Below are positions 1-64,000 of a stretch of 64,000 bases of DNA, piece by piece. How positions within the stretch are numbered: the first letter of the stretch is position 1; each line of letters opens with the position of its first letter. Source of the stretch: Marinilabiliaceae bacterium JC040. GTDB taxonomy: Bacteria > Bacteroidota > Bacteroidia > Bacteroidales > Marinifilaceae. The notes beneath the pieces were generated by a model. That model saw only the letters and a program-made list of their open reading frames with translations. It had not been told where the DNA came from and ran no database searches. The stretch spans positions 372,001-436,000 of the forward strand of contig SNAP01000001.1 of assembly GCA_022496785.1 (NCBI GenBank). Reading direction: 5' to 3'. Position numbers and translations under genes: made by a program.

Positions 1-207
1 ATCTTTTATTACTCTATGAAAGATAGTACCGTCATAGAATTTCTCATTAACAAGTTTCAAGAAATTATCTCTATGTTTAGGAGTCTGATTATATAATTTA
101 ATCTTCATATCCCCATAAGGAGTTTCAATTTTCACAATCTTTTCTTTCTGTCCACAGCCGTAGATTAGAAATAATGAGAATAGCGAAATAGCAATTAATT
201 TTTTCAT
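1..207 (-). CDS. Cyclophilin-type peptidyl-prolyl isomerase lipoprotein (3' end outside window)
   Basis: The reverse strand reads from an ATG at 207 without a stop to the window edge, giving 69 residues. It opens with a lipoprotein signal (MKKLIAISLFSLFLIYGCG, lipobox IYGC), followed by TPYGDMKIKLYNQTPKHRDNF and then FYDGTIFHRVIKD. The FHRVI motif and the P-x-H-x-x-NF segment are the hallmark start of bacterial cyclophilins, which catalyse proline isomerisation. The lipobox predicts an envelope-anchored form. It lies 7 nt downstream of the rhodanese gene, so it is probably the last gene seen of the SpoIID-rhodanese-PPIase operon. The C-terminal half is not visible. Confidence 0.88.
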   Translation of the reverse strand, partial: MKKLIAISLFSLFLIYGCGQKEKIVKIETPYGDMKIKLYNQTPKHRDNFLKLVNEKFYDGTIFHRVIKD

Positions 208-214
208 ATCAATT

Positions 215-604
215 TTAGTATTTAGTAGTTTTATATCCTTTTTTGATCCATGCTTTAAGACCTCTTCTTAAAATATAGATTTTTTTAAATCCCAGTTTAA
301 TTAGCATTTTTGAAGCCACTTTACTTCTTTCTCCATGTCCACAATAAAGCAGCAGAATAGTATCTTTTTCAACATCTTTCAATTCTGCTTTCATCATTTT
401 ACTATTGGCTATTAAAACAGCATTCTCAATATGTTGTTCTTGGTAACCTGGAATACAACCACTGTCAAGAATCAAAGCATTATCCATTGTGGTGCAGTAT
501 TCATGAAATTTTTTTACGCTAATAGTCTTACAAAAAGATTTTTCTTGAGCCGAAAGATGCAATACAGCAAAAATACTCAAGATAACTAGTATTAATTTTC
601 TCAT
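215..604 (-). CDS. Exported rhodanese-like domain protein
   Basis: This 129-residue protein has a cleavable signal peptide (hydrophobic residues 4-18, ending LSAQ) and a single rhodanese domain. The predicted active-site loop is YCGHGERS, with the cysteine at about residue 88. Rhodanese domains carry persulfide sulfur or act as thiol-redox sensors; the export signal places this one in the periplasm. The start codon overlaps the stop of the upstream SpoIID gene in a TAATG arrangement (604), which suggests translational coupling. The usual early Asp-x-Arg motif appears as LDSGC, so activity is not certain. Confidence 0.85.
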   Translation of the reverse strand: MRKLILVILSIFAVLHLSAQEKSFCKTISVKKFHEYCTTMDNALILDSGCIPGYQEQHIENAVLIANSKMMKAELKDVEKDTILLLYCGHGERSKVASKMLIKLGFKKIYILRRGLKAWIKKGYKTTKY

Positions 605-1920
605 TAATATATTGATTTTAGTGTGCTTCCTTTGAAATAATGACTTAATATTTCTTCATGATTATATGATTTCTCAACCATATTAGCAGCACCTATTTGG
701 CAAAGGCCAACTCCATGCCCCCAACCTGCTCCATGAATAATAAATTTATGTGGTAAATCATCAATAATATCTTTGTATTCTGTGAAGAAAGCAGAACTAT
801 ATAAATGAGATTCTGAAAGAACTTTTCGGATTTCTAATTCCTTACCAAAGATAAATGACCTCTTAGAACCTACAATTTCTAATTCATATATCCTTCCCGA
901 TCTTCCCCTCTTTATAGGATTAAGAGAAATAATATTTCCTAAGTCAATACCCGATCTTTCTTTTATTAAAGATGAAATCTCTTCCTGAGAATATTCAACA
1001 GTCCATCTATAAAAATCATTTGTTTCTTGGTCGTAATTGTTCAAAACAGTCTCTAATAGATCAGTATCCGATACATTACAAAAAGAATCATATTTATTTT
1101 CAATCCATTTAATAGCATCTTCCTCTTTTCTTAAATCAAGATCAATAGATTTATCTTCAGAATCAACTACCATTGATAAATATTCAATCTTCTCATCTTC
1201 CCAAACATTCTCAAAATCTTCACTTACACCTCCACAACATTTAGAAAAACGTGCATCACAAATTTTACCATCTTGCATAAGAACAATTCCTCTTGTCTCA
1301 TCAACAGCCTTAGCCACATTTGCTGAAGCAATTCTACTTATACCTTGATATCTTTGGCAATGATCGTCTGCACAAACATCAAAATTTACATGCTCTTCTC
1401 TACCATACCATTTAATCCTTTTTGAATCATTCTCAATAAAATTCTGTATTCTATCATTTTTAGCATTTATACGAGATAATACCCAAGAACGTGATATTAT
1501 GGCATGAGTCTTTAAATATTCAATGGGAGAATTAGAATTCATCTCTGAAGAGATTACAGAAAGTAGGTAATCTTCAACATAAATAATATTTATAAGTTGG
1601 ACTTCGTCTCCATCAATTATCAATTTAATACTTCCGTTGAAACGTTGAGTCTCTTTTTGCGACCAATGGAAATTAATACCTATTTCTACGTTTTCAATCT
1701 CAAAAATATCTGCATTTTTTGACGATGGTTTAAGAATTATTTCCTTATCAGAATATACAAGCTCTAAATGTTGGTTAAAAACATTTATTAAATTATCTAC
1801 AACTTGAATACTATAAGAGCCATAAAACTGAGCCCCAGTCACTTTAGCAAAATACTCATTAATAAATGTGAGTTCAATTTCTTTTGCTTTTACTATGCCT
1901 ATCTTGAGTTTTGTTTCCAT
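604..1920 (-). CDS. SpoIID/LytB domain protein
   Basis: This 438-residue protein matches the SpoIID/LytB amidase-enhancer family. Visible family motifs are YLLSVISSEMNSNSPIEYLKT near residue 120, a segment beginning HAIISRSW, and the C-terminal HGAGWGHGVGLCQIGA followed by YNHEEILSHYF. In sporulating Firmicutes SpoIID is a lytic transglycosylase acting on denuded glycan. In Bacteroidota the role is unknown but presumably concerns peptidoglycan. A paired-Cys region (CADDHC, then CCGG) could form a redox or metal site. No clear signal peptide is seen at this start. It is the first gene of the operon with the rhodanese and cyclophilin genes. Confidence 0.85.
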   Translation of the reverse strand: METKLKIGIVKAKEIELTFINEYFAKVTGAQFYGSYSIQVVDNLINVFNQHLELVYSDKEIILKPSSKNADIFEIENVEIGINFHWSQKETQRFNGSIKLIIDGDEVQLINIIYVEDYLLSVISSEMNSNSPIEYLKTHAIISRSWVLSRINAKNDRIQNFIENDSKRIKWYGREEHVNFDVCADDHCQRYQGISRIASANVAKAVDETRGIVLMQDGKICDARFSKCCGGVSEDFENVWEDEKIEYLSMVVDSEDKSIDLDLRKEEDAIKWIENKYDSFCNVSDTDLLETVLNNYDQETNDFYRWTVEYSQEEISSLIKERSGIDLGNIISLNPIKRGRSGRIYELEIVGSKRSFIFGKELEIRKVLSESHLYSSAFFTEYKDIIDDLPHKFIIHGAGWGHGVGLCQIGAANMVEKSYNHEEILSHYFKGSTLKSIY

Positions 1921-1936
1921 TATTCTTTTTGATTAT

Positions 1937-1944
1937 CAAAAATA
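1937..1944 (-). promoter_or_regulatory. -7 element for the SpoIID operon
   Basis: The reverse strand reads TATTTTTG, matching the Bacteroidota -7 consensus TAnnTTTG, 17 nt upstream of the SpoIID ATG. No convincing -33 TTTG is seen. Confidence 0.5.
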
Positions 1945-1988
1945 GGAAAAAATAAATTTATATCTAAATGAAAAAAAGTGATTATTTT

Positions 1989-2019
1989 TTTGGAGTGAAA
2001 GGAAAATATTATACTTTTG
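1989..2019 (+). promoter_or_regulatory. Promoter of tRNA-Gln
   Basis: TTTG at 1989-1992 is followed after 19 nt by TACTTTTG at 2012-2019, an exact fit to the Bacteroidota TTTG/TAnnTTTG promoter. The tRNA begins 18 nt further on. Confidence 0.75.
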
Positions 2020-2036
2020 CACACTGTAAAAATGAT

Positions 2037-2107
2037 TGTCCCATGGTGTAATGGTAACACAGCAGATTTTGATTCTGTCATTCTAGGTTCGAGCCCTAGT
2101 GGGACAA
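2037..2107 (+). tRNA. tRNA-Gln (TTG)
   Basis: A cloverleaf can be drawn. The acceptor stem pairs TGTCCCA (2037-2043) with TGGGACA (2100-2106), with discriminator A. The anticodon arm GCAGA-TTTTGAT-TCTGT carries anticodon TTG, and the T-arm contains GGTTCGAGCC. CCA is not encoded. It has its own promoter and terminator. Confidence 0.95.
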
Positions 2108-2110
2108 CAA

Positions 2111-2139
2111 AACCTTACCAGAACGGTAAGGTTTTTTTT
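2111..2139 (+). terminator. Rho-independent terminator of tRNA-Gln
   Basis: A perfect 9-bp stem (2111-2119 with 2125-2133, 5-nt loop) is followed by a run of T. Confidence 0.85.
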
Positions 2140-2169
2140 ATATAGGACATCCACAGCTTATTCTCTATT

Positions 2170-2565
2170 CTATTTCTTGATTTGTGATTTCTGAGTAATC
2201 TGTTTTAGTTCTTGTACTAAGTAGTCCGCTGTGGCTGTATTTAAGGCAATAGGAATATTGTTAATAACTGCAGTTCTAATTAAAGTTTGAATATCATGTT
2301 CATGTCCATGAGGGTTTTGTTGATCTATCAAAAAAATAATCCCATCAACTTCATTATTTAAAATTTTAGCTGCTAAAAGAATGTCACCTCCGTTTGGTCC
2401 ATGTCCGAAGCCCTTAACATCTAGGTCCAAAACATCATTTAAAAGTTTTGCAGAGTTTGATGTTCCTATCAATTCATGCTTCTTCAATTCGTCTATATGT
2501 AATTTTGCCCAAGACATTAAAGTATTCTTTTTTTCATCATGAGCTACTAATGCTATTGTTTTCAT
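2170..2565 (-). CDS. mgsA: Methylglyoxal synthase
   Basis: This 131-residue protein has the MgsA pattern. ALVAHDEKK is at the N-terminus, HIDELKKHELIGTSNSA supplies the phosphate-binding region, GPNGGD contains the predicted catalytic Asp (near residue 60), and NPHGHEHDIQTLIRTAV contains the conserved His region. The family converts dihydroxyacetone phosphate to methylglyoxal and phosphate, a cytosolic bypass of lower glycolysis under phosphate limitation. Compared with Escherichia coli MgsA, the GTTG turn reads GTSN and the SGPLGGDQQ segment reads HGPNGGDIL. It is monocistronic and ends just after the tRNA-Gln terminator. Confidence 0.88.
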   Translation of the reverse strand: MKTIALVAHDEKKNTLMSWAKLHIDELKKHELIGTSNSAKLLNDVLDLDVKGFGHGPNGGDILLAAKILNNEVDGIIFLIDQQNPHGHEHDIQTLIRTAVINNIPIALNTATADYLVQELKQITQKSQIKK

Positions 2566-2595
2566 ATTATATTCTTTTTATAATTTTTTCTTATA

Positions 2596-2603
2596 CAAAT
2601 GTA
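2596..2603 (-). promoter_or_regulatory. -7 element for mgsA
   Basis: The reverse strand reads TACATTTG (TAnnTTTG), about 30 nt upstream of the mgsA ATG. Confidence 0.5.
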
Positions 2604-2696
2604 AATTCTTTTTCTAATAAGTTGTGAATTTGCTTGTTACGATTTTGCTAAGATTCTAAAAATTTCATATATTTATTGTAAGTAAAGATTTTTAAT

Positions 2697-2704
2697 TAAT
2701 TTTG
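2697..2704 (+). promoter_or_regulatory. -7 element for the SPOR lipoprotein pair
   Basis: TAATTTTG matches TAnnTTTG and lies 23 nt before the ATG at 2728. Confidence 0.5.
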
Positions 2705-2727
2705 TCCTGAACTTAAATTTAGAAAAA

Positions 2728-3174
2728 ATGAGACAATTATTCGTTTTAATTTTGTCAATAGCACTTATAGGTGTTACAATTTCTTCGTGTAACAACAAAA
2801 AGAAATCGAAGAAAAGAACGCCTAAGGTTCAAAAAGTGCAGGTAGATACTGTAGTACAACCTGTTGTAGAAGAGCCTGTTGTTGAGGAGACTCCAGTAGT
2901 TGAGGAAGAAGTAGAAGTAATTGAAGAAAACACAAAACCTCAGAAATACTTTATTGTAAAAGAATCTTTCGAGAGTAAGAAAAATGCTGAAGCTTTTAGT
3001 GAAAAATTAAAAGCAGAAGGTTATGATTCTCGTGTTCTATTATGTCCTTTTGACTATTATCGTGTAACTTATAAAGGTTTCACTAGTAAGAAAGAAGCTT
3101 TAAGAGTCATGAGAGAAGATAGACAAAAAGAAGGTTTTGAGGACGTTTGGGTATATATATATCTAGGTCTTTAA
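2728..3174 (+). CDS. SPOR-domain lipoprotein
   Basis: This 148-residue protein has a lipoprotein signal (lipobox ISSC at about residue 21), a Lys-rich patch, a Val/Glu/Pro-rich linker (residues 35-70) and a C-terminal SPOR domain starting at KYFIVKESFESKKNAEAF. SPOR domains bind denuded septal peptidoglycan glycan. The acidic linker would span the periplasm from an outer-membrane anchor. The next gene, 3 nt away, encodes a second SPOR-like lipoprotein, so the two are cotranscribed and possibly act together at the septum. Confidence 0.82.
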   Translation: MRQLFVLILSIALIGVTISSCNNKKKSKKRTPKVQKVQVDTVVQPVVEEPVVEETPVVEEEVEVIEENTKPQKYFIVKESFESKKNAEAFSEKLKAEGYDSRVLLCPFDYYRVTYKGFTSKKEALRVMREDRQKEGFEDVWVYIYLGL

Positions 3175-3177
3175 TTT

Positions 3178-3597
3178 ATGAGATACTTAATAACTCTTAT
3201 TATTTTATGCGTATGTTTCTCTTGTAATAGAGATGGTTATCCTAAAAGAGCTTATACTAAAGTTAGAGTGAAAAGAAGTGATGTAACAATCGTTGACACT
3301 CAAACGAAAGTATTAAAGAATAAAAAGCTTAATATTAAGGATGCTAGTAAACTAATGCCTAAAAGTAATAAGAGTTATTTTATAATAGTATCTAGTACTA
3401 CCGATCTTAATATTGCCAAGAGGGTGGTACAGAAATATTCAAGTCAGGGTTTTCGCCCAAGGATACTTGAAATAAACGATCGTATTAGAGTAGCTATAGC
3501 ATCTTATACAGATAAGAAATCCGCGCAAATAGCTAGAGATTCAATCTCAGAGGCAATAAACAAATCAGATTTATGGATACTATCTGTAAATAACTAA
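3178..3597 (+). CDS. Second SPOR-like lipoprotein
   Basis: This 139-residue protein has a short signal and lipobox (VCFSC, Cys about 16), a basic linker, and a C-terminal SPOR-like domain (SYFIIVSSTTDLNIAKR ... RIRVAIASYTDKKSAQIAR). The domain architecture repeats that of the preceding gene with little sequence identity by eye. Its last 18 bases overlap the end of the convergent PAP2-like gene, with no terminator between them. Confidence 0.72.
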   Translation: MRYLITLIILCVCFSCNRDGYPKRAYTKVRVKRSDVTIVDTQTKVLKNKKLNIKDASKLMPKSNKSYFIIVSSTTDLNIAKRVVQKYSSQGFRPRILEINDRIRVAIASYTDKKSAQIARDSISEAINKSDLWILSVNN

Positions 3598-4197
3598 AAC
3601 TGAAAACATCAAAGCAAAACCAAGGGAATATCCTGCATAAACTTGTGAAGGAAGATGTCTTCCTAATAATAGGCGAGAGAACATCTGTAATCCTGAGATA
3701 GCTATGCATATATAAATAAGAGGTAATATATCCGACTTGTAAAAAGCAGCCATAAATACAAGAACAGCAAGAACAGACCCTAAAGCTGCAGAATGTATGC
3801 TAATTTTCCACATAGTCGAAATAAAAGAGATAATAATCATAAGCAACATACTCACTTGAATACATGCTCTAATAAACAAGCCTCCAGGACTCATTTTTAA
3901 AAACATAGAGCAAATAAAATAGAAAATAAAAGTCAATGCTAAAGGCAAGACTCTTTCTTTCTTATCAAGAAGAGAATAGCTTGAAATTCGCTTTAATTTC
4001 TTAAGAATAAATAGAGAAACTAAAGGCATTAGAATTGTGAAGAATATAATGAAAATATATATAGGCCAAGTTATAAAAAACTCTTTTGAGAAGAAAGGAT
4101 TGTCTGTATTAAAGACTAATATACATAAATACAGAGGCATTAAAATAGGGTGAAATAAAATAGCATTTATCTTTGCTAGAGGTATAAATCTTTCCAT
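3580..4197 (-). CDS. PAP2-like polytopic membrane protein
   Basis: This 205-residue protein is almost wholly hydrophobic, with six or so membrane segments. The C-terminal part carries a PAP2-like signature: KISIHSAALG (His near residue 137) and SRLLLGRHLPSQVYAGYSLG. In true PAP2 phosphatases the last motif is SRxxxxxHxxxD; here Gln replaces the Asp, so catalysis is doubtful. It is the last gene of the asnS-rpoN operon (6 nt from rpoN). Its role is unknown; lipid phosphate turnover is a family-level guess. Confidence 0.68.
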   Translation of the reverse strand: MERFIPLAKINAILFHPILMPLYLCILVFNTDNPFFSKEFFITWPIYIFIIFFTILMPLVSLFILKKLKRISSYSLLDKKERVLPLALTFIFYFICSMFLKMSPGGLFIRACIQVSMLLMIIISFISTMWKISIHSAALGSVLAVLVFMAAFYKSDILPLIYICIAISGLQMFSRLLLGRHLPSQVYAGYSLGFALMFSVLVIYR

Positions 4198-4203
4198 AAA
4201 ATA

Positions 4204-5646
4204 TTATAATTCTTTTCTTAATCTTGCAACAGGTATATTTAATTGTCCACGATATTTAGCTACAGTTCTTCTTGCAATCTTATAGTTTTTACTCTTTAAA
4301 ATATCAACTAATTCATCATCAGTTAGAGGTTTTTTCTTATCCTCGTTATCAATAATTTCTTGTAAAGCATCTTTAATGCTATTACTACTAATATCCTCTC
4401 CTTTTTCATTCTGAATACCATTAGAGAAGAAATCTTTCAAAGAAAACAAACCGAAGTAAGTTTGAATATATTTTGAATTAGAAACTCTAGAAATAGTAGA
4501 GATATCGAAATTTGTCATTTCAGCAATATCCTTAAGCTTCATAGGTTTAAGCTTAGAATTATCACCAGTCATAAAAAAATCCTCTTGAACTTGAATTATA
4601 GCTGTCATTGTCAACATTAAAGTCTGTTGACGTTGTCTAATAGCATCAATAAACGAACGTGCAGAATTAAGCTTAAACTTCACAAATGCAATAGCATCTT
4701 TATCTTGTTTATTAACATTCTCACCTTTCTTTTGAAAACTATTAAGCATATCCAGATACGACTTATTAACACGTAATTCAGGTAAATTTCTTGAATTAAG
4801 GCTAAGTTGTAATTCACCATCCACCAAATCGAGAGTAAAATCAGGAATAATTTTATCAACACCTTTAGCAGCTAAAGGGTCTATCACACCACCTGGCTTA
4901 GGATTAAGCTTTAAAATTTCCTCTATACTACCTTTCAATTCGTCTTCAGTCATTTTATACCTCTTACGAATCTTCTCAAAGTGTTTAAGAGTAAATTCTT
5001 CAAAATCGTATTTAATAATCTTTCTAGCGAAATCGCGTTCAACAGAAAAATTATCTTTCAATCTTCTCTTTAATTGAATAAGCAAGCACTCTCTCAAATC
5101 TCTTGCTCCAACTCCTATAGGTTCAAAAGTCTGTATAAGTTTTAAAGCTCTCTCAACTTCCTCTTCAGATACTTCTTTTCCTTGTGTTAAGACAATATCA
5201 TCAACAATAGCGTCTAAATCTCTTCTTAAATATCCATCTTCATCTAGAGTTCCAATAAGATATTCAGCTAAAAATCTTTCATCCTCAGAGATATTTCTAA
5301 GATGGAGTTGAGATTGAAGATTTTCAATACAAGTTAAAGAGGTTGAAACAGGGATTTCTGGTTTTATTTCAGAAGAATAATTTCCAGAAGAATATTTATA
5401 TGCAGGAGTGTCATCATTATCAATAAAATCGTCTATGCTAATATCAGCATCATTGTCAATTTCTTGATTATCATCACCCTCATTAGTAGGAAAATCCTGC
5501 CCTTCTTCAAGAACAGGATTTTTTTCTATTTCTTCTTTTATGCGCTGTTCTAATTTGAACGTAGGAAGCTCAAGCAACTTTACAAGTTGTATTTGTAAAG
5601 GATTTAACCTTTGAGAAAGTTTTTGCTGTAAGCCTTGTTTAAGCAT
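4204..5646 (-). CDS. rpoN: RNA polymerase sigma-54 factor
   Basis: This 480-residue protein has all RpoN parts: a Gln/Leu-rich region I (MLKQGLQQKLSQRLNPLQIQ) that contacts enhancer-binding proteins, an acidic region II (residues 45-75), a core-binding domain, an HTH (near residue 380, FDISTISRVSNSKYIQT), and the C-terminal RpoN box ARRTVAKYR that reads the -24 promoter element. It directs activator-dependent transcription. The gene follows asnS by 12 nt and precedes the PAP2-like gene by 6 nt. Confidence 0.97.
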   Translation of the reverse strand: MLKQGLQQKLSQRLNPLQIQLVKLLELPTFKLEQRIKEEIEKNPVLEEGQDFPTNEGDDNQEIDNDADISIDDFIDNDDTPAYKYSSGNYSSEIKPEIPVSTSLTCIENLQSQLHLRNISEDERFLAEYLIGTLDEDGYLRRDLDAIVDDIVLTQGKEVSEEEVERALKLIQTFEPIGVGARDLRECLLIQLKRRLKDNFSVERDFARKIIKYDFEEFTLKHFEKIRKRYKMTEDELKGSIEEILKLNPKPGGVIDPLAAKGVDKIIPDFTLDLVDGELQLSLNSRNLPELRVNKSYLDMLNSFQKKGENVNKQDKDAIAFVKFKLNSARSFIDAIRQRQQTLMLTMTAIIQVQEDFFMTGDNSKLKPMKLKDIAEMTNFDISTISRVSNSKYIQTYFGLFSLKDFFSNGIQNEKGEDISSNSIKDALQEIIDNEDKKKPLTDDELVDILKSKNYKIARRTVAKYRGQLNIPVARLRKEL

Positions 5647-5658
5647 AAATTTTATCTA

Positions 5659-7101
5659 TTAATATAAAGCGTTTTTAGGTGTTCTAGGGAATGGGATAAC
5701 GTCACGAATATTACCCATACCAGTAATGAAAAGGATTAATCTTTCGAAACCTAAACCAAAACCAGAGTGAGTAGCAGAACCATATCTTCTAGTGTCAAGA
5801 TACCAATCCATTTCCTCTTTAGGTACACCAATTTCTTCCATTCTACCAAGAAGTTTTTCTAAACTTTCTTCTCTTTGAGAACCACCGATAATTTCACCAA
5901 TACCAGGGAATAAAACATCCATAGCAGCAACAGTCTTATTATCGTCATTAAGTTTCATATAGAACGACTTAATTTCTTTAGGGTAATCAGTAATAATTAC
6001 TGGTTTCTTAAAGTGTTTCTCAACAAGATATCTTTCATGTTCAGATTGGAAATCAACACCCCATTCGTTAACAAGATATTTAAATTTCTTCTTCTTATTA
6101 GGTTTACAATTTCTAAGAATATCGTAAGCTTCAGTATATGTAATTCTAGCGAAATCTTCATTCAATACGAAATTAAGTTTCTCTATCAATTCCATTGATT
6201 TCTCATCAGCTTTCTTGTTTTTCTCTTCATCTGTTAATCTTTGACTTAAGAATTTCAAATCGTCCATACAGTTTTCAAGAGCATACTTGATAGTATATTT
6301 AATGAAATCTTCAGCAAGATCCATATTGTCGTTAATATCGTAGAAAGCCATCTCTGGTTCTACCATCCAGAACTCAGCTAAGTGACGAGTAGTATTAGAA
6401 TTCTCAGCACGGAATGTTGGTCCAAAAGTATATATCTTTCCTAATGCCATAGCACCTAATTCTCCTTCTAGCTGACCAGAAACAGTAAGGTTAGTCGATT
6501 TACCAAAGAAATCTTCGCTATAATCAATTTTACCTTCTTCTGTAAGAGGAGGATTTTTCATATCTAAAGTTGTTACTCTAAACATTTCTCCAGCACCCTC
6601 TGCATCAGAAGCAGTTATTAATGGTGTATGTAAATAGTTAAAATCATTCTCGTTAAAGTACTTATGAATAGCAAACGACATAGCGTTTCTAACTCTAAAG
6701 ATAGCACCAAACAGATTAGTTCTAAAACGTAGGTGAGCATTCTCTCTTAAGAACTCTAAAGAGTGTTTTTTAGGTTGAATAGGATAAGTTTCAGGATTAC
6801 ATTCACCCATAACTTCAACTTCTTCAGCCACAAGTTCAATATTTTGTTGACCTTTAGACTCAACTAATTTTCCTTTTACATGAAGAGCTGCACCAGTAGT
6901 AATCTTTTGGATAGTATCATCATTAAAATTAGGAACATCAATCACGATTTGGATATTATTAATAGTAGAACCATCATTAAGGGCAACAAAATTAATTTGT
7001 TTATTACCTCTTTTAGTTCTTACCCAACCTTTAATACTTACTTCTTCTCCTGGTTTGCCTGCACTTAGCAAGTCTTTAACCGATAATTTTAATGATCTCA
7101 T
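5659..7101 (-). CDS. asnS: Asparaginyl-tRNA synthetase
   Basis: This 480-residue class II synthetase has an N-terminal OB-fold anticodon-binding domain ([24 protein letters not shown]) and a catalytic core with motif 2 ([23 protein letters not shown]) and motif 3 ([21 protein letters not shown]). [13 protein letters not shown] is typical of AsnRS. It charges tRNA-Asn in the cytosol. An insertion of about 80 residues (roughly 250-330) between motifs 2 and 3 fits the longer Bacteroidota form. It is the first gene of the asnS-rpoN-PAP2-like operon. Confidence 0.96.
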
Positions 7102-7180
7102 TTTATTATTGTTAATATAAAATTATAGACAAAAATAGATTTTTATATTCTAGAAAACAAAACTAATGATTTTAAGGTAA

Positions 7181-8299
7181 CTAGATGAAAAATTCTGCAA
7201 TAATTTCATCTGATATAAATAAACTTTCTTCTTTTATTGACACCTTATTGTCACTAGTATTTAAGTGTAATTTAAACTTTATAATCTTCTTCGACAAATG
7301 TTCAAGCCATGCTTTAGGGAATCTTTCTTCCATTTCTTTAAGATTTATACCCCATTTTGTTCTTAAAGAAGTCATTAAATATTCATTGAATTGTACATCT
7401 AAATCCCTTTCCTCTATCTCATTAGCAATATGTCCACCTTCAATTGCTTTAATATATTTTGGATTGTTAGAACAATTCCATTGTCTTGTTTCAATATTAT
7501 AAGAATGTGCTGCTGGTCCAATTCCTAAATATGGTTTATCCTGCCAATAAGCAGTATTATGTCTCGAAATAAGTCCATCTCTACAGAAATTAGAAATTTC
7601 ATAATGTTCAAAACCATTTTTCTTAGTCCATTCAACAAGCATTCTATATTGCATCTCACTCTCATCCTCAGGCATTTGAGAAAATTCTCCCCTCTCCTCT
7701 TTCTTCGAAAAAACAGTATTATCATCAATACTCAAGCAGTAAGAAGATAAATGACTTATAGGTAATGATTCTATCTTTCTAAGATTCTCTTCCCATATCG
7801 AATTATCTTGATTAGGGATGCCGTAAATTAAGTCGATACTAATATTATCAAACCCAATTTCTTTAGCTAAACAAACAGCCTCGATAGCTTCTTTTGCAGT
7901 ATGTCTTCTGTTTATAAACTTAAGAATATCATCATTTAAAGATTGAATACCAATACTCAATCTATTAATACCAATATTCTTAATACCTATAAGAAAATCT
8001 TTGTTTAAATCTTCTGGATTAGCCTCTAAACTAATTTCAGGATTATCAACAATGGTATGAATAGACTTAATTTGATTAAGAATTTTTTCAATCTCTTCAA
8101 TTTTCAAAATAGAAGGAGTTCCACCACCAAAATAAATAGTCTCAATAGTTTTTCCATTTAAAAAATCGCTTCTTAAAATCAACTCCTTACAGATAGCATC
8201 AACCATCTTAGATTGATCCTTACAGGAAGCAACAGAATGGAAACCACAATAATAACATTTAGAATGGCAGAACGGAATATGTATATAAATCGACGACAT
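7181..8299 (-). CDS. hemW: HemW-like radical SAM protein
   Basis: This 372-residue protein has the radical SAM cluster motif C11-HSK-C15-YY-C18, a GGGTPSIL SAM-binding segment, and the GIQSLND and LSSYCLSIDDNT motifs of the HemN/HemW family. The first residues lack the HemN N-terminal extension and CxxxCxxC is followed by GF, which points to HemW (heme chaperone) rather than coproporphyrinogen dehydrogenase. It lies 2 nt downstream of the gldA-like gene and is probably cotranscribed with it. Confidence 0.88.
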   Translation of the reverse strand: MSSIYIHIPFCHSKCYYCGFHSVASCKDQSKMVDAICKELILRSDFLNGKTIETIYFGGGTPSILKIEEIEKILNQIKSIHTIVDNPEISLEANPEDLNKDFLIGIKNIGINRLSIGIQSLNDDILKFINRRHTAKEAIEAVCLAKEIGFDNISIDLIYGIPNQDNSIWEENLRKIESLPISHLSSYCLSIDDNTVFSKKEERGEFSQMPEDESEMQYRMLVEWTKKNGFEHYEISNFCRDGLISRHNTAYWQDKPYLGIGPAAHSYNIETRQWNCSNNPKYIKAIEGGHIANEIEERDLDVQFNEYLMTSLRTKWGINLKEMEERFPKAWLEHLSKKIIKFKLHLNTSDNKVSIKEESLFISDEIIAEFFI

Positions 8300-8301
8300 A
8301 T

Positions 8302-9198
8302 CTATTTAGTAAGATTAGTGAATATAGATTCCAAATCTTCTTCCACCAAATGTAATTCCTTAATAGTAAATCCATTTTCAACAGCAAAAGAAAAAATATC
8401 CTCTCTAATGTCTCGTTTAGCTTTAACAAGAATTTGAGAATCATGTTTTTCACAACTAATAAAACCTTCAATATTCATTAAAGAATCGCAATTTATATCT
8501 CTATTAAATTCAACAACAATATTATAAGATTCAGAGATATGACTAATAGAATTCTTTTTCTCGTCGGTAATCACTTCCCCATCTTTTATAATTACAATTC
8601 TATCGCAAATAGCCTCCACCTCTTGCATAATATGGGTAGAAAGCAAAAGAATTTTATCCTTACCAACATTTTTAATTAGGTTTCTAATTTCAATAATCTG
8701 GTTAGGGTCTAAACCTGTTGTAGCCTCGTCGAGAATTAAAATCTTAGGGTCGTGAATAAGAGCCTGAGCAATACCCACTCTTTGTTTATATCCCTTAGAA
8801 AGTTGAGAAATCTTTTTATGCTTCTCCTTATTTAATCCTGTAATATTAATAACATTCTCAACACTAGAAGCACATTCATTTTTATTCAAATAAATGTGGG
8901 CTATATAAGTAAGATATTCCTTAACATACATATCCAAATAAAGAGGATTATTTTCTGGAAGATAACCTATTAATTTGCGAGCCTCAAGCCCATATTGAGC
9001 AATATCCTTACCCATAATTTCTATGCTTCCACTGTCAGGACATAAAAGTCCAGCAATCATCTTCATAGTAGTAGTCTTTCCTGCACCATTAGGTCCTAAA
9101 AACCCAGTAATTTCCCCTTCCTTAAGGCTAAGTGAAAGATTATTAACGGCTTTCTGAGAGCCAAAACATTTAGTAATTCCTTTTAATTCTACCGACAT
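8302..9198 (-). CDS. gldA: GldA-like ABC transporter ATP-binding protein
   Basis: This 298-residue ABC ATPase has Walker A GPNGAGKTT (residues 35-43), the Q-loop region YLPENNPLYLDMYVKEYL, signature LSKGYKQRVGIAQAL, Walker B ILILDEATTGLD and switch His in LSTHIMQE. The PENNPLYLDMYV segment matches GldA of Bacteroidota, an ABC ATPase associated with gliding motility in flavobacteria. No permease partner (GldF or GldG) is present in the window, so a gliding role is unproven and a general export ATPase is possible. Confidence 0.85.
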   Translation of the reverse strand: MSVELKGITKCFGSQKAVNNLSLSLKEGEITGFLGPNGAGKTTTMKMIAGLLCPDSGSIEIMGKDIAQYGLEARKLIGYLPENNPLYLDMYVKEYLTYIAHIYLNKNECASSVENVINITGLNKEKHKKISQLSKGYKQRVGIAQALIHDPKILILDEATTGLDPNQIIEIRNLIKNVGKDKILLLSTHIMQEVEAICDRIVIIKDGEVITDEKKNSISHISESYNIVVEFNRDINCDSLMNIEGFISCEKHDSQILVKAKRDIREDIFSFAVENGFTIKELHLVEEDLESIFTNLTK

Positions 9199-9282
9199 AA
9201 AAAAATCTTTGAGTATATACTGTTCAGAAAAATAAAAGTAATAAAATTCAAATAAGAATTACTATTTTTAATCTTTAAACTC

Positions 9283-9290
9283 TATTTTTG
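9283..9290 (+). promoter_or_regulatory. -7 element for ispG
   Basis: TATTTTTG matches TAnnTTTG and lies 19 nt before the ispG ATG. The -33 element is not clear. Confidence 0.5.
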
Positions 9291-9309
9291 AATAACTAAA
9301 CAGAAAGTC

Positions 9310-11184
9310 ATGAGTAGTAGAAGAAAAACAATAGAAGTTCAAATATCAAATTTGAAATTAGGAGGAGAAAATCCTGTTCGCATACAGTCGATGACGACAA
9401 CCAACACCAACGATACAGAAGCAACTGTAGCACAAAGTCTTAAGATTCTTAAGGCAGGAGGAGAATTGGTGAGAGTAACGACTCAAGGCATAAAAGAGGC
9501 AGAGAACACAAAAAATATAAAAGCAGGATTGCTAGCAGCAGGCTACGACAGTCCTTTAGTGGCAGATATACACTTTAATGCAAAGGCAGCAGATGTAGCA
9601 GCATTGTATTGCGATAAAGTAAGAATCAATCCAGGAAACTATCTTGAAAAGCGTGCAGTCTTTAAAGAAATAGACTATACAGATGCTGAATATCAGCAAG
9701 AGATAGATAAATTGGAAGAGAAATTCACAGAATTCATAAACTTATGCAAAGAGCATAAAACAGCAATACGAATAGGAACAAATCAGGGGTCTTTATCCGA
9801 CAGAATAATGTCGCGCTATGGAGATACTCCAGAGGGAATGGTAGAAGCAACAATGGAATTCTTAAGAGTTTGTAAAAAGAACTTATTTCCAAATGTAGTA
9901 ATATCATTAAAATCGAGTAACACACAAGTGATGGTGAATGCAGTGCGTTTACTATGTGAGACAATGTCGGCAGAAGGAATATTCTATCCTGTACACTTAG
10001 GAGTAACTGAAGCAGGAGAAGGTGAAGATGGAAGAATAAAATCGGCAGTAGGAACAGGAGCATTACTTCTAGAGGGAATTGGAGATACTGTGAGAGTATC
10101 TTTAACAGAAGAGCCTGAATGTGAAATACCAGTAGCAGAAAAAATAGTTAAGTACTCAATTGGAAAAAGAGAAGAAATAGAATTTCCTTCAACATATGAA
10201 TTTTCAGCTAAGACAAATTCGCAAGCAAAATTTATTGATGGATATAAAATGCCAGCAGTAGTACTTGATTTTGCACATCACGATATACCATCATTCGATA
10301 TACCAGACAAATCGGGATATAGAAAGATAGGAAATCCAGTAAGTGAGGAATTTCAAGAATGGGAAGAAGTATTTCAACCATCCGATTTCATATATATCGA
10401 GACATTAGGTCCAGGACTTTCAGCTCTTCCACCACAACTAAATGTAATAGTTCCAGCAGAAATGTGGGATGTAGCTCATGTTTACAATAGAAATGCATCA
10501 CCTCTTTACAGTTCAGAAGAATATACAAAACTATCAAGCAAAGAGACAGAAGCAAAATACAATTTTGTTGAAATAAAAGATAACGATTTTTCACTAGATG
10601 AGATATTAAAAGATGAGAAGGCAGTAGCTATACTCGATTTAAACTATCCAAAATATCGTCAGATAGCCATAGCTTTAACAAAATCTGGAATACCTGTAAT
10701 TGCAAAATCATCTTATAGTGAAGATGAATATGAAGAAATATCTCTTAAAGCTGCAATCGATTTAGGTCATTTATGCCTAGATAAACAAATTTCAGGCCTA
10801 TGGATTGTAAACGAAGGTAAAATTCCAGAGGAAGAAATCAAGAAATTAACATTCGCTATACTTCAAGGGGCTCATTATAGAATGTCTAAGACAGAATTTG
10901 TATCATGCCCAGGATGTGGAAGAACACTTTACGATCTACAATCTACAGTAGCAAAAGTGAAAGCTAAATTATCTCATTTAAAGAATTTACGAATAGGAAT
11001 CATGGGATGCATCGTAAATGGTCCAGGCGAGATGGGCGACGTAGATTATGGGTATGTAGGAGCTGCACCAGGTAAAATTACTCTTTACAAAGGACGAGAA
11101 GTAATGAAAAGAAACATACCTCAAGAAGACGCTTTAGAAGAGCTAATTTCACTAATAAAAGAACATGGAGATTGGCAAGAATAG
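9310..11184 (+). CDS. ispG: (E)-4-hydroxy-3-methylbut-2-enyl-diphosphate synthase, long form
   Basis: This 624-residue enzyme of the MEP isoprenoid pathway reductively converts MEcPP to HMBPP. The N-terminal TIM barrel begins PVRIQSMTTTNTNDTEATVAQ. The C-terminal [4Fe-4S] domain has CPGCGRTLYDL (Cys about 533 and 536) and GIMGCIVNGPGEMGD (Cys about 566). A central insertion of some 230 residues (about 260-500) makes it the three-domain form found in Bacteroidota, Chlamydiae and plants, against about 370 residues in E. coli. It is transcribed alone. Confidence 0.97.
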   Translation: MSSRRKTIEVQISNLKLGGENPVRIQSMTTTNTNDTEATVAQSLKILKAGGELVRVTTQGIKEAENTKNIKAGLLAAGYDSPLVADIHFNAKAADVAALYCDKVRINPGNYLEKRAVFKEIDYTDAEYQQEIDKLEEKFTEFINLCKEHKTAIRIGTNQGSLSDRIMSRYGDTPEGMVEATMEFLRVCKKNLFPNVVISLKSSNTQVMVNAVRLLCETMSAEGIFYPVHLGVTEAGEGEDGRIKSAVGTGALLLEGIGDTVRVSLTEEPECEIPVAEKIVKYSIGKREEIEFPSTYEFSAKTNSQAKFIDGYKMPAVVLDFAHHDIPSFDIPDKSGYRKIGNPVSEEFQEWEEVFQPSDFIYIETLGPGLSALPPQLNVIVPAEMWDVAHVYNRNASPLYSSEEYTKLSSKETEAKYNFVEIKDNDFSLDEILKDEKAVAILDLNYPKYRQIAIALTKSGIPVIAKSSYSEDEYEEISLKAAIDLGHLCLDKQISGLWIVNEGKIPEEEIKKLTFAILQGAHYRMSKTEFVSCPGCGRTLYDLQSTVAKVKAKLSHLKNLRIGIMGCIVNGPGEMGDVDYGYVGAAPGKITLYKGREVMKRNIPQEDALEELISLIKEHGDWQE

Positions 11185-11329
11185 CTAAAAAATAAAAGAT
11201 AACTATCAATAACATATCTTCAAAAAAGCTAACATACATTCTACATATATTTGTAATGTAGAAATAAACGAAAACAGTAGTTTAGTTTTTTCATTAGTTT
11301 GTATAGTTTAAGTTAGTTATTAAGAAAAT

Positions 11330-11367
11330 CCAATACCGAGAAGCGTCTCAGTATTGGGTTTTTCTTT
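11330..11367 (+). terminator. Rho-independent terminator downstream of ispG
   Basis: A 12-bp stem (11330-11341 with 11346-11357, one mismatch, tetraloop AGCG) is followed by TTTTTCTTTT. It lies about 145 nt after the ispG stop, so the transcript has a long untranslated tail. I see no gene in that tail. Confidence 0.8.
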
Positions 11368-11408
11368 TAAGTGGTATTTATACCTAAAAAGTGTTTTCTA
11401 TAAATCCT

Positions 11409-11416
11409 TATTTTTG
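11409..11416 (+). promoter_or_regulatory. -7 element for the cysteate-synthase-like gene
   Basis: TATTTTTG matches TAnnTTTG, 17 nt before the ATG at 11434. No TTTG is found at the expected upstream spacing. Confidence 0.5.
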
Positions 11417-11433
11417 CATAAAATAATAAGCTT

Positions 11434-12729
11434 ATGAAAGATTTTAAGAAGACAGAATATATCCTTGAATCAGTATGTTGTGGTCATCAGTTCGAAGATA
11501 AGAACTGGGAATTAGATTGCCCAAAACAAGGAGATCCAGCATTGATATTTGCAAACTACAAAAAGAAACAACTAGATCTTAACGAAAATCCAGGTCTTTA
11601 TAAATTCTCAGATTGGTTACCAATAGAGAAAGTTTTAAAAGGTTCAGGAGCTCCAGTAACATACAAGAGTGAAGGTTTAGCAAAACATTTAGGATTGTCT
11701 AACTTATATATAACATTCAATGGTTATTGGCCAGAGAAAGGAGCAGCAATGCAGACAGCCTCTTTCAAAGAATGTGAAGCTTATTCAGTATGTGCTAGAA
11801 CAAATTCTAATGGAGATAGAGTGATGGTTGTAGCTTCGGCAGGAAATACAGCAAGAGCTTTTGCAAGAGTATGTTCAGAGAATAATATACCATTGTTGTT
11901 ATGTGTACCAATGGATAATATTCAAGCAATATGGTTAGAGAAACCTCTTAACCCATGTGTAAAACTTGTTGCAAGTGAAGAGGGAGCAGACTATTTTGAT
12001 GCAATACATTTATCGAATATAGCATGTGAACTAGATGAGTTCTATCCAGAAGGAGGAGCAAAGAATGTAGCTCGTCGTGATGGAATGGGAACGACAGTAC
12101 TATCTGCAGTAACAACAATAGGACAAATTCCAGATTATTATTTTCAAGCGGTAGGAAGTGGAACAGGTGCAATAGCAGCTTGGGAAGCTAACAAACGATT
12201 CTTAGAGGATGGACGATTTGGAACAAATAAGATGAAACTAATGGTATCTCAGAACGCTCCATTTGTGCCAATGTACGATGCATGGAAAATTAAATCGCGT
12301 TCATTATTACCATTTACAGAAGAAGAAGCAAGAGATCAAGTTCTTGAAGTAGATGCAAAAGTATTAACAAACAGAAAACCTCCATACGGAATAAAAGGAG
12401 GATTGTTTGATGCTTTAACAGATACTGATGGAGAGGTGATTAAGATAGATAACGAAAAAGGACGTATAGCATCATCATTATTTGAGAAGCTAGAAGGAAA
12501 CGATTTAGATCCAGCAGCAGGAATAGCAGTAGCATCATTAATAGAATCTGTAAAAGAAGGAAAAGTAGAGAAAGATTCAGTGATAATGCTAAATATCACA
12601 GGTGGTGGAGCAAAACGTTTTAAAGCAGAGAAAGAAGTAAGATACGAGAAACCAAGTATTATTTTCCCTGTAAATCCAGATCCAGCAGATGTAAAGAAAA
12701 AAATCAAGGAATTATTCAAATTTGAATAA
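11434..12729 (+). CDS. Cysteate-synthase-like PLP enzyme (threonine synthase fold)
   Basis: This 431-residue fold-type II PLP enzyme has an N-terminal Cys/His segment (VCCGHQFEDKNWELDCP), the YWPEKGAAMQTASFKECEA region with the predicted PLP Lys at 112, the ASAGNTARAFA phosphate-loop region and AVGSGTGAIAAWEA. Ordinary threonine synthase has a different lysine context. The GLSNLYITFNGYWPEKGA stretch resembles cysteate synthase, which makes L-cysteate from O-phosphoserine and sulfite. In Bacteroidota cysteate feeds sulfonolipid (capnine) synthesis. The acyltransferase partner is not in this window. A threonine-synthase paralogue of other function remains possible. Confidence 0.75.
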   Translation: MKDFKKTEYILESVCCGHQFEDKNWELDCPKQGDPALIFANYKKKQLDLNENPGLYKFSDWLPIEKVLKGSGAPVTYKSEGLAKHLGLSNLYITFNGYWPEKGAAMQTASFKECEAYSVCARTNSNGDRVMVVASAGNTARAFARVCSENNIPLLLCVPMDNIQAIWLEKPLNPCVKLVASEEGADYFDAIHLSNIACELDEFYPEGGAKNVARRDGMGTTVLSAVTTIGQIPDYYFQAVGSGTGAIAAWEANKRFLEDGRFGTNKMKLMVSQNAPFVPMYDAWKIKSRSLLPFTEEEARDQVLEVDAKVLTNRKPPYGIKGGLFDALTDTDGEVIKIDNEKGRIASSLFEKLEGNDLDPAAGIAVASLIESVKEGKVEKDSVIMLNITGGGAKRFKAEKEVRYEKPSIIFPVNPDPADVKKKIKELFKFE

Positions 12730-12753
12730 TCTATTACTATTTATTATATTCTT

Positions 12754-12791
12754 AAGAGAGTTTCAATTTCATTGAGACTCTCTTTTTTTAT
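12754..12791 (+). terminator. Rho-independent terminator
   Basis: A 14-bp stem (12754-12767 with 12771-12784, one G-T pair, 3-nt loop) is followed by seven T. It ends the PLP-enzyme transcript. Confidence 0.85.
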
Positions 12792-12840
12792 TTATGAATA
12801 TAATCTTCCTTCTATCCTCTCCCATTTTTCATCATCCACT

Positions 12841-12928
12841 AGTCATCCATTGTCCATGCTTCGTACAAGCTATGATGGAGAAAGGATGGACAGACCATGG
12901 ACAAACCATGGACAAAGTACGGAGATGG
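12841..12928. repeat. Imperfect hairpin with tandem ACCATGGACAAA units
   Basis: ACCATGGACAAA occurs twice head to tail (12894-12905 and 12905-12916, 11-bp period). TTGTCCATG at 12850-12858 is the reverse complement of its core, so the region can fold into alternative hairpins. It is richer in GC than the surrounding sequence. No ORF is seen. Confidence 0.5.
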
Positions 12929-13011
12929 AAGGGCGAAAGTAGGTCTGAAGTAATTTTGTAGGTCTTAGAAATTTGTCTATATTTAGTTAATTAATAATAG
13001 AAAAAACAATT

Positions 13012-13374
13012 ATGGATATACTACTAATGAAACTTACAGTTTCAAAAAAAGAAGAAATTGACAAAGGAGAAAATAAGTTAATAAAGATTTTAATTCCAGG
13101 TGAAGTTATTGAACATTTATATTCAGATAAAGGAAATAGCATATGGTTTACCAATAAAAGAATAATTATATTGGAGAATGGAGGTTTAGTTGTTAAGAAA
13201 AATGAATATAGAACTATACCTTACGGAAAAATATGTTCATTTATAGTCGACACAATAAATATTAGAGGTCTTAGAATTTGGATAGTAGGCGGAATAGGAG
13301 AAATTATCCTAGAATTTAAAAATCCATTAGATATAGAAGAAATTGGACGATATCTGGGAATTAAAACATTATAA
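13012..13374 (+). CDS. Bacterial PH-domain protein (divergent paralogue)
   Basis: This 120-residue soluble protein has a bacterial PH-like fold of the PF08000 type: GEVIEHLYSDKGNSIWFTNKRIIILENGG, then YRTIPYGKICSFIVDT. It shares layout and many residues with the gene at 13473 (IWFTNKRII versus VWFTNKRII) and is clearly a tandem duplicate, but it has lost the GTFDGDSDFKIW-type segment. The function of this family is not established; PH folds usually mediate protein or lipid binding. Confidence 0.72.
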   Translation: MDILLMKLTVSKKEEIDKGENKLIKILIPGEVIEHLYSDKGNSIWFTNKRIIILENGGLVVKKNEYRTIPYGKICSFIVDTINIRGLRIWIVGGIGEIILEFKNPLDIEEIGRYLGIKTL

Positions 13375-13472
13375 GCATGTACTGATAGGATAAATACGTT
13401 AAGTTTATATTAATAAAAACCGATAAATATTATGTATATTTACTGTGTTGTATAAAGATAAAATTAATAAAT

Positions 13473-13841
13473 ATGGATATAATATCATCATTTAGTGTTA
13501 CTAAAAAAGAGAGTACAGAAAAAAGTGAGAATATAATCTCAGATATTCTAGCTCAGGGAGAAAGTATTGAATTTGCATATTCTCACATACGAGACAAAGT
13601 ATGGTTTACAAATAAGAGAATAATAGCAATGGATGTTCAAGGTATCACTGGAAAGAAAAGAGAATTTAGAAGTTTTCCTTATTCAAAGATATCTTCCTTT
13701 TCAATTGAAACAGCTGGAACTTTCGATGGAGACAGTGATTTTAAAATATGGATAAGTGGTGTAGGATTGTTTGAAATAAAGTTCTTACGTTCTATTGATA
13801 TTAAAGAAGTTGCAAAATATATGGGAAGTAAATGTTTATAA
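13473..13841 (+). CDS. Bacterial PH-domain protein
   Basis: This 122-residue protein is a textbook member of the bPH_1 (PF08000) type: ILAQGESIEFAYSHIRDKVWFTNKRIIAMD, GITGKKREFRSFPYSKISSFSIETAGTFDGDSDFKIWISG. It has no signal peptide or membrane segment. It is 98 nt downstream of its paralogue in the same orientation and is followed by a strong terminator. Function unknown. Confidence 0.8.
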   Translation: MDIISSFSVTKKESTEKSENIISDILAQGESIEFAYSHIRDKVWFTNKRIIAMDVQGITGKKREFRSFPYSKISSFSIETAGTFDGDSDFKIWISGVGLFEIKFLRSIDIKEVAKYMGSKCL

Positions 13842-13860
13842 GATTTTATTTCTTTTAATG

Positions 13861-13905
13861 GGAAAAATAGCGGACTTTTCGGGAAAGTCCGCTATTTTCC
13901 TTGTT
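13861..13905 (+). terminator. Strong hairpin terminator after the PH genes
   Basis: A long stem, starting GGAAAAATAGCGGACTTT and closing with its near-perfect complement by 13900, is followed by a T-rich tract (TTGTTTTTTG). Confidence 0.8.
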
Positions 13906-14070
13906 TTTTGTTTGAAGATTTTTGAGGAAGAAATCTATATCATAAAGAGATTGTTCTGATTTTCAACTGTTTAAGATTCTTTTTATATTTGTATCGCAAT
14001 TCACTTTTAAATTGTTATATTTAAGTGTATTGATAAAATAGAGACATTATCCTCTTTAAATTATTTTATT

Positions 14071-14229
14071 ATGGCAAGAGCAATTAAAGATACTCCAATA
14101 ATTACTGAATCTAGTGATATAAAGAGACTTCTAATATCTATAAAAAAACCTAGAAAAGTAAGTAAGGAGGAGTATGAGACTAGAAAAAAGAATTACGATT
14201 ATTTAGAAAGCATAAAGACTTTTAAATAA
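14071..14229 (+). CDS. Small hypothetical protein, 52 residues, upstream of the RhuM-like/Fic operon
   Basis: An ATG at 14071 opens 52 codons (MARAIKDTPIITESSDIKRL ... YLESIKTFK) ending with TAA at 14229. It is very basic in its middle (KKPRKVSKEEYETRKK). The sequence looks coding and lies 63 nt upstream of the DNA-binding-like gene in the same direction. Small charged proteins in this position are often antitoxin-like, but I recognise no family. The function is inferred only from context. Confidence 0.6.
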   Translation: MARAIKDTPIITESSDIKRLLISIKKPRKVSKEEYETRKKNYDYLESIKTFK

Positions 14230-14292
14230 CAATTTATAAATACAAAAAGAAGAACTTCAATTAGTACAATTGAATAAAATTGAGTTAAAGAA

Positions 14293-15297
14293 ATGAAAGA
14301 TTTAACAAACTCAGATATACAAAGGCAAAATATATTAAATAATAGATTTGCAATAGATAAGGTTCAAAGGTTTATCGGAATTACAGGTTTGTTATTTAGA
14401 GAAGAATATCGTTTTACAAAAAAAATGGTTTCGGATTTTTATGATATTGACATCTCTACCGTAGATAGATATCTTTCAAAATACGATAAAGAATTGAAAC
14501 ACAACGGCTATGTTTTAATTCGTGGTAATGCTTTAAAAGACTTTAAGTTGGAGTTTGGTCACCTTATCGGTGAGGCGACCAAAACAACTGTTTTGGGAAT
14601 CTTTAATTTTAGGTCTTTTATAAATCTAGGAATGCTTTTATCTGAAAGTAATAATGCAAAACTACTGAGGTCAAAAATCTTAGATATCGTTATTGATACT
14701 ATTAATGAGAAAACAGGAGGAGGAACGAAGTTTATAAATCGTAAAGATGCTGATTATCTTACTACTGCAATCAGAGAAAGTACATATAGAAAAGAATTTA
14801 CGTCTGCGTTAAGTCGATATGTTGATATGGGAAGTATCAAATATTCATTATATACTGACAAAATATATCAAGCTGTATTTAATGAAAATGCGAAAGAATA
14901 TAAAAAAATATTAAAACTAGAAGCAAAAGATAACGCAAGAGAATCTATGTATTCTGAAGTTTTAAATATTATTGCATCTTTTGAAACGGGTATTGCTTAC
15001 GAAATAAGAAAAGAGAGTGAAAGTAAGAATGAGAAGCTTTCAAAAGAAGAAGTAGATGAAATTTTTGAAAGAATAGCAAAACACCCAATGCAAAGACCAC
15101 ATATAGAAGATGCTAGAATTAAGATGTCTTCGAGGGATTTGCATTTTAGAGATGCCTTTCATCAGAAACTTGAGAATTATATTCAAGCTGTTTCATCGTC
15201 AGATTTTGAGCGTTTTATGGGTGAGCAAAGTGTTGATTTTGAAAAACAGTTAGAAGAAGCTAAAGATGTATTTGAACGACTAAAAGATAGTGAGTAA
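14293..15297 (+). CDS. RhuM-like DNA-binding protein, probable antitoxin or regulator of the Fic gene
   Basis: This 334-residue protein has an N-terminal helix-turn-helix-like segment (RFTKKMVSDFYDIDISTVDRYLSKYDKEL) resembling RhuM-type and phage regulator proteins. A second conserved block follows (TTVLGIFNFRSFINLGMLLSES ... LRSKILDIVIDTI, about 96-140), and the C-terminus is helical and charged. Its stop overlaps the Fic start (TAATG at 15295), which is typical of toxin-antitoxin or regulator-effector pairs. A 30-bp near-palindrome lies inside this gene (14554-14583). I infer repression or neutralisation of the Fic protein; this is not shown by sequence. Confidence 0.65.
   Translation: MKDLTNSDIQRQNILNNRFAIDKVQRFIGITGLLFREEYRFTKKMVSDFYDIDISTVDRYLSKYDKELKHNGYVLIRGNALKDFKLEFGHLIGEATKTTVLGIFNFRSFINLGMLLSESNNAKLLRSKILDIVIDTINEKTGGGTKFINRKDADYLTTAIRESTYRKEFTSALSRYVDMGSIKYSLYTDKIYQAVFNENAKEYKKILKLEAKDNARESMYSEVLNIIASFETGIAYEIRKESESKNEKLSKEEVDEIFERIAKHPMQRPHIEDARIKMSSRDLHFRDAFHQKLENYIQAVSSSDFERFMGEQSVDFEKQLEEAKDVFERLKDSE
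14554..14583. repeat. 30-bp near-palindrome, copy 1 (inside the RhuM-like gene)
   Basis: The site has arms TTTGGTC and GACCAAA with an internal CCT/AGG pair. A related site at 15782-15811 matches it at 26 of 30 positions when read in the opposite orientation. Confidence 0.55.
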
Positions 15298-15746
15298 TGA
15301 CCAAGTACATTGAAAGTGTAGATGAAGTAATTGAAATTCACAACAAAACAATTGATGTTAGTGGTGGTGGTGTTTATGGAGTTTTAAATACATCTTATCT
15401 TGAATCAGCTTTAGAGCATATACAAAATGATGATTATTATCCAACATTTGTTGATAAATTAACACATTTAGTGTTCGAAGCTAATAGAAGTCATTCGTTT
15501 CAAGATGGCAATAAAAGAATAGCAATTTCGCTCGGTGTAATGTTTTTAAATATAAATGGATATGTTTTTCTTATACAGGATTTTATTGCAAAAATGGAGA
15601 TGATTAGTTACCAATTGGCAGCTGGGCGTATAGATAAAGAACTTTTAAAGGAAATTCTTTATTCTGTTATATATGAAGAAGATTATTCAGAAGAAACAAA
15701 GATTAAGATTATTGAGTGTATAACAAATGAAGAATTAGATAATTAA
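15297..15746 (+). CDS. Fic/Doc family protein (death-on-curing-like)
   Basis: This 149-residue protein carries the Fic/Doc motif HSFQDGNKRIAISLG (from about residue 66), the expected length and an N-terminal flap (SGGGVYGVLNTSYLESALEHIQ) as in Doc. Fic proteins AMPylate targets and Doc phosphorylates EF-Tu. The motif here, HxFxDGNKR, is intermediate between the Fic form (GNGR) and the Doc form (NANKR), so the exact chemistry cannot be read off. It is coupled by a 1-nt overlap to the upstream RhuM-like gene, so a two-gene toxin-antitoxin-like unit is likely. Confidence 0.82.
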   Translation: MTKYIESVDEVIEIHNKTIDVSGGGVYGVLNTSYLESALEHIQNDDYYPTFVDKLTHLVFEANRSHSFQDGNKRIAISLGVMFLNINGYVFLIQDFIAKMEMISYQLAAGRIDKELLKEILYSVIYEEDYSEETKIKIIECITNEELDN

Positions 15747-15760
15747 TGTAGAGCAATCCA

Positions 15761-15868
15761 TTATTCTATAAGGAATTGTGATTTGGTCACCTCACGAATA
15801 AGGCGACCAAATTCAAAGTAATCTACAGGTCGAAGATGTCCGTAAATTCTAAAATGAATTATAAAGGT
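15761..15868 (-). pseudogene. Possible C-terminal fragment of a lost gene
   Basis: One reverse frame is open for 35 codons to a TAA at 15761 and reads RPVDYFEFGRLIREVTKSQF near its end. It looks like real protein sequence but has no start codon and is preceded by a stop. I do not recognise the family. It may be a remnant, or only a consequence of the palindrome at 15782-15811, which encodes part of it. Confidence 0.25.
15782..15811. repeat. 30-bp near-palindrome, copy 2 (downstream of the Fic gene)
   Basis: Arms TTTGGTC and GACCAAA are perfect and the centre is CACGAATA. It lies 36 nt after the Fic stop. It matches the copy at 14554-14583 when reverse-complemented. Confidence 0.55.
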
Positions 15869-16163
15869 TCATAATTTATCATATATCCCTATAATGTAAA
15901 GGTGTTCACTTTCTAGCCCTTTAAAATGTTTGGTTTGAAAAATGTACATTATGGTATGAGATAAAACCATTATAAACCGTCTTAGATTCATTTTATGTAC
16001 ATTATAGTACTGGAATAGCTATAAGAGATAACTCTTTATAAGCCCTGTAAATACTTGATTTCTTTTTAAATATACTTGGTAAGTGATTAGAAGTAATACG
16101 CTACGGGGTTTTCCCGTTTCGACATTTTTGTATAGTTTGTTTATTAAAATATAGAGTAGGTTC

Positions 16164-17101
16164 TTGAATGTAAATTTATTTGCAAAACAATATAAAGAAT
16201 TCTTAAGTGGTTTTAATCAATGGGAACAAAAATCGCATTCAAAAGAATATATGTTATTCCCTGGAAATATAGGTAGATATTTAAGTCTAGATGAGACCTT
16301 TCTATCCAATGGAGAGCTTTACACAATACTTTCTAATAAATCAGGAAAAGGAATAAAGGGATCTTTAGTTGCTATGATAAAAGGAGTTAAAGCAGATAAA
16401 ATAATCTCAATATTAAAAACTATACCTAAAGAGGTAATAGATACTGTAGATGAAGTTCGTATTGATATGACTCGTTCTATGAATCTTATAGTAAGTAAAA
16501 GTTTTCCAAAAGCTGAAAAAGTAATAGATACCTTTCATGTTTAAAAATTAGCCTATGATGCTTTACAAAAAATGAGAATAAAACATAGATGGAATGTTAT
16601 TAATGAAGAAACTAATGATATAGATAATGCTAAATGGGAAAAAACTACATATAAACCATTCATGTATGAAAATGGAGATACTAAGAAACAATTATTAGCT
16701 AGAAGTAGATATCTTATATTTAAATCGCCAGATAAATAATCTGTCAATCAAAAACAAAGAGCGAAGATATTGTTTGCACAATTCTCTGATATTAAAGAAG
16801 CTTATTCATTTGTACATTCTTTAAGATTAATATTTAACAATACTAAAGATAAAGATGTTGCGTTAACTAAGTTAGCTGCATTGTATAAGAAAGTAACGGA
16901 TTCTAATTTCAAAGTTTTTAATTCTATATCTGCTACTATATACAGTCATTATAAATTAATTTTGAATTTATTTGATAGAAGAACTACTAATACGTCAGAG
17001 CTATGCTTAGAGGGAGGAGTGATGTATCGTTTTTTTTCTATTTAGTGTTGATAAAATTTATGCTTAGAAATATCTTTCCTCACAATAATATTATATGATC
17101 C
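16164..17101 (+). pseudogene. Decayed ISAon1-family transposase (ORF2), left end missing
   Basis: The translated frame follows an ISAon1-type transposase: AKQYKEFLSGFNQWEQKSHS, LSLDETFLSNGELYTILSNK (first catalytic Asp), RIDMTRSMNLIV (second Asp) and LLARSRYLIFKSPDK. In-frame stops occur at 16542 (TAA after DTFHV) and at 16736 (where a Trp is expected). Near 17000 a deletion removes the catalytic-Glu segment, after which another frame continues LRGRSDVSFFFY. The start at 16164 is only a TTG. The right terminus matches the inverted repeat of the copy at 30343 and ends about 17101. No left terminal repeat is present, so the element is immobile. Confidence 0.82.
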
Positions 17102-17130
17102 GTCTTATTATAGAATTCGAAATTATCCAT

Positions 17131-17165
17131 AAAACAAAAAAACCTCAACTTAATAAGTTGAGGTT
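17131..17165 (-). terminator. Terminator of tRNA-Cys
   Basis: An 11-bp perfect stem (17141-17151 with 17155-17165) is followed on the reverse strand by TTTTTGTTTT. It could also act on the plus strand. Confidence 0.8.
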
Positions 17166-17172
17166 TTCAAAG

Positions 17173-17243
17173 AGGTCTCTGGCGGATTCGAACCGCCGTA
17201 GATGGTTTTGCAGACCACTGCCTAGCCACTCGGCCAAGAGACC
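17173..17243 (-). tRNA. tRNA-Cys (GCA)
   Basis: On the reverse strand the acceptor stem pairs GGTCTCT with AGAGACC, the anticodon loop CTGCAAA gives anticodon GCA, and the T-arm is GGCGGTTCGAATCCGCC. The discriminator is U, the usual identity base for Cys. CCA is not encoded. Confidence 0.95.
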
Positions 17244-17266
17244 ATATCTCTTTTGTTTTACGTGTG

Positions 17267-17299
17267 CAAATATACAATGTTTTATATATAAACTCCAAA
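17267..17299 (-). promoter_or_regulatory. Promoter of tRNA-Cys
   Basis: On the reverse strand TTTG (17299-17296) is followed after 21 nt by TATATTTG (17274-17267), a good Bacteroidota promoter, 23 nt ahead of the tRNA. Confidence 0.65.
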
Positions 17300-17332
17300 T
17301 ATAAATAAGAAAATATTTAAAATAAGATTAAA

Positions 17333-17362
17333 AAAAGCTGTTACAATAAAGTAACAGCTTTT
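17333..17362 (-). terminator. Terminator of the [FeFe] hydrogenase gene
   Basis: A 10-bp stem (17335-17344 with 17351-17360) lies 26 nt after the hydrogenase stop, with a T run on the reverse strand. Confidence 0.75.
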
Positions 17363-17387
17363 AAGTTTATCTATGAATATAAAAGGT

Positions 17388-18818
17388 TTATTCACCTTTA
17401 GCATACGTATCTAATTGGCGTTTAGCCTTTCTAGGGTCGTTAACGATACAAGGACCAGCAATACATCCACCTTCACAAGACATAACCTCTACAAAGTTGT
17501 TTGCAGGAGCTTTTCTTGGGAAACTCTTAAGCATTGCAATGCTTTTCTTATCAATACCGTTAATAACAAGAGGATTTAGCATATCTCCTGCTACCTCTGC
17601 AATAGCGTTAGTAACACCACCACTAGCAGCAAAACCTCTAGCTCCACTTGTGATAGTATCGCTTAAAGTTAGAGTAGTGAAAGAACTTACATCAACACCT
17701 TTAGCAAGTAGGTAAGCTTGGATTTCTTCGAAATTCAATACGTAATCTACGTTTGGATCGTGAAGACCTTCAAGTTTCTTAGCTATACAAGGACCAATGA
17801 AAGTTATCTTTGCATTAGGATATTTAGCTCTAGCAATCTCAGCAGAATATACCATAGGACTTCCTGTATCAGAAACCATAGGAGCTAAATTAGGAATATG
17901 TTTGTCGACAAGAGCTGTGTAAGCAGGACAACAAGAAGTAGTCATGAATTTATGACCTTCTTCAAGACGTTCAACAAGTTCAGCAGTCTCGTTTTGTATA
18001 GTAACATCAGCACCTTCAGCAACTTCAAAGACTTCATCGAATCCTAAAGAACCGATAGCTTCAATGATGCTAGCTGCTTTTGCTTTAAATTGACCAGAGA
18101 AAGCAGGAGCAACAATAGCAATACTTTTTACATCTGGATTTTTAATGCTTTCATGCACGTGAACAAGATGAGATTTCTCAACAATAGCACCGAAAGGACA
18201 AGCAGTGATACACTTACCACAATTGATACATTTTTCTTTGTCGATATGCTCAATACCGTTTTCATCTTTGGTGATAGCTCCAACAGGACAAGCCTCTTCA
18301 CATGGAACTGGCATATAAACGATAGCATGATAAGGGCAGGCTTTTTGGCAAAGTCCACAACTTATACATTTATCATTGTCTATATGAGCTTGACCATTAA
18401 TCATTTGAATAGCGTTCTTAGGACAGTTCATTTTACATGGACGACCTTCACAACCTCTACAAAGGTTAGAAACAGTGTAGCTTACCTTAACACAGGCACT
18501 ACATGCTTCATCAACTACAGTTAATAATGTGTCAGTAAATTCAGAATCAGGTCTTTCGATAGTACCTTGTGCGTATTCAGATAAAGGTGTTAATTCATCT
18601 TCTTCATCATCAATGTTGTAGCCTAACATGGCCATCAACTTGTATTTTAAAACAGCTCTATCTTTATGTATACAGCATCTTATAGCTTGTTTTTCTTTGG
18701 GTCTCATTTCCAATGGAATACGATCAACTTTTTCCACCAGATTATCATTTACTAAAAGCGAACAAAGCTTTAATAGTAATTCCCTTCTTGTTTCTACAGC
18801 AAAATTGTTGTAATGCAT
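17388..18818 (-). CDS. Monomeric [FeFe] hydrogenase, group B type
   Basis: This 476-residue iron-sulfur protein has an N-terminal helical region, one Cys-rich ferredoxin block (CSACVKVSY ... CRGCEGRPCKMNCPKNAI), two [4Fe-4S] ferredoxin motifs (CISCGLCQKACPYHAI, CINCGKCITACPFGAI) and a C-terminal H-cluster domain. H-cluster motifs are TTSCCPAY (about 293), FIGPCIAKKLE (about 341) and MSCEGGCIAGPC (about 446). The modified motifs (GPC in place of MPC; SCEGGCIAGPC) fit group B hydrogenases of anaerobes, whose physiological direction is uncertain. It is a single-gene transcript. The HydEFG maturases are not in this window. Confidence 0.92.
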   Translation of the reverse strand: MHYNNFAVETRRELLLKLCSLLVNDNLVEKVDRIPLEMRPKEKQAIRCCIHKDRAVLKYKLMAMLGYNIDDEEDELTPLSEYAQGTIERPDSEFTDTLLTVVDEACSACVKVSYTVSNLCRGCEGRPCKMNCPKNAIQMINGQAHIDNDKCISCGLCQKACPYHAIVYMPVPCEEACPVGAITKDENGIEHIDKEKCINCGKCITACPFGAIVEKSHLVHVHESIKNPDVKSIAIVAPAFSGQFKAKAASIIEAIGSLGFDEVFEVAEGADVTIQNETAELVERLEEGHKFMTTSCCPAYTALVDKHIPNLAPMVSDTGSPMVYSAEIARAKYPNAKITFIGPCIAKKLEGLHDPNVDYVLNFEEIQAYLLAKGVDVSSFTTLTLSDTITSGARGFAASGGVTNAIAEVAGDMLNPLVINGIDKKSIAMLKSFPRKAPANNFVEVMSCEGGCIAGPCIVNDPRKAKRQLDTYAKGE

Positions 18819-18941
18819 GTCTGCTTATTGGTTTTTGTGTTTATTACTTATTTATTTGAATTATGTGTAAAGAGTTAAAAAATTAAATTAGTGACTTATA
18901 TGTCTGATTTAATTAATAGTGTTGTTGTTTGTTTCCTTAAT

Positions 18942-18984
18942 ATAAACATGAATTCCCTCTTTTCATGTTTATGCCGCAAATATA
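18942..18984 (-). promoter_or_regulatory. Hydrogenase promoter -7 element and leader palindrome
   Basis: The reverse strand has TATATTTG (18984-18977). Just downstream is a perfect 9-bp inverted repeat, ATAAACATG/CATGTTTAT (18942-18950 and 18964-18972, 13-nt spacer), at about the transcription start. It could be an operator or an RNA hairpin. Confidence 0.5.
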
Positions 18985-19072
18985 TGAATAAATAAACAAA
19001 GAATAACATTTTTTGATGAATGAATACCCTTAAAGATGTTGTATAACAGATTATTATAAAAGCATAAAGAAT

Positions 19073-19426
19073 TTATCTTTGTAAAGTAACACTGCTACAA
19101 TAAATTTGTCCGCCCATTGGTGGGTTAAGTTTTCTAACTTTTACTTTTGCACTTTTAATGCCTTCCATATTGTTATATAGAGAGTCAAGTATCCTTTTGC
19201 AAACATTTTCAAGTAGATGAGAGGTTTTCATCACTTCTTCTTGTACTAGTTCATACGCTTTTTGATAGTTCACCGAGTCGTTTATATCATCAGATTCTGC
19301 AGCTTTAGAGCAATCAGCTTCCATGTATAAATCCACTAGGAATTTATTACCAACTTTTCTTTCTGTTTCGTAGCAACCATGGTATGCGAAGAATTCCATA
19401 CCTTCAATTTCAATTATTCCGTTCAT
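19073..19426 (-). CDS. folB: Dihydroneopterin aldolase
   Basis: This 117-residue protein has the FolB pattern: IEGMEFFAYHGCYETERKVGN (Tyr and Glu of the pterin site), VNYQKAYELVQEEV, HLLENVCKRILD and a C-terminal KLNPPMGG. It cleaves dihydroneopterin to 6-hydroxymethyl-dihydropterin in folate synthesis. It starts 2 nt after mutL ends and is probably the last gene of the flippase-99aa-mutL-folB operon. Confidence 0.93.
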   Translation of the reverse strand: MNGIIEIEGMEFFAYHGCYETERKVGNKFLVDLYMEADCSKAAESDDINDSVNYQKAYELVQEEVMKTSHLLENVCKRILDSLYNNMEGIKSAKVKVRKLNPPMGGQIYCSSVTLQR

Positions 19427-19428
19427 AA

Positions 19429-21546
19429 TTATAATAGTTTCTTGATGTGATCGATATCTAATATAGTGATAATAGATTTACCATCAGGAGTTAAATTAGG
19501 GTTGGAACTAGCAAAAAGAGAATCTATAAGATTTGATATTTCGTTTGTAGATAGTTCACAAATATGATTAACAGAAGCAGCTTTTGCAAGAGATATAGCT
19601 AAATCTTCCATTACAAGATTTCTTATATTACTATTAGTATCATGATAGTATTGTATAAGTCTTTCTAAAAGAGGAATACTGTCGTTATTAGTCAATTCAG
19701 CAGGTATACCATTAATGGCATAAGTGTTTCTACCGAAGGGAATAATATCGAAACCTATATCGTTTAGAGCAGGAATCATCGATTCAATTAGTTTACAATC
19801 TTGAGCGTTTAATTCTATAGTTTCAGGATATAAACATCTTTGAGAAGCCCCTCTATGGTTTTCAAGAGATTTTAGGAATGATTCGTATTGTATTCTTTCG
19901 AAAGCTCTTTTCTGATCGATAATCATCATACCCGATTTAACGTGAGAGACGATATATCTTTTCTTTATTTGAAGATATTTATTACCAGATTTCTTATGCT
20001 TATTAGCAAAAGAAGAAATCTGAGTTTGTTGTTCAGTATTATTTCTGTGTAGTTTACTTTTAAAAGTTGTATTATCAAGCTTTTCAATTTGATTCTCAGG
20101 CTTATTAGTTTTAGAGGAATTTAATTTACTTTTAAAAGTAGAATGTTCTACTGTTTCTTCTGTAATGTTAGTACTATTTTCTTCGAGACTTTGAATCTTA
20201 TCAAGATTCTCAAAAGCTTTAGCCTCTTCAATAGATTCAAAATTGTTTTCTTGAGAGAATCCTTCTCCTTGTTCTTCTGCAAATAGATTAGCTTCAAGAG
20301 ATTCAACAGCTTTAAGAGTATCCATTTCATCGATATTCTCGAAAGAGTCTACATTTGGAGAAATGCTACTTCTATAAGTAGTAGAAGACGATCCTGAGAA
20401 AGGATTGTATTGTTTCTTTTTACTTACCTTTTTATTTGATTGGAAAGGATTATAATTTGGATTTAGATTTATTGTTGGTTTGTAATCAGTATTAGTGAAA
20501 TCGTTAGTAGGAATTTCAATAGTGTTATCTTCATCAAAATCAATAGAAGGTATAATATTGAATTTACCGAAAGTTTCTCTAACAATGGCATTAATAATTT
20601 GGAAAAGAGCAGGTTCATCTTGGAACTTAATCTCAGTTTTTGTAGGGTGAATATTTACGTCAAGAATACTTGGATCTACTTTAAAGTAGATAAAATAGGA
20701 AGGTAAACTTCCTGGAGTAATAAGTTTGTCGTAAGCATTCATAACAGCCTTATGGAAGTAAGGATGTTTCATAAATCTTCCATTAACGAAGAAGAATTGT
20801 TCACCATATTTAGTCTTAGCATGTTCAGGATTTCCAATATATCCATATATAGAAGCAATGCTAGTTGTGGTTTCAATTTTAACTAGATTGTTGTTTAATC
20901 TTTTTCCAAAGACATTGATAATTCTTTGTTTAAGATTAGCTTTAGTAAGTTGAGTAACCACTTTATCGTCGTTGACAAGTGTAAAATTAAGCTCTGGATA
21001 AGTAAGAGCAATTCTATTAAATTCCTCAATAATTTTTCTTAATTCAGTCTTATCTGATTTTAAGAATTTTCTACGTGCAGGTACGTTATAAAAGAGATTT
21101 TTTACATTGAAAGTAGAACCTTCACTGCAAGCAGTACATTCTTGTTTAATGAAATCTCCCCCTCTAATAATAATTTTAGATCCTATTTCAGCATCATGTT
21201 TTTTAGTACATAATTCAACTTCAGCAACTGCAGCAATAGAACCTAGAGCTTCACCTCTAAATCCCATAGTGTTGATATTGAAAAGATCGTCAGCTTTAGA
21301 GATTTTAGAAGTAGCATGAGGTTCGAAAGCCATTCTGGCGTCTGTGTCAGACATACCACACCCATTATCAATAACTTGAATAAGAGTTTTACCAGCGTCT
21401 TTAAGATTAATACTAATAATATCAGCTCCAGCATCAATAGCATTTTCAACTAATTCCTTAATAACAGAAGCAGGGCGTTGAACAACCTCACCTGCCTTAA
21501 TTTGATTAGCTACTGAATCTGGTAGTAATTGAATGATATCTGACAT
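19429..21546 (-). CDS. mutL: DNA mismatch repair protein MutL
   Basis: This 705-residue protein has the GHKL ATPase motifs of MutL: PASVIKELVENAIDAGAD, VIDNGCGM, FEPHATSKI and MGFRGEALGSIAAVAE. A long low-complexity acidic/Asn/Lys linker (about 340-520) connects to the dimerisation domain. In that domain the metal-binding endonuclease motif DQHAxxExxxxE reads DQKRAFERIQYE (about 540-551), and the CPHGRP equivalent reads TPDGK (about 687). Key nuclease residues are therefore changed. Neighbours are a 99-residue membrane protein (15 nt upstream) and folB. Confidence 0.96.
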   Translation of the reverse strand: MSDIIQLLPDSVANQIKAGEVVQRPASVIKELVENAIDAGADIISINLKDAGKTLIQVIDNGCGMSDTDARMAFEPHATSKISKADDLFNINTMGFRGEALGSIAAVAEVELCTKKHDAEIGSKIIIRGGDFIKQECTACSEGSTFNVKNLFYNVPARRKFLKSDKTELRKIIEEFNRIALTYPELNFTLVNDDKVVTQLTKANLKQRIINVFGKRLNNNLVKIETTTSIASIYGYIGNPEHAKTKYGEQFFFVNGRFMKHPYFHKAVMNAYDKLITPGSLPSYFIYFKVDPSILDVNIHPTKTEIKFQDEPALFQIINAIVRETFGKFNIIPSIDFDEDNTIEIPTNDFTNTDYKPTINLNPNYNPFQSNKKVSKKKQYNPFSGSSSTTYRSSISPNVDSFENIDEMDTLKAVESLEANLFAEEQGEGFSQENNFESIEEAKAFENLDKIQSLEENSTNITEETVEHSTFKSKLNSSKTNKPENQIEKLDNTTFKSKLHRNNTEQQTQISSFANKHKKSGNKYLQIKKRYIVSHVKSGMMIIDQKRAFERIQYESFLKSLENHRGASQRCLYPETIELNAQDCKLIESMIPALNDIGFDIIPFGRNTYAINGIPAELTNNDSIPLLERLIQYYHDTNSNIRNLVMEDLAISLAKAASVNHICELSTNEISNLIDSLFASSNPNLTPDGKSIITILDIDHIKKLL

Positions 21547-21561
21547 GAATACTTTGTTTAT

Positions 21562-21861
21562 TTAGAAAATATCAACGTATTTAAAAACAATAAAATATGC
21601 AGCAAGCATTAGAATAGTTAAAATGAAGAAAAGTCTAACAGTAGATTTTCTTCTTTGAGCTTCAGCATATGCTAATTTAGAAGTTCTATTTTTTTTGAAC
21701 TGACCTTTAATATTAGGAATATACGATCCATCATCGTCAGGTAGACCTAATTTGGCTCTAGCTCTTTTTTCTCTTTCCTCTCTTTCCTCCTTTTTAGGAT
21801 CCCAATATCTAGGTTTAACTTGGAAAGGTTGAGGTTTAGGTGTATCAAAAAATTTACCCAT
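21562..21861 (-). CDS. Conserved small membrane protein of the mutL operon
   Basis: This 99-residue protein has a charged cytosolic N-terminus (WDPKKEEREEREKRARAKLG) and one C-terminal membrane segment (LFFILTILMLAAYFIVF, about 77-94). It lies between the flippase-like gene and mutL, with short spacing on both sides. I do not know a function. The position next to mutL suggests a conserved Bacteroidota operon member rather than a repair factor. Confidence 0.72.
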   Translation of the reverse strand: MGKFFDTPKPQPFQVKPRYWDPKKEEREEREKRARAKLGLPDDDGSYIPNIKGQFKKNRTSKLAYAEAQRRKSTVRLFFILTILMLAAYFIVFKYVDIF

Positions 21862-21891
21862 AATTACAATATTTAAGTCACAATAATAAGC

Positions 21892-22974
21892 TTAATCAAT
21901 TTCTTCTTTAGTCTGCTTGTTAAATTTATCTTTAATCCAAGTAGGAAGTAAAAATACACCAGCAAATAGATAAGGATAATACGTAATTAATCTCCAAAGA
22001 ACAGCCATTGCAACTGCAAGTCCAGTAGCAGGCAAGAAGTTTCCTAAGAACTCTTTAAAGATATATTCCGCAAAGCCACTACCACCAGGAGTAGGAGCAA
22101 CAAGCATCATAATCCACATGATAAGCTGTCTAGCAAACATTAGGATATGATCGGCCCAAGCGTAATTAGAGAACCAAAATGCAGCAAGGATAGCATTAAC
22201 AATCCAATATCTGGCAGTCCAAGAGAAGAAAGTAGTACCAAAAGCTTTTACCCAGAATGAGAATTTTTTGGCTCTTAATTCTTTAGAATTAACAATGATA
22301 TCGGAACCTGCTTTATTTGCTCCATGTTTCCAACGTCTAAGTATTGGTAGTTTAAAAATCTTAAGAATAAGCCATTTAAGACCTCTAGGATTTCTGAACA
22401 AACCATACGAAAGGGTTATCAAATATAATAATTTTAGAGAATATCCAATCCACGAGATATTAATAAGAGACGATCGAATAGTAGAATCGACATCACCAAC
22501 ATCCCAAAGTTGAGAACTATTAATAGTTAAAAGAATAAGGGGAAACATTATAATAAAGTATAATTCATCAAGGAAAGAAGTAGCCATAACCACAGCAGAA
22601 CTTTTTCCAATAGACAAACCTTCTTTATGAATAAAAAGAATAGCGACACTAGTACCACCAATAGCAGATGGGGTAATAGCAGAAGTAAATTCCCAAAGCA
22701 GGATAACTCTAATAGCTTTTCTCCAACTCATATAATTATCGGTGAGGATTCTAAGTCTGATAACGTATCCTATATCACGAATCATCATACATATGAGAGC
22801 AACAATTAGGAATATCACTGTATATTTAGTAAATGTAATCATATCGAAAGCTTTAGGATCGAATTCCTTGTAAAGCATATACGACACGACACCAAGACCG
22901 ATTAAGATAGGATAGATAATCTTAGTAGGTCTAATACTTTTAAATAGGTTTTTTTCTTTTTCTTCTTGTTTCAT
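21892..22974 (-). CDS. Lysylphosphatidylglycerol synthase/UPF0104-type flippase-like membrane protein
   Basis: A polytopic protein of 360 residues from the ATG at 22974 (MKQEEKEKNL). The longer frame starts only with TTG at 22989, so I prefer the ATG. Motifs are AITPSAIGGTSVAILFIHKEG and APTPGGSGFAEYIF, which match the UPF0104/LPG synthase transmembrane family (also called the AglD-like region). It has about eight membrane segments. Members flip or transfer glycolipids; the substrate here is unknown. TACTTTTG on the reverse strand at 22986-22979 is a -7 match but very close to the ATG. Confidence 0.82.
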   Translation of the reverse strand: MKQEEKEKNLFKSIRPTKIIYPILIGLGVVSYMLYKEFDPKAFDMITFTKYTVIFLIVALICMMIRDIGYVIRLRILTDNYMSWRKAIRVILLWEFTSAITPSAIGGTSVAILFIHKEGLSIGKSSAVVMATSFLDELYFIIMFPLILLTINSSQLWDVGDVDSTIRSSLINISWIGYSLKLLYLITLSYGLFRNPRGLKWLILKIFKLPILRRWKHGANKAGSDIIVNSKELRAKKFSFWVKAFGTTFFSWTARYWIVNAILAAFWFSNYAWADHILMFARQLIMWIMMLVAPTPGGSGFAEYIFKEFLGNFLPATGLAVAMAVLWRLITYYPYLFAGVFLLPTWIKDKFNKQTKEEID

Positions 22975-23189
22975 ATTGCAAAAGTACAATAAGTTACCTC
23001 TTATTTGTGTTTTTTAGGTACAATTTCTATGTTTGTATGCATAAAATAATCAAAAAAATGTAAAAATCTAATTACAGAAACGAAAAAAAATCTTGCAATA
23101 GGCTAGTTTTTTGCATTTTGTTTTTACCTTTACGACGTAAAAACATGTTATTGGCATAAAAAAATTGAAAAATTAAATCTTTTATATTT

Positions 23190-23870
23190 ATGGAAGTTAA
23201 AAAGTCACCAAAGGCAGATTTAGAAAGTAAGAAAGGAATTTTCTTACAATTAGGTCTAATTTTTGCTTTAGCTGTATGTTGGGGCGCTTTCGAGTGGTCA
23301 ACAGATACAAAAAAAGCGGAGGTAATGGATGTAGCTACTGATGCAGGAGCTGTTGAAGAGCAAGTGCAGGTAACAGTACAAGAGCCACCAAAACCAAAAG
23401 TAGTAGTAGCACAACCAAAAGTTAGTGATTTCTTAAACATAGCAGATTCGAATGATGACTTACAAGATGAGTTAGAGATTGAAGATGCTGAAGCTGATCA
23501 GAATGAAGAAGTTGAAGTTCAAGAAATAGGCGAAATAGAAGAGGAAGAAGAAGAGCAAATATATGTGAAAGTACAAAAGATGCCATCGTTCCCTGGTGGA
23601 CCAAAGGCTATGTACAGATATTTAGGAAAAAATATTAAATATCCTGTAATTGCTGCTGAGAATGGTATTTCTGGAAAAGTATATATTGGATTCGTTGTTG
23701 AGAAAGATGGTTCAATTACTAATGTAAAAGTATTGAGACCAGTGGATCCATATTTGGATAAAGAGGCAATTCGAGTAGTGAAAGCTATGCCAAAATGGTC
23801 TCCTGGTGTTCAGATGAATAAACCTGTAAGGGTAAAATATACTGTACCAGTGAACTTCCAGTTGAAATAA
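23190..23870 (+). CDS. TonB-family energy transducer
   Basis: This 226-residue protein has an N-terminal cytosolic stub, one membrane anchor (IFLQLGLIFALAVCWGAF, about 17-34), a Pro/Lys and acidic linker (PPKPKVVVAQPK; long Glu-rich tract about 90-120) and a TonB C-terminal domain (GGPKAMYRYLGKNIKYP ... GKVYIGFVVEKDGSI ... WSPGVQMNKPVRVKYTVPVNF). It transmits proton-motive force to outer-membrane receptors such as the two TonB-dependent receptors later in this window. ExbB and ExbD are not adjacent. Confidence 0.92.
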   Translation: MEVKKSPKADLESKKGIFLQLGLIFALAVCWGAFEWSTDTKKAEVMDVATDAGAVEEQVQVTVQEPPKPKVVVAQPKVSDFLNIADSNDDLQDELEIEDAEADQNEEVEVQEIGEIEEEEEEQIYVKVQKMPSFPGGPKAMYRYLGKNIKYPVIAAENGISGKVYIGFVVEKDGSITNVKVLRPVDPYLDKEAIRVVKAMPKWSPGVQMNKPVRVKYTVPVNFQLK

Positions 23871-23893
23871 TATATCAAATTTATTATATTTGT

Positions 23894-23926
23894 AACAGGC
23901 TCTGACTAATCGGGGCCTGTTTTTTA
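23894..23926 (+). terminator. Terminator of the tonB-like gene
   Basis: Stem AACAGGC/GCCTGTT (23894-23900 with 23915-23921) is followed by a T run, directly before hflX. Confidence 0.75.
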
Positions 23927-23944
23927 TTTATATAAATCTATTTA

Positions 23945-25177
23945 ATGGCAAAGCTAATAGACATTAAAAATTACAAAGAGAAAGCTATACTTGTAGGAAT
24001 ACAAGATAAGGCAGATGAAATCTCAACAGCTCAGTTGAACGAGTATCTTGATGAGTTATCATTTTTAGTAGATACAGCGGGAGCCGAAACTGTAGGAAGA
24101 TTTACACAGAGTATAGAAAAGCCAAATCCTAGAACATTTGTAGGGTCGGGTAAGCTTATAGAAATAAAGCAATATGTTGATGATAATTCGATTGACATGG
24201 TAGTCTTTGATGATGAATTATCGCCATCGCAATTGAGAAATGTGGAGAGAGAATTACAGGTGAAGGTCTTAGACAGAACTAATCTGATACTGGATATCTT
24301 TGCTAAGAGGGCTCAAACAGCCCATGCAAAGACTCAGGTGGAATTGGCGCAATATCAATATTTATTACCACGATTAGCAGGTTTATGGACTCACTTAGAG
24401 AGACAAAAAGGAGGTATTGGACTAAGAGGACCAGGAGAGACAGAGATAGAAACAGATAGACGTGTAATTAGAGATAAGATATCTAGACTTAAGCATCAAT
24501 TAGCTAGGATAGATAAACAAATGAGTACACAGAGACGTAATAGAGGTAAGTTAGTAAGAGTAGCACTAGTAGGATATACTAATGTAGGAAAATCTACAAG
24601 TATGAATATACTAGCAAAATCTGAAGTCTTTGCAGAAAATAAACTATTTGCTACACTTGATACAACTGTAAGGAAGGTGGTTGTAAGAAACATACCATTC
24701 TTATTAACAGATACAGTAGGGTTTATTAGAAAATTACCTCACCATCTTGTAGAATCGTTTAAATCGACATTAGACGAAGTTAGAGAAGCCGATATAATAG
24801 TTCATGTGGTAGATGTATCACATCCTAATTTTGAAGAGCAAATAGCAGTTGTAAACGAGACTTTATCATCAATTGTAGAAGGTGAAAAGCCTACTTTAAT
24901 GGTCTTTAATAAAATTGATGCATTCAAGTATGTACAAAAAGAAGAAGACGATTTAACTCCTATGAAAAGGGAGAATTACGATCTTGAATATTTCAAGAAT
25001 ACGTGGTTGAATAAAGAAGATGTAAAATCTGTATTTATATCTGCAAAAGAGAAGACAAATTTTGAGGAGCTGAAAAGTATACTTTATGATATGGTATTCC
25101 AGATGCATGCAGCAAGATTCCCATATAATGATTTCTTATATCAAGAATATTCTGAAGAGGGAGAAATTCAAGAATAA
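23945..25177 (+). CDS. hflX: Ribosome-associated GTPase HflX
   Basis: This 410-residue GTPase has the HflX N-terminal domain (AGAETVGRFTQSIEKPNPRTFVG ... FDDELSPSQLRNVE), the Gly-rich linker GGIGLRGPGETEIETDRR, and a G domain with G1 GYTNVGKST, G3 DTVGF and G4 NKID. HflX splits or rescues stalled ribosomes. It is flanked by terminators and stands alone. Confidence 0.96.
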   Translation: MAKLIDIKNYKEKAILVGIQDKADEISTAQLNEYLDELSFLVDTAGAETVGRFTQSIEKPNPRTFVGSGKLIEIKQYVDDNSIDMVVFDDELSPSQLRNVERELQVKVLDRTNLILDIFAKRAQTAHAKTQVELAQYQYLLPRLAGLWTHLERQKGGIGLRGPGETEIETDRRVIRDKISRLKHQLARIDKQMSTQRRNRGKLVRVALVGYTNVGKSTSMNILAKSEVFAENKLFATLDTTVRKVVVRNIPFLLTDTVGFIRKLPHHLVESFKSTLDEVREADIIVHVVDVSHPNFEEQIAVVNETLSSIVEGEKPTLMVFNKIDAFKYVQKEEDDLTPMKRENYDLEYFKNTWLNKEDVKSVFISAKEKTNFEELKSILYDMVFQMHAARFPYNDFLYQEYSEEGEIQE

Positions 25178-25197
25178 ATAGAGGTTACAAAAAATAA

Positions 25198-25255
25198 AAA
25201 AGGGCTTGTCTAAGTTTTGAATATTGTTCAAAAAAGACAAGCCCTTTTAAATTTG
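25198..25255. terminator. Bidirectional terminator between hflX and the histidine kinase
   Basis: A 14-bp perfect stem (25198-25211 with 25235-25248) has T/A tracts on both sides and sits between two convergent genes. Confidence 0.85.
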
Positions 25256-25260
25256 GACTA

Positions 25261-28200
25261 TTAATCTAGACTTGGTATTTTAACATAAAACGTTGTTCCT
25301 TGATTCTCTTTAGAGATGAAACTAATACTACCTCTATGGTTATTAATAATAGATTTAGTGATTGCTAAACCGAGACCAGTTCCTGATGTTTTAGTGGTAA
25401 AATGAGGTTCAAAGACGTGCTCTTTTACTTTATCATCTATACCATTACCAAAATCTTGGAAACTTATAATAATGTATGAGTTATAATAGCGAAGGTTAAT
25501 GTTTATAATTTTATTATCTTTCATTCTCATAGCTTCAATACCATTTTTAATGATATTGATAAAAGCTTGTTGTATATTCTTCTTAGAACAAGATACAAAA
25601 GCGGAATTTAAATCTGTGTTTATGTTGATATCTATATTGCTACCACTATAAAGGCTTTTTATATAGTTTAACAAAACTATTAAATCAACATCTTCCCTTT
25701 CCCCTCTATTAATATTAGCAAAGTTTGAAAAAGAGTTAGCTATAAGAGAAAGTTGGTCGATTTGTTCGAGCAGGAGATTACATGTTTTTTCAAAATTATC
25801 TTGCCATCTATCAGCTTCAAAATCTCTAGTCAAGAATAAATGTTGAATCTTTAATTTCATAGGAGTAAGTGGATTCTTAATTTCATGAGCAATTTGTTTA
25901 GCCATTTCTCTCCATGCAGACTCTCTTTCGCTTTCTGAAAGTTTTATGGCATCTTCTTCAATCTTCACAAGCATATTATTAAACTCCTTAACAAGAATAC
26001 CTAGTTCATCATTTTTATCGTATATGATGGGTTCTAAGCGTTTCATAATCTCCATTCTTTTAATATGCTCGTTAATATTATTAAGTGGTTTAATAATCTT
26101 TTGAGCTAAGAAATATGCTAGAATTACAGCAATTAAAGAGATAAGGAGATATAAATCGAGTCCAGTGATAATAATATCAACAATATCGTTTCTTAGGTTT
26201 TTTCTTTCATCGAAATAAGGAATATTTAAGATAAGGTTAGAATTTAAATCCTCGTTATATATATTCACATAGGCAGAAAGATATTTCATATCTGCAATAC
26301 TTTCGTTTCTAAGTACAACCTTAGCATCATTTTTTCTAATTCTCCTAAGTAGAGCATGATCAATAAGATTATTAGCAATTTGTGATTCAAAGATTTGCGG
26401 TCTTGAAGTTGCCACTAATCTTCCCTTATAATTGAAAATATTTATATCGGAATGCATAATATCAGAGATATTACTAAGTTCATTTAGATTTAGTGCTTGA
26501 GATTCTAATCTAGCAGTAAGAGTCTTTAAAATGCTTGAAATTCTTTCATTTTGTCTTCCCTTATAATTAGAAATAGTGAAAATGACTATACTAGATTCAA
26601 CAAGAAGAAAAAGCAGAAGTAGACTGATAACAATATTCTTTCTAATACTAACATTCAGAGAATAAGATTTATGCTTTTTATTTCGAGAAACATCATAAAG
26701 ATATTTACATGCAAAGAGAAACATAAGCATTAAAAATAGGTAAGAAATATTTGTAAGTTTATTAGGTAGAATAGAATTCTTGGCAACAACAAAGTATGAA
26801 TAATCATCTTTTTTCCCATCAATAATATTGTAACCATTAACTTTTAAATTTGTAGCATTCTTATTTATTCTAGATGGGAAAAGATATTTACCAGAAGATA
26901 CTATTAGATTGTTCTTCTTATATACAGCCCATGAAAAGAATTTAGAAGAAAGATTAGACATATTAGAAGATAGTAATTCAGGATATCCACTACCCTCTGC
27001 TCTAAGCTTAGGAAACAATTCTATGTAAATGCGATAATCTCCAAACTTGAAAGAGCCAAGTATATAATTGATAAGTAGATTATCTGTAAATATCTGAAAC
27101 TCCTTATAAGAAAGTAGTGATTCTCTTTCAGAAAGTTTATCGAAGAATTCAAAGCATTTAGATTCATTACGGGCTCCATCTATAGCGATATTATCGTCTA
27201 CATTACAAATGGTAAGATTTACATCGTAGGAATGAGATAAATCATTATTACAGAAATCAATAATTTCTTCGCTTGTAGTATTAGAATAGAAATCGTTATT
27301 AGCATTAATAAGATCCTCCTCTTTATAATTAGAAATAAAATCTGAAAGTTTATCTAGATTGTTAAATAGTATATTTTTATCATCCTTAGTGAAAAAAAGA
27401 GGTTTAGAATTATCTGCTGACAGTAATTTGATAAATATATTTGTTTGTTCAATTTTAAAGATCTTCTTTTTAGAAACAGACTTGATGAAAGTAGTTATAG
27501 CAAAAGACGCAATCAGAAGCATAAGAATGATAATAGCAGAAGAAAGATAGCTAGCATTTTTTTGCTTATAGAAGCAGAAAATCTTAATGCATGAAACAAA
27601 GCCTATAACTGAAGCGAATATTAAAAGAGCTAGGCTAAAAAAGACTGTAATATTTAAAATACTAAAATCTAAAGAAGAAGAGAAATTAAAAATGAAGTCA
27701 GAATTATTAATAATATCTTCAATAGACTTAGCAGTGAAATTAAAAGTAAATGCAATAAAAGCTATGCATAGTATAGCAAAGAACGATTTTCTTAGATTGT
27801 TACATTTACAAAAATCTTTAGACAAAGAAGAAAGGCAGAAAATAGAAAAAGAGAAGAAAATGGAATTGAAAATAAAATCTGTAAAAATACTAATATCTAT
27901 ATTTGATTTTAGATTCATATAGTTTGTTAGAAAATCTAAGTTCATCTCATATTGCCACATTAAACGTGAAAGAGCGAGTATTATTACAATAAAGAAAAAA
28001 TTGTGACATCCCCATCTCCCACATTTAGTATTAACATTGTTAGTAAACCTATAAGATACTAGCCATAGGAAGATAAACTGTATAAAAAACAGATAGAAAA
28101 AAGAATTTGTGTATTGAGGTTTGAGATTTGAACAGTCAATTGTGAATAAAGGTGTTTTATTATCATCAAAAACAATATTAGAATCCTTGATATTATTAAC

Positions 28201-28641
28201 ATTCTTAATAAGAACATTTGGATATTTATTGAAACTCTTCTCTAGAGAATTCTTAAGATGTTTATTGTTAGAGTTATACCTCTCTCCTATTTTGATTAAA
28301 GCATATTCTTCTTTGGGAGAAATCTTATTATTAACAATGATGAATAGTTTATTCCCTATCTTAGTGAAAGCTTTATTTCTTAGAGTAGAAAGCAGGTTGT
28401 TATTAACGGCTAGTCCTTTATTCCAAGAAATAAGGCTATCGTTGTTAAAAATGAAGAAGAAGTCGGAGTGTTGCACTCCCTCCTTCTTGATATTCTTAAT
28501 CTTAAGATTAATATTTTTCTGGAAATAATTGACTATTTGTTTATCCGTAGGAATCTTCTCTGTCCTCTTATTAACAAAGAAAAGAAGACAATGTGAAGTT
28601 ATTAACAGAAAGAAAGCAACAAATAGAAATCGTTTATTCAT
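25261..28641 (-). CDS. Large NtrY-like sensor histidine kinase
   Basis: A protein of 1126 residues. It has an N-terminal membrane segment, an extracytoplasmic region, a multi-TM block (about 180-390), a second extracytoplasmic region, further TMs, then a HAMP domain (ending DELGILVKEFNNM), HisKA with phospho-acceptor His about 919 (MAKQIAHEIKNPLTPMKL), and a HATPase domain with N box IKNGIEA, DFGNGI and GTGLGLAI. KNPLTPMKLKIQHL is typical of NtrY-type kinases. No response regulator is adjacent, so the partner is unknown. Its start overlaps rlmH by 8 nt, which indicates cotranscription. Confidence 0.9.
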   Translation of the reverse strand: MNKRFLFVAFFLLITSHCLLFFVNKRTEKIPTDKQIVNYFQKNINLKIKNIKKEGVQHSDFFFIFNNDSLISWNKGLAVNNNLLSTLRNKAFTKIGNKLFIIVNNKISPKEEYALIKIGERYNSNNKHLKNSLEKSFNKYPNVLIKNVNNIKDSNIVFDDNKTPLFTIDCSNLKPQYTNSFFYLFFIQFIFLWLVSYRFTNNVNTKCGRWGCHNFFFIVIILALSRLMWQYEMNLDFLTNYMNLKSNIDISIFTDFIFNSIFFSFSIFCLSSLSKDFCKCNNLRKSFFAILCIAFIAFTFNFTAKSIEDIINNSDFIFNFSSSLDFSILNITVFFSLALLIFASVIGFVSCIKIFCFYKQKNASYLSSAIIILMLLIASFAITTFIKSVSKKKIFKIEQTNIFIKLLSADNSKPLFFTKDDKNILFNNLDKLSDFISNYKEEDLINANNDFYSNTTSEEIIDFCNNDLSHSYDVNLTICNVDDNIAIDGARNESKCFEFFDKLSERESLLSYKEFQIFTDNLLINYILGSFKFGDYRIYIELFPKLRAEGSGYPELLSSNMSNLSSKFFSWAVYKKNNLIVSSGKYLFPSRINKNATNLKVNGYNIIDGKKDDYSYFVVAKNSILPNKLTNISYLFLMLMFLFACKYLYDVSRNKKHKSYSLNVSIRKNIVISLLLLFLLVESSIVIFTISNYKGRQNERISSILKTLTARLESQALNLNELSNISDIMHSDINIFNYKGRLVATSRPQIFESQIANNLIDHALLRRIRKNDAKVVLRNESIADMKYLSAYVNIYNEDLNSNLILNIPYFDERKNLRNDIVDIIITGLDLYLLISLIAVILAYFLAQKIIKPLNNINEHIKRMEIMKRLEPIIYDKNDELGILVKEFNNMLVKIEEDAIKLSESERESAWREMAKQIAHEIKNPLTPMKLKIQHLFLTRDFEADRWQDNFEKTCNLLLEQIDQLSLIANSFSNFANINRGEREDVDLIVLLNYIKSLYSGSNIDININTDLNSAFVSCSKKNIQQAFINIIKNGIEAMRMKDNKIININLRYYNSYIIISFQDFGNGIDDKVKEHVFEPHFTTKTSGTGLGLAITKSIINNHRGSISFISKENQGTTFYVKIPSLD

Positions 28642-29107
28642 GATGATAAGGTTCTCCTTTAATAATAGTCATAGCTCTATAAAGCTGTTCAGCAAAAATC
28701 ATTCTGACCATCTGGTGAGAGAAAGTCATTTTAGATAGAGAGATTTTAGAATTAGCCCTAGCATAAACGTCTTGAGAGAATCCATAAGGACCACCAATAA
28801 CGAATATTAATTTTTTAATGCCAGTAATACTTTTTTGTACTATAAAGTTAGAAAATTCTTTTGAAGAAAATTGTTTACCGTTTTCATCGAGAATAACAAG
28901 TATGTCACTGTTCTCACAACGCTTAAGGATTTCCTCTCCTTCCTTAGTTTTTTGTTGATCTTCACTCATATTCTTAACATTCTTGATGTCAGGTATCACA
29001 TTCATACTGAAAGGGATATAGTGAGTAAGTCGTTTATTATATATTTCGAAACCGTCTTTAATAATTTTACTATCAGTTTTCCCAATTACCAAAAGTTCAA
29101 TCTTCAT
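28634..29107 (-). CDS. rlmH: 23S rRNA (pseudouridine1915-N3)-methyltransferase
   Basis: This 157-residue SPOUT methyltransferase has the RlmH signatures: KIELLVIGKT at the start, LDENGKQFSSKEFS, FVIGGPYGFS and the C-terminal FSHQMVRMIFAEQLYRAMTIIKGEPYHHE-type tail. It methylates pseudouridine 1915 of 23S rRNA in helix 69. It overlaps the downstream kinase gene by 8 nt. Confidence 0.97.
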   Translation of the reverse strand: MKIELLVIGKTDSKIIKDGFEIYNKRLTHYIPFSMNVIPDIKNVKNMSEDQQKTKEGEEILKRCENSDILVILDENGKQFSSKEFSNFIVQKSITGIKKLIFVIGGPYGFSQDVYARANSKISLSKMTFSHQMVRMIFAEQLYRAMTIIKGEPYHHE

Positions 29108-29185
29108 AAGTGTTTATAATTTATTTAGTTTATGATGCTAATACGAAAGTATAAATAAAAAATGAATAATTTTTTTGTAGAAATA

Positions 29186-29217
29186 TTTGCAAAAACAAAA
29201 CAAAAGCCCTAATATTG
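29186..29217 (+). promoter_or_regulatory. Promoter of the CAT tRNA
   Basis: TTTG at 29186-29189, a 20-nt spacer, then TAATATTG at 29210-29217 (one mismatch to TAnnTTTG). Confidence 0.6.
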
Positions 29218-29271
29218 CACTCGCTAAGCAATGATAACCAGAGCTTAGTTAATAATACACAAATTAGTGTC

Positions 29272-29345
29272 GGTCCTATAGCTCAGCTGGTTAGAGCACC
29301 TGACTCATAATCAGGGGGTCCATGGTTCAAGCCCATGTGGGACCA
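29272..29345 (+). tRNA. tRNA with anticodon CAT (elongator Met or Ile2)
   Basis: The acceptor stem pairs GGTCCTA with TGGGACC, with discriminator A at 29345. The anticodon arm is CCTGA-CTCATAA-TCAGG and the T-arm ends TTCAAGCCCATG. The anticodon stem lacks the three G-C pairs of initiator tRNA. The ACTCATAAT loop context and TTCAAG resemble tRNA-Ile2, which needs lysidine, but elongator Met cannot be excluded from sequence alone. Confidence 0.92.
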
Positions 29346-29357
29346 CAATTAAAAGAT

Positions 29358-29397
29358 AAACACTTATGGAGGCTTCCACTCTGTAGGTGTTTTTTTG
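29358..29397 (+). terminator. Probable terminator of the CAT tRNA
   Basis: Weak stem AAACAC/GTGTTT with an internal GGA/TCC helix, followed by a run of T. Confidence 0.5.
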
Positions 29398-29589
29398 TGT
29401 AGGTATAAATTATCTAGTTAAATAGGGCTCATTTGTTTAGTATTCATTGTTAATTATTAAAATGTTATTTGAAGTGTAATTTTATTTGATGAGATATAGA
29501 ATTTATATGTGTGAAACTTCTGAAAGGCTTATAGCTATTGAGTTCCCTTATTTGATGGCCATTTGATGGAATAGTATTTTGTAACGTAA

Positions 29590-30027
29590 TTATTGTTCAT
29601 CTTCAATAAAATAATTATCTAAACATTTTAGTATCATTTTTAATAATTGATTTTTGATGTTTTTTTTAATGTTAATTTTATATTTTCTTTTTAAAAATTT
29701 AAATAAGAGCAATATCGTTCTTTTTATAATTTTTTTTAATAGCTTAATTAAAGCTTTCTTTAGATCTTCCTTTATGATTTTTAGGCGATCTTCTTTAAAT
29801 ATCTCATTACTATTTACTATTTCATTCTGATCTCTAATTTCAGATTTAGATGTATAAATAATCTTTGCAATATGATGAATTCGATTTTTATTTAACATTT
29901 TTGAAATAGATGTTCTATTTTCAATTTTGCATTTTTGACATTTTGTGATTCTGTATGTATTGTTACCTTCGATTAACATAGTTGATAACAGGATAACTAC
30001 AAATACAAGCATTAGATTTTTTTTCAT
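29590..30027 (-). CDS. Hypothetical secreted basic protein
   Basis: This 145-residue protein has a clear signal peptide (MKKNLMLVFVVILLSTMLIEG), a CxxC pair (KCQKCK, about 35-38), and a Lys/Ile-rich helical C-terminal half (about 80-140) that could form an amphipathic or coiled-coil bundle. Base composition is extremely AT-rich. I recognise no family. It is the first gene of the accessory region and faces the IS remnant. Confidence 0.5.
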   Translation of the reverse strand: MKKNLMLVFVVILLSTMLIEGNNTYRITKCQKCKIENRTSISKMLNKNRIHHIAKIIYTSKSEIRDQNEIVNSNEIFKEDRLKIIKEDLKKALIKLLKKIIKRTILLLFKFLKRKYKINIKKNIKNQLLKMILKCLDNYFIEDEQ

Positions 30028-30342
30028 ATATATTCTTTTAAGTTAATTAAAATATTATGTATAAATGTAGTTCTGTATTTGTATAAAGGTTTATATTATT
30101 ATTATCTAAGTGATAATGTTTTGATAAGCTTATGTGCTGATTTTCTATCTTTAGTTTAAATAGTTGCTAGTGATCAGAATATGACTTTCTAAGAATTAGG
30201 AGTCTAATATTTATTAGGTATTAACTGTATTACAGAATGTTATGTATCCTGTCAAGAATATGATTTGTATTCATAAATCTATAAAGAATTCCATATAGAC
30301 TGAATATTTGAATTGAGGGATTAGAAGATCTTAATGAGTATA
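30028..30342. other. Intergenic sequence left of the IS remnant
   Basis: AT-rich DNA with no convincing ORF, RNA or repeat. It includes the upstream region of the small secreted protein on the reverse strand. Confidence 0.45.
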
Positions 30343-31123
30343 GGATCATATAATATTCTTGTGTGGGAAATATTTCTAAGTATAAATTTTACCGACTCTA
30401 AATAGAAAAAACGATACCTTACTTCACCCTCTTTGCATAGCACTAAATCCTTTTATGATAACAACTAAAAAATCCTTTCTTCATTTTCCTGATTTATTGG
30501 ATAGTTTTATATAAAGCTCTTCATTGGATAGAGAGGTTTCATCTAGATTTAAATATCTACAAATATTTTCATGGAATAACATATATTCTTTTGAATAAGA
30601 TTTTTGTTCCCATTTGTTAAAACCACTTAAGAATTCTTTATATTATATTTCACATATATTATCATTTATGTAACATAAACATTCTTCGATATTACTATTT
30701 GCTGAATGTGTATAGAGATAGTTCTTTTAAAAAGAAGCAAAATTTCTAGCAATGCAAGATCCTTGACCAGTATTATTTCGATATTTACTTACTTTATCTT
30801 TAATTAATAAACTTTCAAAAGTCTACGTTTGATATGAATAAAGACTGAATGTTTTCTTATTGGAAAATCTTGAATACCAGTACTTTGAAAGAAACTTCTA
30901 GAGATCAGTTTTACTTCTTCATAAACTGAGATACTAATATTTACTTATTCTAAAAATACATCTACTGATGTTTTCGTAATTTTTACATTCATTATTTTGA
31001 AATAGTCAAATAAATCTTTAGATAAAATAAAATCTAAATGAGACTGAATATTGCTATTCTATCTTCAAATTATATAATAACAATGTTACATATGTATTAT
31101 TCCACAAGAATATTTTATGATCC
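30343..31123 (-). mobile_element. Internally deleted ISAon1-family element with terminal inverted repeats
   Basis: Ends are inverted repeats: GGATCATATAATATTCTTGTG at 30343 and its near complement ending TTTTATGATCC at 31123. The reverse strand shows remnants of the N-terminal ORF (IQDFPIRKHSV ... HIKRR) and then the start of the transposase (about 30640 down to 30460, matching 16187-16385). It then jumps by deletion to the extreme 3' end (matching about 17001-17101). The catalytic core is missing and several stops are present. No target-site duplication is visible at the borders. Confidence 0.82.
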
Positions 31124-31710
31124 TTCTGTTGCAGGTGAGTGAATGAGAAAAAGAAAGTATTCCCCTAATAATACTAATCACAGAGTCTAGCTAACTAATG
31201 ATTTTTGAATGAAAGTTAGAATAACGCTTAGCTACTAATAAAATCTGACTAATTACTAGAGTAGGAATTGTATCAGCAATATAATTAATCAACTCTCTCA
31301 TGATTAACATATAATATAAGCACAGTTATATTAATACGATTAAGAATTAATGCTAATTTCTGATAAATTGATGATTATTGATAAAAGATAAGCCTAATGT
31401 TTATTTTTATAATAGATCTTGGATATTTTATCTCTTATTTTATTTCGAAAAATTGTAATAAAATTTTGTTTTATTTTAGTAATTTTGCTTATTTAAGCTT
31501 TCTTTAATAAAATGACAATAGGGAGAGAAGGTGTTGATTTGTTATATGGTTTTTAAAGGATAGCAATTATATAGTAAGAAATTACTACTATTATATTTGT
31601 TTTCCTTATACGAAATGATATACGTAACGATTTAACATAAATACGTTAAATATTAGAACTGAGAAACTGTATATTGTGTAATAAATAAAATAAAAATAAC
31701 TATTGATAAT
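31124..31710. other. Intergenic sequence right of the IS remnant
   Basis: No gene is supported. A -7-like TAATTTTG occurs at 31480-31487 without a fitting -33. A short reverse-strand frame near 31300 (MRELINYIADTIPTLVISQ) is open for about 35 codons and may be chance or a fragment. Confidence 0.4.
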
Positions 31711-32448
31711 ATGAATCATATTTATATACTGATCCTGATTATTGTTCTTGTTGGAGCGATAGCAGGACTAACAAATTACTTGGATTATTTCTACAAAGGC
31801 TTGATTAATAATATATATGAATTTATTAAATATATTTTAAGAGGTATTGGTGCTGCGATACTAGTTCCCTTATTTTTAAATATGCTTTCCAGTAGCTTAA
31901 TTGAATATTCAGAAGGCTATAATTATATCAATTACTTTGTTTTTGCTGGATTTTGTTATATAGCTGGATATTTTTCTGATAGGTTTATTAGTACTGTTGG
32001 AGAAAGAGTTCTTAAAGACTTGGAAAAAGCGAATAAAAGGATTAAAGTAGCAATGACTAGTTCAAAACAGAATGAAGAAAAATTAGATTTACTAGTTTCT
32101 GCTGAATCTGAATTTGATGAAGAATTAGTGACAACTACGGAACTTGATTTGAGTAAGTTCAAAGAGAATATGAAATTTGCAGATGATGATATCGAATACC
32201 AAGTAAACAATGTTTTTTTGTCATTCTTAGGTAAATATAAATTAAGAACGGTAAAAGGGATTGCAAAAGAATTAAATTACTCATTAACGGTAGTTGAATC
32301 AATACTTAAAGTATTATTTAATCAAGGATTTGTGAAGTCATTTACTGATAAAAATGGAAAAACTCTTTGGACAACTACAAATCAAGGGAAATTATTTGCT
32401 GAAGAATTGAATAAAAATAATCATAATAACAAGAATAAAATTGAATAA
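31711..32448 (+). CDS. Membrane protein with YEATS-associated-type N-terminus and C-terminal winged helix
   Basis: A 245-residue protein. Residues 1-100 hold three or four membrane helices, including the conserved-looking GIGAAILVPLFLNMLSSSLI and FVFAGFCYIAGYFSDRFI. I associate this pattern with the transmembrane region of proteins annotated as YEATS-associated. A coiled linker follows (about 100-165), then a winged-helix domain (about 168-235: FLSFLGKYKLRTVKGIAKEL ... VLFNQGFVKSFTDKNGKTLWTTT). A membrane anchor joined to a DNA-binding-type fold suggests a sensor or effector. The next gene, 162 nt on, encodes a DUF4062 protein in the same direction. Function is inferred only. Confidence 0.7.
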   Translation: MNHIYILILIIVLVGAIAGLTNYLDYFYKGLINNIYEFIKYILRGIGAAILVPLFLNMLSSSLIEYSEGYNYINYFVFAGFCYIAGYFSDRFISTVGERVLKDLEKANKRIKVAMTSSKQNEEKLDLLVSAESEFDEELVTTTELDLSKFKENMKFADDDIEYQVNNVFLSFLGKYKLRTVKGIAKELNYSLTVVESILKVLFNQGFVKSFTDKNGKTLWTTTNQGKLFAEELNKNNHNNKNKIE

Positions 32449-32610
32449 CAATAAATAGACGTAATTCACAGCGATTTTGGTAATTTGAGCTATAAAGCAT
32501 TTTATAAACAGTCGAGTGTTTTGATTGTGAAGAGTTCATAAATTCTTTACTATGCATATTCGTGCTGTTGGCAGCAAATTTAAAGAAAAGGAAAACAAAT
32601 AAAATTAAAG

Positions 32611-33582
32611 ATGGCAAAACCTAGAATTTTTATTAGTTCTACATTTTATGATTTAAGACAAGTTCGAGCTAACATAGACCTTTTTCTAGAACAATTAGGA
32701 TATGAACCTGTCAGAAATGAAGAAGGAGATATTCCATATGGTAAAGAAGATGCTCTTGAGGAGTATTGTTATAAAGAGATTAAAGGTGTGGATATTTTAG
32801 TTTCTATAATTGGTGGTCGATTTGGTAGTGAATCTAAAGGGTCAAATAGTTCAATATCGCAGTTAGAATTAAAGACTGCATTAAATGAAGGAAAACAAAT
32901 CTATATTTTCATAGAAAAGAACGTTTTATCAGAGTATGAGACATATCTATTGAATAAAAACAACGAATCTAAATATAGATATGTTGATGATAAAAGGATT
33001 TACGAATTTATTGAAGAAATAAAAGGACTAAATACTAATAATATTATTCAAGGATTTGAAACGGCCTCAGATATAACTAAGTATTTAAAAGAACAGTTTG
33101 CAGGACTATTTCAAAGGTTTCTTGAAGAACAGACAAGGATTAAGGAAGTGAGTTTAATTAGAGGACTTGAAAAAACAGCACAGACTCTAAATAAGCTGGT
33201 GAATTTTTTAAGTGATGAAAATAATGATCAAACTGAAGAGATTAATAGGATTTTGACAATTAATCATCCTTTAGTCGAAAGGTTAAAAAATGAATTAGAT
33301 ATCCCTTATAATTTCTATGTTGAGGGTTTCGAGGATTTAAATGAATTATTAAAAGCTAGAAGTTTTAAATATGATGATTCTAGAGATTTTCCTTTTGAGG
33401 AGTCTGAACCTGAATATAATTGGATACGTGAAGTAAATCGCAAAAAATATATACTTAGGGTAAATAAAGAAATATTTGATTCCGAAGAAAAGTTAAAGTT
33501 TATTAGACGTTCTGATTGGAATGAGGATTTTGTAACATTAAATATTACTGAAACTTCACCTGAAGATGATTTGCCATTTTAA
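32611..33582 (+). CDS. DUF4062-domain protein
   Basis: A 323-residue soluble protein. The N-terminal domain (1-125) has the DUF4062 signature: RIFISSTFYDLRQVRANID, LGYEPV, C-Y-K-E-I-KGVDILVSIIGGRFG, SISQLELKTALNEGKQIYIF. DUF4062 is a Rossmann-like domain found at the N-terminus of NTPase-type conflict proteins in bacteria and of NPHP3/NWD1 in animals. Here it stands alone, followed by a helical region (125-205) and a C-terminal domain of unknown fold (about 205-323) with acidic patches. It is paired with the preceding membrane/winged-helix gene. Confidence 0.78.
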   Translation: MAKPRIFISSTFYDLRQVRANIDLFLEQLGYEPVRNEEGDIPYGKEDALEEYCYKEIKGVDILVSIIGGRFGSESKGSNSSISQLELKTALNEGKQIYIFIEKNVLSEYETYLLNKNNESKYRYVDDKRIYEFIEEIKGLNTNNIIQGFETASDITKYLKEQFAGLFQRFLEEQTRIKEVSLIRGLEKTAQTLNKLVNFLSDENNDQTEEINRILTINHPLVERLKNELDIPYNFYVEGFEDLNELLKARSFKYDDSRDFPFEESEPEYNWIREVNRKKYILRVNKEIFDSEEKLKFIRRSDWNEDFVTLNITETSPEDDLPF

Positions 33583-34194
33583 TAAAAATAATTTGTCAAC
33601 AATGTATAAGCATATTGGTAGAGATAGTAGAACATTATAAAGCTTTAGTTCGTTTTAAGATTCTTGTATCTTTTTATTGTAGAATAGTTTGGGTTCAGTA
33701 TTTTAGCGATATATTGATAGATAATGAATGATAAGAATAGTGTACCTGCTAGACGCTCCCTTTTACAATACGATTTACTCTCTATTTTTTGTGCTTCATA
33801 ATCTATGTGATAAATGTTGTATAAATAAATGAACGGAATACTTTGAAGTAATAAATATCCATGTATGATCCTGTTTTGACATCAGATTTTAGTTTTTTAT
33901 ATAAGCTATTGTAAGATGTTATTCTGAATGATTTTATATTAATGTTGTACGTTTCCTAGTGTTTTTTTTTAGCCATTTGCTATGTTTCAAGTTGTTTATA
34001 TGCTTTTGGTAAGATTTGGCATAGTAATGAGAAATTAAGGTAATTGATGTTTGTAGATTTTACAAGTTGTTTTATCTGTTATTTGGTTAATCTGTGAATT
34101 TTTGCAGATTATATTTTTATAATTATAAAATAGGTTTTTATTAAATCTCTTATAATGAATGTAATACTGACGTTATGTGTTGATTATGAAAATA
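33583..34194. other. Spacer with a possible transposase tail fragment
   Basis: One reverse frame (about 33650-33800) reads ERLAGTLFLSFIIYQYIAKIL, which resembles the C-terminal GxxFxxFI segment of IS4/IS1634-type transposases. There is no start and upstream frames are broken. Nothing else is supported here. Confidence 0.3.
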
Positions 34195-34250
34195 CAAATG
34201 TCAAGTATTTGACCTCGTTTACTTGACATTTGAAAAATATCATATATTTG
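34195..34250 (+). promoter_or_regulatory. Inverted-repeat operator plus -7 element
   Basis: CAAATGTCAAGTA (34195-34207) and its perfect complement TACTTGACATTTG (34220-34232) form a 13-bp inverted repeat with a 12-nt spacer. TATATTTG (34243-34250) fits the -7 consensus. The right arm ends 11 nt upstream of the -7 box when aligned on its 14-nt core, exactly as at 41556-41588. Confidence 0.55.
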
Positions 34251-34282
34251 TTTTATATAAAATAGAGAAAAAGATAAGTAGA

Positions 34283-34393
34283 ATGAGTGATGATTCGACT
34301 TTTTGGTATCAACATCTTTCTATTTCTAATGAAGATAAATTATTGAAATCTTTTTTATTTGAAGATTTGAAACGTATAGCATATGTTATTTGA
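34283..34393 (+). pseudogene. Short ORF (36 residues), possibly a truncated gene
   Basis: An ATG follows the operator/promoter by 32 nt and reads MSDDSTFWYQHLSISNEDKL, ending with TGA after 36 residues. It looks like the N-terminus of a larger protein cut short. The 190 nt that follow show no continuation. No family is recognised. Confidence 0.3.
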
Positions 34394-34583
34394 ATTTCTT
34401 TATTTTATGAAATGTTGATAATCCAATGATAGAGACTACACCGTTGAAGAATATTAATTAAGTCCTTTTTAGGTTTCGGTTTTATTTATAGAGAGAATTT
34501 TTTTTCATATGAGTTCATTTTATTATATCTACAGTATTAATTTAATGATATATGCTAATACTGTAGATATTTAACCTTTATTC

Positions 34584-35408
34584 TTATTTATTTTTAATAC
34601 CTGTGTACATCGTATATGTAAAAAATCCTGAGTATTCTTCTTGATTAAGGATATACTTTTTCGAATTAATATCTGTAATCTTTTTAAAGACTTCCCATCT
34701 ATTTTTTGGAATTTCATATTCTGCTTGAGCATATAAATGATACATTAAAAAATGTGCTCCAGCTTTTTGTATTTCACTCATAGGAGCTTGAATATCAACT
34801 GCAAATGTTTTAGCTTTTATATTTGCAAGTCCTGAATTTTTAAGCCAAAGAGGAGTTTTCATAAAATGTAATTCAGATTTTTTTGTATCTGTAGGACCGA
34901 GAGCAGCATTTGTATTAGTTAATTCTGCTTCTAATTTTGAATATCCTTGTAAAAGATGTTGAGAAGAAAAGAATAATATAGCGATTTGTCCTCCAGGTTT
35001 TGTTATTCTTACCATATCTTCTAATATTTTGTATGGTTCTTCTGCTGGACAACCATTTTCAGGTGAACCTGGCCATAGACCATTACAGCACCAAACTAAA
35101 TCAAAAGTATTATCAGCAAATTTTAGATTATTCATATCTTTCTTTTCAAAGATACATGAGTCTTTCTCAATATATGAGTTGTTGAGTTTTTTGGCGTATT
35201 GTATACACTCATCAACAATATCTATTCCTGTAATATGAATTTGAGGATATCTTTCTATAAATAATTTTGCTTGAGTTCCTATTCCACAAGCTACATCAAG
35301 GACTTTTGCATTATTTTTCAAATGTAACGAATTTATTGCTTCTTTGAATGCAGGTTCTGCTACTGCACCTGAAGATTCTAGAGCTTCTATTAATGGATGT
35401 TTATTCAT
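34584..35408 (-). CDS. Class I SAM-dependent methyltransferase
   Basis: This 274-residue methyltransferase has motif I KVLDVACGIGTQAKLF (about 35-50), acidic motif II GIDIV, the motif IV region FDLVWCCNGLW, and KPGGQIAILFF. It lies 6 nt after a TonB-dependent receptor gene and is cotranscribed with it, beside a divergent AraC regulator. Receptor-methyltransferase pairs of this kind occur in metallophore or small-molecule uptake loci. I infer that it modifies the imported ligand or a related molecule; the substrate is unknown. It lacks the conserved Cys set of arsenite methyltransferase. Confidence 0.82.
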   Translation of the reverse strand: MNKHPLIEALESSGAVAEPAFKEAINSLHLKNNAKVLDVACGIGTQAKLFIERYPQIHITGIDIVDECIQYAKKLNNSYIEKDSCIFEKKDMNNLKFADNTFDLVWCCNGLWPGSPENGCPAEEPYKILEDMVRITKPGGQIAILFFSSQHLLQGYSKLEAELTNTNAALGPTDTKKSELHFMKTPLWLKNSGLANIKAKTFAVDIQAPMSEIQKAGAHFLMYHLYAQAEYEIPKNRWEVFKKITDINSKKYILNQEEYSGFFTYTMYTGIKNK

Positions 35409-35414
35409 ATTATG

Positions 35415-37487
35415 CTATTTTTTATAAAATTTATATATTAAATGTATACCTATTTCTCTAGGATTGCTGTAAAAGGTATAAAATCCATTTAGGTAGCCAT
35501 TTGAATCATATCTTCTGTTTGAAATATTGTTTGCATAAACATATACTTTAAAGTTTTTGAATTCATATCCTGTTTTTAGATTTATTATTTCATATGGAGA
35601 ACGAGCAAATTTATTAGATTTATCAAAGTACATTTTTCCATTCCCTGATGTATTTAATCCTATAAATAAACCTGATTTATTTAGATAGTTTAGACCTAAA
35701 TTAAAAGTGTATTTAGGAGCGAATTGTGGTGTATTATTTTTATAATTTCCTTGACTATCAGTAAAGGAGTCAAATTTTATATCATTGTAACCAAATCCTC
35801 CATCTAGAAATAATCCTTTAGTTATATTATAACTAATTTCAATTTCTACTCCTTTTGAAGTTGCTTTTGCTGCATTGGTGGTATAAAATAACATTGGATT
35901 TATATTTTCTTCAACTTGCATATCGTTTATGTTCATGTAGAAAAGGGATGCATTAAAGAAAAGTCTCTTTTGTAACCATGTTGTTTTTATTCCTGTTTCG
36001 TATGACCATAGTTTTTCTGGGGCGTAACTATAATATTTAGGATCTGTAGCTCCCCAATTAAATCCACCAGAACGATAGCCTTGTGCTGCGCTGATATATG
36101 ACATTATATGAGAAGAAAATTTATAGTTTAAAGCTATTTTAGGAGAAAAAGCATACCAGTTTTCATTTGTTTTTATTTTAATGATTTTATCATTGAAATC
36201 TGCAGTTTCCTTTTCATATCGAATTCCTGCAATTATATGTAGTTTATCTATTAATGAATAATCTGCATTTGCAAATATTGCATAGGTTTTACCCTCAATA
36301 TCACGTTTAGTATGTCCAGCTATAGGTAAGATAGATGACGTTATATAATCAATTCTATTATTTTCTATGTCAAAATAGATCCCCATTAAAGCTTTCAAAC
36401 GCTTTTTATTGTATTCTAAACGAAGTTCTTCTGAATATCTTTCATATTCATTGCTCTTATTGATTTCAAAAATAGATTTTTCTGAAAAATCCCAATCTTC
36501 TACAGCTGTGTCTTTATATTTCCAACGAGTTGCGATAGATGTTAAAGAAATAGAATTAGAAATATCGTAGGATATTTTAAGTGATTGTGAATTCGTTTTT
36601 GGATCTTCATGAGATTTTATATTTGAGTTAACTACGTAATCTTTTGGTTTTTTAAGCATCCATGTCTTTGCACCATAAGCTGTTAAATTTCCACTTACAC
36701 CTCCATTATTATCTCTTCTAATTGTATTAATTAGTGAAATTTCAATTTTATTTGTTGGAGTCCATCGAATTTGACTTCTTCCAGACCAATGTTCTCTATC
36801 GTCGACAGTATTTCCTGTTTTAGCATGTTTTACCACACCATCTTTATGAAAATAATTACCACTTAAAGAAAAATATAGTTTATTCTTTATTATAGGAGTA
36901 TTAAATCCAAATGTAATTTTTCGTTTATTATCTTGTCCAACTTGAATTGATGCTTTTCCATACATGCTATTCCCTGGCTCTTTGCTTATTATATTGATTA
37001 CTCCAGCCTGTGCTCCTTTTCCATATAAAGTTCCTTGAGGTCCACGTAGAACTTCAACGCGTTGGATGTTTAGTAAATCGTCTTCATATCCTGCAGAAGA
37101 AAGGAGAGGTACACCATTAACGAACATTCCTGCTGAAACTCGTAGAGAAGTTCCTGATGAACGAATTCCTCTAATAGATGGAGAAACTAAAGATGGATGA
37201 CCTTCTTGAAAGAATATAGTATTGGGAATATGTCTCCCCATTTCTATTACTGATTCTATTTGTTTTATATCAAAATATTTGTCATTAAAAACAGAAATAG
37301 AAATTGGTATTTCTTGTAGTTTCTCTTCTTTTTTCTGAGGGGTTACAGTTATTTCGTTTAATTCCATAAACATTTTAATAGTATCTTTTTTTATTGATGC
37401 TTTTTCGATATTGTTTTGTGCGCAAACTAGCGTAGAAACAAACATTACAACAATAGTTAGTAGTAAACTATTTTTTAATTTTTCCAT
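35415..37487 (-). CDS. TonB-dependent outer-membrane receptor, FyuA/siderophore type
   Basis: A 690-residue protein with a signal peptide (ending VCAQ), a TonB-box region (ELNEITVTPQK), a plug domain (ISVFNDKYFDIKQIESVIEM, then VEVLRGPQGTLYGKGAQAGVINIISKEP) and a 22-strand-type barrel ending IHLIYKFYKK. The RGPQGTLYGKGAQAG plug with the KKEEKLQEIPISISV start resembles pesticin/yersiniabactin and iron-complex receptors. It lacks the CarboxypepD_reg domain of SusC transporters. The promoter carries a direct-repeat operator next to the divergent AraC gene, which suggests ligand-responsive activation. Confidence 0.9.
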   Translation of the reverse strand: MEKLKNSLLLTIVVMFVSTLVCAQNNIEKASIKKDTIKMFMELNEITVTPQKKEEKLQEIPISISVFNDKYFDIKQIESVIEMGRHIPNTIFFQEGHPSLVSPSIRGIRSSGTSLRVSAGMFVNGVPLLSSAGYEDDLLNIQRVEVLRGPQGTLYGKGAQAGVINIISKEPGNSMYGKASIQVGQDNKRKITFGFNTPIIKNKLYFSLSGNYFHKDGVVKHAKTGNTVDDREHWSGRSQIRWTPTNKIEISLINTIRRDNNGGVSGNLTAYGAKTWMLKKPKDYVVNSNIKSHEDPKTNSQSLKISYDISNSISLTSIATRWKYKDTAVEDWDFSEKSIFEINKSNEYERYSEELRLEYNKKRLKALMGIYFDIENNRIDYITSSILPIAGHTKRDIEGKTYAIFANADYSLIDKLHIIAGIRYEKETADFNDKIIKIKTNENWYAFSPKIALNYKFSSHIMSYISAAQGYRSGGFNWGATDPKYYSYAPEKLWSYETGIKTTWLQKRLFFNASLFYMNINDMQVEENINPMLFYTTNAAKATSKGVEIEISYNITKGLFLDGGFGYNDIKFDSFTDSQGNYKNNTPQFAPKYTFNLGLNYLNKSGLFIGLNTSGNGKMYFDKSNKFARSPYEIINLKTGYEFKNFKVYVYANNISNRRYDSNGYLNGFYTFYSNPREIGIHLIYKFYKK

Positions 37488-37596
37488 AATAATGAACTTT
37501 TATATGATATTAGAATTGTTTGCTGTGAATTCATGATTTTATGCGATTGTATCTTGTTTTATTAAAGAGCATTTTTGTAGGACTATTTATTTTAGG

Positions 37597-37656
37597 CAAA
37601 ATTAGATAGTTATAGTAGATTAGAATTTAATCTAAAGAAGAAAGAATTTAATCTAA
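37597..37656 (-). promoter_or_regulatory. Receptor promoter with AraC-type direct-repeat operator
   Basis: On the reverse strand TAATTTTG (37604-37597) is the -7 box of the receptor gene. AGAATTTAATCTAA occurs twice in exact copies, at 37622-37635 and 37643-37656, a 21-bp period (two helical turns), 18-52 bp upstream of the -7 box. This is the classic arrangement for a dimeric AraC-family activator. Confidence 0.7.
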
Positions 37657-37684
37657 GGAAGTTTTATATAAGATATAATGAAAT

Positions 37685-38695
37685 ATGAGATGTAAATATT
37701 ATGAGAAAGGAATGAAATGTGGTGAATTTGACCATGAATTAGTTTTTAATAGTAATGGCATTTCTTCTCAAAATTCTACTTTTTTTGAAAAGCAAGAGAT
37801 TGGCAGAGTATTGTTAAAAACGAATAGTTTCAATGGTATTAATATTATTGAATCAAAATCTAAGTTTTATAATCCTACTATAGCTTATGACAGTGTCGGA
37901 ATTAAGCAAGATTCATTTATTATGTTTTTTAATTTAGGACAAATAATATGTGCAGATTATGGAAATAGATTCACATTAGAAAGAAATAGTCATAATATTT
38001 GGTCGTTAGAAGAAGGGAGATCTAGCAGTTTTTATTTTAATCAAAATCAAGAAAATCATTCTTTATTAGTTTCTTTGGAAGACAATTATTTAGAAAGATT
38101 AATAGAACAATATCCTGAGGTTTTAAAAGTGATATATGAATCTCATTTAAAACATGATTTTACTAGATGGAGTAATTGTGATTTACCAATTAGTAGTGAA
38201 ATTTTTCAAGTTTTGAACCAAATAAATAATGCTTATTTAATGGGTGATTATTATTCTATGTATATAGAATCTAAAATTAATGAATTAATTATATTGCAAC
38301 TACATGAAATTGAAAACCTGAATCAGAAAGTGGTTGAAGTATGTAAATCTTCAACAGATGTAGATAAAATTTATGAAGCTAAAAGTATTATTCTAGATAA
38401 TTATGAAAATCCTCCAAGTATTTATGATTTATCAAAAATGGTTGGATTAAACAGAGATAAGCTAAAAAAAGGTTTTAAAGAAATTTTTAATCAAACTATC
38501 TTTGAATGTTTATTTGAATTTAAAATGCATAAAGCTTATAGGCTTATTTTTGATACAAAAAAATCTATATCTGAAATCGGATTTGATTGTGGATACAGTT
38601 ATGCATCTCATTTTACAACAGCTTTCAGGAGGAAATTTGGTTTTAGTCCAAATGAACTTAGAAAATCTAATAGTAGAAGATGTTCTTGTAGTTAG
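37685..38695 (+). CDS. AraC-family regulator (PchR-like)
   Basis: This 336-residue protein has an N-terminal ligand-sensing domain (1-220) and a C-terminal double HTH: NPPSIYDLSKMVGLNRDKLKK, then SISEIGFDCGYSYASHFTTAFRRKFGFSPNELR. The MVGLNRDKLKKGFKEIF wording is close to PchR-type siderophore regulators. It is divergent from the TonB receptor-methyltransferase operon, whose promoter bears paired 14-bp sites. It probably activates that operon when its ligand is imported. Confidence 0.9.
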   Translation: MRCKYYEKGMKCGEFDHELVFNSNGISSQNSTFFEKQEIGRVLLKTNSFNGINIIESKSKFYNPTIAYDSVGIKQDSFIMFFNLGQIICADYGNRFTLERNSHNIWSLEEGRSSSFYFNQNQENHSLLVSLEDNYLERLIEQYPEVLKVIYESHLKHDFTRWSNCDLPISSEIFQVLNQINNAYLMGDYYSMYIESKINELIILQLHEIENLNQKVVEVCKSSTDVDKIYEAKSIILDNYENPPSIYDLSKMVGLNRDKLKKGFKEIFNQTIFECLFEFKMHKAYRLIFDTKKSISEIGFDCGYSYASHFTTAFRRKFGFSPNELRKSNSRRCSCS

Positions 38696-38850
38696 AAATT
38701 TAAATGGAGCAATTTATGTATTTATTACTTTCTTTGCTTTTATCTTTATGTATGCCCTTCTGTTATGATTCTTTTTTATTAAGTATGTCAACAGATATTC
38801 TTTATTTTACTTCACAACAGTATATTTATCGATAAAATTAATAAATGTTC

Positions 38851-38884
38851 TTTGTCATTAAATTATTTTAGTTTGTTACTTTTG
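38851..38884 (+). promoter_or_regulatory. Promoter upstream of the Cys-rich V4R-like gene
   Basis: TTTG (38851-38854), a 22-nt spacer, then TACTTTTG (38877-38884). This leaves a leader of about 75 nt before the ATG at 38964. Confidence 0.55.
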
Positions 38885-38963
38885 ATTCTTGTAATTATGT
38901 TTTAATATAAATATTTAAAACGTATAGATTTAGTAATTTGATAAAATCTAAGATTTATAAGAA

Positions 38964-39410
38964 ATGGATAATGATATTCGTGTAAGCAAATGGATAAATA
39001 ATAATTTGGTAGAGCTCTCAAAACTTAAAGAAGGAACAGGTATTGAAATATTAAATAATTGTGGAAAAGCTTGTTGCGAAATGTCTGATTTGTATAAAGG
39101 GGTTTGTGAAGTAAGAAATATAAATGTTTCTGAAGCAAATATAGATACTTTATTTAATGACTTTAAAGAGGAATATTATAATTCTGATAATTTTACAAAA
39201 ATAGATAATACTATAGTTTTAATATTTGAAAATTGTACTTGTCCTTTAGTGAAAAAAGGAGTGAATAATTCATTTTTATGCAATTGTACTATTGGGTACT
39301 CTAAAAAGTTATTTGAAAGATTATTTGATAAAAAAGTAATAGTTAATCTAGAAAAATCTATATTAAGAGGAGATTCAATTTGTAAACAAAACATTAAAAT
39401 TTTAGATTAG
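38964..39410 (+). CDS. Cys-rich protein with a V4R-like C-terminal motif
   Basis: This 148-residue soluble protein has eight or more Cys in pairs: CGKACC (about 32-37), CTCPLVKK and CNCTIGYSKKLFERLFDKKV, then RGDSICK. The last segment resembles the end of V4R/4-vinyl-reductase and related hydrolase-like domains, where the Cys residues may bind zinc or another ligand. It has its own promoter, downstream of the AraC gene. A link to the metallophore locus is possible but unproven. Confidence 0.55.
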   Translation: MDNDIRVSKWINNNLVELSKLKEGTGIEILNNCGKACCEMSDLYKGVCEVRNINVSEANIDTLFNDFKEEYYNSDNFTKIDNTIVLIFENCTCPLVKKGVNNSFLCNCTIGYSKKLFERLFDKKVIVNLEKSILRGDSICKQNIKILD

Positions 39411-39435
39411 AAGAATATATAATCATCTTAATATA

Positions 39436-40560
39436 TTAAGGTTCCCAACCCACATATCCTTGAGTATCAATTAAGAATTGACATTTATTTTTAAGACTTA
39501 AAAAGCATAAATCTAAAAATTTGTCATTGTTAGGATTGTGATTTCTACAAAGAGCAATAATAGCTTCGTTTGTAAATCTGTTAGGTGCTATATTAAATAC
39601 CTTAGACCAGTAGTCAATGATGATTTTTTTTCTTAATAATAATAAATTAGGTGAAGGTATTTTATCTGTTTTGCTTGAATTGTATTTTTGTTTTGTAGGT
39701 AAAAGATTCCAGAAATCGTTATTACCCCAAAGAGAATAAGGGATTATATGATCTATATGCATATCATCTTTTATTGTTTTATTTGACCATGCACATTTAA
39801 GTTCTTCTTTTCTTTTAAGATCAGTGTATATTTTTTTTATATCTTTTGTATCTCTAGAGTATTCATCTTTTGTTTGGAGTACTTGGTATATTTCACTCTT
39901 GCTTATATTCTTATTGATTTGTTGTCGGTATGAGAAATCTATCCATTGAAATAATAGGGCATTATCTCCATTTATATAAGATCCTAATAGTGTGAATGCA
40001 GAATAGTATGATTTTGGAATAGTGTATGTTCCACAAGATTCTACTATATTTATTATTGATAAATCTTTCTTAAGACTCGTTGTCTTTCTATCATTCTGAT
40101 ATTTGAAGATTTCTCCTTTTTTGCCAATTGCACTACCTATGTATTTCATAGGATTATTTATAATAGTTGTGTTTATATCTCTAATTAATTTTATTACATC
40201 TTCTTTTAGTGTATCTGGTATTTTATTATTCTGAAGATCTTTATAAAATTCAGGGAAACCTAGACTTTCTTCGTAGTGAGAGATTATTGGTATTAAATGT
40301 TTTTGAAATGATAAGCTGTTTTTATTACCTGTAATTTGTGGAATTTGCTTTTTGTAAGCTAGTATGGGATAGTAGTATTTTATCCAGAAGATGACTAATA
40401 GACCTATTGGAAGTTGTTTTGTGTTTTCTTCTTTTACATCAGTACAGTAATGATCGTATTTATGAATGCTCTCAATTACAGAACGTATAAGAGCAAATTT
40501 GTAGGTAGCAGTTTTACTTTCTTTGTTTATGATATAGGTTAAGTCTTTTAATGTTTGCAT
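39436..40560 (-). CDS. HNH endonuclease-domain protein with helical N-terminus
   Basis: This 374-residue protein has an HNH nuclease motif at about 262-300: the CAWS start, HIDHIIPYSLWGNNDFWNLL, then KQKYNSSK. DHIIP, NLLP and N-x-x-K are the typical ββα-metal residues. The first 250 residues are helical and unrecognised. Stand-alone HNH proteins of this layout are common in phage-defence and restriction islands. It is transcribed against its neighbours, with no methylase nearby. Function as a nuclease is likely; target unknown. Confidence 0.75.
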   Translation of the reverse strand: MQTLKDLTYIINKESKTATYKFALIRSVIESIHKYDHYCTDVKEENTKQLPIGLLVIFWIKYYYPILAYKKQIPQITGNKNSLSFQKHLIPIISHYEESLGFPEFYKDLQNNKIPDTLKEDVIKLIRDINTTIINNPMKYIGSAIGKKGEIFKYQNDRKTTSLKKDLSIINIVESCGTYTIPKSYYSAFTLLGSYINGDNALLFQWIDFSYRQQINKNISKSEIYQVLQTKDEYSRDTKDIKKIYTDLKRKEELKCAWSNKTIKDDMHIDHIIPYSLWGNNDFWNLLPTKQKYNSSKTDKIPSPNLLLLRKKIIIDYWSKVFNIAPNRFTNEAIIALCRNHNPNNDKFLDLCFLSLKNKCQFLIDTQGYVGWEP

Positions 40561-40701
40561 TCTTGTTTTTTGAATTTTGAAAAGTAAAAGTATAAAAATA
40601 TTTTATAAACCAACTGTGTGAAAGTTTGATTGTGGGTAATTATAATTTATTTTTGTAATCCTAAAAATATATAATGTTATTAGGGTTAATATTGATGTAA
40701 T

Positions 40702-41475
40702 ATGAGAATTTTTATAATTGCTTTGTTCTGCTGTTTTTCTTTTTTATGTAAAGGGCAAACAGATGAGCAGAAGTTTAAAGAATGTAAATATCGGGCAGTG
40801 CGAGGAAATGCTGTTGCTCAATGTAATTTAGGATTATGCTATAAGGAAGGAATAGGAGTTAAAAAGAATTTTAGAAGAGCTTTTTATTGGTATAGAAGAT
40901 CGGCATTACAGGGAGAATCTCATGCTTTATTATCACTTGGTATACTATATGAATTGGGTAGAGGAGTTGCAAGAGATTTAGAATCAGCATTTTATTGCTA
41001 TAATAAATCAGCAAAGCAAGGTAATACGGATGCAAAAGAAATACTTACTTCTATGCTAAGTAATAAATATTTAGAGGATGAGATTAAATTGCAATTTAGG
41101 TTATGGCTTAGAAAAAGGAAATTCGAGACTAAAAATGAATATGCTTATAGGGTGTCTCCAGAGAATAGAAGATATAAATTAAAGATATTGAGAAAAGAGC
41201 TATCTACTATGCATAAGGAGCTTTATAAGAAATTTATTTCTAAGAATTTTATTCTTAAAACTTATAATATTAAAAAAGAAACTTTTGAATTAAAACTTGA
41301 AGATAAATTGTTTTATTTAGCTGTTCCTCATAGTGATTCTAAAGATTTTAAAGCAAATTTTGATAAAGTATATTTTGGAGATTTTGATATTGTATTGAAT
41401 TCTAATAAGAAATATGAGGTTAAAAATTTTTCTGCTGAATTTGGTAGAAAGAAATATTTTCTTGAAAAGAAATAA
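40702..41475 (+). CDS. Secreted Sel1-repeat protein
   Basis: This 257-residue protein has a signal peptide (MRIFIIALFCCFSFLCKGQ) and two or three Sel1/TPR-like repeats (about 28-115): AVAQCNLGLCYKEGIGVKKN, ALLSLGILYELGRGVARDLE, AFYCYNKSAKQGNTDAKEIL. The C-terminal half (115-257) is basic and unrecognised. Sel1 repeats mediate protein-protein contacts. It is probably periplasmic. It is a single gene preceded by a long AT-rich leader. Confidence 0.75.
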   Translation: MRIFIIALFCCFSFLCKGQTDEQKFKECKYRAVRGNAVAQCNLGLCYKEGIGVKKNFRRAFYWYRRSALQGESHALLSLGILYELGRGVARDLESAFYCYNKSAKQGNTDAKEILTSMLSNKYLEDEIKLQFRLWLRKRKFETKNEYAYRVSPENRRYKLKILRKELSTMHKELYKKFISKNFILKTYNIKKETFELKLEDKLFYLAVPHSDSKDFKANFDKVYFGDFDIVLNSNKKYEVKNFSAEFGRKKYFLEKK

Positions 41476-41532
41476 TTCTTGATTTTATTTATCATTTGAC
41501 TTAAGAGCTTTGATTATAGTCATTTATAGAGG

Positions 41533-41588
41533 TGAAAGTCAACTATTAGGAGTCATTTACTTGACATTTAAATATAATTATAGATTTA
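41533..41588 (+). promoter_or_regulatory. Second copy of the TTTACTTGACATTT operator with -7 element
   Basis: TTTACTTGACATTT (41556-41569) is identical to 34218-34231. A partial complement TGAAAGTCAA lies upstream (41533-41542), and TAGATTTA (41581-41588, one mismatch to TAnnTTTG) is 11 nt downstream. Spacing is the same as at the 34195 site. Confidence 0.5.
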
Positions 41589-41660
41589 GTTTGCTTGGAA
41601 AATTAAAAGAATAATTATAATTTGGGATTATAGATATAATATGATTAAAAACTTAGGAAT

Positions 41661-41921
41661 ATGAATAATATTATTTTAAAAAATATGAGAACTCAGTATA
41701 TGGTTCTTTTTTATATGTTTCTTTCTATAACTGCATTGTTATTAATATATTTTCTAATTACAAATAAATTTCTTTGGCAATGTTATGCTCCTTGTTATGG
41801 TTATATAGTAGGGCTTTTATTTTTTTATAAGTCGGAATTGAAAAGTAAGAAAAATGTATTAATTAGATATTTCTTAGGAACGATTATGATTATTACTTTT
41901 CTTATTCATATATTTTCATAA
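41661..41921 (+). CDS. Small membrane protein, 86 residues
   Basis: It has three predicted membrane helices (about 12-35, 40-58 and 67-85) and almost no soluble part. It follows the operator/promoter at 41533-41588 and precedes the SAP-domain gene by 13 nt, so the two may be cotranscribed. No family is recognised. Confidence 0.55.
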   Translation: MNNIILKNMRTQYMVLFYMFLSITALLLIYFLITNKFLWQCYAPCYGYIVGLLFFYKSELKSKKNVLIRYFLGTIMIITFLIHIFS

Positions 41922-41934
41922 ATCAAGGTATTTT

Positions 41935-42513
41935 ATGAAAAATCGTCCATGCCTTTCTAAAGGATTAGATTCTGAAACTTTTAAGAAGTTCTATTATTTA
42001 AAAAAGGAGTTAGTTGATTTCTGCAAAGATAATTCTATGTCTTCGGCAGGTTCTAAAGCTGATTTAAATAATCGTATAATACATTTTTTAAACACTGGAG
42101 AAAGACTTAGATTTATTAACATAAAAAATGGTAAGATTGATAAAAAGAATCTATCTCTAAATACTATAGTTGAAGAGAATTTTCGCTATTCAGAGTTTAA
42201 GAGGGAATTTTTTAAATCTATAATTGGAAGTAAATTTACCTTTTGCGTTCCTCTGCAAAGATTTATTAAGGCTAATGTTGGCAAGAAGTATTCTGATATT
42301 GTTGATGAATGGTATAGGATACAGGACAACAAGAAAAGGAATAAAGGTAATAGTGTTATTGATTCTCAGTTTGAGTATAATACTTATATACGTGATTTCT
42401 TTAAAGAGAATAAAGGTAAGAGTCTAAAAGATGCTATTAAATGTTGGAAGTATAAGAAAAGTATTGAAGGTAATAATAGGTATGAAGAGGGAGATTTGAG
42501 TGCATTGATTTAG
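41935..42513 (+). CDS. SAP-domain protein (DUF6434-like)
   Basis: A 192-residue basic protein. Residues 8-60 form a SAP-like helix-extension-helix (SETFKKFYYLKKELVDFCKDN, then GSKADLNNRIIHFLNTGE). The remainder carries FTFCVPLQRFIKANVGKKYS and QFEYNTYIRDFFKENKGKSL followed by DAIKCWKYKK, which I associate with the DUF6434/SAP family. SAP motifs bind DNA. It lies 72 nt upstream of the Nudix gene, in the same direction, so it may belong to the Nudix-helicase unit. Confidence 0.7.
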   Translation: MKNRPCLSKGLDSETFKKFYYLKKELVDFCKDNSMSSAGSKADLNNRIIHFLNTGERLRFINIKNGKIDKKNLSLNTIVEENFRYSEFKREFFKSIIGSKFTFCVPLQRFIKANVGKKYSDIVDEWYRIQDNKKRNKGNSVIDSQFEYNTYIRDFFKENKGKSLKDAIKCWKYKKSIEGNNRYEEGDLSALI

Positions 42514-42585
42514 TTTTGTTTTTAAAAAAATTGTTTTATGTTCTATTATTTATTTAATTCGTAGAGCATATAAACAAAATGAAAA

Positions 42586-42987
42586 ATGAAGCATATAGAG
42601 GTTGTAGCTGCAATTATTATTAAGAATGGAAAGATTTTATGTACTCAGAGAAATTTTAATAAATACGATTATATTTCAAAAAAGTTTGAATTTCCTGGTG
42701 GTAAAGTTGAAAAAGGAGAGTCTAATGAAGAGGCTATCATAAGAGAGATAAAGGAAGAATTATCTATTAATATAACAGTTAATAAGGAGTTCTTATCTGT
42801 TTATCATGAATATCCTGATTTTCATTTGACAATGCATTCTTTCTTATGTAGTGCTGAAGATAAAACGTTAAGCTTAAATGAACATATAGACTATAAATGG
42901 CTTTTAAAAGATGAATTATCTAGTTTAGATTGGGCAGGCGCAGATTTACCTATTGTTGATAAGTTAATAAGTGAGTTCCATGAGTGA
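42586..42987 (+). CDS. Nudix (MutT-like) pyrophosphohydrolase
   Basis: This 133-residue protein has the Nudix box GGKVEKGESNEEAIIREI followed by KEELS (GX5EX7REUXEE intact), preceded by EVVAAIIIKNGKILCTQR as in MutT/CTP-type (deoxy)nucleotide pyrophosphohydrolases. Such enzymes hydrolyse oxidised or modified nucleoside triphosphates. The stop overlaps the downstream helicase start, so the pair is translationally coupled. Coupling to a PLD-helicase suggests a role in a DNA-processing or defence unit rather than general nucleotide sanitation. Confidence 0.88.
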   Translation: MKHIEVVAAIIIKNGKILCTQRNFNKYDYISKKFEFPGGKVEKGESNEEAIIREIKEELSINITVNKEFLSVYHEYPDFHLTMHSFLCSAEDKTLSLNEHIDYKWLLKDELSSLDWAGADLPIVDKLISEFHE

Positions 42988-45898
42988 TTTTTCTTCTATT
43001 TTTAGACAAAGCCTTGAAACTGGATTTATTGATAGTTCTATTCGTTCGGATTATTCTTATAGACCTCAATTTCTTGTTAATGATAAACTTACTGGAACGA
43101 AAGTATTAACAACTATAAATAATGAACTGAGTTCATGTTCTGAATTTTGGTTTTCTGTTGCTTTTATTACTCATTCTGGACTCTCTACTCTTAAGGAAAG
43201 TTTGAAAGAATTAGAATTGAGGGGAATAAAAGGTAAAATTTTGGTTTCTCAGTATCTGAATTTTACTCAACCTGAGGCTCTAAGAAAGTTGATTGCTTTT
43301 AATAATTTGGAAGTTAGAATTGATGTTAATAATAGTTTCCATTCTAAAGGGTATTTATTTAAAAAAAAGGATCATTATAATTTAGTAGTAGGTAGTAGTA
43401 ATCTTACAGCTAGTGCTTTATGTTCTAATAAAGAATGGAATTTAAAAGTATCTGCCAGATTCGATAGTCATATTGTTGAAAGAGCTATTCATGAATTTTC
43501 TTCTTCTTTTGAAAATGCTTGTCTTGTAGATAGAGATTATATTGATAGATATAATCAGATATATTTACAACAAAAATATATTAAAGCAAAAACTCCAGAA
43601 CTTTTTAAGCTTAGTGATACGATTAAGCCTAATAGAATGCAGGAAGAAGCTTTGAGAAATCTTATTAGTTTGCGTAAAAATAATAAAAAAAAGGCTTTAC
43701 TTATTTCGGCAACAGGTACTGGCAAAACTTTCTTATCTGCATTTGATATTAAAAATGTGAATCCCAAAAGAGTTCTTTTTGTTGTTCATAGATTGAATAT
43801 AGCCAAAGCTGCTATGAGAACGTTTAAGGCTATTTTTGGAGAATCTAAATCTGTTGGTATATTTTCTGGAAAGAATAAAGATTTTTATTCTGATTTTTTA
43901 TTTTCTACTGTTCAAACAATATCTAAACCAAAATATTTAGAATTATTTAAATCTAATGATTTCGATTATATTGTGATTGATGAGACTCACAGAGCAGCAG
44001 CTCCATCGTATCAACGTGTATTTGATTATTTTAATCCTGATTTTCTTTTAGGTATGACAGCCACTCCAGAAAGAATGGACGGTTTAGATATATTTAAATT
44101 ATTTGATCATAATATTGCTTATGAGATTCGTTTACATTCTGCTTTGGAAGAGAATATGTTGTGCCCTTTTCACTATTTTGGAATTTCAGATGTTTCTGTT
44201 AATGGTGATTTATTGACTGATAGTTCTAATTTTAATCTTATAAATCGTAATGAAAGAGTTAATAGAATTATTGAAAAAGCAGACTTCTATGGATGTGATG
44301 ATGGTGAAGTGAGAGGTCTTGTTTTTTGTTCTAATGTTGAAGATGCTAGAGATTTATCAAAAAGATTTAATGAGAGGAATTATAAAACTGTAGCTCTAGC
44401 TGGTGATAATAATGAACATGAGAGAGAGCTTGCTATTCAGCGTTTAGAATCTGATGATATTAACGAGAAATTAGATTATATTTTTTCAGTAGATATTTTT
44501 AATGAGGGTATTGATATTCCAAAAGTAAATCAGATTATTCTCTTGAGACCTACAGAATCTGCTGTTGTTTTTGTTCAGCAACTTGGAAGGGGTTTGAGAA
44601 AAATAGAAAATAAAGAGTATTTAACTGTTATAGATTTTATAGGCAATTATAATAATAATTTCCTTATTCCTGTTGCTCTTTTTGGTGACACATCATTTAA
44701 TAAAGATAAGCTTAGAAATCTTATGAGTGGTGCTAATACATATATACCAGGAGATTCTACTATTAACTTCGATAGAATTAGTAAAGAACAAATTTTTAAG
44801 GCTATCGATGGTGCTAATATGAAAAATAAGAAGGATCTGGTGAATGATTATTCTATGCTTAAATATAAGTTGGGAAGAATTCCTATGATGATGGATTTTA
44901 TTGATTATGGTTCTAGAGATCCGTATTTATATATTAGTTATTCTAAGTCTTATTTTAATTTTGTTGCGAGCCAAGAGAAATCTTTTAAGTCTAAAATTAG
45001 TGCTAGTGATATTAAAATTCTAGAGCTTTTCTCAATAGAAATTAATAATGCTAAACGAGTTGAGGAATGCTTAATTATAGAAGATTTATTAACATATGGA
45101 AAAGTGAATGTTGATAAATTTAAAAAGAAAGTTTTTGAGAGATATTCTTTTGTTTTGAACGATGAAATTATTGATTCTTGTATTATCAATTTGAATTTTG
45201 ATTTTATTAGAGAAAAAGGACCGGATAGGAAGTATATAAGTTCAGGTAGAGCTAATAATTTAAGTATTGTTACTGTTTCAGGAAATTATATTTATATAGA
45301 TGATAGTCTTAGATCTTCTTTAAAGAATCCTGTTTTTAAATCTTTTTTATTGGATAATATTAAATATTCAATTTCCACTTTTGATAGAAAATTTACTAAT
45401 TCAATTTATAATGAAGGTTTTATTCTTTACAATAAGTATTCAAGAAAAGATGTTTTTAGAATTTTAAATTGGAAAGAAAATCCTGTTGCTTTAAACGTTG
45501 GTGGATATATGATGAATTCTAATAAGAAAGATCTTGCGATTTTTGTGAACTATGACAAAGAGGAGGATATTGCAAGTACCACTAAGTATGAAGATTCTTT
45601 TGTTAATAACTCCTTGTTTAGTTGGATGTCTAAAAATAATAGAACTCTTAAGAGTCCAGAAATATTAGCTATTAGAAATTATAAAGAAGGATTGAGAATT
45701 CCTCTTTTTATTAAGAAGAGTAATGACGAAGGTCAAGAATTTTACTATATGGGAGAAGTTACACCAGTTGAAGATAGTATTAAAGATTCTTTTATTTTCG
45801 ATGATAAAAAGAATAAGAAAATCCCCGTTGTTAGAATTGATTTTAATTTGAGTACTCCTGTTGAGGATAATCTTTATTCTTATTTGACTGATAAATAA
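42980..45898 (+). CDS. PLD-like nuclease/superfamily 2 helicase fusion (DUF3427-type)
   Basis: A protein of 972 residues from the ATG at 42980; a GTG at 42971 would add three. The N-terminal PLD-like domain has FHSKGYLF and VVGSSNLTAS (HxK ... GSxN). The SF2 helicase core has Walker A SATGTGKT (about 238), DETHRAAA, GMTATPER and QQLGRGLRK (about 530). A long C-terminal region (about 590-972) resembles the DUF3427-type tail, ending with VTPVEDSIKDSFIFDDKKNK. The start overlaps the Nudix stop by 8 nt. The fusion suggests ATP-driven DNA translocation coupled to cleavage, probably defensive. The catalytic role of the PLD domain is not verified. Confidence 0.88.
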   Translation: MSDFSSIFRQSLETGFIDSSIRSDYSYRPQFLVNDKLTGTKVLTTINNELSSCSEFWFSVAFITHSGLSTLKESLKELELRGIKGKILVSQYLNFTQPEALRKLIAFNNLEVRIDVNNSFHSKGYLFKKKDHYNLVVGSSNLTASALCSNKEWNLKVSARFDSHIVERAIHEFSSSFENACLVDRDYIDRYNQIYLQQKYIKAKTPELFKLSDTIKPNRMQEEALRNLISLRKNNKKKALLISATGTGKTFLSAFDIKNVNPKRVLFVVHRLNIAKAAMRTFKAIFGESKSVGIFSGKNKDFYSDFLFSTVQTISKPKYLELFKSNDFDYIVIDETHRAAAPSYQRVFDYFNPDFLLGMTATPERMDGLDIFKLFDHNIAYEIRLHSALEENMLCPFHYFGISDVSVNGDLLTDSSNFNLINRNERVNRIIEKADFYGCDDGEVRGLVFCSNVEDARDLSKRFNERNYKTVALAGDNNEHERELAIQRLESDDINEKLDYIFSVDIFNEGIDIPKVNQIILLRPTESAVVFVQQLGRGLRKIENKEYLTVIDFIGNYNNNFLIPVALFGDTSFNKDKLRNLMSGANTYIPGDSTINFDRISKEQIFKAIDGANMKNKKDLVNDYSMLKYKLGRIPMMMDFIDYGSRDPYLYISYSKSYFNFVASQEKSFKSKISASDIKILELFSIEINNAKRVEECLIIEDLLTYGKVNVDKFKKKVFERYSFVLNDEIIDSCIINLNFDFIREKGPDRKYISSGRANNLSIVTVSGNYIYIDDSLRSSLKNPVFKSFLLDNIKYSISTFDRKFTNSIYNEGFILYNKYSRKDVFRILNWKENPVALNVGGYMMNSNKKDLAIFVNYDKEEDIASTTKYEDSFVNNSLFSWMSKNNRTLKSPEILAIRNYKEGLRIPLFIKKSNDEGQEFYYMGEVTPVEDSIKDSFIFDDKKNKKIPVVRIDFNLSTPVEDNLYSYLTDK

Positions 45899-45912
45899 AT
45901 AGGTTTATATCT

Positions 45913-46944
45913 TTAATACTTCCATTTATTAGCTAGTTTAACAAGTGATAACATTACTGGCACTTCTACCAAGACACCAACTACAGTTACCATAGCTGCA
46001 GGTGATTGAAGTCCAAACAAAGCAATAGCAACTGCAACTGCTAATTCAAAGAAGTTACTAGCTCCTATCATAGCAGCAGGACATGCTATATTATGAGGTA
46101 GTTTTAATTTTTTACCTCCAAACCATGCTATGAAGAATATAAAATAAGTTTGAAGTATTAGAGGTATAGCAACTAATATAATTATTAGTGGATTATTTAC
46201 TATTGTATTTCCTTGAAAAGCAAATAGTAGTACTAGCGTAAGTAATAGAGCTATTATAGAAACAGGTTTAAATTGAGGAAGAAATATGTTTTTAAACCAT
46301 TCTTCTCCTTTTTTCTTTACTAAGAGTTTATGGCTTATATAACCTGCACTTAGAGGAACTACAACAAAAACAACTATACTTGATATTAGAGTGTCGTATG
46401 GAATATTAATATCTGTTATTCCAAGAAGAAGTCCCACTATAGGAATAAATGCTACTAATATTAATAAATCGTTTACTGAAACTTGTACTAATGTATAATT
46501 AGGATCACCATTAGTTAGATAACTCCATACAAAAACCATTGCCGTACATGGTGCTGCTCCTAGTAGTATTGCTCCTGCTATATATTCTCCTGCTAGTTCT
46601 GGACTAATAAATGCAGCATATAGTTTAGAGAAAAATATCCAAGCAAAAAGAGCCATTGTGAAAGGTTTTATAAGCCAATTAATTATTAGAGTTAGAATTA
46701 AACCCTTTGGATTTTTACCTATATTTTTAATACTTGAAAAATCAACTTGAAGCATCATAGGGTATATCATTAACCATACTAATATTGCAACTGGGATATT
46801 AACGTTATATATTTCCATACTACTTAGAATCTGTATTCTATCTTCTGGTATATATCCTATTGCTATACCTATTGTAATGCAAACTCCTACCCAGATTGTA
46901 AGATATCTTTCAAAAAAACCAATTTGTCTTTTTTGTGTTCCCAT
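45913..46944 (-). CDS. acr3: ACR3-family arsenite efflux permease
   Basis: This 343-residue membrane protein has about ten helices and the ACR3 signature GAAPCTAMVFVWSYLTNGD with the essential Cys at about 133. YPMMLQVDFS and GASNFFELAVAVAIALFG are also typical. It exports arsenite (and possibly antimonite) by proton antiport. It starts 4 nt after arsC ends, so the two form an operon. It is convergent with the helicase gene (14-nt gap). Confidence 0.93.
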   Translation of the reverse strand: MGTQKRQIGFFERYLTIWVGVCITIGIAIGYIPEDRIQILSSMEIYNVNIPVAILVWLMIYPMMLQVDFSSIKNIGKNPKGLILTLIINWLIKPFTMALFAWIFFSKLYAAFISPELAGEYIAGAILLGAAPCTAMVFVWSYLTNGDPNYTLVQVSVNDLLILVAFIPIVGLLLGITDINIPYDTLISSIVVFVVVPLSAGYISHKLLVKKKGEEWFKNIFLPQFKPVSIIALLLTLVLLFAFQGNTIVNNPLIIILVAIPLILQTYFIFFIAWFGGKKLKLPHNIACPAAMIGASNFFELAVAVAIALFGLQSPAAMVTVVGVLVEVPVMLSLVKLANKWKY

Positions 46945-46948
46945 GATA

Positions 46949-47386
46949 TTATAAGTTTGGTTTTATTTCTTTTTTGTAAAAGTTTTCAAATCCTTTTGTA
47001 ATTTCAGTACGTACACGTTGAAATTCTTTCCATATATATTCTTCACTTCCTTTTGCATCTGAAGGATCGTCGTATCCCATATGTAGACGATGTTTTACTT
47101 TACCAATAAATGTTGGACAAACTTCATTTGCTCCTCCACAGACAGTTATAACGTAATCCCACTCTTCTTTTATATATTTTTCTACTGAATCTGAAGTGTG
47201 TTTACTAATGTCAATTTTTATTTCTTGCATTGCTTTTACTGCCTTTTCATTCAATTTCCCAGAAGCTTCTGTGCCTGCTGAGTATACTTGTAATTTTGAA
47301 TTTAAAGATTGTAAGAATCCATGAGCCATTTGGCTTCTACAGCTATTACCTGTGCATAAGATTAATATTTTCATTTCTTTTCCCAT
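46949..47386 (-). CDS. arsC: Arsenate reductase, low-molecular-weight phosphatase type
   Basis: This 145-residue protein has the P-loop CTGNSCRSQMAHG (CX5R; Cys about 11), then TVCGGANEVCPTF with the further Cys used for disulfide relay, and a YDDPSDAKGS segment that matches the thioredoxin-coupled ArsC of Gram-positive type. It reduces arsenate to arsenite for export by the neighbouring ACR3 protein. A second ATG (MKILIL) lies four codons in; either start is possible. No arsR gene is adjacent. Confidence 0.92.
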   Translation of the reverse strand: MGKEMKILILCTGNSCRSQMAHGFLQSLNSKLQVYSAGTEASGKLNEKAVKAMQEIKIDISKHTSDSVEKYIKEEWDYVITVCGGANEVCPTFIGKVKHRLHMGYDDPSDAKGSEEYIWKEFQRVRTEITKGFENFYKKEIKPNL

Positions 47387-47407
47387 TTGTTAGTTTTTAT
47401 TCTTTTA

Positions 47408-47436
47408 CTTATTTGTTCGTAAATGTACGAAATAAG
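47408..47436 (-). promoter_or_regulatory. Inverted repeat upstream of arsC
   Basis: CTTATTT-GTT-CGTA (47408-47421) and TACGAAATAAG (47426-47436) form an 11-bp inverted repeat with a 3-nt bulge, 22 nt upstream of the arsC ATG. It is a plausible operator for a metalloregulator encoded elsewhere. Confidence 0.4.
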
Positions 47437-47626
47437 AGATTGCTAGACAAATCTTGTTCATTATTAGATTGTTATATAGTTATCTACTTTGAAAAATAGA
47501 TTATTATATGTGATCTCTGGAAATTAATTAAGTCGTAATGTTTTTTTCTTAATTTTAAGAACTGGAAAACGATTAAGAATTTAACAACGTAGATTTTAAC
47601 TTTATGTTGTTCTAATATATACGATT

Positions 47627-49249
47627 ATGTTATATCTAGCTAAGATTAGTACTTTTAGTTTATTACTTTATATTTTATTGAATCCTTTATCAATAAAAGC
47701 TCAGAATTTAGAAATTGATTCTTTAATATCTAAGTTTAATAAAGAGACAGATTTAAATACTAAGATTGATTTATGTAATTCAATTGGCTTAAAATCGATG
47801 ATTTTCTCTAAAGAGATTGCATCTTCTTATCAATCTAAATTAGATTCTATATGGAAAATAGATAAAAGTGAAAAAGCAAGATTATCTTCTTTACTCCTAA
47901 AAGCTAAGATTAGTAGATGGAATGATTGTCCTAATGAGGCGGTTAATTCTTTTATGAAGGTTCTTGATTTGAAACCAGATTCCTTGATTGTTGCTGATGT
48001 ATATTTTAATTTAGGTATAGTTTATTCTTCTTTACGTTTTAACGCTAAGGCGGTTTCTTCTTTTAAGAAATCTTTAAGAGCATATAAAATGTTAAATAAA
48101 TTAGGACAAATTCATAATATATATAATTGTATTGCAGATGTGTATAACTATAATATTGGGAATTATAGTTTAGCAGAGAAATACTATTTACAGGCTTTAA
48201 GTGCTTTTGCTTTTTTACCTGAGTCGGATAAGATGAATACCTTAGGTTTGCAATCTCTTTCTGCAATTCATAATAATATTGGAGTATTGTATTCTTCAAT
48301 GAAAAAATATAAGCAAGCTGAAGAACATTTGACTAATAGTCTATCTATTGCAATGAAAATGAATGATTCTATTGGTGTTTTTCATTCTTCAATATCTTTA
48401 TCTCAGATGTTTAATAGAAGATCTTTGTTTTCTAGTGCAATGAAGATCTTAATACCATTGAGAAAAAATTATAATAATAAACCTCCTTACTTAAAGGTTG
48501 AATATTTACGTGAATTGATTAAGGCATGTGCGGGGGTGAAGAAATATAAAGAGGCTTATCTTTTAACTGATGAATATGCTTTGTTAAGAGATAGCATTTA
48601 TAGTATTGATGTAGTTAAACAAGTGAATCGTGCTGAACAGAAATATCTTTGTAAGATTAAGATAGAAAAGGCAAATTTAGATGCAGAAAAGGAAGAAAAG
48701 AGATATTTAATGTTTTTTCTTTTTGCTGGATTTTTATTGATTATAATGATCGTTCTTGCTATTTTTTATTTGTACTACCGTTTTAAATTAAAAAAATCGG
48801 AGGTAAATACTCTTCAGAAAAATAATAAAGAAGTACTAACTAAGGCTATTAAGTCTTCTTGTGTAGATAACGTGCTTAATGATTTACTCAGTGATTTGAA
48901 GAAGTTTGCAAGTGAAGAGAAACTACAAAAAGTAGGACTTGAGCGTTTAAATGAGATCATTAAAAGGCTTTCGCATTCTTCTAATTCTCTTTCTAAATGG
49001 GAAGATTTTGAGATGCTTTTTACATCTGTTTATTCCAATTTCTATCGTAATCTTGATAAGAAACATACTAATCTTTCTCTATCTGAAAGAAAACTTTGTA
49101 CTCTTATAAGATTGGATTTCTCTAATCTTGATATTGCTAATTTTCTAAGTATAGATCAAAAATCTGTATATGTTGCAAAATCGCGACTTAAAAAGAAAAT
49201 GGATGTTGAATCTGGAGTAGATTTATATTATTATTTAAATACTTTTTAA
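47627..49249 (+). CDS. TPR-repeat sensor with membrane helix and C-terminal LuxR-like HTH
   Basis: A 540-residue protein with a signal peptide (ending IKAQ), an extracytoplasmic TPR-like region (about 75-330; YFNLGIVYSSLRFNAKAVSS, YSLAEKYYLQALSAF, NNIGVLYSSMKKYKQAEEHL), one membrane helix (about 361-383) and a cytosolic tail. The tail has a coiled segment and a terminal HTH-like region (LSERKLCTLIRLDFSNLDIA, then VAKSRLKKKM). This is the common Bacteroidota one-component TPR-HTH layout for sensing outside the membrane and regulating inside. Its target is unknown; the divergent ars operon and the downstream lipoprotein gene are candidates. Confidence 0.8.
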   Translation: MLYLAKISTFSLLLYILLNPLSIKAQNLEIDSLISKFNKETDLNTKIDLCNSIGLKSMIFSKEIASSYQSKLDSIWKIDKSEKARLSSLLLKAKISRWNDCPNEAVNSFMKVLDLKPDSLIVADVYFNLGIVYSSLRFNAKAVSSFKKSLRAYKMLNKLGQIHNIYNCIADVYNYNIGNYSLAEKYYLQALSAFAFLPESDKMNTLGLQSLSAIHNNIGVLYSSMKKYKQAEEHLTNSLSIAMKMNDSIGVFHSSISLSQMFNRRSLFSSAMKILIPLRKNYNNKPPYLKVEYLRELIKACAGVKKYKEAYLLTDEYALLRDSIYSIDVVKQVNRAEQKYLCKIKIEKANLDAEKEEKRYLMFFLFAGFLLIIMIVLAIFYLYYRFKLKKSEVNTLQKNNKEVLTKAIKSSCVDNVLNDLLSDLKKFASEEKLQKVGLERLNEIIKRLSHSSNSLSKWEDFEMLFTSVYSNFYRNLDKKHTNLSLSERKLCTLIRLDFSNLDIANFLSIDQKSVYVAKSRLKKKMDVESGVDLYYYLNTF

Positions 49250-49474
49250 TAGTTTGTCTATTGTATTTTTTGAATTCATTTGCGATTTTGATAATATTCT
49301 GATTTATTGATATATATGTATTCTTGTTATGTTTTTGTTGTATCTATATTGTATAGAGTTAAGACTCTGTATATTTATATTTTATAATTAATAACCCTTT
49401 TCATAATAATATTGCGCACAGTTTAAAGTAGGAGCTATATTATTCCTATTTGAGAATTAATACAATTGATATTT

Positions 49475-50311
49475 ATGAGAAGATTATTTTGTTTTTTAGT
49501 GCTTTCTGTATTTTTACTATCATGTACTAAGAATACACCTAAACCATTAAAGAAACAGAAAGAAACAATAGAAGCATCGCTTATCGGGAATGCAAAGGTT
49601 GTGCAGCCTTTGCCATCTGATAAGAACATAGATTATGGTGCTCTTATTGGTTTTTGGGATTTTGATAAAAATGGGAATAATGCTATTAAAAGGCATAGTG
49701 GAAATTGGAATTTAGATAAATCTGTTTATAAAGATGGTTATTTAGATTTAAAATCGTATGTGAGATCTCATGATGATAAGGATCTTTACGATCTATCTGT
49801 TCGTCTCTATGATATGGCAGTTGGTAAGTATATAGGTCTTCACCAAAGAAAATATTTTTCAGGTGCTATTAAATTTAAAATATCAAGGGACAAACTTAAT
49901 GTTCAGCCATTATTGACTTTTGGTATTATTAATCGATTTCTTGAATTTTATATTAGTAGTGAAGGTGTTTCTGTTTGTGCAAACGGGACAAATCTCAAAC
50001 TGTCAGGAAATTTAAAGCCAGTATTGGATTCATGGAATATTTTGTATTTTAGATATGAAGATTTTACTGGAAATGGTATTACTCCTTCAGATGGTAACCA
50101 TTTTTATTTGCAAATGAATAATCGAAAAGAGTGTATTGTTGATTTCAAAGATTTGCATCTTGATTTAGTTGCTCCAAAGCATGATATTGTTCTAAGTTTT
50201 ATAAATCAATCTGTTGGAGAGATGTTCAGAGGTCAGGTGGATTGGGTGATTATGTCTGTTGGAAGGATGACCCCAGGTAATACACAGTATAAAATTCAAG
50301 AATTAAAGTAA
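49475..50311 (+). CDS. Lipoprotein with a LamG/concanavalin-like domain
   Basis: A 278-residue protein. I start it at ATG 49475 (MRRLFCFLVLSVFLLSCTKN), because the longer frame begins with TTG. The lipobox is LLSC. The body has a beta-rich pattern (IGFWDFDKNGNNAIKRHSGN, VCANGTNLKLSGNLKPVLDSW) suggestive of a LamG-type beta sandwich (weak call). Such lipoproteins may bind glycans or host matrix. It is preceded by the TPR-HTH regulator gene. Confidence 0.62.
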   Translation: MRRLFCFLVLSVFLLSCTKNTPKPLKKQKETIEASLIGNAKVVQPLPSDKNIDYGALIGFWDFDKNGNNAIKRHSGNWNLDKSVYKDGYLDLKSYVRSHDDKDLYDLSVRLYDMAVGKYIGLHQRKYFSGAIKFKISRDKLNVQPLLTFGIINRFLEFYISSEGVSVCANGTNLKLSGNLKPVLDSWNILYFRYEDFTGNGITPSDGNHFYLQMNNRKECIVDFKDLHLDLVAPKHDIVLSFINQSVGEMFRGQVDWVIMSVGRMTPGNTQYKIQELK

Positions 50312-50559
50312 TTATTTGAGAATTTAGTTTTTATAATTTAGATGAGTAGTGTAAGACTGTTATTGTATTTCATATTAGATTAAGATATTTTATATCATTA
50401 TAATAAATAGTTTATATATCATTATTGCGTTTCATAGTTCGTAATTTTGTTATTTTGATTTCTATTTGAAAATGTTTAACAGTCTTTTTTTATTTTAATT
50501 GTACTAAAAATCCTATTATTTATTAATATTTTTAGAATCTAATTCTTAAGATATTTATA

Positions 50560-52080
50560 ATGGATGATTATAGTTTGGGTTATATAAAAGAGTATTATGA
50601 AGGGATAGATAAATCTATCTTTACTCATTTTCTTTCAGATGAGACTTGTAATGATTTAGATTTTGATGATTTATTTACTGTATGTGATAATACTTCTTCT
50701 AAAATAGGTCAACAATATCTATATGCTAAATTGAGAACTGCTGATTGTAATAATTCAAATTTTGAATATCAGGAGAAATTAATAGATTTGATTAAATCAA
50801 AGAATATACATTCTAACATTAAAAAGAATTTATCTAAATTGAAATCTCACGAGGCATATTATATCTGCCGTTTGTTTAAGAGTATAGATATTCCTTATAT
50901 AAGATTTGAGAAATATCTTAAAATATTTCCTTTGATTAATATCTTACTTATTTCTTCGGTTTTTTTTATTCCACATTTTTTCCTTGTATTATTACCTATT
51001 TTTATGTTTAATATGTGGTTGCATTACAAGAATAAGTCAAATATTCTTATGTACTCTGAAATTTTTACTCAATTAATATTTCTTGAGAATGTTGCAAGAA
51101 ATCTTTCAAAGAAAGGTCTTAATATAAATAATGAGAATATTGAAGAAGCTTTATCTAGTATTAATAATATAAATAAAAGATCGTTTCTCATTAGAATACA
51201 ATCTAAATTTCAAGCTGATTTACAAATTATTATTTGGTTTATTTTTGAATTTGTTAAAATTATTCTAGCTATTGAACCATTAATATTTAATAGAATTCTT
51301 AAAGATATAGAGAAAAATATTGAAAATATTAAATTAGTTTTCGATTTTGTAGGTAGAGTTGATTCAACTTCTTCTGTCTTAACTCTTAGGGAACAATTAT
51401 CATCTTGTTGTATACCTAATATTGTTGATGATTCTCTTTCTTTGAAAGCGGTTGAAATGGTACATCCTTTAGTTGAAAATTGTATTCCAAATAATATTAA
51501 TATCTTTAATAAATCAGTTCTAATTACTGGTTCTAATATGGCTGGTAAAACAACCTTCATTAGGGCGATTGGAATTAATGCAATAACTGCATTTTCTATT
51601 AATACATGTTTTGCAAAATCGTTTTCTATTGGTCGTTTTAATTTGTATTCTACTATTAGAGTAAGTGATAGTGTACTTTCTGAGAAATCTTACTATTTAG
51701 AGGAAGTTCTTAGAATAAAAAATATCATTAATAATTCTCAAAAAGATACTCATTCTTTGATTCTATTAGATGAACTATATAAGGGAACAAATACTGTTGA
51801 GAGAATTGCTTGTGCTAAAGCAGTACTTTCTTATCTTACGAATAATAATATTGTTGTAGCTACTACTCATGATCTTGAGTTATGTGAATTTCTAGTAAAA
51901 GATTATGATATATATAATTTTGGTGAGAAAGTAGTTGATAATTTACTTTCTTTCGATTATTTGATAAAGAAAGGACCTCCACAATCTAGAAATGCCATTA
52001 AGATACTTAAGCAATATGGCTATCCTTCAGAGATTATTGATGATTCATATGATATTGTTTCTTGTATCTCATCTAGATAA
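50560..52080 (+). CDS. Membrane-anchored MutS-like ATPase
   Basis: A 506-residue protein. Residues 125-150 hold a membrane hairpin (FPLINILLISSVFFIPHFFL and nearby), followed by a helical lever-like region. The C-terminal MutS V ATPase domain has Walker A TGSNMAGKTTFIRAI (about 324), ILLDELYKGTNTVERI (Walker B and signature, about 402) and VATTHDLELCEF. The N-terminal mismatch-binding domain of MutS is absent. Homologues are annotated as MutS-related in Bacteroidota. A membrane-tethered lever-clamp ATPase with no mismatch reader suggests a role other than repair. Confidence 0.8.
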   Translation: MDDYSLGYIKEYYEGIDKSIFTHFLSDETCNDLDFDDLFTVCDNTSSKIGQQYLYAKLRTADCNNSNFEYQEKLIDLIKSKNIHSNIKKNLSKLKSHEAYYICRLFKSIDIPYIRFEKYLKIFPLINILLISSVFFIPHFFLVLLPIFMFNMWLHYKNKSNILMYSEIFTQLIFLENVARNLSKKGLNINNENIEEALSSINNINKRSFLIRIQSKFQADLQIIIWFIFEFVKIILAIEPLIFNRILKDIEKNIENIKLVFDFVGRVDSTSSVLTLREQLSSCCIPNIVDDSLSLKAVEMVHPLVENCIPNNINIFNKSVLITGSNMAGKTTFIRAIGINAITAFSINTCFAKSFSIGRFNLYSTIRVSDSVLSEKSYYLEEVLRIKNIINNSQKDTHSLILLDELYKGTNTVERIACAKAVLSYLTNNNIVVATTHDLELCEFLVKDYDIYNFGEKVVDNLLSFDYLIKKGPPQSRNAIKILKQYGYPSEIIDDSYDIVSCISSR

Positions 52081-52176
52081 ATTGTGTATATGTTATGATT
52101 TATTTTATTTTTTTCTTTGATATATCATATTATTATTATAATTTTCTGATGCAAAACCATTGAAAATTATTTAATT

Positions 52177-53292
52177 ATGAAAAATTATCTTTTTACATTA
52201 CTTCTTTTGATAGGAATATGTAGTTGTACGAGTAATAATGAGAAAAAAGTTATAGATGTAGCAAAAGCGATTAATAATCCAGTTTCTCTTGATATTCACA
52301 AATATGTTTCTAATATTAAGTATGTACCATTAGAGACAAAATCAGAATGTATTATTGGTGATATCAAGAAAGTGCTTAAGAGTAAAAATTATATTTTTGT
52401 AGCTGATTTTTCTGATAATCTATTTGTTTTCAATTCGAATGGGAAATTCGTCAAGAAAGTTGGAAATAAAGGTAAAGGCCCTAATGAATATATATCTATT
52501 ACAGATTTTACTATTAATAATGCAAAGAAAGAAATTATTATTGCCTCTATGAATGAGTTTCTTGTCTTTAAGTTTAATGGAGATTTTATAAGAAAATCGA
52601 GAATTAATGATTCTAGTCTGCAAGTAGTTTCTGTTGATGATAGTGATAGATTGTACTATATTAAGCCAATAGGAAGACCTTCAAAGGATCTTGAAGATTT
52701 AATATGTATATATAATATTAAAGGTGAATTATTGAAAACAATAAAAGCAAGTGTTATCAGGCAAAAAGGAGATATTCCATTTTTTAATTCCATATATACT
52801 AAGAATAATAATACATATTATAAAGAAGAATTTTCTAATAGACTATATAAGCTGAATTCTAAATTAGAAAGAAATAATTTTCTTGATTTGAATTTTGGAA
52901 AATATGCATTTGATCAAGTTGATTTTTCTTTTGCTAGAGCTAAAAATTGGGCAAGTAAGTATCGACTTAAACAATTTATGGATTTTAAGAATATAGATTT
53001 ACTTATGGTTCAAAATGGTTTAGTTGGTAATAATATTTTAACTCTTATTTTAGATAAAAAGACAGGAGAATTGATAAATCCAAATAATATATCAGATAGA
53101 AAATTTGATGGTATTATTATTGAAGGAATTTCTCATAAACCATTAAGTGATTATAATAATGAATTACTTACTCTTGTAGACCCAGAGGAAATAGTTGAAC
53201 ACAAAAGTGAAATTTCAAATCAATTGGCTAAAGTTTTTTCTGCGTTAGAAATAGATAGTAATCCTGTTATTGGAATTATGTCTATAAAATAG
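52177..53292 (+). CDS. 6-bladed beta-propeller lipoprotein
   Basis: A 371-residue lipoprotein (lipobox IGICSC, Cys about 16). It has the family opening NPVSLDIHKYVSNIKYVPLE and then blades: IFVADFSDNLFVFNSNGKFV, VGNKGKGPNEYISITDFTIN, IIIASMNEFLVFKFNGDFIR. This matches the 6-bladed beta-propeller family of Bacteroidota. Members are surface or periplasmic and probably bind ligands or peptides. It follows the MutS-like gene by 96 nt. Confidence 0.85.
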   Translation: MKNYLFTLLLLIGICSCTSNNEKKVIDVAKAINNPVSLDIHKYVSNIKYVPLETKSECIIGDIKKVLKSKNYIFVADFSDNLFVFNSNGKFVKKVGNKGKGPNEYISITDFTINNAKKEIIIASMNEFLVFKFNGDFIRKSRINDSSLQVVSVDDSDRLYYIKPIGRPSKDLEDLICIYNIKGELLKTIKASVIRQKGDIPFFNSIYTKNNNTYYKEEFSNRLYKLNSKLERNNFLDLNFGKYAFDQVDFSFARAKNWASKYRLKQFMDFKNIDLLMVQNGLVGNNILTLILDKKTGELINPNNISDRKFDGIIIEGISHKPLSDYNNELLTLVDPEEIVEHKSEISNQLAKVFSALEIDSNPVIGIMSIK

Positions 53293-53355
53293 TTTGATTC
53301 TAAATATATTTAGAATTATATTTATAATCAGTAATACTAATCAAATATTTTAAAA

Positions 53356-53625
53356 ATGAATAAAGACATAAAAAGAAAAATAGAAAAGAAAATTATTGAA
53401 CCTGGTTATGAACCAGGAAGTGGAGCTATGTATATTCCTATATTAGGGGATTTATTTCCCAAATTGTTTGGACCTAAAATGCGTGAGATACCTCATTATT
53501 TTATTATTGCTGATAATAAAAAGTATCAGGTTAAAGAAGAATTATATAAGAATCTAAATGAAGGGGATGAATTAACTTTTACCTATGACGAGAAAGATAG
53601 ATTTGTTTCTCTTTCATTAGCATAA
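53356..53625 (+). CDS. Small soluble hypothetical protein, 89 residues
   Basis: A hydrophilic protein with PGYEPGSGAMYIPILGDLFP in the middle and a beta-rich C-terminus (YQVKEELYKNLNEGDELTF). No signal peptide. It lies between the propeller lipoprotein and the zinc-ribbon membrane protein. I see no known motif. Confidence 0.55.
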   Translation: MNKDIKRKIEKKIIEPGYEPGSGAMYIPILGDLFPKLFGPKMREIPHYFIIADNKKYQVKEELYKNLNEGDELTFTYDEKDRFVSLSLA

Positions 53626-53707
53626 ATGCGAATTTAATTATCTATTTTGATAGATTTTAATATATTGTTTTATATATTCGTAGCACATACAAATTCTTAT
53701 AATAGCT

Positions 53708-54766
53708 ATGGATGACAAAATAATTGAAAAATGCCCTAAATGTTCTTCCGATATAAATTTTATTTTGGGGGAGAAGAAAAATATAATATGTCCTAATTGT
53801 GGGAAACGATTAAGGTTTAATGGAAAAAAGATCTCTAGTATTAGTAGAAATTATATTCTACTTACTAGAGGTTTTTTATTTTTAGTTTCTTTTATCATTG
53901 CAGTTCCTATATTTATGCTTATTGTTACTTATATATTTCCAAATTTTTGGATTAAATGGTACTATAGTTTGGGCTTGTTGGTGTTGCTTATTTATTTACT
54001 TATGTATCTTTTTAGGAGTTATAAACTAATTAGTTTTATATTATCTGTTCTTTGTATTGGTGGAATAATAACTACCTCGTATACTAATATTTATAGCCTT
54101 GAAGATATTTGTGAGGATTATAAATATCTTTTAAATGGATTTTATGAAAAGATGCCTTCTGTTAATTCTTCTGAAGAAAGTACTAGTAATATTTTAAAAG
54201 AAAATATACCTATGCCACTTCGTTCTGATATTAATAAAGCTGTACTTACTAATGATAATATAGTTGAAGATTTTGCTTTACGTTCTGCAAAATTATATTT
54301 TGAGAATGAGCAAGATGAATATCGTTTGAATGCCAAAATATTAAAATTGATACAGGTGTTTTCAATTTATAAACAAATAAAAGGAAAGTGGAAATATAAT
54401 AAGTATATTCCTAAAGCTTCTAATATCTTGATTCCGAGTGAATCCTATAGACTTATGGGAGGGAATGATCTCAATTATTCAATATTTCTTGCTAGTTGTA
54501 TCAAATCTATTGGTAGTACTTCAAGAATTGTATATACATTATCTGGTGGTTATGGAGTAGAAGTCTATCTATCTGATTTTTCTGAATATAAACTTATTAG
54601 AAAGCTTATTATTGAAGATCTCTTTGTGAATGATATAAATGGTCGTAAGCTCGATTATTCTAAATCTAGAGATGGTGCTTTATGGTTACGTTTAGATTTT
54701 AATACTGATTTTCCAGGTGAAGATATAGGTGAAAATAATATTAATGATTTCTTAAGAGTTAATTAA
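53708..54766 (+). CDS. Zinc-ribbon membrane protein with degenerate transglutaminase-like domain
   Basis: A 352-residue protein. Residues 9-38 form a zinc ribbon (CPKC ... CPNC). Three membrane helices follow (about 55-125). The C-terminal part (about 185-350) has the outline of a transglutaminase-like fold (KWKYNKYIPKASNILIPSES, GGNDLNYSIFLASCIKSIGS, ARIV-like strand, GVEVYLSDFS, WLRLDFNTDF). The catalytic-Cys position in GDCxD reads NDLN, so this would be a pseudoenzyme. It may sense or hold peptides near the membrane. Function not known. Confidence 0.55.
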   Translation: MDDKIIEKCPKCSSDINFILGEKKNIICPNCGKRLRFNGKKISSISRNYILLTRGFLFLVSFIIAVPIFMLIVTYIFPNFWIKWYYSLGLLVLLIYLLMYLFRSYKLISFILSVLCIGGIITTSYTNIYSLEDICEDYKYLLNGFYEKMPSVNSSEESTSNILKENIPMPLRSDINKAVLTNDNIVEDFALRSAKLYFENEQDEYRLNAKILKLIQVFSIYKQIKGKWKYNKYIPKASNILIPSESYRLMGGNDLNYSIFLASCIKSIGSTSRIVYTLSGGYGVEVYLSDFSEYKLIRKLIIEDLFVNDINGRKLDYSKSRDGALWLRLDFNTDFPGEDIGENNINDFLRVN

Positions 54767-54807
54767 TTTCTTTAATCTATGAAATTATCATTATAAAATA
54801 TTTTAAT

Positions 54808-55686
54808 ATGAAAAAAATATCTCTTGGTGTAGTCTTCTTAATAATACTATTATTCTCAGCTTGTAGTTTTATGGCTACTAATGAAGAACCTAAAGATGAA
54901 GATTTCCTTTATACCGATTTAAGCGAGCAATGGACGTATAGACCTAAAACTAAACTTATGCTTTTTGAATCTAACGGAGTTCGTTTATACAGTAGAATTC
55001 TAATGGCTTCGGGTAGAACAAAAAAACCTACAATTGTTTTCCTTCACGGAATGCCTGGTTTTGAAAAGAATACTGATATTGGTCAGGCTTTAAGAAGAGG
55101 TGGGTATAATTGTGTGTATTTTTCTTATACAGGTTCTTGGGGTAATAAAGGAGTATTTAATCTTAAGAATAGTATTAATGATACTGAAGCTTTACTTAAT
55201 AACTTAAAATTAAATTCAGATTCTTATAATATTGATATGAAGAATGTCTTTTTGTGTGGATTTAGTATGGGGGCTGATGTTGCTTTTCTTACAGCTAATA
55301 AATGTGAGGATGTTAAAGGTGTTATTTCAATATCTCCTTGGAATGCATATACTGCATTGAATAAAAAGACTGATAAGATGAAAAAGTCGTATGCTAATTG
55401 GTTGGAGAAAGTTTATGGTATAAATATTCCTAATGGAAAAGAATTTATGGACGAGATTATGAATAATAGTAAGTTCTCTTTGAGATTTATTGAGAAACTA
55501 AAAACTTCAAATCTTCATTTGTTTCAGAATGCTAGTGAGAAATCATCTTTTCTTAAATCAGTGCATGTAAAAAATAAAGATAAGATAATTGTTGTGAATG
55601 CCTGTGATCATTCTTTTTCTAATAAGAGGATTGCAACTGCTAATATTATTTATAAATGGATTAAAGAAAATAGTGTGATGAACTAG
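54808..55686 (+). CDS. Alpha/beta-hydrolase lipoprotein
   Basis: This 292-residue lipoprotein (lipobox FSAC, Cys about 19) has HGMPGFEKNTDIGQALRRGG (oxyanion region), the nucleophile elbow CGFSMGADVAFL and the terminal catalytic His in NACDHSFSNKR. It is a serine hydrolase of the dienelactone/peptidase-like class, envelope-anchored. The substrate is unknown. It closes the same-strand run from the MutS-like gene and is followed by a bidirectional terminator. Confidence 0.85.
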   Translation: MKKISLGVVFLIILLFSACSFMATNEEPKDEDFLYTDLSEQWTYRPKTKLMLFESNGVRLYSRILMASGRTKKPTIVFLHGMPGFEKNTDIGQALRRGGYNCVYFSYTGSWGNKGVFNLKNSINDTEALLNNLKLNSDSYNIDMKNVFLCGFSMGADVAFLTANKCEDVKGVISISPWNAYTALNKKTDKMKKSYANWLEKVYGINIPNGKEFMDEIMNNSKFSLRFIEKLKTSNLHLFQNASEKSSFLKSVHVKNKDKIIVVNACDHSFSNKRIATANIIYKWIKENSVMN

Positions 55687-55711
55687 ACTATTTAGTTTCT
55701 ATTTGATAATT

Positions 55712-55752
55712 ATCCTCCCCAGATATCTTAAATATTTAGGGAGGATTTCTTT
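55712..55752. terminator. Bidirectional terminator between hydrolase and GNAT genes
   Basis: A perfect 8-bp stem, ATCCTCCC/GGGAGGAT (55712-55719 with 55739-55746), with inner pairing, between convergent genes. Confidence 0.7.
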
Positions 55753-56605
55753 ATAATGCCATTAGCATTTCGTATTGCTTACCACTCTCTTGTATATGAT
55801 TTGCATTTAGAAATTCAATTATATCTACTGATCTAGTATCAATATTTATAACTTTAATTGAAGGATAATTGTTTTGTTGTATCGTTGCTTTTAATAGCTT
55901 AGAACCTAAGCCTAATCTGCGATATTCTTTTTTTATATATAATTGTGAGATATCTCCAGTTTTAGGTTCAAGTATAGAATATCCAATGTGGGTATCTTTT
56001 GATTTTAATTCCAAGAATATGAAGTCTTTTAGATTTCTTGAAATTGCTTGATGGTTATTTTGCCATGAATGTAGCATGTCAGATTTATTAAATTCTTCTT
56101 GGATTATTGAATATTCAATCTCTTTTATTGAATATTCATCTAATTTATTTTTTTCCGATATATTTATTTCATCTATTTCTTTAATAAAATATGCAAATTC
56201 TCTATTAATTTTTAATCCAAGATTTTTATATATATTAAGTGCTTTTGTGTTGTGTTTAAGTACTTCTAATAGATATTGTTGAATATTGTCTTTTTTTAAA
56301 TGGAGTAAAGAGTATTCAAATAGTTTTTTAGTGTATCTACGTCCTCTATATTCTGAGATAGTACCAGTGCCTGTATCGTAAGCTGTTTTTATATTATTGT
56401 ATTCTCCAATTCCATTTAGAATAAATGAAACTATTTGCTTGTTAATGAATATTGCAAAAGAATGTTTTGGAGAATAGGATCTACGTGTTAACATATTTCT
56501 AAATTCATCTTCATTTATTTGAACCTCATATGTATTAAATGCTTCAGAGAAAGCTTTAAAGATTTTATCAAAACTTACATTTTCAAGATTTCTTATTTCT
56601 TCCAT
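55751..56605 (-). CDS. Tandem GNAT acetyltransferase
   Basis: A 284-residue protein from the ATG at 56605 (MEEIRNLENVSFDKIF). Longer frames start at ATG 56632 or TTG 56656. It holds two GNAT folds. The first (about 1-135) has TGTGTISEYRGRRYTKKLFE and NTKALNIYKNLGLK. The second (about 160-284) has ISQLYIKKEYRRLGLGSKLL and a weak acetyl-CoA loop (RRLGLGSKLL). It probably acetylates a small molecule or protein. The two-domain layout occurs in aminoglycoside-type and other GNATs; no substrate can be assigned. Confidence 0.78.
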   Translation of the reverse strand: MEEIRNLENVSFDKIFKAFSEAFNTYEVQINEDEFRNMLTRRSYSPKHSFAIFINKQIVSFILNGIGEYNNIKTAYDTGTGTISEYRGRRYTKKLFEYSLLHLKKDNIQQYLLEVLKHNTKALNIYKNLGLKINREFAYFIKEIDEINISEKNKLDEYSIKEIEYSIIQEEFNKSDMLHSWQNNHQAISRNLKDFIFLELKSKDTHIGYSILEPKTGDISQLYIKKEYRRLGLGSKLLKATIQQNNYPSIKVINIDTRSVDIIEFLNANHIQESGKQYEMLMAL

Positions 56606-56880
56606 GTTATTATATATTTTGAGTTTGTACATTATAAAAAATTGTAATCTTTTCAATTGTCTTAAAATTATTATAAATATTCATAGTTTCAAATTCTATT
56701 GTTAAAGATTTATATATAAACATAAATATATACATGGTTTTTAGTAGAGTGATGATATATATCTATTTATGTTGTAATCTAGCATGGTTCTTTATTATAA
56801 ATAATTGTTTAATAGTAAATAAGAATATTTGGATATACATAATAATATCCTAAAGTTATTATAAACTTATCCTAAAGCAA
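56606..56880. other. AT-rich spacer between GNAT and GLPGLI genes
   Basis: Divergent intergenic region. Two CCTAAAG words occur near 56850 and 56872. No gene is seen. Confidence 0.4.
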
Positions 56881-56912
56881 TTTGCTTGTTATCTTAAGAT
56901 ATCTTAAATTTG
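56881..56912 (+). promoter_or_regulatory. Promoter of the GLPGLI gene
   Basis: TTTG (56881-56884), a 20-nt spacer and TAAATTTG (56905-56912), an excellent match to the Bacteroidota consensus, 39 nt before the ATG at 56952. Confidence 0.7.
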
Positions 56913-56951
56913 TGTTAATTGATCGTACTAAACTCAAAAACACGTATTAAT

Positions 56952-57788
56952 ATGAAACGTATGCAACTATTAGGAACATTAATTCTACTTATTGGAATTA
57001 ATGCAAACTCTTATTCCCAAAAAATGAAAAAACTAGATAAATCAGTTTTTCATTGCAAGTATTTAATGACATTTAAAAATGATAGTATAAAGAATACTTT
57101 CATGAAGGATACAGTTTATTTAGATATAGGAAAAAATATTACTAAATATTATTCTAAATATTCAGCCTTATATGATTCTTTAAGATTAATTAATGATAAG
57201 GGAAGAGCTTTTAATAAATTCTTTAATTTAAAATCAGATAAAGATACAAGTGTAGAGAAACCTTTAAATAGAGCAACAGTTTTCACTCATTATCCGACTT
57301 ATGAATATGAAACAATTATCGATTATGTAGGTAATTTCCAATTTATTTATCAAGAAAAACATTCAAAAATTAATTGGAAAATTATTGAAGGTCAGTCTAA
57401 AATGATTTGTGGTTATAATTGTGAAAAAGCGGTTGGAGAAATTTATGGAAGAGAATTTACAGTTTGGTTTGCACCTGAATTGAAATATACTTCTGGTCCT
57501 TGGAAATTGAAGGGTCTACCTGGTCTAATATTATTAGCATATGATACTGATAAGGATTATAAATTTGAGGCTTTTTATCTTAAGAAGAATAAAAGAAGAA
57601 AAATCTATTTATTTACGGAATCTACGAACATAGATAGAAATTATATAAAAACATCAAGAGAGATATTTCTTTCTAATTGGAATGGAATAACAGGGCGTTG
57701 GTATAATCTAATTAAAGAGGATACTGGTTTTTACAGAATTAAGTATGATGGAGTTCTGCCTGTTTATAGGAATATAGAATTGAAATAG
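56952..57788 (+). CDS. GLPGLI-family secreted protein
   Basis: A 278-residue protein starting at MKRMQLLG (the longer frame starts with TTG at 56919). It has a signal peptide (ending NSYSQ) and the family motif WKLKGLPGLILLAYD preceded by FTVWFAPELKYTSGP. GLPGLI proteins are Bacteroidota-specific exported proteins of unknown function. A good promoter precedes it and a strong terminator follows. Confidence 0.88.
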   Translation: MKRMQLLGTLILLIGINANSYSQKMKKLDKSVFHCKYLMTFKNDSIKNTFMKDTVYLDIGKNITKYYSKYSALYDSLRLINDKGRAFNKFFNLKSDKDTSVEKPLNRATVFTHYPTYEYETIIDYVGNFQFIYQEKHSKINWKIIEGQSKMICGYNCEKAVGEIYGREFTVWFAPELKYTSGPWKLKGLPGLILLAYDTDKDYKFEAFYLKKNKRRKIYLFTESTNIDRNYIKTSREIFLSNWNGITGRWYNLIKEDTGFYRIKYDGVLPVYRNIELK

Positions 57789-57835
57789 ATTATTTGAGAG
57801 TATCAAATGATATTTATTTTAGATATTAAAAATGA

Positions 57836-57872
57836 ATAAGCCGTAACAGAAATTCTGTTACGGCTTATTTTT
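57836..57872. terminator. Bidirectional terminator after the GLPGLI gene
   Basis: A long palindrome, TAAGCCGTAACAGAA/TTCTGTTACGGCTTA (57837-57851 and 57853-57867), followed by a T run, lies between convergent genes. Confidence 0.85.
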
Positions 57873-58250
57873 TTATTCTGCTGGTGTTTTATGATTTGTA
57901 TCTGGATCTTCAGCTACAGGTTCACCTCCTCCGCCTGTTCCACTACCACCTCCTGATGGATTGTTCACAATAGGAATATATGGATCTAGTGGAAGTCCTA
58001 ACTCTTTTCTTCTTTTTTCATAGTGTTTTTTGTAAAGATGAAATCTCTCTATGTCTAAGTAGCTGGAGAAATCATTAAAATAATGTATATCATGTTCTGC
58101 ACTGTAATATGCATGGTGTATGATATAATTTACATCAGTGTAAATGTTGTTTGAATGTAAGTTCGTTTTAATTTGCGACCTACTTGGATTGCTTCCAAAT
58201 GCAAAAGATGTAATTATGCATAATGAAAGGATTAATAAAATTTTTTTCAT
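57873..58250 (-). CDS. Small secreted hypothetical protein
   Basis: A 125-residue protein with a signal peptide (MKKILLILSLCIITSFAFG), a His/Tyr-rich centre (IIHHAYYSAEHDIHYFNDFS), and a low-complexity Gly/Glu/Pro tail (GGGSGTGGGGEPVAEDPD). The tail could be a flexible anchor. It lies 69 nt downstream of the transglutaminase-like gene, in the same direction. No family is recognised. Confidence 0.6.
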   Translation of the reverse strand: MKKILLILSLCIITSFAFGSNPSRSQIKTNLHSNNIYTDVNYIIHHAYYSAEHDIHYFNDFSSYLDIERFHLYKKHYEKRRKELGLPLDPYIPIVNNPSGGGSGTGGGGEPVAEDPDTNHKTPAE

Positions 58251-58319
58251 TTCATTTAATTTTAGAGTTTAATACTCAATAAATGTATATATAATTTTAT
58301 TAATAAACAAAAATAAATA

Positions 58320-59780
58320 TTATTTACTAATACTAGCTTTTAAATTTACATAGTTAGGCATGCATTTACCTATAGGAGCACCTAAATATGTGGGATCACA
58401 AATTAAATATTTATCATTATTGTATACTAAATAATCTCCAGATATATTATCAATCTTTACAGCAGTGCATAGATGTCCTGGATAGTGTACTAGTAGTACT
58501 TCTAGATTACAGTATTTCTCAACTAAATGAGCAAAAAGAATTGCTCTATCTTCACAATCACAATAAGGGTAAAAGAAAGTTTCTTCAACAAAGAAAGGTT
58601 TCTCTCTACCAAATTGTTCACCATCAGTCTTATATTTAAAGCCCTTTTGGATGAATTTTAATAATGTAGATAATTTCTCTTCTTTTGATAGAGATTCTAA
58701 TTTTGGCTTGATGTATTTATCTAGTGCCTTTGAGATATCTTTAGTAACTTTACTATGTCTATATACTTCCCAATGACAAGTAGGGTAGTTCTTATAGAAG
58801 TTTATAAGGCTGGAATTGCTATTTACTTTAATTTCTATGTTTTTATCACTAATAATATCTTTTGTAGGTAATTTTTCTCCTTTTAGAAGCATTGGTTTTT
58901 CTATTGACATATCGCAAAGGTGTTTTCCATAAGCCATTCCTTTTTTATATGTATAATATCCGTTTGATGAAGATTTGCCATTTATCATGTAATATCTTCT
59001 ATTGTCGAGATTTATGTATGTATAATTATATATCTTATTGTTAGAAGGTAGTAAAAGGCATAATTTATTATCTCTTGTCTTTGCAAGTCTCATGTCAAAA
59101 CTTGACTGAGTTAATAGATAAGCTTGTATGAATACTTCTTTATTCTTGTTATTATTTGAAATAATCTTAGCAATTTTACCACATAATTCAACATATGCCC
59201 AATCGCATAGAGATAATTCTTTTCTAATTTCCATACAAGATGAAACTAGTATATCTGTTTCTTTATTTGTTATTTTTTTCCATGTTCTAGATATCTCTTT
59301 TTCCGATGTTCCAAAGAATTTTACTCTATAATTATTTGCTATATTTACTTTTATTGGAGTACCATAAAAATTAATTTTAAATCTTTTTATACTAGAATAA
59401 TCTTTTATTTCTATTGGCTTAATATCCCTTATTGCTATTGGTTTTGTAGATATTTTATCTTTTATGATATTTGGAATTGTTTGTAATTCTCTAGGAATAT
59501 CTCTTGTTATGTTGTTTTTTTTAAAGATTGGATTCTTAGGTTTTGGTTTTGTAAAGTTCTTTTTTTCCTTTTTTGAAGAGAAGCGTTCCCAAGTCTTCTT
59601 TAGATAAGAAGCAAATTCAGCATTCATCTTTGCTCTATATTTCTCAAAGTCTTTTTTCTCTTTCTCTTTATAAGTTGTGTACTCTTTTTGAGATTGTTGC
59701 ATGTATTTTTCAAATTCTGTTACCTGGGCTTTTACTCCAAAGCTTATACATACTATTATTAATGCGATTATCTTTTTCAT
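58320..59780 (-). CDS. Secreted transglutaminase-like protein
   Basis: A 486-residue protein with a signal peptide (ending GVKAQ), a charged Lys/Glu region (25-85) and a C-terminal transglutaminase-like core: YPYCDCEDRAILFAHLVEKY (catalytic Cys), YPGHLCTAV (His) and LICDPTYLGAPIGKC (Asp). This Cys-His-Asp order is typical of the family, whose members act as cysteine proteases or cross-linking enzymes. The middle (about 190-300) is unrecognised. Downstream lies the small Gly-tailed secreted protein, perhaps a substrate or partner. Confidence 0.82.
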   Translation of the reverse strand: MKKIIALIIVCISFGVKAQVTEFEKYMQQSQKEYTTYKEKEKKDFEKYRAKMNAEFASYLKKTWERFSSKKEKKNFTKPKPKNPIFKKNNITRDIPRELQTIPNIIKDKISTKPIAIRDIKPIEIKDYSSIKRFKINFYGTPIKVNIANNYRVKFFGTSEKEISRTWKKITNKETDILVSSCMEIRKELSLCDWAYVELCGKIAKIISNNNKNKEVFIQAYLLTQSSFDMRLAKTRDNKLCLLLPSNNKIYNYTYINLDNRRYYMINGKSSSNGYYTYKKGMAYGKHLCDMSIEKPMLLKGEKLPTKDIISDKNIEIKVNSNSSLINFYKNYPTCHWEVYRHSKVTKDISKALDKYIKPKLESLSKEEKLSTLLKFIQKGFKYKTDGEQFGREKPFFVEETFFYPYCDCEDRAILFAHLVEKYCNLEVLLVHYPGHLCTAVKIDNISGDYLVYNNDKYLICDPTYLGAPIGKCMPNYVNLKASISK

Positions 59781-59934
59781 ATTTGTATCTTTTGATAGCT
59801 AAGATATTAATAATTTCTTAATAGAGAATATCCTTTTTATTTCATTAATATTTCACTTTCTTTTAACTAGTAATGATAATTCCTTTTATTATATTTATAA
59901 AGTAAGATATTTGTTTAATATAATTGTATATAAG

Positions 59935-60723
59935 ATGAGATCACATGAAATAGATTATGAAATTATTGGGGATGATTTACAAGTAGTTGAAGTGGAGTTA
60001 GATCCTAGAGAAACTGTTATTGCGGAGGCTGGTGCTATGAACTGGATGGATTCAGGTATTTCTTTCGAAGCGAAAATGGGGGATGGATCAAGTATGGATA
60101 AGGGTTTCTTTAGTAAAATGAAAAGTGTTGGTAAACGTTTGCTAACTCAAGAGTCTCTTTTTATGACACATTTTACTAATATTGGGTTAGGTAAAAAGAA
60201 AATTGCTTTTGGTGCTCCGTATCCTGGTAAGATTCTACCTGTTGATCTTTCTCAGATTGGTGGCGAAATTACGTGTCAAAAAGATGCTTTTCTTTGTGGA
60301 GCATTAGGTACTGAGGTGACTGTTACATTTAATAAACGAATTGGTGCTGGTTTCTTTGGTGGCGAAGGTTTTATTCTTCAAAAATTAAGAGGAGATGGTA
60401 AAGTGTTTTTACATGCTGGAGGTACTATTGTTAAAAAAGAATTGAAAGGTGAAACTATACTTATTGATACTGGTTGTATAGTGGGTTTTACTGGACAAAT
60501 TGATTACGATATTAAAAGAGCTGGAGGGCTAAAAACTCAATTCTTTGGAGGAGAAGGACTGTTTCTTGCTAGTCTTTCAGGTTATGGAGAAGTTTATCTT
60601 CAATCTTTACCTTTCTCGCGTTTAGCTGATAGAATAATTTCTCATGCTCCATCAACTGGTGGTTCTTCTAAGGGAGAAGGTTCTATTCTTGGAGGTTTAG
60701 GAAGAATTCTTGATGGAGATTAA
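59935..60723 (+). CDS. AIM24/TIGR00266-family protein
   Basis: A 262-residue protein from ATG 59935 ([20 protein letters not shown]); the longer frame begins with TTG. It has [31 protein letters not shown] and [20 protein letters not shown], matching the TIGR00266/AIM24 beta-barrel family. Function is not established (a mitochondrial homologue affects respiratory-chain organisation). It is convergent with the LytTR gene (3-nt gap). Confidence 0.9.
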
Positions 60724-60726
60724 GAT

Positions 60727-61491
60727 TTATTCTTCTAGCCATAATTTAAAGTCCTTAACTCTTTCTCTACTTACAATAATTTCATGATTATTATAATGAG
60801 AAAGAGTTATTTGTAATCGACTATTTGAATAGGATATAATATCTTTTATTGAGTTTATGTTAATAATAAACTGTCTGTTTACCCGATGAAATGTTTTTGG
60901 AGATATTATGGTCTCTAATTGTTCTAAAGAGTAATCAATTAAGTAGTTTTTATTGTCATTTGTAAGTACATAGGTTGCTTTATTCTCACTATAGAAACAT
61001 TCTATATCTGAGATTGAAATTGTCTTTATATGAGCTCCAATTTTTATTACAAATCGTTCTTTATATTTTTCTTGAGGTTTGTATAGTAATTCTTTAATTT
61101 TATTTAGCTGATTATTGTCTATAGGTGAAGTGTTTTTTATATTGAATTTTCTATATTTTTTGATTGCTATAGCTAATTCTTCTTCATTTATTGGTTTTAA
61201 AAGATAATCGATACTATTTAATTTGAAGGCTTTTATTGCATATTCATCAAAGGCTGTAGTAAATATTATTTGAGACTCAATATTAATATTCTCAAAGATT
61301 TCAAAGCTTAGTCCATCACTAAGTTGTATATCAAGAAAAATTAGGTCGGGGTGTTCATTTGTTAGAAACCATTTTATAGAGTTTTCAACAGATGTTAATT
61401 TCTCTATTATTGTTATTTCATATTTAGTAAGAAGACGTTCTAATCTTCTTGCTGCAATTTTTTCATCTTCAATTATTACGACTTTTATCAT
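60727..61491 (-). CDS. LytTR-family response regulator
   Basis: This 254-residue protein has a receiver domain (IIEDE 6-10; phospho-acceptor Asp54 in IFLDIQLSDG; Lys in YLLKPI) and a C-terminal LytTR DNA-binding domain (about 145-250; FVIKIGAHIKTISISDIECF ... TFHRVNRQFIININSIKDI). It is 2 nt after the sensor kinase gene and pairs with it. Confidence 0.93.
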   Translation of the reverse strand: MIKVVIIEDEKIAARRLERLLTKYEITIIEKLTSVENSIKWFLTNEHPDLIFLDIQLSDGLSFEIFENINIESQIIFTTAFDEYAIKAFKLNSIDYLLKPINEEELAIAIKKYRKFNIKNTSPIDNNQLNKIKELLYKPQEKYKERFVIKIGAHIKTISISDIECFYSENKATYVLTNDNKNYLIDYSLEQLETIISPKTFHRVNRQFIININSIKDIISYSNSRLQITLSHYNNHEIIVSRERVKDFKLWLEE

Positions 61492-61493
61492 GT

Positions 61494-62516
61494 TTATTTA
61501 CTTAAAAGAGGAAGGTGAATACTATAATTTGTATTTTTTTCTATTATTATTTTCTTATCTGTAAAGAATTGGTATCTAGATATAATATTATTTACTCCTA
61601 TTTTATTTGAGATTTCTTTATTTAATTTTGGGTTTATATTATTTGTGATAATAAGGTACTCTTCTGTATTCTTAATCTCAATTGTGATGGGTTTATCTTC
61701 TGAAATAATATTGTGTTTGAATATATTCTCAAATATAATTTGTAGGGCTAAACTTATAGTATATTTATTTTTTACATCTTCTGTAAGTTCAATATTAAAA
61801 GATATTCCATTCTCAAAACGTATTTTTTGTAGAAATAGATATCTTTTTATAAATGTTATTTCTTCGCTAATTAAGCTTATTTCTTGATCTTTTTGTTCTA
61901 GAATATATCTATATATACTTGCTAGTTCTTGTACAAATTTTTCTGCAGTTTTAGGTTCTTCTTCTATTAATGATGAAAGAGTATTTAAACTATTAAAGAA
62001 AAAATGAGGATCCGTTTGGCTTTTTAGTGCTGAATATTGAGATGAAATATTTTCTTTTTCAAGTTCCTTTTGTTTTATAATTGAGTTTTTCCAGTGAATC
62101 ATAAATGATTTTGCATGAAAGATTGTTGATATAGCTGCTGCTACTGTAAATATTATGAAATTTTTCCAGATTCTATTAGCAGAAAGAAGTAATGAAATAT
62201 CTCCTTTGTTTAAAACTTTAATAATAAATATATCTACACCAATTACTACTATAAGTAAGAAAATTGTATTTGCTATAAACCCAACTATAAGTCTTAGATT
62301 TGTTTGTTCTAGCCAATCGAATTTAGAGTCTAGAATATCTGCTAATATTTTACTGCCTAATCCAAAACCAAAACAATAAATTGCTGAAACTAGTGTGCAT
62401 AAAAAGATGTTTATTAAATTTATTTGTGGACAAAAGACTACGGAACTTACTATTGAAAAGATAATAGTAAGTATTGTAGGCATTATGAGTGATTTTTTAT
62501 TTATCTTTCTTAGCAT
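61494..62516 (-). CDS. LytS-type sensor histidine kinase
   Basis: This 340-residue protein has four N-terminal membrane helices (about 10-135) and a His_kinase core (DPHFFFNSLNTLSSLIEEEP; phospho-acceptor His171), LEQKDQEISLISEE and a terminal ATPase region. It signals to the adjacent LytTR regulator. Its start overlaps the TPR gene by 20 nt, with a possible later start at 62483. Confidence 0.9.
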   Translation of the reverse strand: MLRKINKKSLIMPTILTIIFSIVSSVVFCPQINLINIFLCTLVSAIYCFGFGLGSKILADILDSKFDWLEQTNLRLIVGFIANTIFLLIVVIGVDIFIIKVLNKGDISLLLSANRIWKNFIIFTVAAAISTIFHAKSFMIHWKNSIIKQKELEKENISSQYSALKSQTDPHFFFNSLNTLSSLIEEEPKTAEKFVQELASIYRYILEQKDQEISLISEEITFIKRYLFLQKIRFENGISFNIELTEDVKNKYTISLALQIIFENIFKHNIISEDKPITIEIKNTEEYLIITNNINPKLNKEISNKIGVNNIISRYQFFTDKKIIIEKNTNYSIHLPLLSK

Positions 62517-63144
62517 TATCTCTATTTTTTAATACTTGTACAGCTTGCTGTTTTCCCCAATTTGGGTAGAAAGCTTCTTTTGATTTAAATTTATTAAATA
62601 AATCAATTGCTTTTTCCAATTGTTTATAGAATTTATCAGTTTTTGCTCCTGTAAATGATGCTGTGTTTATTTGAAATTGAGAAAGAAGATATAAAGCTCT
62701 AGGGTTTTTAGGTTCTAATTCTAGAGCTTCAGTATATGAGTTTATTATAGATTTGGAATATTTTTTACCATTCTCCATAGGATTTTGTATTATCTTTAAT
62801 GTATTAATTAATCCTTCAGCACACTTTATTTCTGCTCGATTTGCATTTCTTTGTTTTGATATTGATATATATTTTTCAGCCTTTATAATCTTTTGATTAA
62901 TTAGAGTTTGACTTTTACAAGAGAAAGAATCGAATATATTTACTAAGGCAACATAATAGGGAGGTATCCATTCCTTTTTTTCGACTTGACTAACTCTCTC
63001 AAATATTGCAATTGCTTTTATATTATTACCTTTAGACCATTCTTGCATTCCAGAACCCATAGTTTGTTGATAAGTGTTCTGAGCTTTTGCATTCAAGGAA
63101 ATAATTCCAAGAATTAATATTATTGTAATTTTTATATTCTTCAT
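62497..63144 (-). CDS. Secreted TPR-like protein of the LytS/LytTR operon
   Basis: This 215-residue protein has a signal peptide (ending LNAKAQ) and TPR-like helices (IKAIAIFERVSQVEKKEWIP, SYTEALELEPKNPRALYLLS). It resembles the small periplasmic TPR proteins that accompany LytS/LytTR, DUF2141 and TonB receptor genes in Bacteroidota, and probably scaffolds or senses. It follows DUF2141 by 4 nt. Confidence 0.8.
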   Translation of the reverse strand: MKNIKITIILILGIISLNAKAQNTYQQTMGSGMQEWSKGNNIKAIAIFERVSQVEKKEWIPPYYVALVNIFDSFSCKSQTLINQKIIKAEKYISISKQRNANRAEIKCAEGLINTLKIIQNPMENGKKYSKSIINSYTEALELEPKNPRALYLLSQFQINTASFTGAKTDKFYKQLEKAIDLFNKFKSKEAFYPNWGKQQAVQVLKNRDNAKKDK

Positions 63145-63148
63145 ATTT

Positions 63149-63568
63149 CTAGAATTTAATAGTTTGTGTAATATTTTCTTTTCCTATTTTAAATTTAGCA
63201 TCTTTAAATGATGGAGGTCCAAATGTTCCTTTTGCATTATTTGAAGCAGCAGTTGGTTCTTTTGGTATACCTAGGAAGTTAAAATCAAGTTTTTTGTTTG
63301 AATTGATATCATGAATTATGGAGATTGCATAAGTTCCTGGTTCTATATCTTTGAATATTATAGTAGATTTTTTATTCTTTATTTTCCCTATTGATTTTAA
63401 ATATGGTTTTTTAAGAAAATCTTTCTTGCATGAATATATTGCTACCATCAATATTCCTTTGTTACTTTTTATGTTTGTAACTTTTATTGTTATTGACTTC
63501 TTTTCTATCTGTGCATTTGAATTTAGATAGAAAATTGTGAAGAATATTAATACGAGTATCTTTTTCAT
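63149..63568 (-). CDS. DUF2141-domain secreted protein
   Basis: This 139-residue protein has a signal peptide (ending LNSNAQ) and the DUF2141 pattern: GILMVAIYSCKKDFL, AISIIHDINSNKKLDFNFLG, and PTAASNNAKGTFGPPSFKDA. The family has unknown function and is common in Bacteroidota next to TonB receptors and LytTR systems, as here. Confidence 0.88.
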   Translation of the reverse strand: MKKILVLIFFTIFYLNSNAQIEKKSITIKVTNIKSNKGILMVAIYSCKKDFLKKPYLKSIGKIKNKKSTIIFKDIEPGTYAISIIHDINSNKKLDFNFLGIPKEPTAASNNAKGTFGPPSFKDAKFKIGKENITQTIKF

Positions 63569-63665
63569 AATCTTAATTTTAAATTTATATATGCTAATTT
63601 AGTATCTTATTGGTAATAATTCAATATTAAATTACTGACTTGTTGATTCTTTATGACGAGCCGTA

Positions 63666-64000
63666 TTATAGTGTATCTAGTTGATTTAATTTTTTGTTTT
63701 TGCTTAAGGTTATAAATAGTCCTAGCATTATAAATCTTTTTTGAGAAGGTCTTATATTTTGTCTTTCATATATACCAATATCGTTTCTGTTATTTGCATA
63801 TTTGTATGAATAGATATTATTGAATCCTAGTAGGTTATTAATTGAAAGATATAAAATGGTTTGCTGTGAAATTAAATACGAAAAACTAAGGCTTAAATCG
63901 TTATAGGCATTTGAAGTTTCATTCATAAATGTTTTCTTATTTGGATTGTGGTAGGGTCTCCCTGAATTGAAGGAGTAACTTGTACTAATAAGAGTTTTAA
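63666..64000 (-). CDS. C-terminal end of a TonB-dependent receptor (5' end outside window)
   Basis: The reverse frame is open from the window edge to a TAA at 63666. It gives 111 codons of beta-barrel end: TSYSFNSGRPYHNPN, AYNDLSLSFSYLISQQTILY, INNLLGFNNIYSYKYANNRN and RFIMLGLFITLSKNKK. SGRPYHNPN and NLLGFNNI(Y) are typical of the last strands of Bacteroidota TonB-dependent receptors. An internal Met at 63926 is not the start. It heads the DUF2141-TPR-LytS-LytTR gene set. Confidence 0.85.
   Translation of the reverse strand, partial: KTLISTSYSFNSGRPYHNPNKKTFMNETSNAYNDLSLSFSYLISQQTILYLSINNLLGFNNIYSYKYANNRNDIGIYERQNIRPSQKRFIMLGLFITLSKNKKLNQLDTL

What the first reader, a model, noticed from the sequence alone, without database searches (positions are those of the whole stretch)
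31711..33582. Candidate conflict module: YEATS-associated-type membrane/winged-helix protein plus stand-alone DUF4062 protein
The first gene has a 3-4 TM region of the YEATS-associated type but ends in a winged helix instead of a YEATS domain. The second carries DUF4062 alone with an unknown C-terminal domain. The pair sits between a decayed IS and another fragment-rich spacer, in an accessory region. A membrane protein beside a Rossmann-like sensor resembles nucleotide- or stress-gated membrane effectors. The function is inferred; sequence shows only the domains and adjacency.
Basis: partly seen in the sequence, partly recalled or inferred. Interest (0 to 1): 0.75.

Follow-up and report, generated by a model that had tools for sequence, protein, structure and literature searches.

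The report
Defence enzyme wearing host SSB tail
One of the two genes encodes a likely NAD-destroying anti-virus enzyme that ends in a copy of the short tail by which the cell's own single-stranded-DNA-binding protein recruits its partners, which suggests the tail is how the enzyme finds its target; the other gene seems to be an unrelated neighbour.

Summary
Both genes are real and the domain calls hold: 31711-32448 is a YLATT membrane domain plus winged helix; 32611-33582 is a DUF4062 protein. The pair is not a conserved module: 0 of 80 fetched DUF4062 loci hold a YLATT homologue, and in a 296-genome sample of the phylum the families share 2 genomes, about the chance number. DUF4062 is not a sensor but a TIR-like NADase domain, described in 2026 as the anti-phage system Swarozyc (PMC13174449).
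The unreported part is the protein's end. After a C-terminal domain that matched nothing in the PDB, it ends in EDDLPF, the C-terminal tip of bacterial SSB. 41 of 46 proteins with this domain end that way, across eight phyla; 1 of 30 complete DUF4062 proteins with other C-termini does. Where a tipped SSB was found, the tip residue equals the same genome's SSB in 30 of 31 genomes, including Ala/Ala and Val/Val cases; on the tree this rests on few independent changes.
Best reading: a stand-alone abortive-infection enzyme that docks, by a host-matched SSB tip, on SSB-tip-binding proteins of phage or host. The docking target is inferred.

The parts
32611..33582 (+). DUF4062 gene, 323 aa: TIR-like enzyme with own C-terminal domain and SSB-like C-tip
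   Evidence: PF13271 E 2e-16; relatives with the same C-terminal domain in 45 genome loci and 9 viral contig loci
32611..33060 (+). TIR-like catalytic domain (residues 1-150)
   Evidence: AlphaFold model; Foldseek, 5 hits at E 0.001 or less, TIR domains and DNPH1; VIA Z 13.0 DNPH1, Z 11.8 SPARTA TIR at 20% identity
32866..32868 (+). Glu86 codon, candidate catalytic residue
   Evidence: E in 43 of 43 aligned proteins
33064..33213 (+). long stalk helix (residues 152-201)
   Evidence: AlphaFold model; low confidence from about residue 171 on (pLDDT 49-63)
33232..33552 (+). C-terminal domain of unassigned fold (residues 208-314)
   Evidence: residues 200-323 modelled alone, mean pLDDT 80; no PDB match by profile (best E 0.55), Foldseek or VIA (best Z 5.0)
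33562..33579 (+). SSB-like C-terminal tip, residues 318-323 (Glu-Asp-Asp-Leu-Pro-Phe), just before the stop
   Evidence: 41 of 46 proteins sharing the C-terminal domain end in a hydrophobic residue-Pro-Phe; the genome's own SSB ends ESEIEDLPF
31711..32448 (+). neighbouring YLATT-winged-helix membrane protein gene, 245 aa; probably not part of the system
   Evidence: PF20303 E 1.5e-29; not linked to DUF4062 elsewhere
32449..32610 (.). 162-bp gap between the two genes
   Evidence: no terminator-like site
30342..31124 (.). decayed ISL3-type insertion sequence remnant
   Evidence: near-perfect inverted arms; 84-86% copy pieces in the genome near window 16167-17101 with DDE_Tnp_ISL3 hits

Best explanation
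The DUF4062 gene is a stand-alone, horizontally spread anti-phage gene of the Swarozyc kind. Its N-terminal TIR-like domain is the killer, probably hydrolysing NAD+ once several copies are brought together. A stalk and a distinct C-terminal domain follow. The protein ends in a mimic of the C-terminal tip of the host's own SSB. The tip most likely docks the enzyme onto proteins that bind the SSB tip. These could be phage recombination or replication proteins that depend on host SSB, or host SSB partners at single-stranded phage DNA. Clustering there would switch on NAD+ loss and abort the infection. Shown here: the domain, the predicted TIR-like fold, the invariant Glu, the tip, its conservation and its agreement with host SSB. 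Inferred: NADase activity of this subfamily, anti-phage role, docking by the tip, and what it docks on. The YLATT-winged-helix gene next door is treated as a separate accessory gene.
For: DUF4062 hit and TIR-like fold of the model. Glu86 in 43 of 43. DUF4062 proteins are NADases that defend against phage (PMC13174449). KpSwz (PDB 10wc) matches residues 5-104 by profile, E 7e-6. Tip: 41 of 46 proteins with this C-terminal domain, against 8 of 1927 other ORFs of 100 aa or more in the loci held then, of which 3 are DUF4062 pieces and 1 is SSB itself. Pro-Phe is invariant in the 39 tipped rows of A2, while positions -7 to -30 are variable. Tip residue equals a PF00436 SSB of the same genome in 30 of 31 genomes where a tipped one was found (0 of 200,000 shuffles reach it; outside Bacteroidota 12 of 13, 2 of 200,000; the shuffles ignore relatedness). 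Mobility: nearest relative of the window protein is from Chlorobiota, 78%; copies lie on viral contigs, one between terminase and portal genes, one beside Thoeris genes. SSB's tip is the docking site of many partners (PMC10164576 abstract), and phage RecT-type proteins read the last seven residues of host SSB (PMC10711431 passages).
Against: No activity or defence test of this subfamily is known to me. In the profile alignment the KpSwz Glu (chain residue 82, which I take for E97) falls on window Gln84, and invariant Glu86 lies two residues later, so the catalytic Glu is not proven by alignment. 5 of 46 relatives lack the tip, and so do 2 of 9 on viral contigs (L257 still ends in Pro-Phe). Agreement with host SSB is phylogenetically thin: only 3 independent contrasts on supported branches, on average 1.9 the same way and none opposite, sign test median p 0.5. 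L071 disagrees (IPF against LPW). In 7 of 38 genomes no tipped PF00436 SSB was found; in five of these a DUF3127 protein ending DDLPF exists, agreeing for four DUF4062 proteins and disagreeing for L034 (FPF). That search looked only for Asp-Leu/Phe-Pro-Phe ends, so these four cannot count as independent support. Neighbour genes show no fixed partner (no Pfam family in more than 3 of 148).
Confidence: 0.55

Rival explanations
1. Host-guard reading (a narrower form of the best explanation, host partners only): the SSB-like tip parks the enzyme on the host's own SSB partners (RecQ, PriA, RecO, RecG, polymerase chi and the like), so that it sits at forks or repair sites and fires when a phage attacks, replaces or overloads that machinery. 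The activating signal is read by the unassigned C-terminal domain, and the tip gives only location.
For: The tip agrees with host SSB, as expected if host partners are the target. Many host proteins dock on the tip (PMC10164576 abstract; the list of names is recalled except RecG). The C-terminal domain has conserved residues of its own: His219 and Pro220 are invariant in 43 rows.
Against: Nothing in the sequence separates host from phage docking partners. A protein that binds essential fork proteins in every cell would need tight control, which was not tested.
Confidence: 0.25
2. The tip is self-regulation: the SSB-like tail folds back on the protein's own C-terminal domain or on the TIR domain of a neighbour and keeps the enzyme off, as SSB's tip contacts its own OB domain (recalled). 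Agreement with host SSB would be shared ancestry or composition.
For: The tip goes with this one C-terminal domain (41 of 46) and is nearly absent elsewhere (1 of 30 complete rows). The tree gives only 3 independent contrasts for host agreement.
Against: L014 and L083 carry the tip without a detectable copy of this C-terminal domain. Tips of unusual type (Ala, Val) fit the unusual SSB of the same genome, which self-binding does not predict. The last residues are low-confidence in the models.
Confidence: 0.12
3. The two genes form a membrane-effector/NADase module.
For: Same strand, 162 bp apart, no terminator-like site between; both families look like conflict genes.
Against: 0 of 80 DUF4062 loci hold a YLATT homologue; overlap in a 296-genome sample is at chance level; YLATT-winged-helix genes elsewhere have other neighbours.
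Confidence: 0.04
4. The TIR-like domain is not an NADase but a nucleotide N-glycosidase of the DNPH1/nucleoside deoxyribosyltransferase kind acting on free or phage-modified nucleotides.
For: Best structural matches are DNPH1 (Z 13.0); SPARTA TIR and CMP N-glycosidases follow at Z 11.8, close to a tie. Glu86 sits as Glu-x-x-x-Ala, a spacing I recall from both groups.
Against: KpSwz and human TEP1 hydrolyse NAD+ (PMC13174449; three other human DUF4062 proteins tested there did not); shared fold does not tell the substrate.
Confidence: 0.1

Closest known systems
Swarozyc (KpSwz, DUF4062 TIR-like NADase; PMC13174449; PDB 10wc, 11cq, 11cv)
   Same: DUF4062 domain, TIR-like fold, helical stalk, stand-alone protein of similar length (PDB chain 326 aa, window 323 aa), C-terminal domain after the stalk
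   Different: No sequence match beyond residues 5-104; the C-terminal domain could not be matched to the KpSwz AUX domain; SSB-like C-tip, which the preprint's main text does not mention ('SSB' 0 occurrences; supplements not looked at). Whether KpSwz itself ends in such a tip was not seen
C-terminal tip of bacterial SSB (docking site of SSB-interacting proteins)
   Same: Acidic residues, then Leu/Ile/Val/Ala-Pro-Phe at the very end, after a variable linker; residue type equals the host SSB in 30 of 31 genomes with a tipped SSB
   Different: Carried by a TIR-like enzyme; no SSB domain was detected in it
Plant NLR integrated decoys (for example RRS1-WRKY; recalled)
   Same: An immune protein with a piece of a host target fused to it
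   Different: Here the piece would be six residues, in bacteria, and the decoy role is untested
YLATT (PF20303) membrane proteins
   Same: Gene 1 has the full domain, E 1.5e-29
   Different: Followed by a winged-helix-like region; no YEATS domain in the protein

Membership tests
Swarozyc / DUF4062 TIR-like NADase | DUF4062 domain | tested here: met
   PF13271, 60.4 bits against cut-off 24.7
Swarozyc / DUF4062 TIR-like NADase | TIR-like fold | tested here: met
   Predicted model; Foldseek and VIA matches to TIR domains and DNPH1 over residues about 2-168
Swarozyc / DUF4062 TIR-like NADase | Catalytic Glu (E97 of KpSwz) | tested here: inconclusive
   Glu86 invariant in 43 of 43, but two residues from the KpSwz Glu in the profile alignment, where the window has Gln84
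Swarozyc / DUF4062 TIR-like NADase | C-terminal HTH/winged AUX domain that binds phage portal | tested here: inconclusive
   No sequence match outside residues 5-104; no convincing fold match; KpSwz did not appear in the fold results, whose library ends 2026-04-08
Swarozyc / DUF4062 TIR-like NADase | NAD+ hydrolysis and protection against phage | not testable with these tools
   needs experiment
SSB-type C-terminal tip | Acidic residues then hydrophobic-Pro-Phe at the C-terminus | tested here: met
   EDDLPF in the window; 41 of 46 relatives; an acidic residue at -4 to -6 in 40 of 40 tipped loci
SSB-type C-terminal tip | Preceded by a variable, unstructured linker | tested here: met
   High entropy at positions -7 to -20; pLDDT 57 and 66 for the last block of the two models
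SSB-type C-terminal tip | Same tip as the host SSB | tested here: met
   30 of 31 genomes with a tipped PF00436 SSB, out of 38 examined; few independent changes on the tree
SSB-type C-terminal tip | Binds SSB-interacting proteins | not testable with these tools
   needs peptide binding
YEATS-associated membrane conflict systems | YLATT domain | tested here: met
   PF20303 E 1.5e-29
YEATS-associated membrane conflict systems | YEATS domain in the same protein | tested here: not met
   no YEATS hit at E up to 1
YLATT-DUF4062 two-gene module | Genes kept together across genomes | tested here: not met
   0 of 80 DUF4062 loci; overlap at chance level in a 296-genome sample

The most novel reading that the evidence does not exclude
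The DUF4062 subfamily is an immune receptor with a six-residue integrated decoy. It displays a copy of the host SSB tip as bait for phage single-strand annealing and replication proteins, which must bind host SSB. Ring-shaped phage annealing proteins would collect many copies at once and so switch on the TIR-like NADase, much as the 12-fold portal collects KpSwz. The tip changes when the gene moves to hosts with a different SSB tip.
Probability: 0.25. Interest if true: 0.88.

Novelty: new variant of a known kind. Interest (0 to 1): 0.68.

Why it matters
It names a likely sensing element for a widespread but barely studied class of NADase defence genes, and it is directly testable by deleting or swapping six residues. 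If the tip is bait, bacteria guard a central hub of DNA metabolism by copying its docking tag, and host range of the defence gene would depend on the tag. It would also give phages a clear escape route to look for: loss or change of SSB binding.

Tried and rejected
Pair as a module: rejected. YLATT relatives in plasmids, phages and viral contigs: none found (the last uses short exact peptide patterns and is insensitive). Close DUF4062 relatives in plasmids: three Enterococcus records, matching residues 3-167 only, and none for three other members at E 1e-15; in phages two Acinetobacter records, partial. A single-protein scan of viral contigs found none; the alignment scan found 18. Three weak YLATT hits in the class sample (L003-L005) are FTR1-like permeases by eye and were dropped. 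Three weak hits below the cut-off in the order sample and the weak hits of four genomes in the phylum sample (L213-L217) were not followed, though the latter are counted in the 8.

C-terminal domain: no solved relative by profile, Foldseek (none at E 0.001 or less) or VIA (best Z 5.0, AcrID1; not a convincing match). An absent match does not show a new fold.

Shared winged helix between gene 1 and DUF4062 proteins that end in one: profile comparison gave probability 5%, so not claimed. A fixed operon partner: 148 neighbouring ORFs (those of 100 to 1499 aa, up to two per side, from 43 loci) gave no Pfam family in more than 3 and no PADLOC family in more than 3.

Literature: of nine papers that hold 'DUF4062' one is on its enzymology (listing). 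None joined SSB tail, phage defence and NADase or TIR (one search listed one phage-engineering review, not opened). That is the basis for 'not found in print', within that open-licence library only. 'YLATT' and 'pYEATS' gave nothing relevant.

Rows dropped: one search returned 80 loci, which is also its cap, found through two short peptide patterns. A2 holds 43 of 46 proteins with the C-terminal domain; L043 (same tail as L041), L055 (near copy of L054) and L064 (no Met start, 383 aa) were left out. Of the 45 loci with the C-terminal domain, 36 were given to the SSB search, plus L083; left out were the five without tip and L051, L054, L055, L092. L041 and L043 count as two genomes though their DUF4062 ends are identical. 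A few SSB hits of genomes that already agreed were not fetched. Where a genome has several SSBs, any one counts as agreement (this decided L075 and L081). L045's SSB reads EGLPFN and counts as untipped. The DUF3127 step searched only for Asp-Leu/Phe-Pro-Phe ends, so its agreements are not independent; with it the total would be 34 of 36. It entered the tree test as host state for five rows.

Full report
OBSERVATION. Gene 1, 31711-32448, is a YLATT three-TM domain (PF20303, E 1.5e-29) followed by a winged-helix-like region with only weak hits; no YEATS domain was found in it. Gene 2, 32611-33582, has DUF4062 at residues 5-90 (E 2e-16) and nothing else above a cut-off. Each is the only match to its family in the 2.56-Mb assembly. 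The upstream 'decayed IS' is an ISL3-type remnant.

THE PAIR. No ORF in them is a YLATT homologue; the search found only the window's own copies and G558's. In 295 genomes of the order, YLATT passes its cut-off in 2 and relatives of the DUF4062 protein occur in 18; only the window's genome has both. In a 296-genome sample of the phylum, 68 have DUF4062 and 8 have YLATT, and 2 have both: the own genome and G652, there on different contigs. About 1.8 would be expected by chance. Four of the 8 YLATT genomes rest on weak hits. YLATT-winged-helix proteins elsewhere sit beside an AAA/OLD-TOPRIM ATPase with HSDR_N pieces close by (L031) or a C92 peptidase (L210). So each may be a conflict gene, but the pair is not a module.

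WHAT DUF4062 IS. A 2026 preprint (PMC13174449; seen: abstract, parts 1-2 of 6 of the text, Discussion, and a term search) shows that DUF4062 is a TIR-like NADase family. It tested five proteins with similar C-terminal domains in E. coli and saw strong defence, most notably with two of them ('Swarozyc'). It found that KpSwz is switched on by phage portal through a C-terminal HTH/winged domain. The window protein matches KpSwz (PDB 10wc) only over residues 5-104. The AlphaFold model (pTM 0.49) gives a TIR-like domain (1-150), a long helix (152-201, low confidence in its second half), a C-terminal domain and a loose tail. The first domain matches DNPH1 (Z 13.0) and SPARTA TIR (Z 11.8) (Foldseek). 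Glu86 is invariant in 43 of 43 relatives; position 84 is Gln in 39 and Asn in 4. In the alignment with KpSwz the KpSwz Glu falls on Gln84. I take chain residue 82 for E97 because the construct starts at residue 15, which is inference. Glu86 has the Glu-x-x-x-Ala spacing that I recall for SARM1 and deoxyribosyltransferases. NADase activity is therefore likely but not shown.

THE TIP. The protein ends Thr-Ser-Pro-Glu-Asp-Asp-Leu-Pro-Phe. The genome's SSB ends ESEIEDLPF. Of 80 loci plus the window, 46 proteins share the C-terminal domain by profile, and 41 of these end in hydrophobic-Pro-Phe; the five without are L049, L059, L064, L065 and L069. The tipped ones come from eight phyla (origins). 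In 1927 other ORFs of at least 100 aa from the loci held then, 8 end so, of which 3 are pieces of DUF4062 genes and one is SSB. Among DUF4062 proteins from other searches, 30 rows with a complete C-terminus (L023 and L180 are one gene; 10 more rows were cut off and 4 of 44 loci gave no frame) include one with the tip, L014. Among the 18 further proteins of 250 aa or more without this domain, one has it, L083. In 39 tipped rows Pro and Phe never vary, position -4 is Asp in 34, and positions -7 to -30 vary. This is the build of a functional C-terminal tag after a linker, as in SSB. On viral contigs 9 relatives with this domain were found and 7 end with the tip; L252 and L258 share the same tail.

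MATCH TO THE HOST. PF00436 SSBs were taken from 38 genomes (37 loci plus the own genome). In 31 a tipped SSB was found, and in 30 its last three residues equal those of the DUF4062 protein. The matches include Ala-Pro-Phe in an anammox planctomycete, Val-Pro-Phe in an acidobacterium and a cyanobacterium, Ile-Pro-Phe in several phyla and Leu-Pro-Phe in Acinetobacter. The exception is L071 (IPF against LPW). No shuffle of 200,000 reached 30; outside Bacteroidota 12 of 13 agree, reached by 2 of 200,000; shuffles ignore relatedness. Of the seven genomes without a tipped SSB, six were searched for genes ending Asp-Leu/Phe-Pro-Phe. Five hold a DUF3127 protein ending DDLPF, which equals the DUF4062 tip in four and not in L034 (FPF). 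Because the search asked for that ending, these are a lead on where the tip is carried, not extra proof of matching. Caution: the tree of the DUF4062 proteins needs only 5 changes of tip among the 34 compared rows and gives 3 independent contrasts. Of these on average 1.9 go the same way as the host and none the other way, which is too few for significance. The clearest contrast is L061 (Ala, host Ala) beside two Acinetobacter (Leu, host Leu), support 98/94. Presence of the tip is secure; its adaptation to each host is well supported by counts but thin in independent events.

MOBILITY. The window protein's nearest relative is from Chlorobiota (78%), while the three full-length relatives found in the sample of its own order are 54-57% identical. 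One relative lies between large terminase and portal genes on a viral contig (L254), another next to Thoeris ThsA and ThsB genes (L251). Neighbours of the chromosomal copies are diverse, with scattered PADLOC hits and no fixed partner.

HOW IT MAY WORK. SSB's tip is the docking point for many genome-maintenance proteins (PMC10164576, abstract seen). Phage RecT-type annealing proteins recognise the last seven residues of host SSB, which limits their host range (PMC10711431, passages seen). A TIR-like enzyme that carries the same tip should dock on such proteins. Since TIR activation needs oligomerisation (PMC13174449, introduction), docking on a multimeric phage protein, or on many SSB partners at single-stranded phage DNA, is a sensible trigger. 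Which of the two it is cannot be told from sequence. Self-regulation by the tail is possible but explains the host match poorly.

VERDICT. The pair is ordinary adjacency. The DUF4062 gene is a new variant of a known kind: a Swarozyc-like TIR-like enzyme with a C-terminal domain that matched no solved structure and with an SSB-tip mimic. I found no report of this in the library searched.

Noticed in passing
41935-45898: SAP/DUF6434 protein, NUDIX protein (PADLOC PDC-S07, E 5.5e-49) and a PLDc-ResIII-DUF3427 helicase side by side: a candidate defence cluster.
   Followed up: partly
39436-40560: 374-aa protein with an HNH_4 domain and weak Cas9-HNH similarity.
   Followed up: no
16164-17101: Second decayed ISL3 transposase copy, next to tRNA-Cys; the copy upstream of the finding lies about 1 kb from tRNA-Met.
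   Followed up: partly
L228, L231, L240, L237, L227: DUF3127 proteins that end in DDLPF, in genomes where no tipped PF00436 SSB was found: DUF3127 may be an SSB-like hub in these bacteria.
   Followed up: partly
L254:771-5478: Tipped DUF4062 gene between terminase and portal genes on a viral contig: possible superinfection exclusion by a prophage.
   Followed up: partly
L251:476-6295: DUF4062 relative beside KAP NTPase, ThsA macro and ThsB TIR genes; its own end is not a Pro-Phe tip.
   Followed up: partly
L014:1501-2679: 393-aa DUF4062 protein with no detectable copy of this C-terminal domain but an SSB-like DDLPF end: perhaps an independent gain of the tip.
   Followed up: no
L211:1441-2514, L212:1441-2574: YLATT proteins with a long C-terminal part instead of a winged helix, in what looks by eye like the same setting in two genomes.
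   Followed up: no
29590-30027: 145-aa ORF on the minus strand with no Pfam hit at E up to 1.
   Followed up: no

Follow-up and report, generated by a model that had tools for sequence, protein, structure and literature searches.

Within the 64,000-nucleotide stretch of Marinilabiliaceae bacterium JC040 DNA that was analysed (hereafter the window), an intergenic region at 37488-37684 with 21% G+C lies between a minus-strand operon on one side and a plus-strand araC gene on the other (Table 1). The operon likely comprises both the TonB-dependent receptor and the methyltransferase. The preliminary description had placed a divergent AraC gene beside a pair of repeats in this region, and the domain content of the protein bears this out. 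The C-terminus of the regulator matched Pfam HTH_18 (6.3e-18) and HTH_AraC (1.7e-9), giving the two HTH motifs of AraC/XylS-type proteins. The predicted structure (mean pLDDT 85) contains a beta barrel at residues 28-131 followed by two HTHs, and matched AraC-family DNA-binding domains, including isolated AraC-type domains, as well as Rns, CsvR, ToxT and cupins; from this model the N-terminus is predicted to be a cupin-like domain of the ligand-binding or dimerisation type. No PchR or YbtA models were among the 25 NCBIfam matches listed, and the protein had no match in IMG/VR. Downstream of araC, a cysteine-rich DUF6144 protein is encoded at 38964-39410.

Table 1. Genes, promoter box, repeats and putative operator units at the locus (window coordinates).
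Feature	Position	Strand	Details
Class I SAM-dependent methyltransferase, 274 aa	34584..35408	-	6 bp after receptor stop
TonB-dependent receptor, 690 aa	35415..37487	-	TIGR01783 TonB-dependent siderophore receptor (NCBIfam), 226.4 vs cut-off 223.5 bits
-7 promoter box of receptor operon, TAATTTTG (consensus TAnnTTTG)	37597..37604	-	plus-strand letters CAAAATTA
Direct repeat copy 1, promoter-proximal for receptor	37622..37640	.	AGAATTTAATCTAAAGAAG; first 14 exact, 18/19 vs copy 2
Putative proximal operator unit, subfamily-motif register	37626..37643	.	TTTAATCTAAAGAAGAAA; 21 nt from -7 box; register predicted
Direct repeat copy 2, distal	37643..37661	.	AGAATTTAATCTAAGGAAG
Putative distal operator unit, same register as proximal unit	37647..37664	.	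TTTAATCTAAGGAAGTTT; register predicted
AraC-family regulator, 336 aa	37685..38695	+	predicted cupin-like barrel at N-terminus, double HTH at C-terminus; proposed operator ligand

The repeat pair in the intergenic region

The intergenic region contains the exact 14-mer AGAATTTAATCTAA twice with a period of 21 bp, at 37622-37635 and 37643-37656, as had been reported in the preliminary description together with its placement 18-52 bp upstream of a -7-like octamer. The length of 14 bp given there holds for the exact match, while the full repeat is 19 bp long and has a single mismatch, AGAATTTAATCTAA[A/G]GAAG. Tandem Repeats Finder returned the pair as period 21, 1.9 copies and 94% matches. The repeats lie 24-63 bp ahead of the araC start codon. 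An exact repeat of length at least 14 at lag 10-60 arose in 46 of 20,000 first-order shuffles of the intergenic region, and 0.15 such repeats are expected per 64 kb. The 14-mer had no further occurrence in the 2.56-Mb assembly, and the pair was the sole intergenic exact direct repeat of length at least 13 at lag 21 among 1.62 Mb of genome sequence, of which 164 kb is intergenic. A chance origin of the pair is unlikely. No Rfam match was found within 37300-37800, and the exact 35-bp tandem pattern had no match in IMG/VR.

Two further candidates were set aside. An inverted-repeat reading, TTAGA-N6-TCTAA, applies around copy 1 only, the left arm being absent from copy 2. The only other exact repeat of at least 14 bp at lag 10-60 in the window, also at lag 21, is a 14-bp one at 56104-56149, inside a GNAT-like gene (55751-56656, minus strand), where it encodes an in-frame 7-residue (heptad) protein repeat; it was rejected as an operator since it is coding, and it indicates that 21-bp duplications do occur.

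The remaining intergenic direct-repeat matches in the 1.62 Mb were CRISPR-like arrays, a dispersed 11-bp repeat and a few single cases. Three CRISPR-like arrays are present in the genome (L184:9473-12624 and L189:15809-18560 on contig 57, and L246:9257-11110 on contig 2), two with closely similar 29-bp repeats (ATTTCAATTCCATAAGGTACAATTAAAAG and CGG variants) and one with a 46-bp repeat at a period of 75-76 bp. The 11-bp intergenic family, AAACCATGGAC, occurs in the window at 12875-12916 and elsewhere in the genome at L168:23, L174:10497, L178:18044, L214:4626 and L249:2773.

Recurrence of the 21-bp lag among relatives of the regulator

A search of the collections turned up no close relative of the locus. 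AraC relatives in two collections were at best ~32-38% identical, and receptor relatives within the order were only ~30% identical, with no detectable AraC relative within the stretch of DNA examined. Methyltransferase orthologs (L034-L036) had no related receptor or AraC gene alongside, and the receptor-methyltransferase pair was therefore not footprintable. As no close relative was available, conservation was examined on the architecture of the AraC subfamily rather than on the 14-mer.

Self-similarity was measured in the region upstream of the start codon of each AraC relative, using the best 15-bp window at lags of 12-45. Across 19 near homologs, window excluded, lag 21 ranked first of all lags (mean z 1.73, next 0.53), a peak reached by none of 20,000 permutations (P<5e-5). 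The same measure gave no lag signal for 60 far homologs, and a paralog of the regulator in its own genome, on contig C57, was without a lag-21 peak. A profile search of the phylum supplied new regions that were not used in forming the hypothesis. At lag 21 these 26 regions had a mean z of 2.45, and the runner-up lag had 0.56; when a single one of nine near-identical Flavobacterium loci was kept, the 18 regions that resulted still had a z of 1.94 at lag 21 (P<5e-5). In another batch of 38 regions, from more distant relatives, the lag-21 signal was only weak (0.50, P=0.04). Furthermore, 12 of 15 matches or better at lag 21 were found in 17 of 38 subfamily regions vs 2 of 54 control divergent intergenic regions drawn from the same kinds of genome. 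The repeated sequence differs from locus to locus, e.g. L048, from a Muricauda, has two copies of CTACGCAAAACGGAA and L275 has two of AAACGCAATAAGGAT. The window likewise carries direct repeats about 21 bp apart, upstream of a promoter.

The divergent gene of the relatives encoded a TonB-receptor plug domain in 7 of the 10 scanned, the other three being a siderophore-interacting FAD protein, a DUF2807 protein and a DUF6796 protein. Another set of AraC relatives (L293-L326), with a divergent gene of ~419 codons, forms a second group with seemingly shorter tandem CGCT-type motifs near lag 21, and in one of these (L304) 14 of 15 positions matched near that lag.

Putative operator motif, promoter spacing and recognition helices

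A two-unit motif model was fitted to the relatives, window excluded, and yielded the subfamily consensus TTACGCnAAACGGATTA, twice, 21 bp apart. According to this model, 24 of 28 loci have the octamer CAAAnnTA (the TAnnTTTG -7 box of the divergent gene) ending 21-22 nt ahead of the proximal unit. In the window, CAAAATTA at 37597-37604 is the sole full -7 match in the neighbourhood, and the putative proximal half-site, 21 nt from it, would lie at or over the position of the upstream promoter element.

The subfamily motif has two boxes ~10 bp apart in each half-site (ACGC ... CGGA), of which the window has only the second, in a weak form; ACGC is absent and the fit of the window to the family motif is weak in absolute terms. 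With the first motif model, the best tandem match fell in another register, 37612 (P=0.016). We infer a register starting at 37626 because of the -7 spacing and the CTAAGG core common to its nearest relatives L120 and L041, with which the CTAA[A/G]G of the window aligns at this start; the -7 octamer and spacer of L041 are identical to those of the window. At a spacer of 21 the motif score of the window unit was in the top 0.25% of A+T-rich genome positions (single-position P = 0.0025), and at a spacer of 22 it was outside the top 0.25%. The part common to the window and its relatives is the CTAA[A/G]GA half, not the AGAATTT half. Across the relatives, what is conserved is the architecture, that is spacing and position, and not the 14-mer.

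Promoters of B. fragilis carry TAnnTTTG at -7 and TTTG near -33 (PMC7366714), and in the genome studied here TTG was enriched 18-20 nt upstream of TAnnTTTG. At this distance from the -7 box, TTG was missing from all 20 operator promoters, and the receptor promoter of the window had neither a TTG nor a TTTG -33 element there. The absence of a -33 element from the operator promoters suggests that the operator stands in for it, as expected of an activator-dependent promoter. A scan for sigma-70 promoters returned sites more rarely than in shuffles.

The HTH1 helix (KLKKGFKEIF) was almost invariant across relatives, matching the near-invariant GGA core of the operator motif. The HTH2 helix was variable: where a proline precedes x-HF, the promoter-side box held CG in all 11 relatives sampled, and where this proline is missing the box was without CG in 7 of 8, window included. 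The association of HTH2 residue type with the ACGC box gave a Fisher P of 1.6e-4, a value that ignores kinship among loci. The window combines an odd promoter-side box with an odd HTH2. The correspondence suggests a possible recognition code.

Proposed regulation, alternatives and known systems

The preliminary description had proposed the repeats as an operator regulated by the divergent AraC protein, and sequence comparison strongly supports this, as both the 21-bp tandem and the distance to the -7 box track the AraC subfamily. Very probably, the pair is a tandem operator for a dimer of the divergent cupin-AraC activator, and takes the place of the -33 element that the receptor-methyltransferase promoter lacks. 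The two monomers would sit on one face of the DNA at a distance of 21 bp, or two helical turns, and each would contact two neighbouring major grooves through its two HTH motifs. The proximal monomer would abut the would-be sigma-ABfr -33 position, 21 nt from the -7 box, and recruit RNA polymerase to the receptor-methyltransferase promoter without a -33 element. The most likely inducer would be a ferric siderophore after its import, or else a different receptor ligand, that binds in the cupin domain; the hint of a siderophore effector comes only from the TIGR01783 match of the neighbouring receptor. The complex would probably also control araC, since the operator sites lie just before its start codon. 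The repeats, the -7 box, their spacing, the protein domains and the recurrence beside relatives of the regulator are observed; binding, activation, autoregulation and the ligand are what we infer from them.

Counting against activation of the receptor operon as the favoured reading, the operator lies equally close to araC and to the receptor promoter, and with repeats 24-63 bp before the araC start codon autoregulation appears, from position, as likely as control of the receptor. The operator might thus serve mainly to repress araC while the receptor is under something else, e.g. Fur, and the repeats do end 24 bp before the araC start, with 0-20 bp in many relatives. Across loci, however, the distance to araC ranges from 0 to >70, and it is the -7 box of the divergent gene that stays at a fixed distance (21-22 nt), which makes a mainly autoregulatory operator unlikely. 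A neutral tandem duplication of a 21-bp A+T-rich stretch, without regulatory role, would account for the duplication of 18 of the 21 unit positions, linker included, as replication slippage would give, and a coding 21-bp duplication is indeed also present in the window. This is nevertheless quite improbable as a full explanation, as no other intergenic lag-21 case occurs in the 1.62 Mb and the pair falls, as measured from the -7 box and the regulator, exactly where relatives keep 21-bp tandem sites of other sequence; slippage may have been the origin of the window operator.

The sites could also be bound by another tandem-site regulator, either one of the further AraC proteins encoded in the genome or an HTCS, whose AraC-type operators in Bacteroides are likewise direct repeats at an average distance of 21 bp (PMC3878776). 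This is the least probable alternative and a very improbable one, given that the lag-21 signal follows the relatives of the neighbouring AraC protein phylum-wide and is absent from other divergent regions, and that the site is present only once in the genome.

With the divergent cupin-AraC protein as the predicted ligand, the window operator belongs with the known 21-bp tandem sites of AraC, XylS and HTCS regulators. The araI1-I2 sites of AraC are spaced by 21 bp. XylS at Pm uses two 15-bp direct repeats next to the -35, each with box A (TGCA) and box B (GGTA) and 6 bp between (PMC5481539). In both systems a dimer occupies direct repeats of two-box half-sites that abut or overlap the upstream promoter element. 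Direct repeats occupied by a dimer at this place are predicted for the window too, where the half-sites have only a weak second box. The two systems differ from the window in sequence, in being of the sigma-70 type where the window has a Bacteroidota sigma-ABfr promoter (TAnnTTTG, no -33), and in that the window regulator is encoded divergently to a TonB receptor. The HTCS of Bacteroides thetaiotaomicron share phylum, AraC-type HTH and 21-bp direct repeats with the window but are membrane hybrid kinases for glycans, whereas the window regulator is a predicted soluble cupin-AraC protein with a siderophore-type receptor as neighbour. PchR and YbtA resemble the window in pairing an AraC-type regulator with an adjoining siderophore-type receptor, and probably in ligand-dependent activation; phylum and operator sequence differ. 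Fe-pyochelin is the intracellular effector of an AraC-type regulator, as summarised in PMC3672683.

It is somewhat more probable than its converse that a Bacteroidota-wide cupin-AraC subfamily, mostly divergent from TonB-dependent receptors, uses one rigid design, in which two units of 18 bp, spaced by 21 bp, stand 21-22 nt from TAnnTTTG, with no -33 element and with a base code in the proximal box that shifts with the HTH2 recognition helix. No description of the shared design for this soluble AraC subfamily was found in the open-access papers searched, and defined activator sites at Bacteroidota sigma-ABfr promoters are few. If true, this design would be a general activation rule for such promoters. 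A fixed geometry with varying sequence would make the operators and regulators of many TonB-dependent receptors predictable from sequence alone, and offers a direct way to study the replacement of the -33 element by an activator in Bacteroidota.

The same gene order of AraC, receptor and SAM methyltransferase was observed on a Vibrio nigripulchritudo plasmid (L153, 4797-8972), which encodes the receptor of highest similarity among those of the plasmid collection. The plasmid methyltransferase had no match to that of the window, and lag 21 reached only 11 of 15 there. Such a pairing may have arisen more than once.
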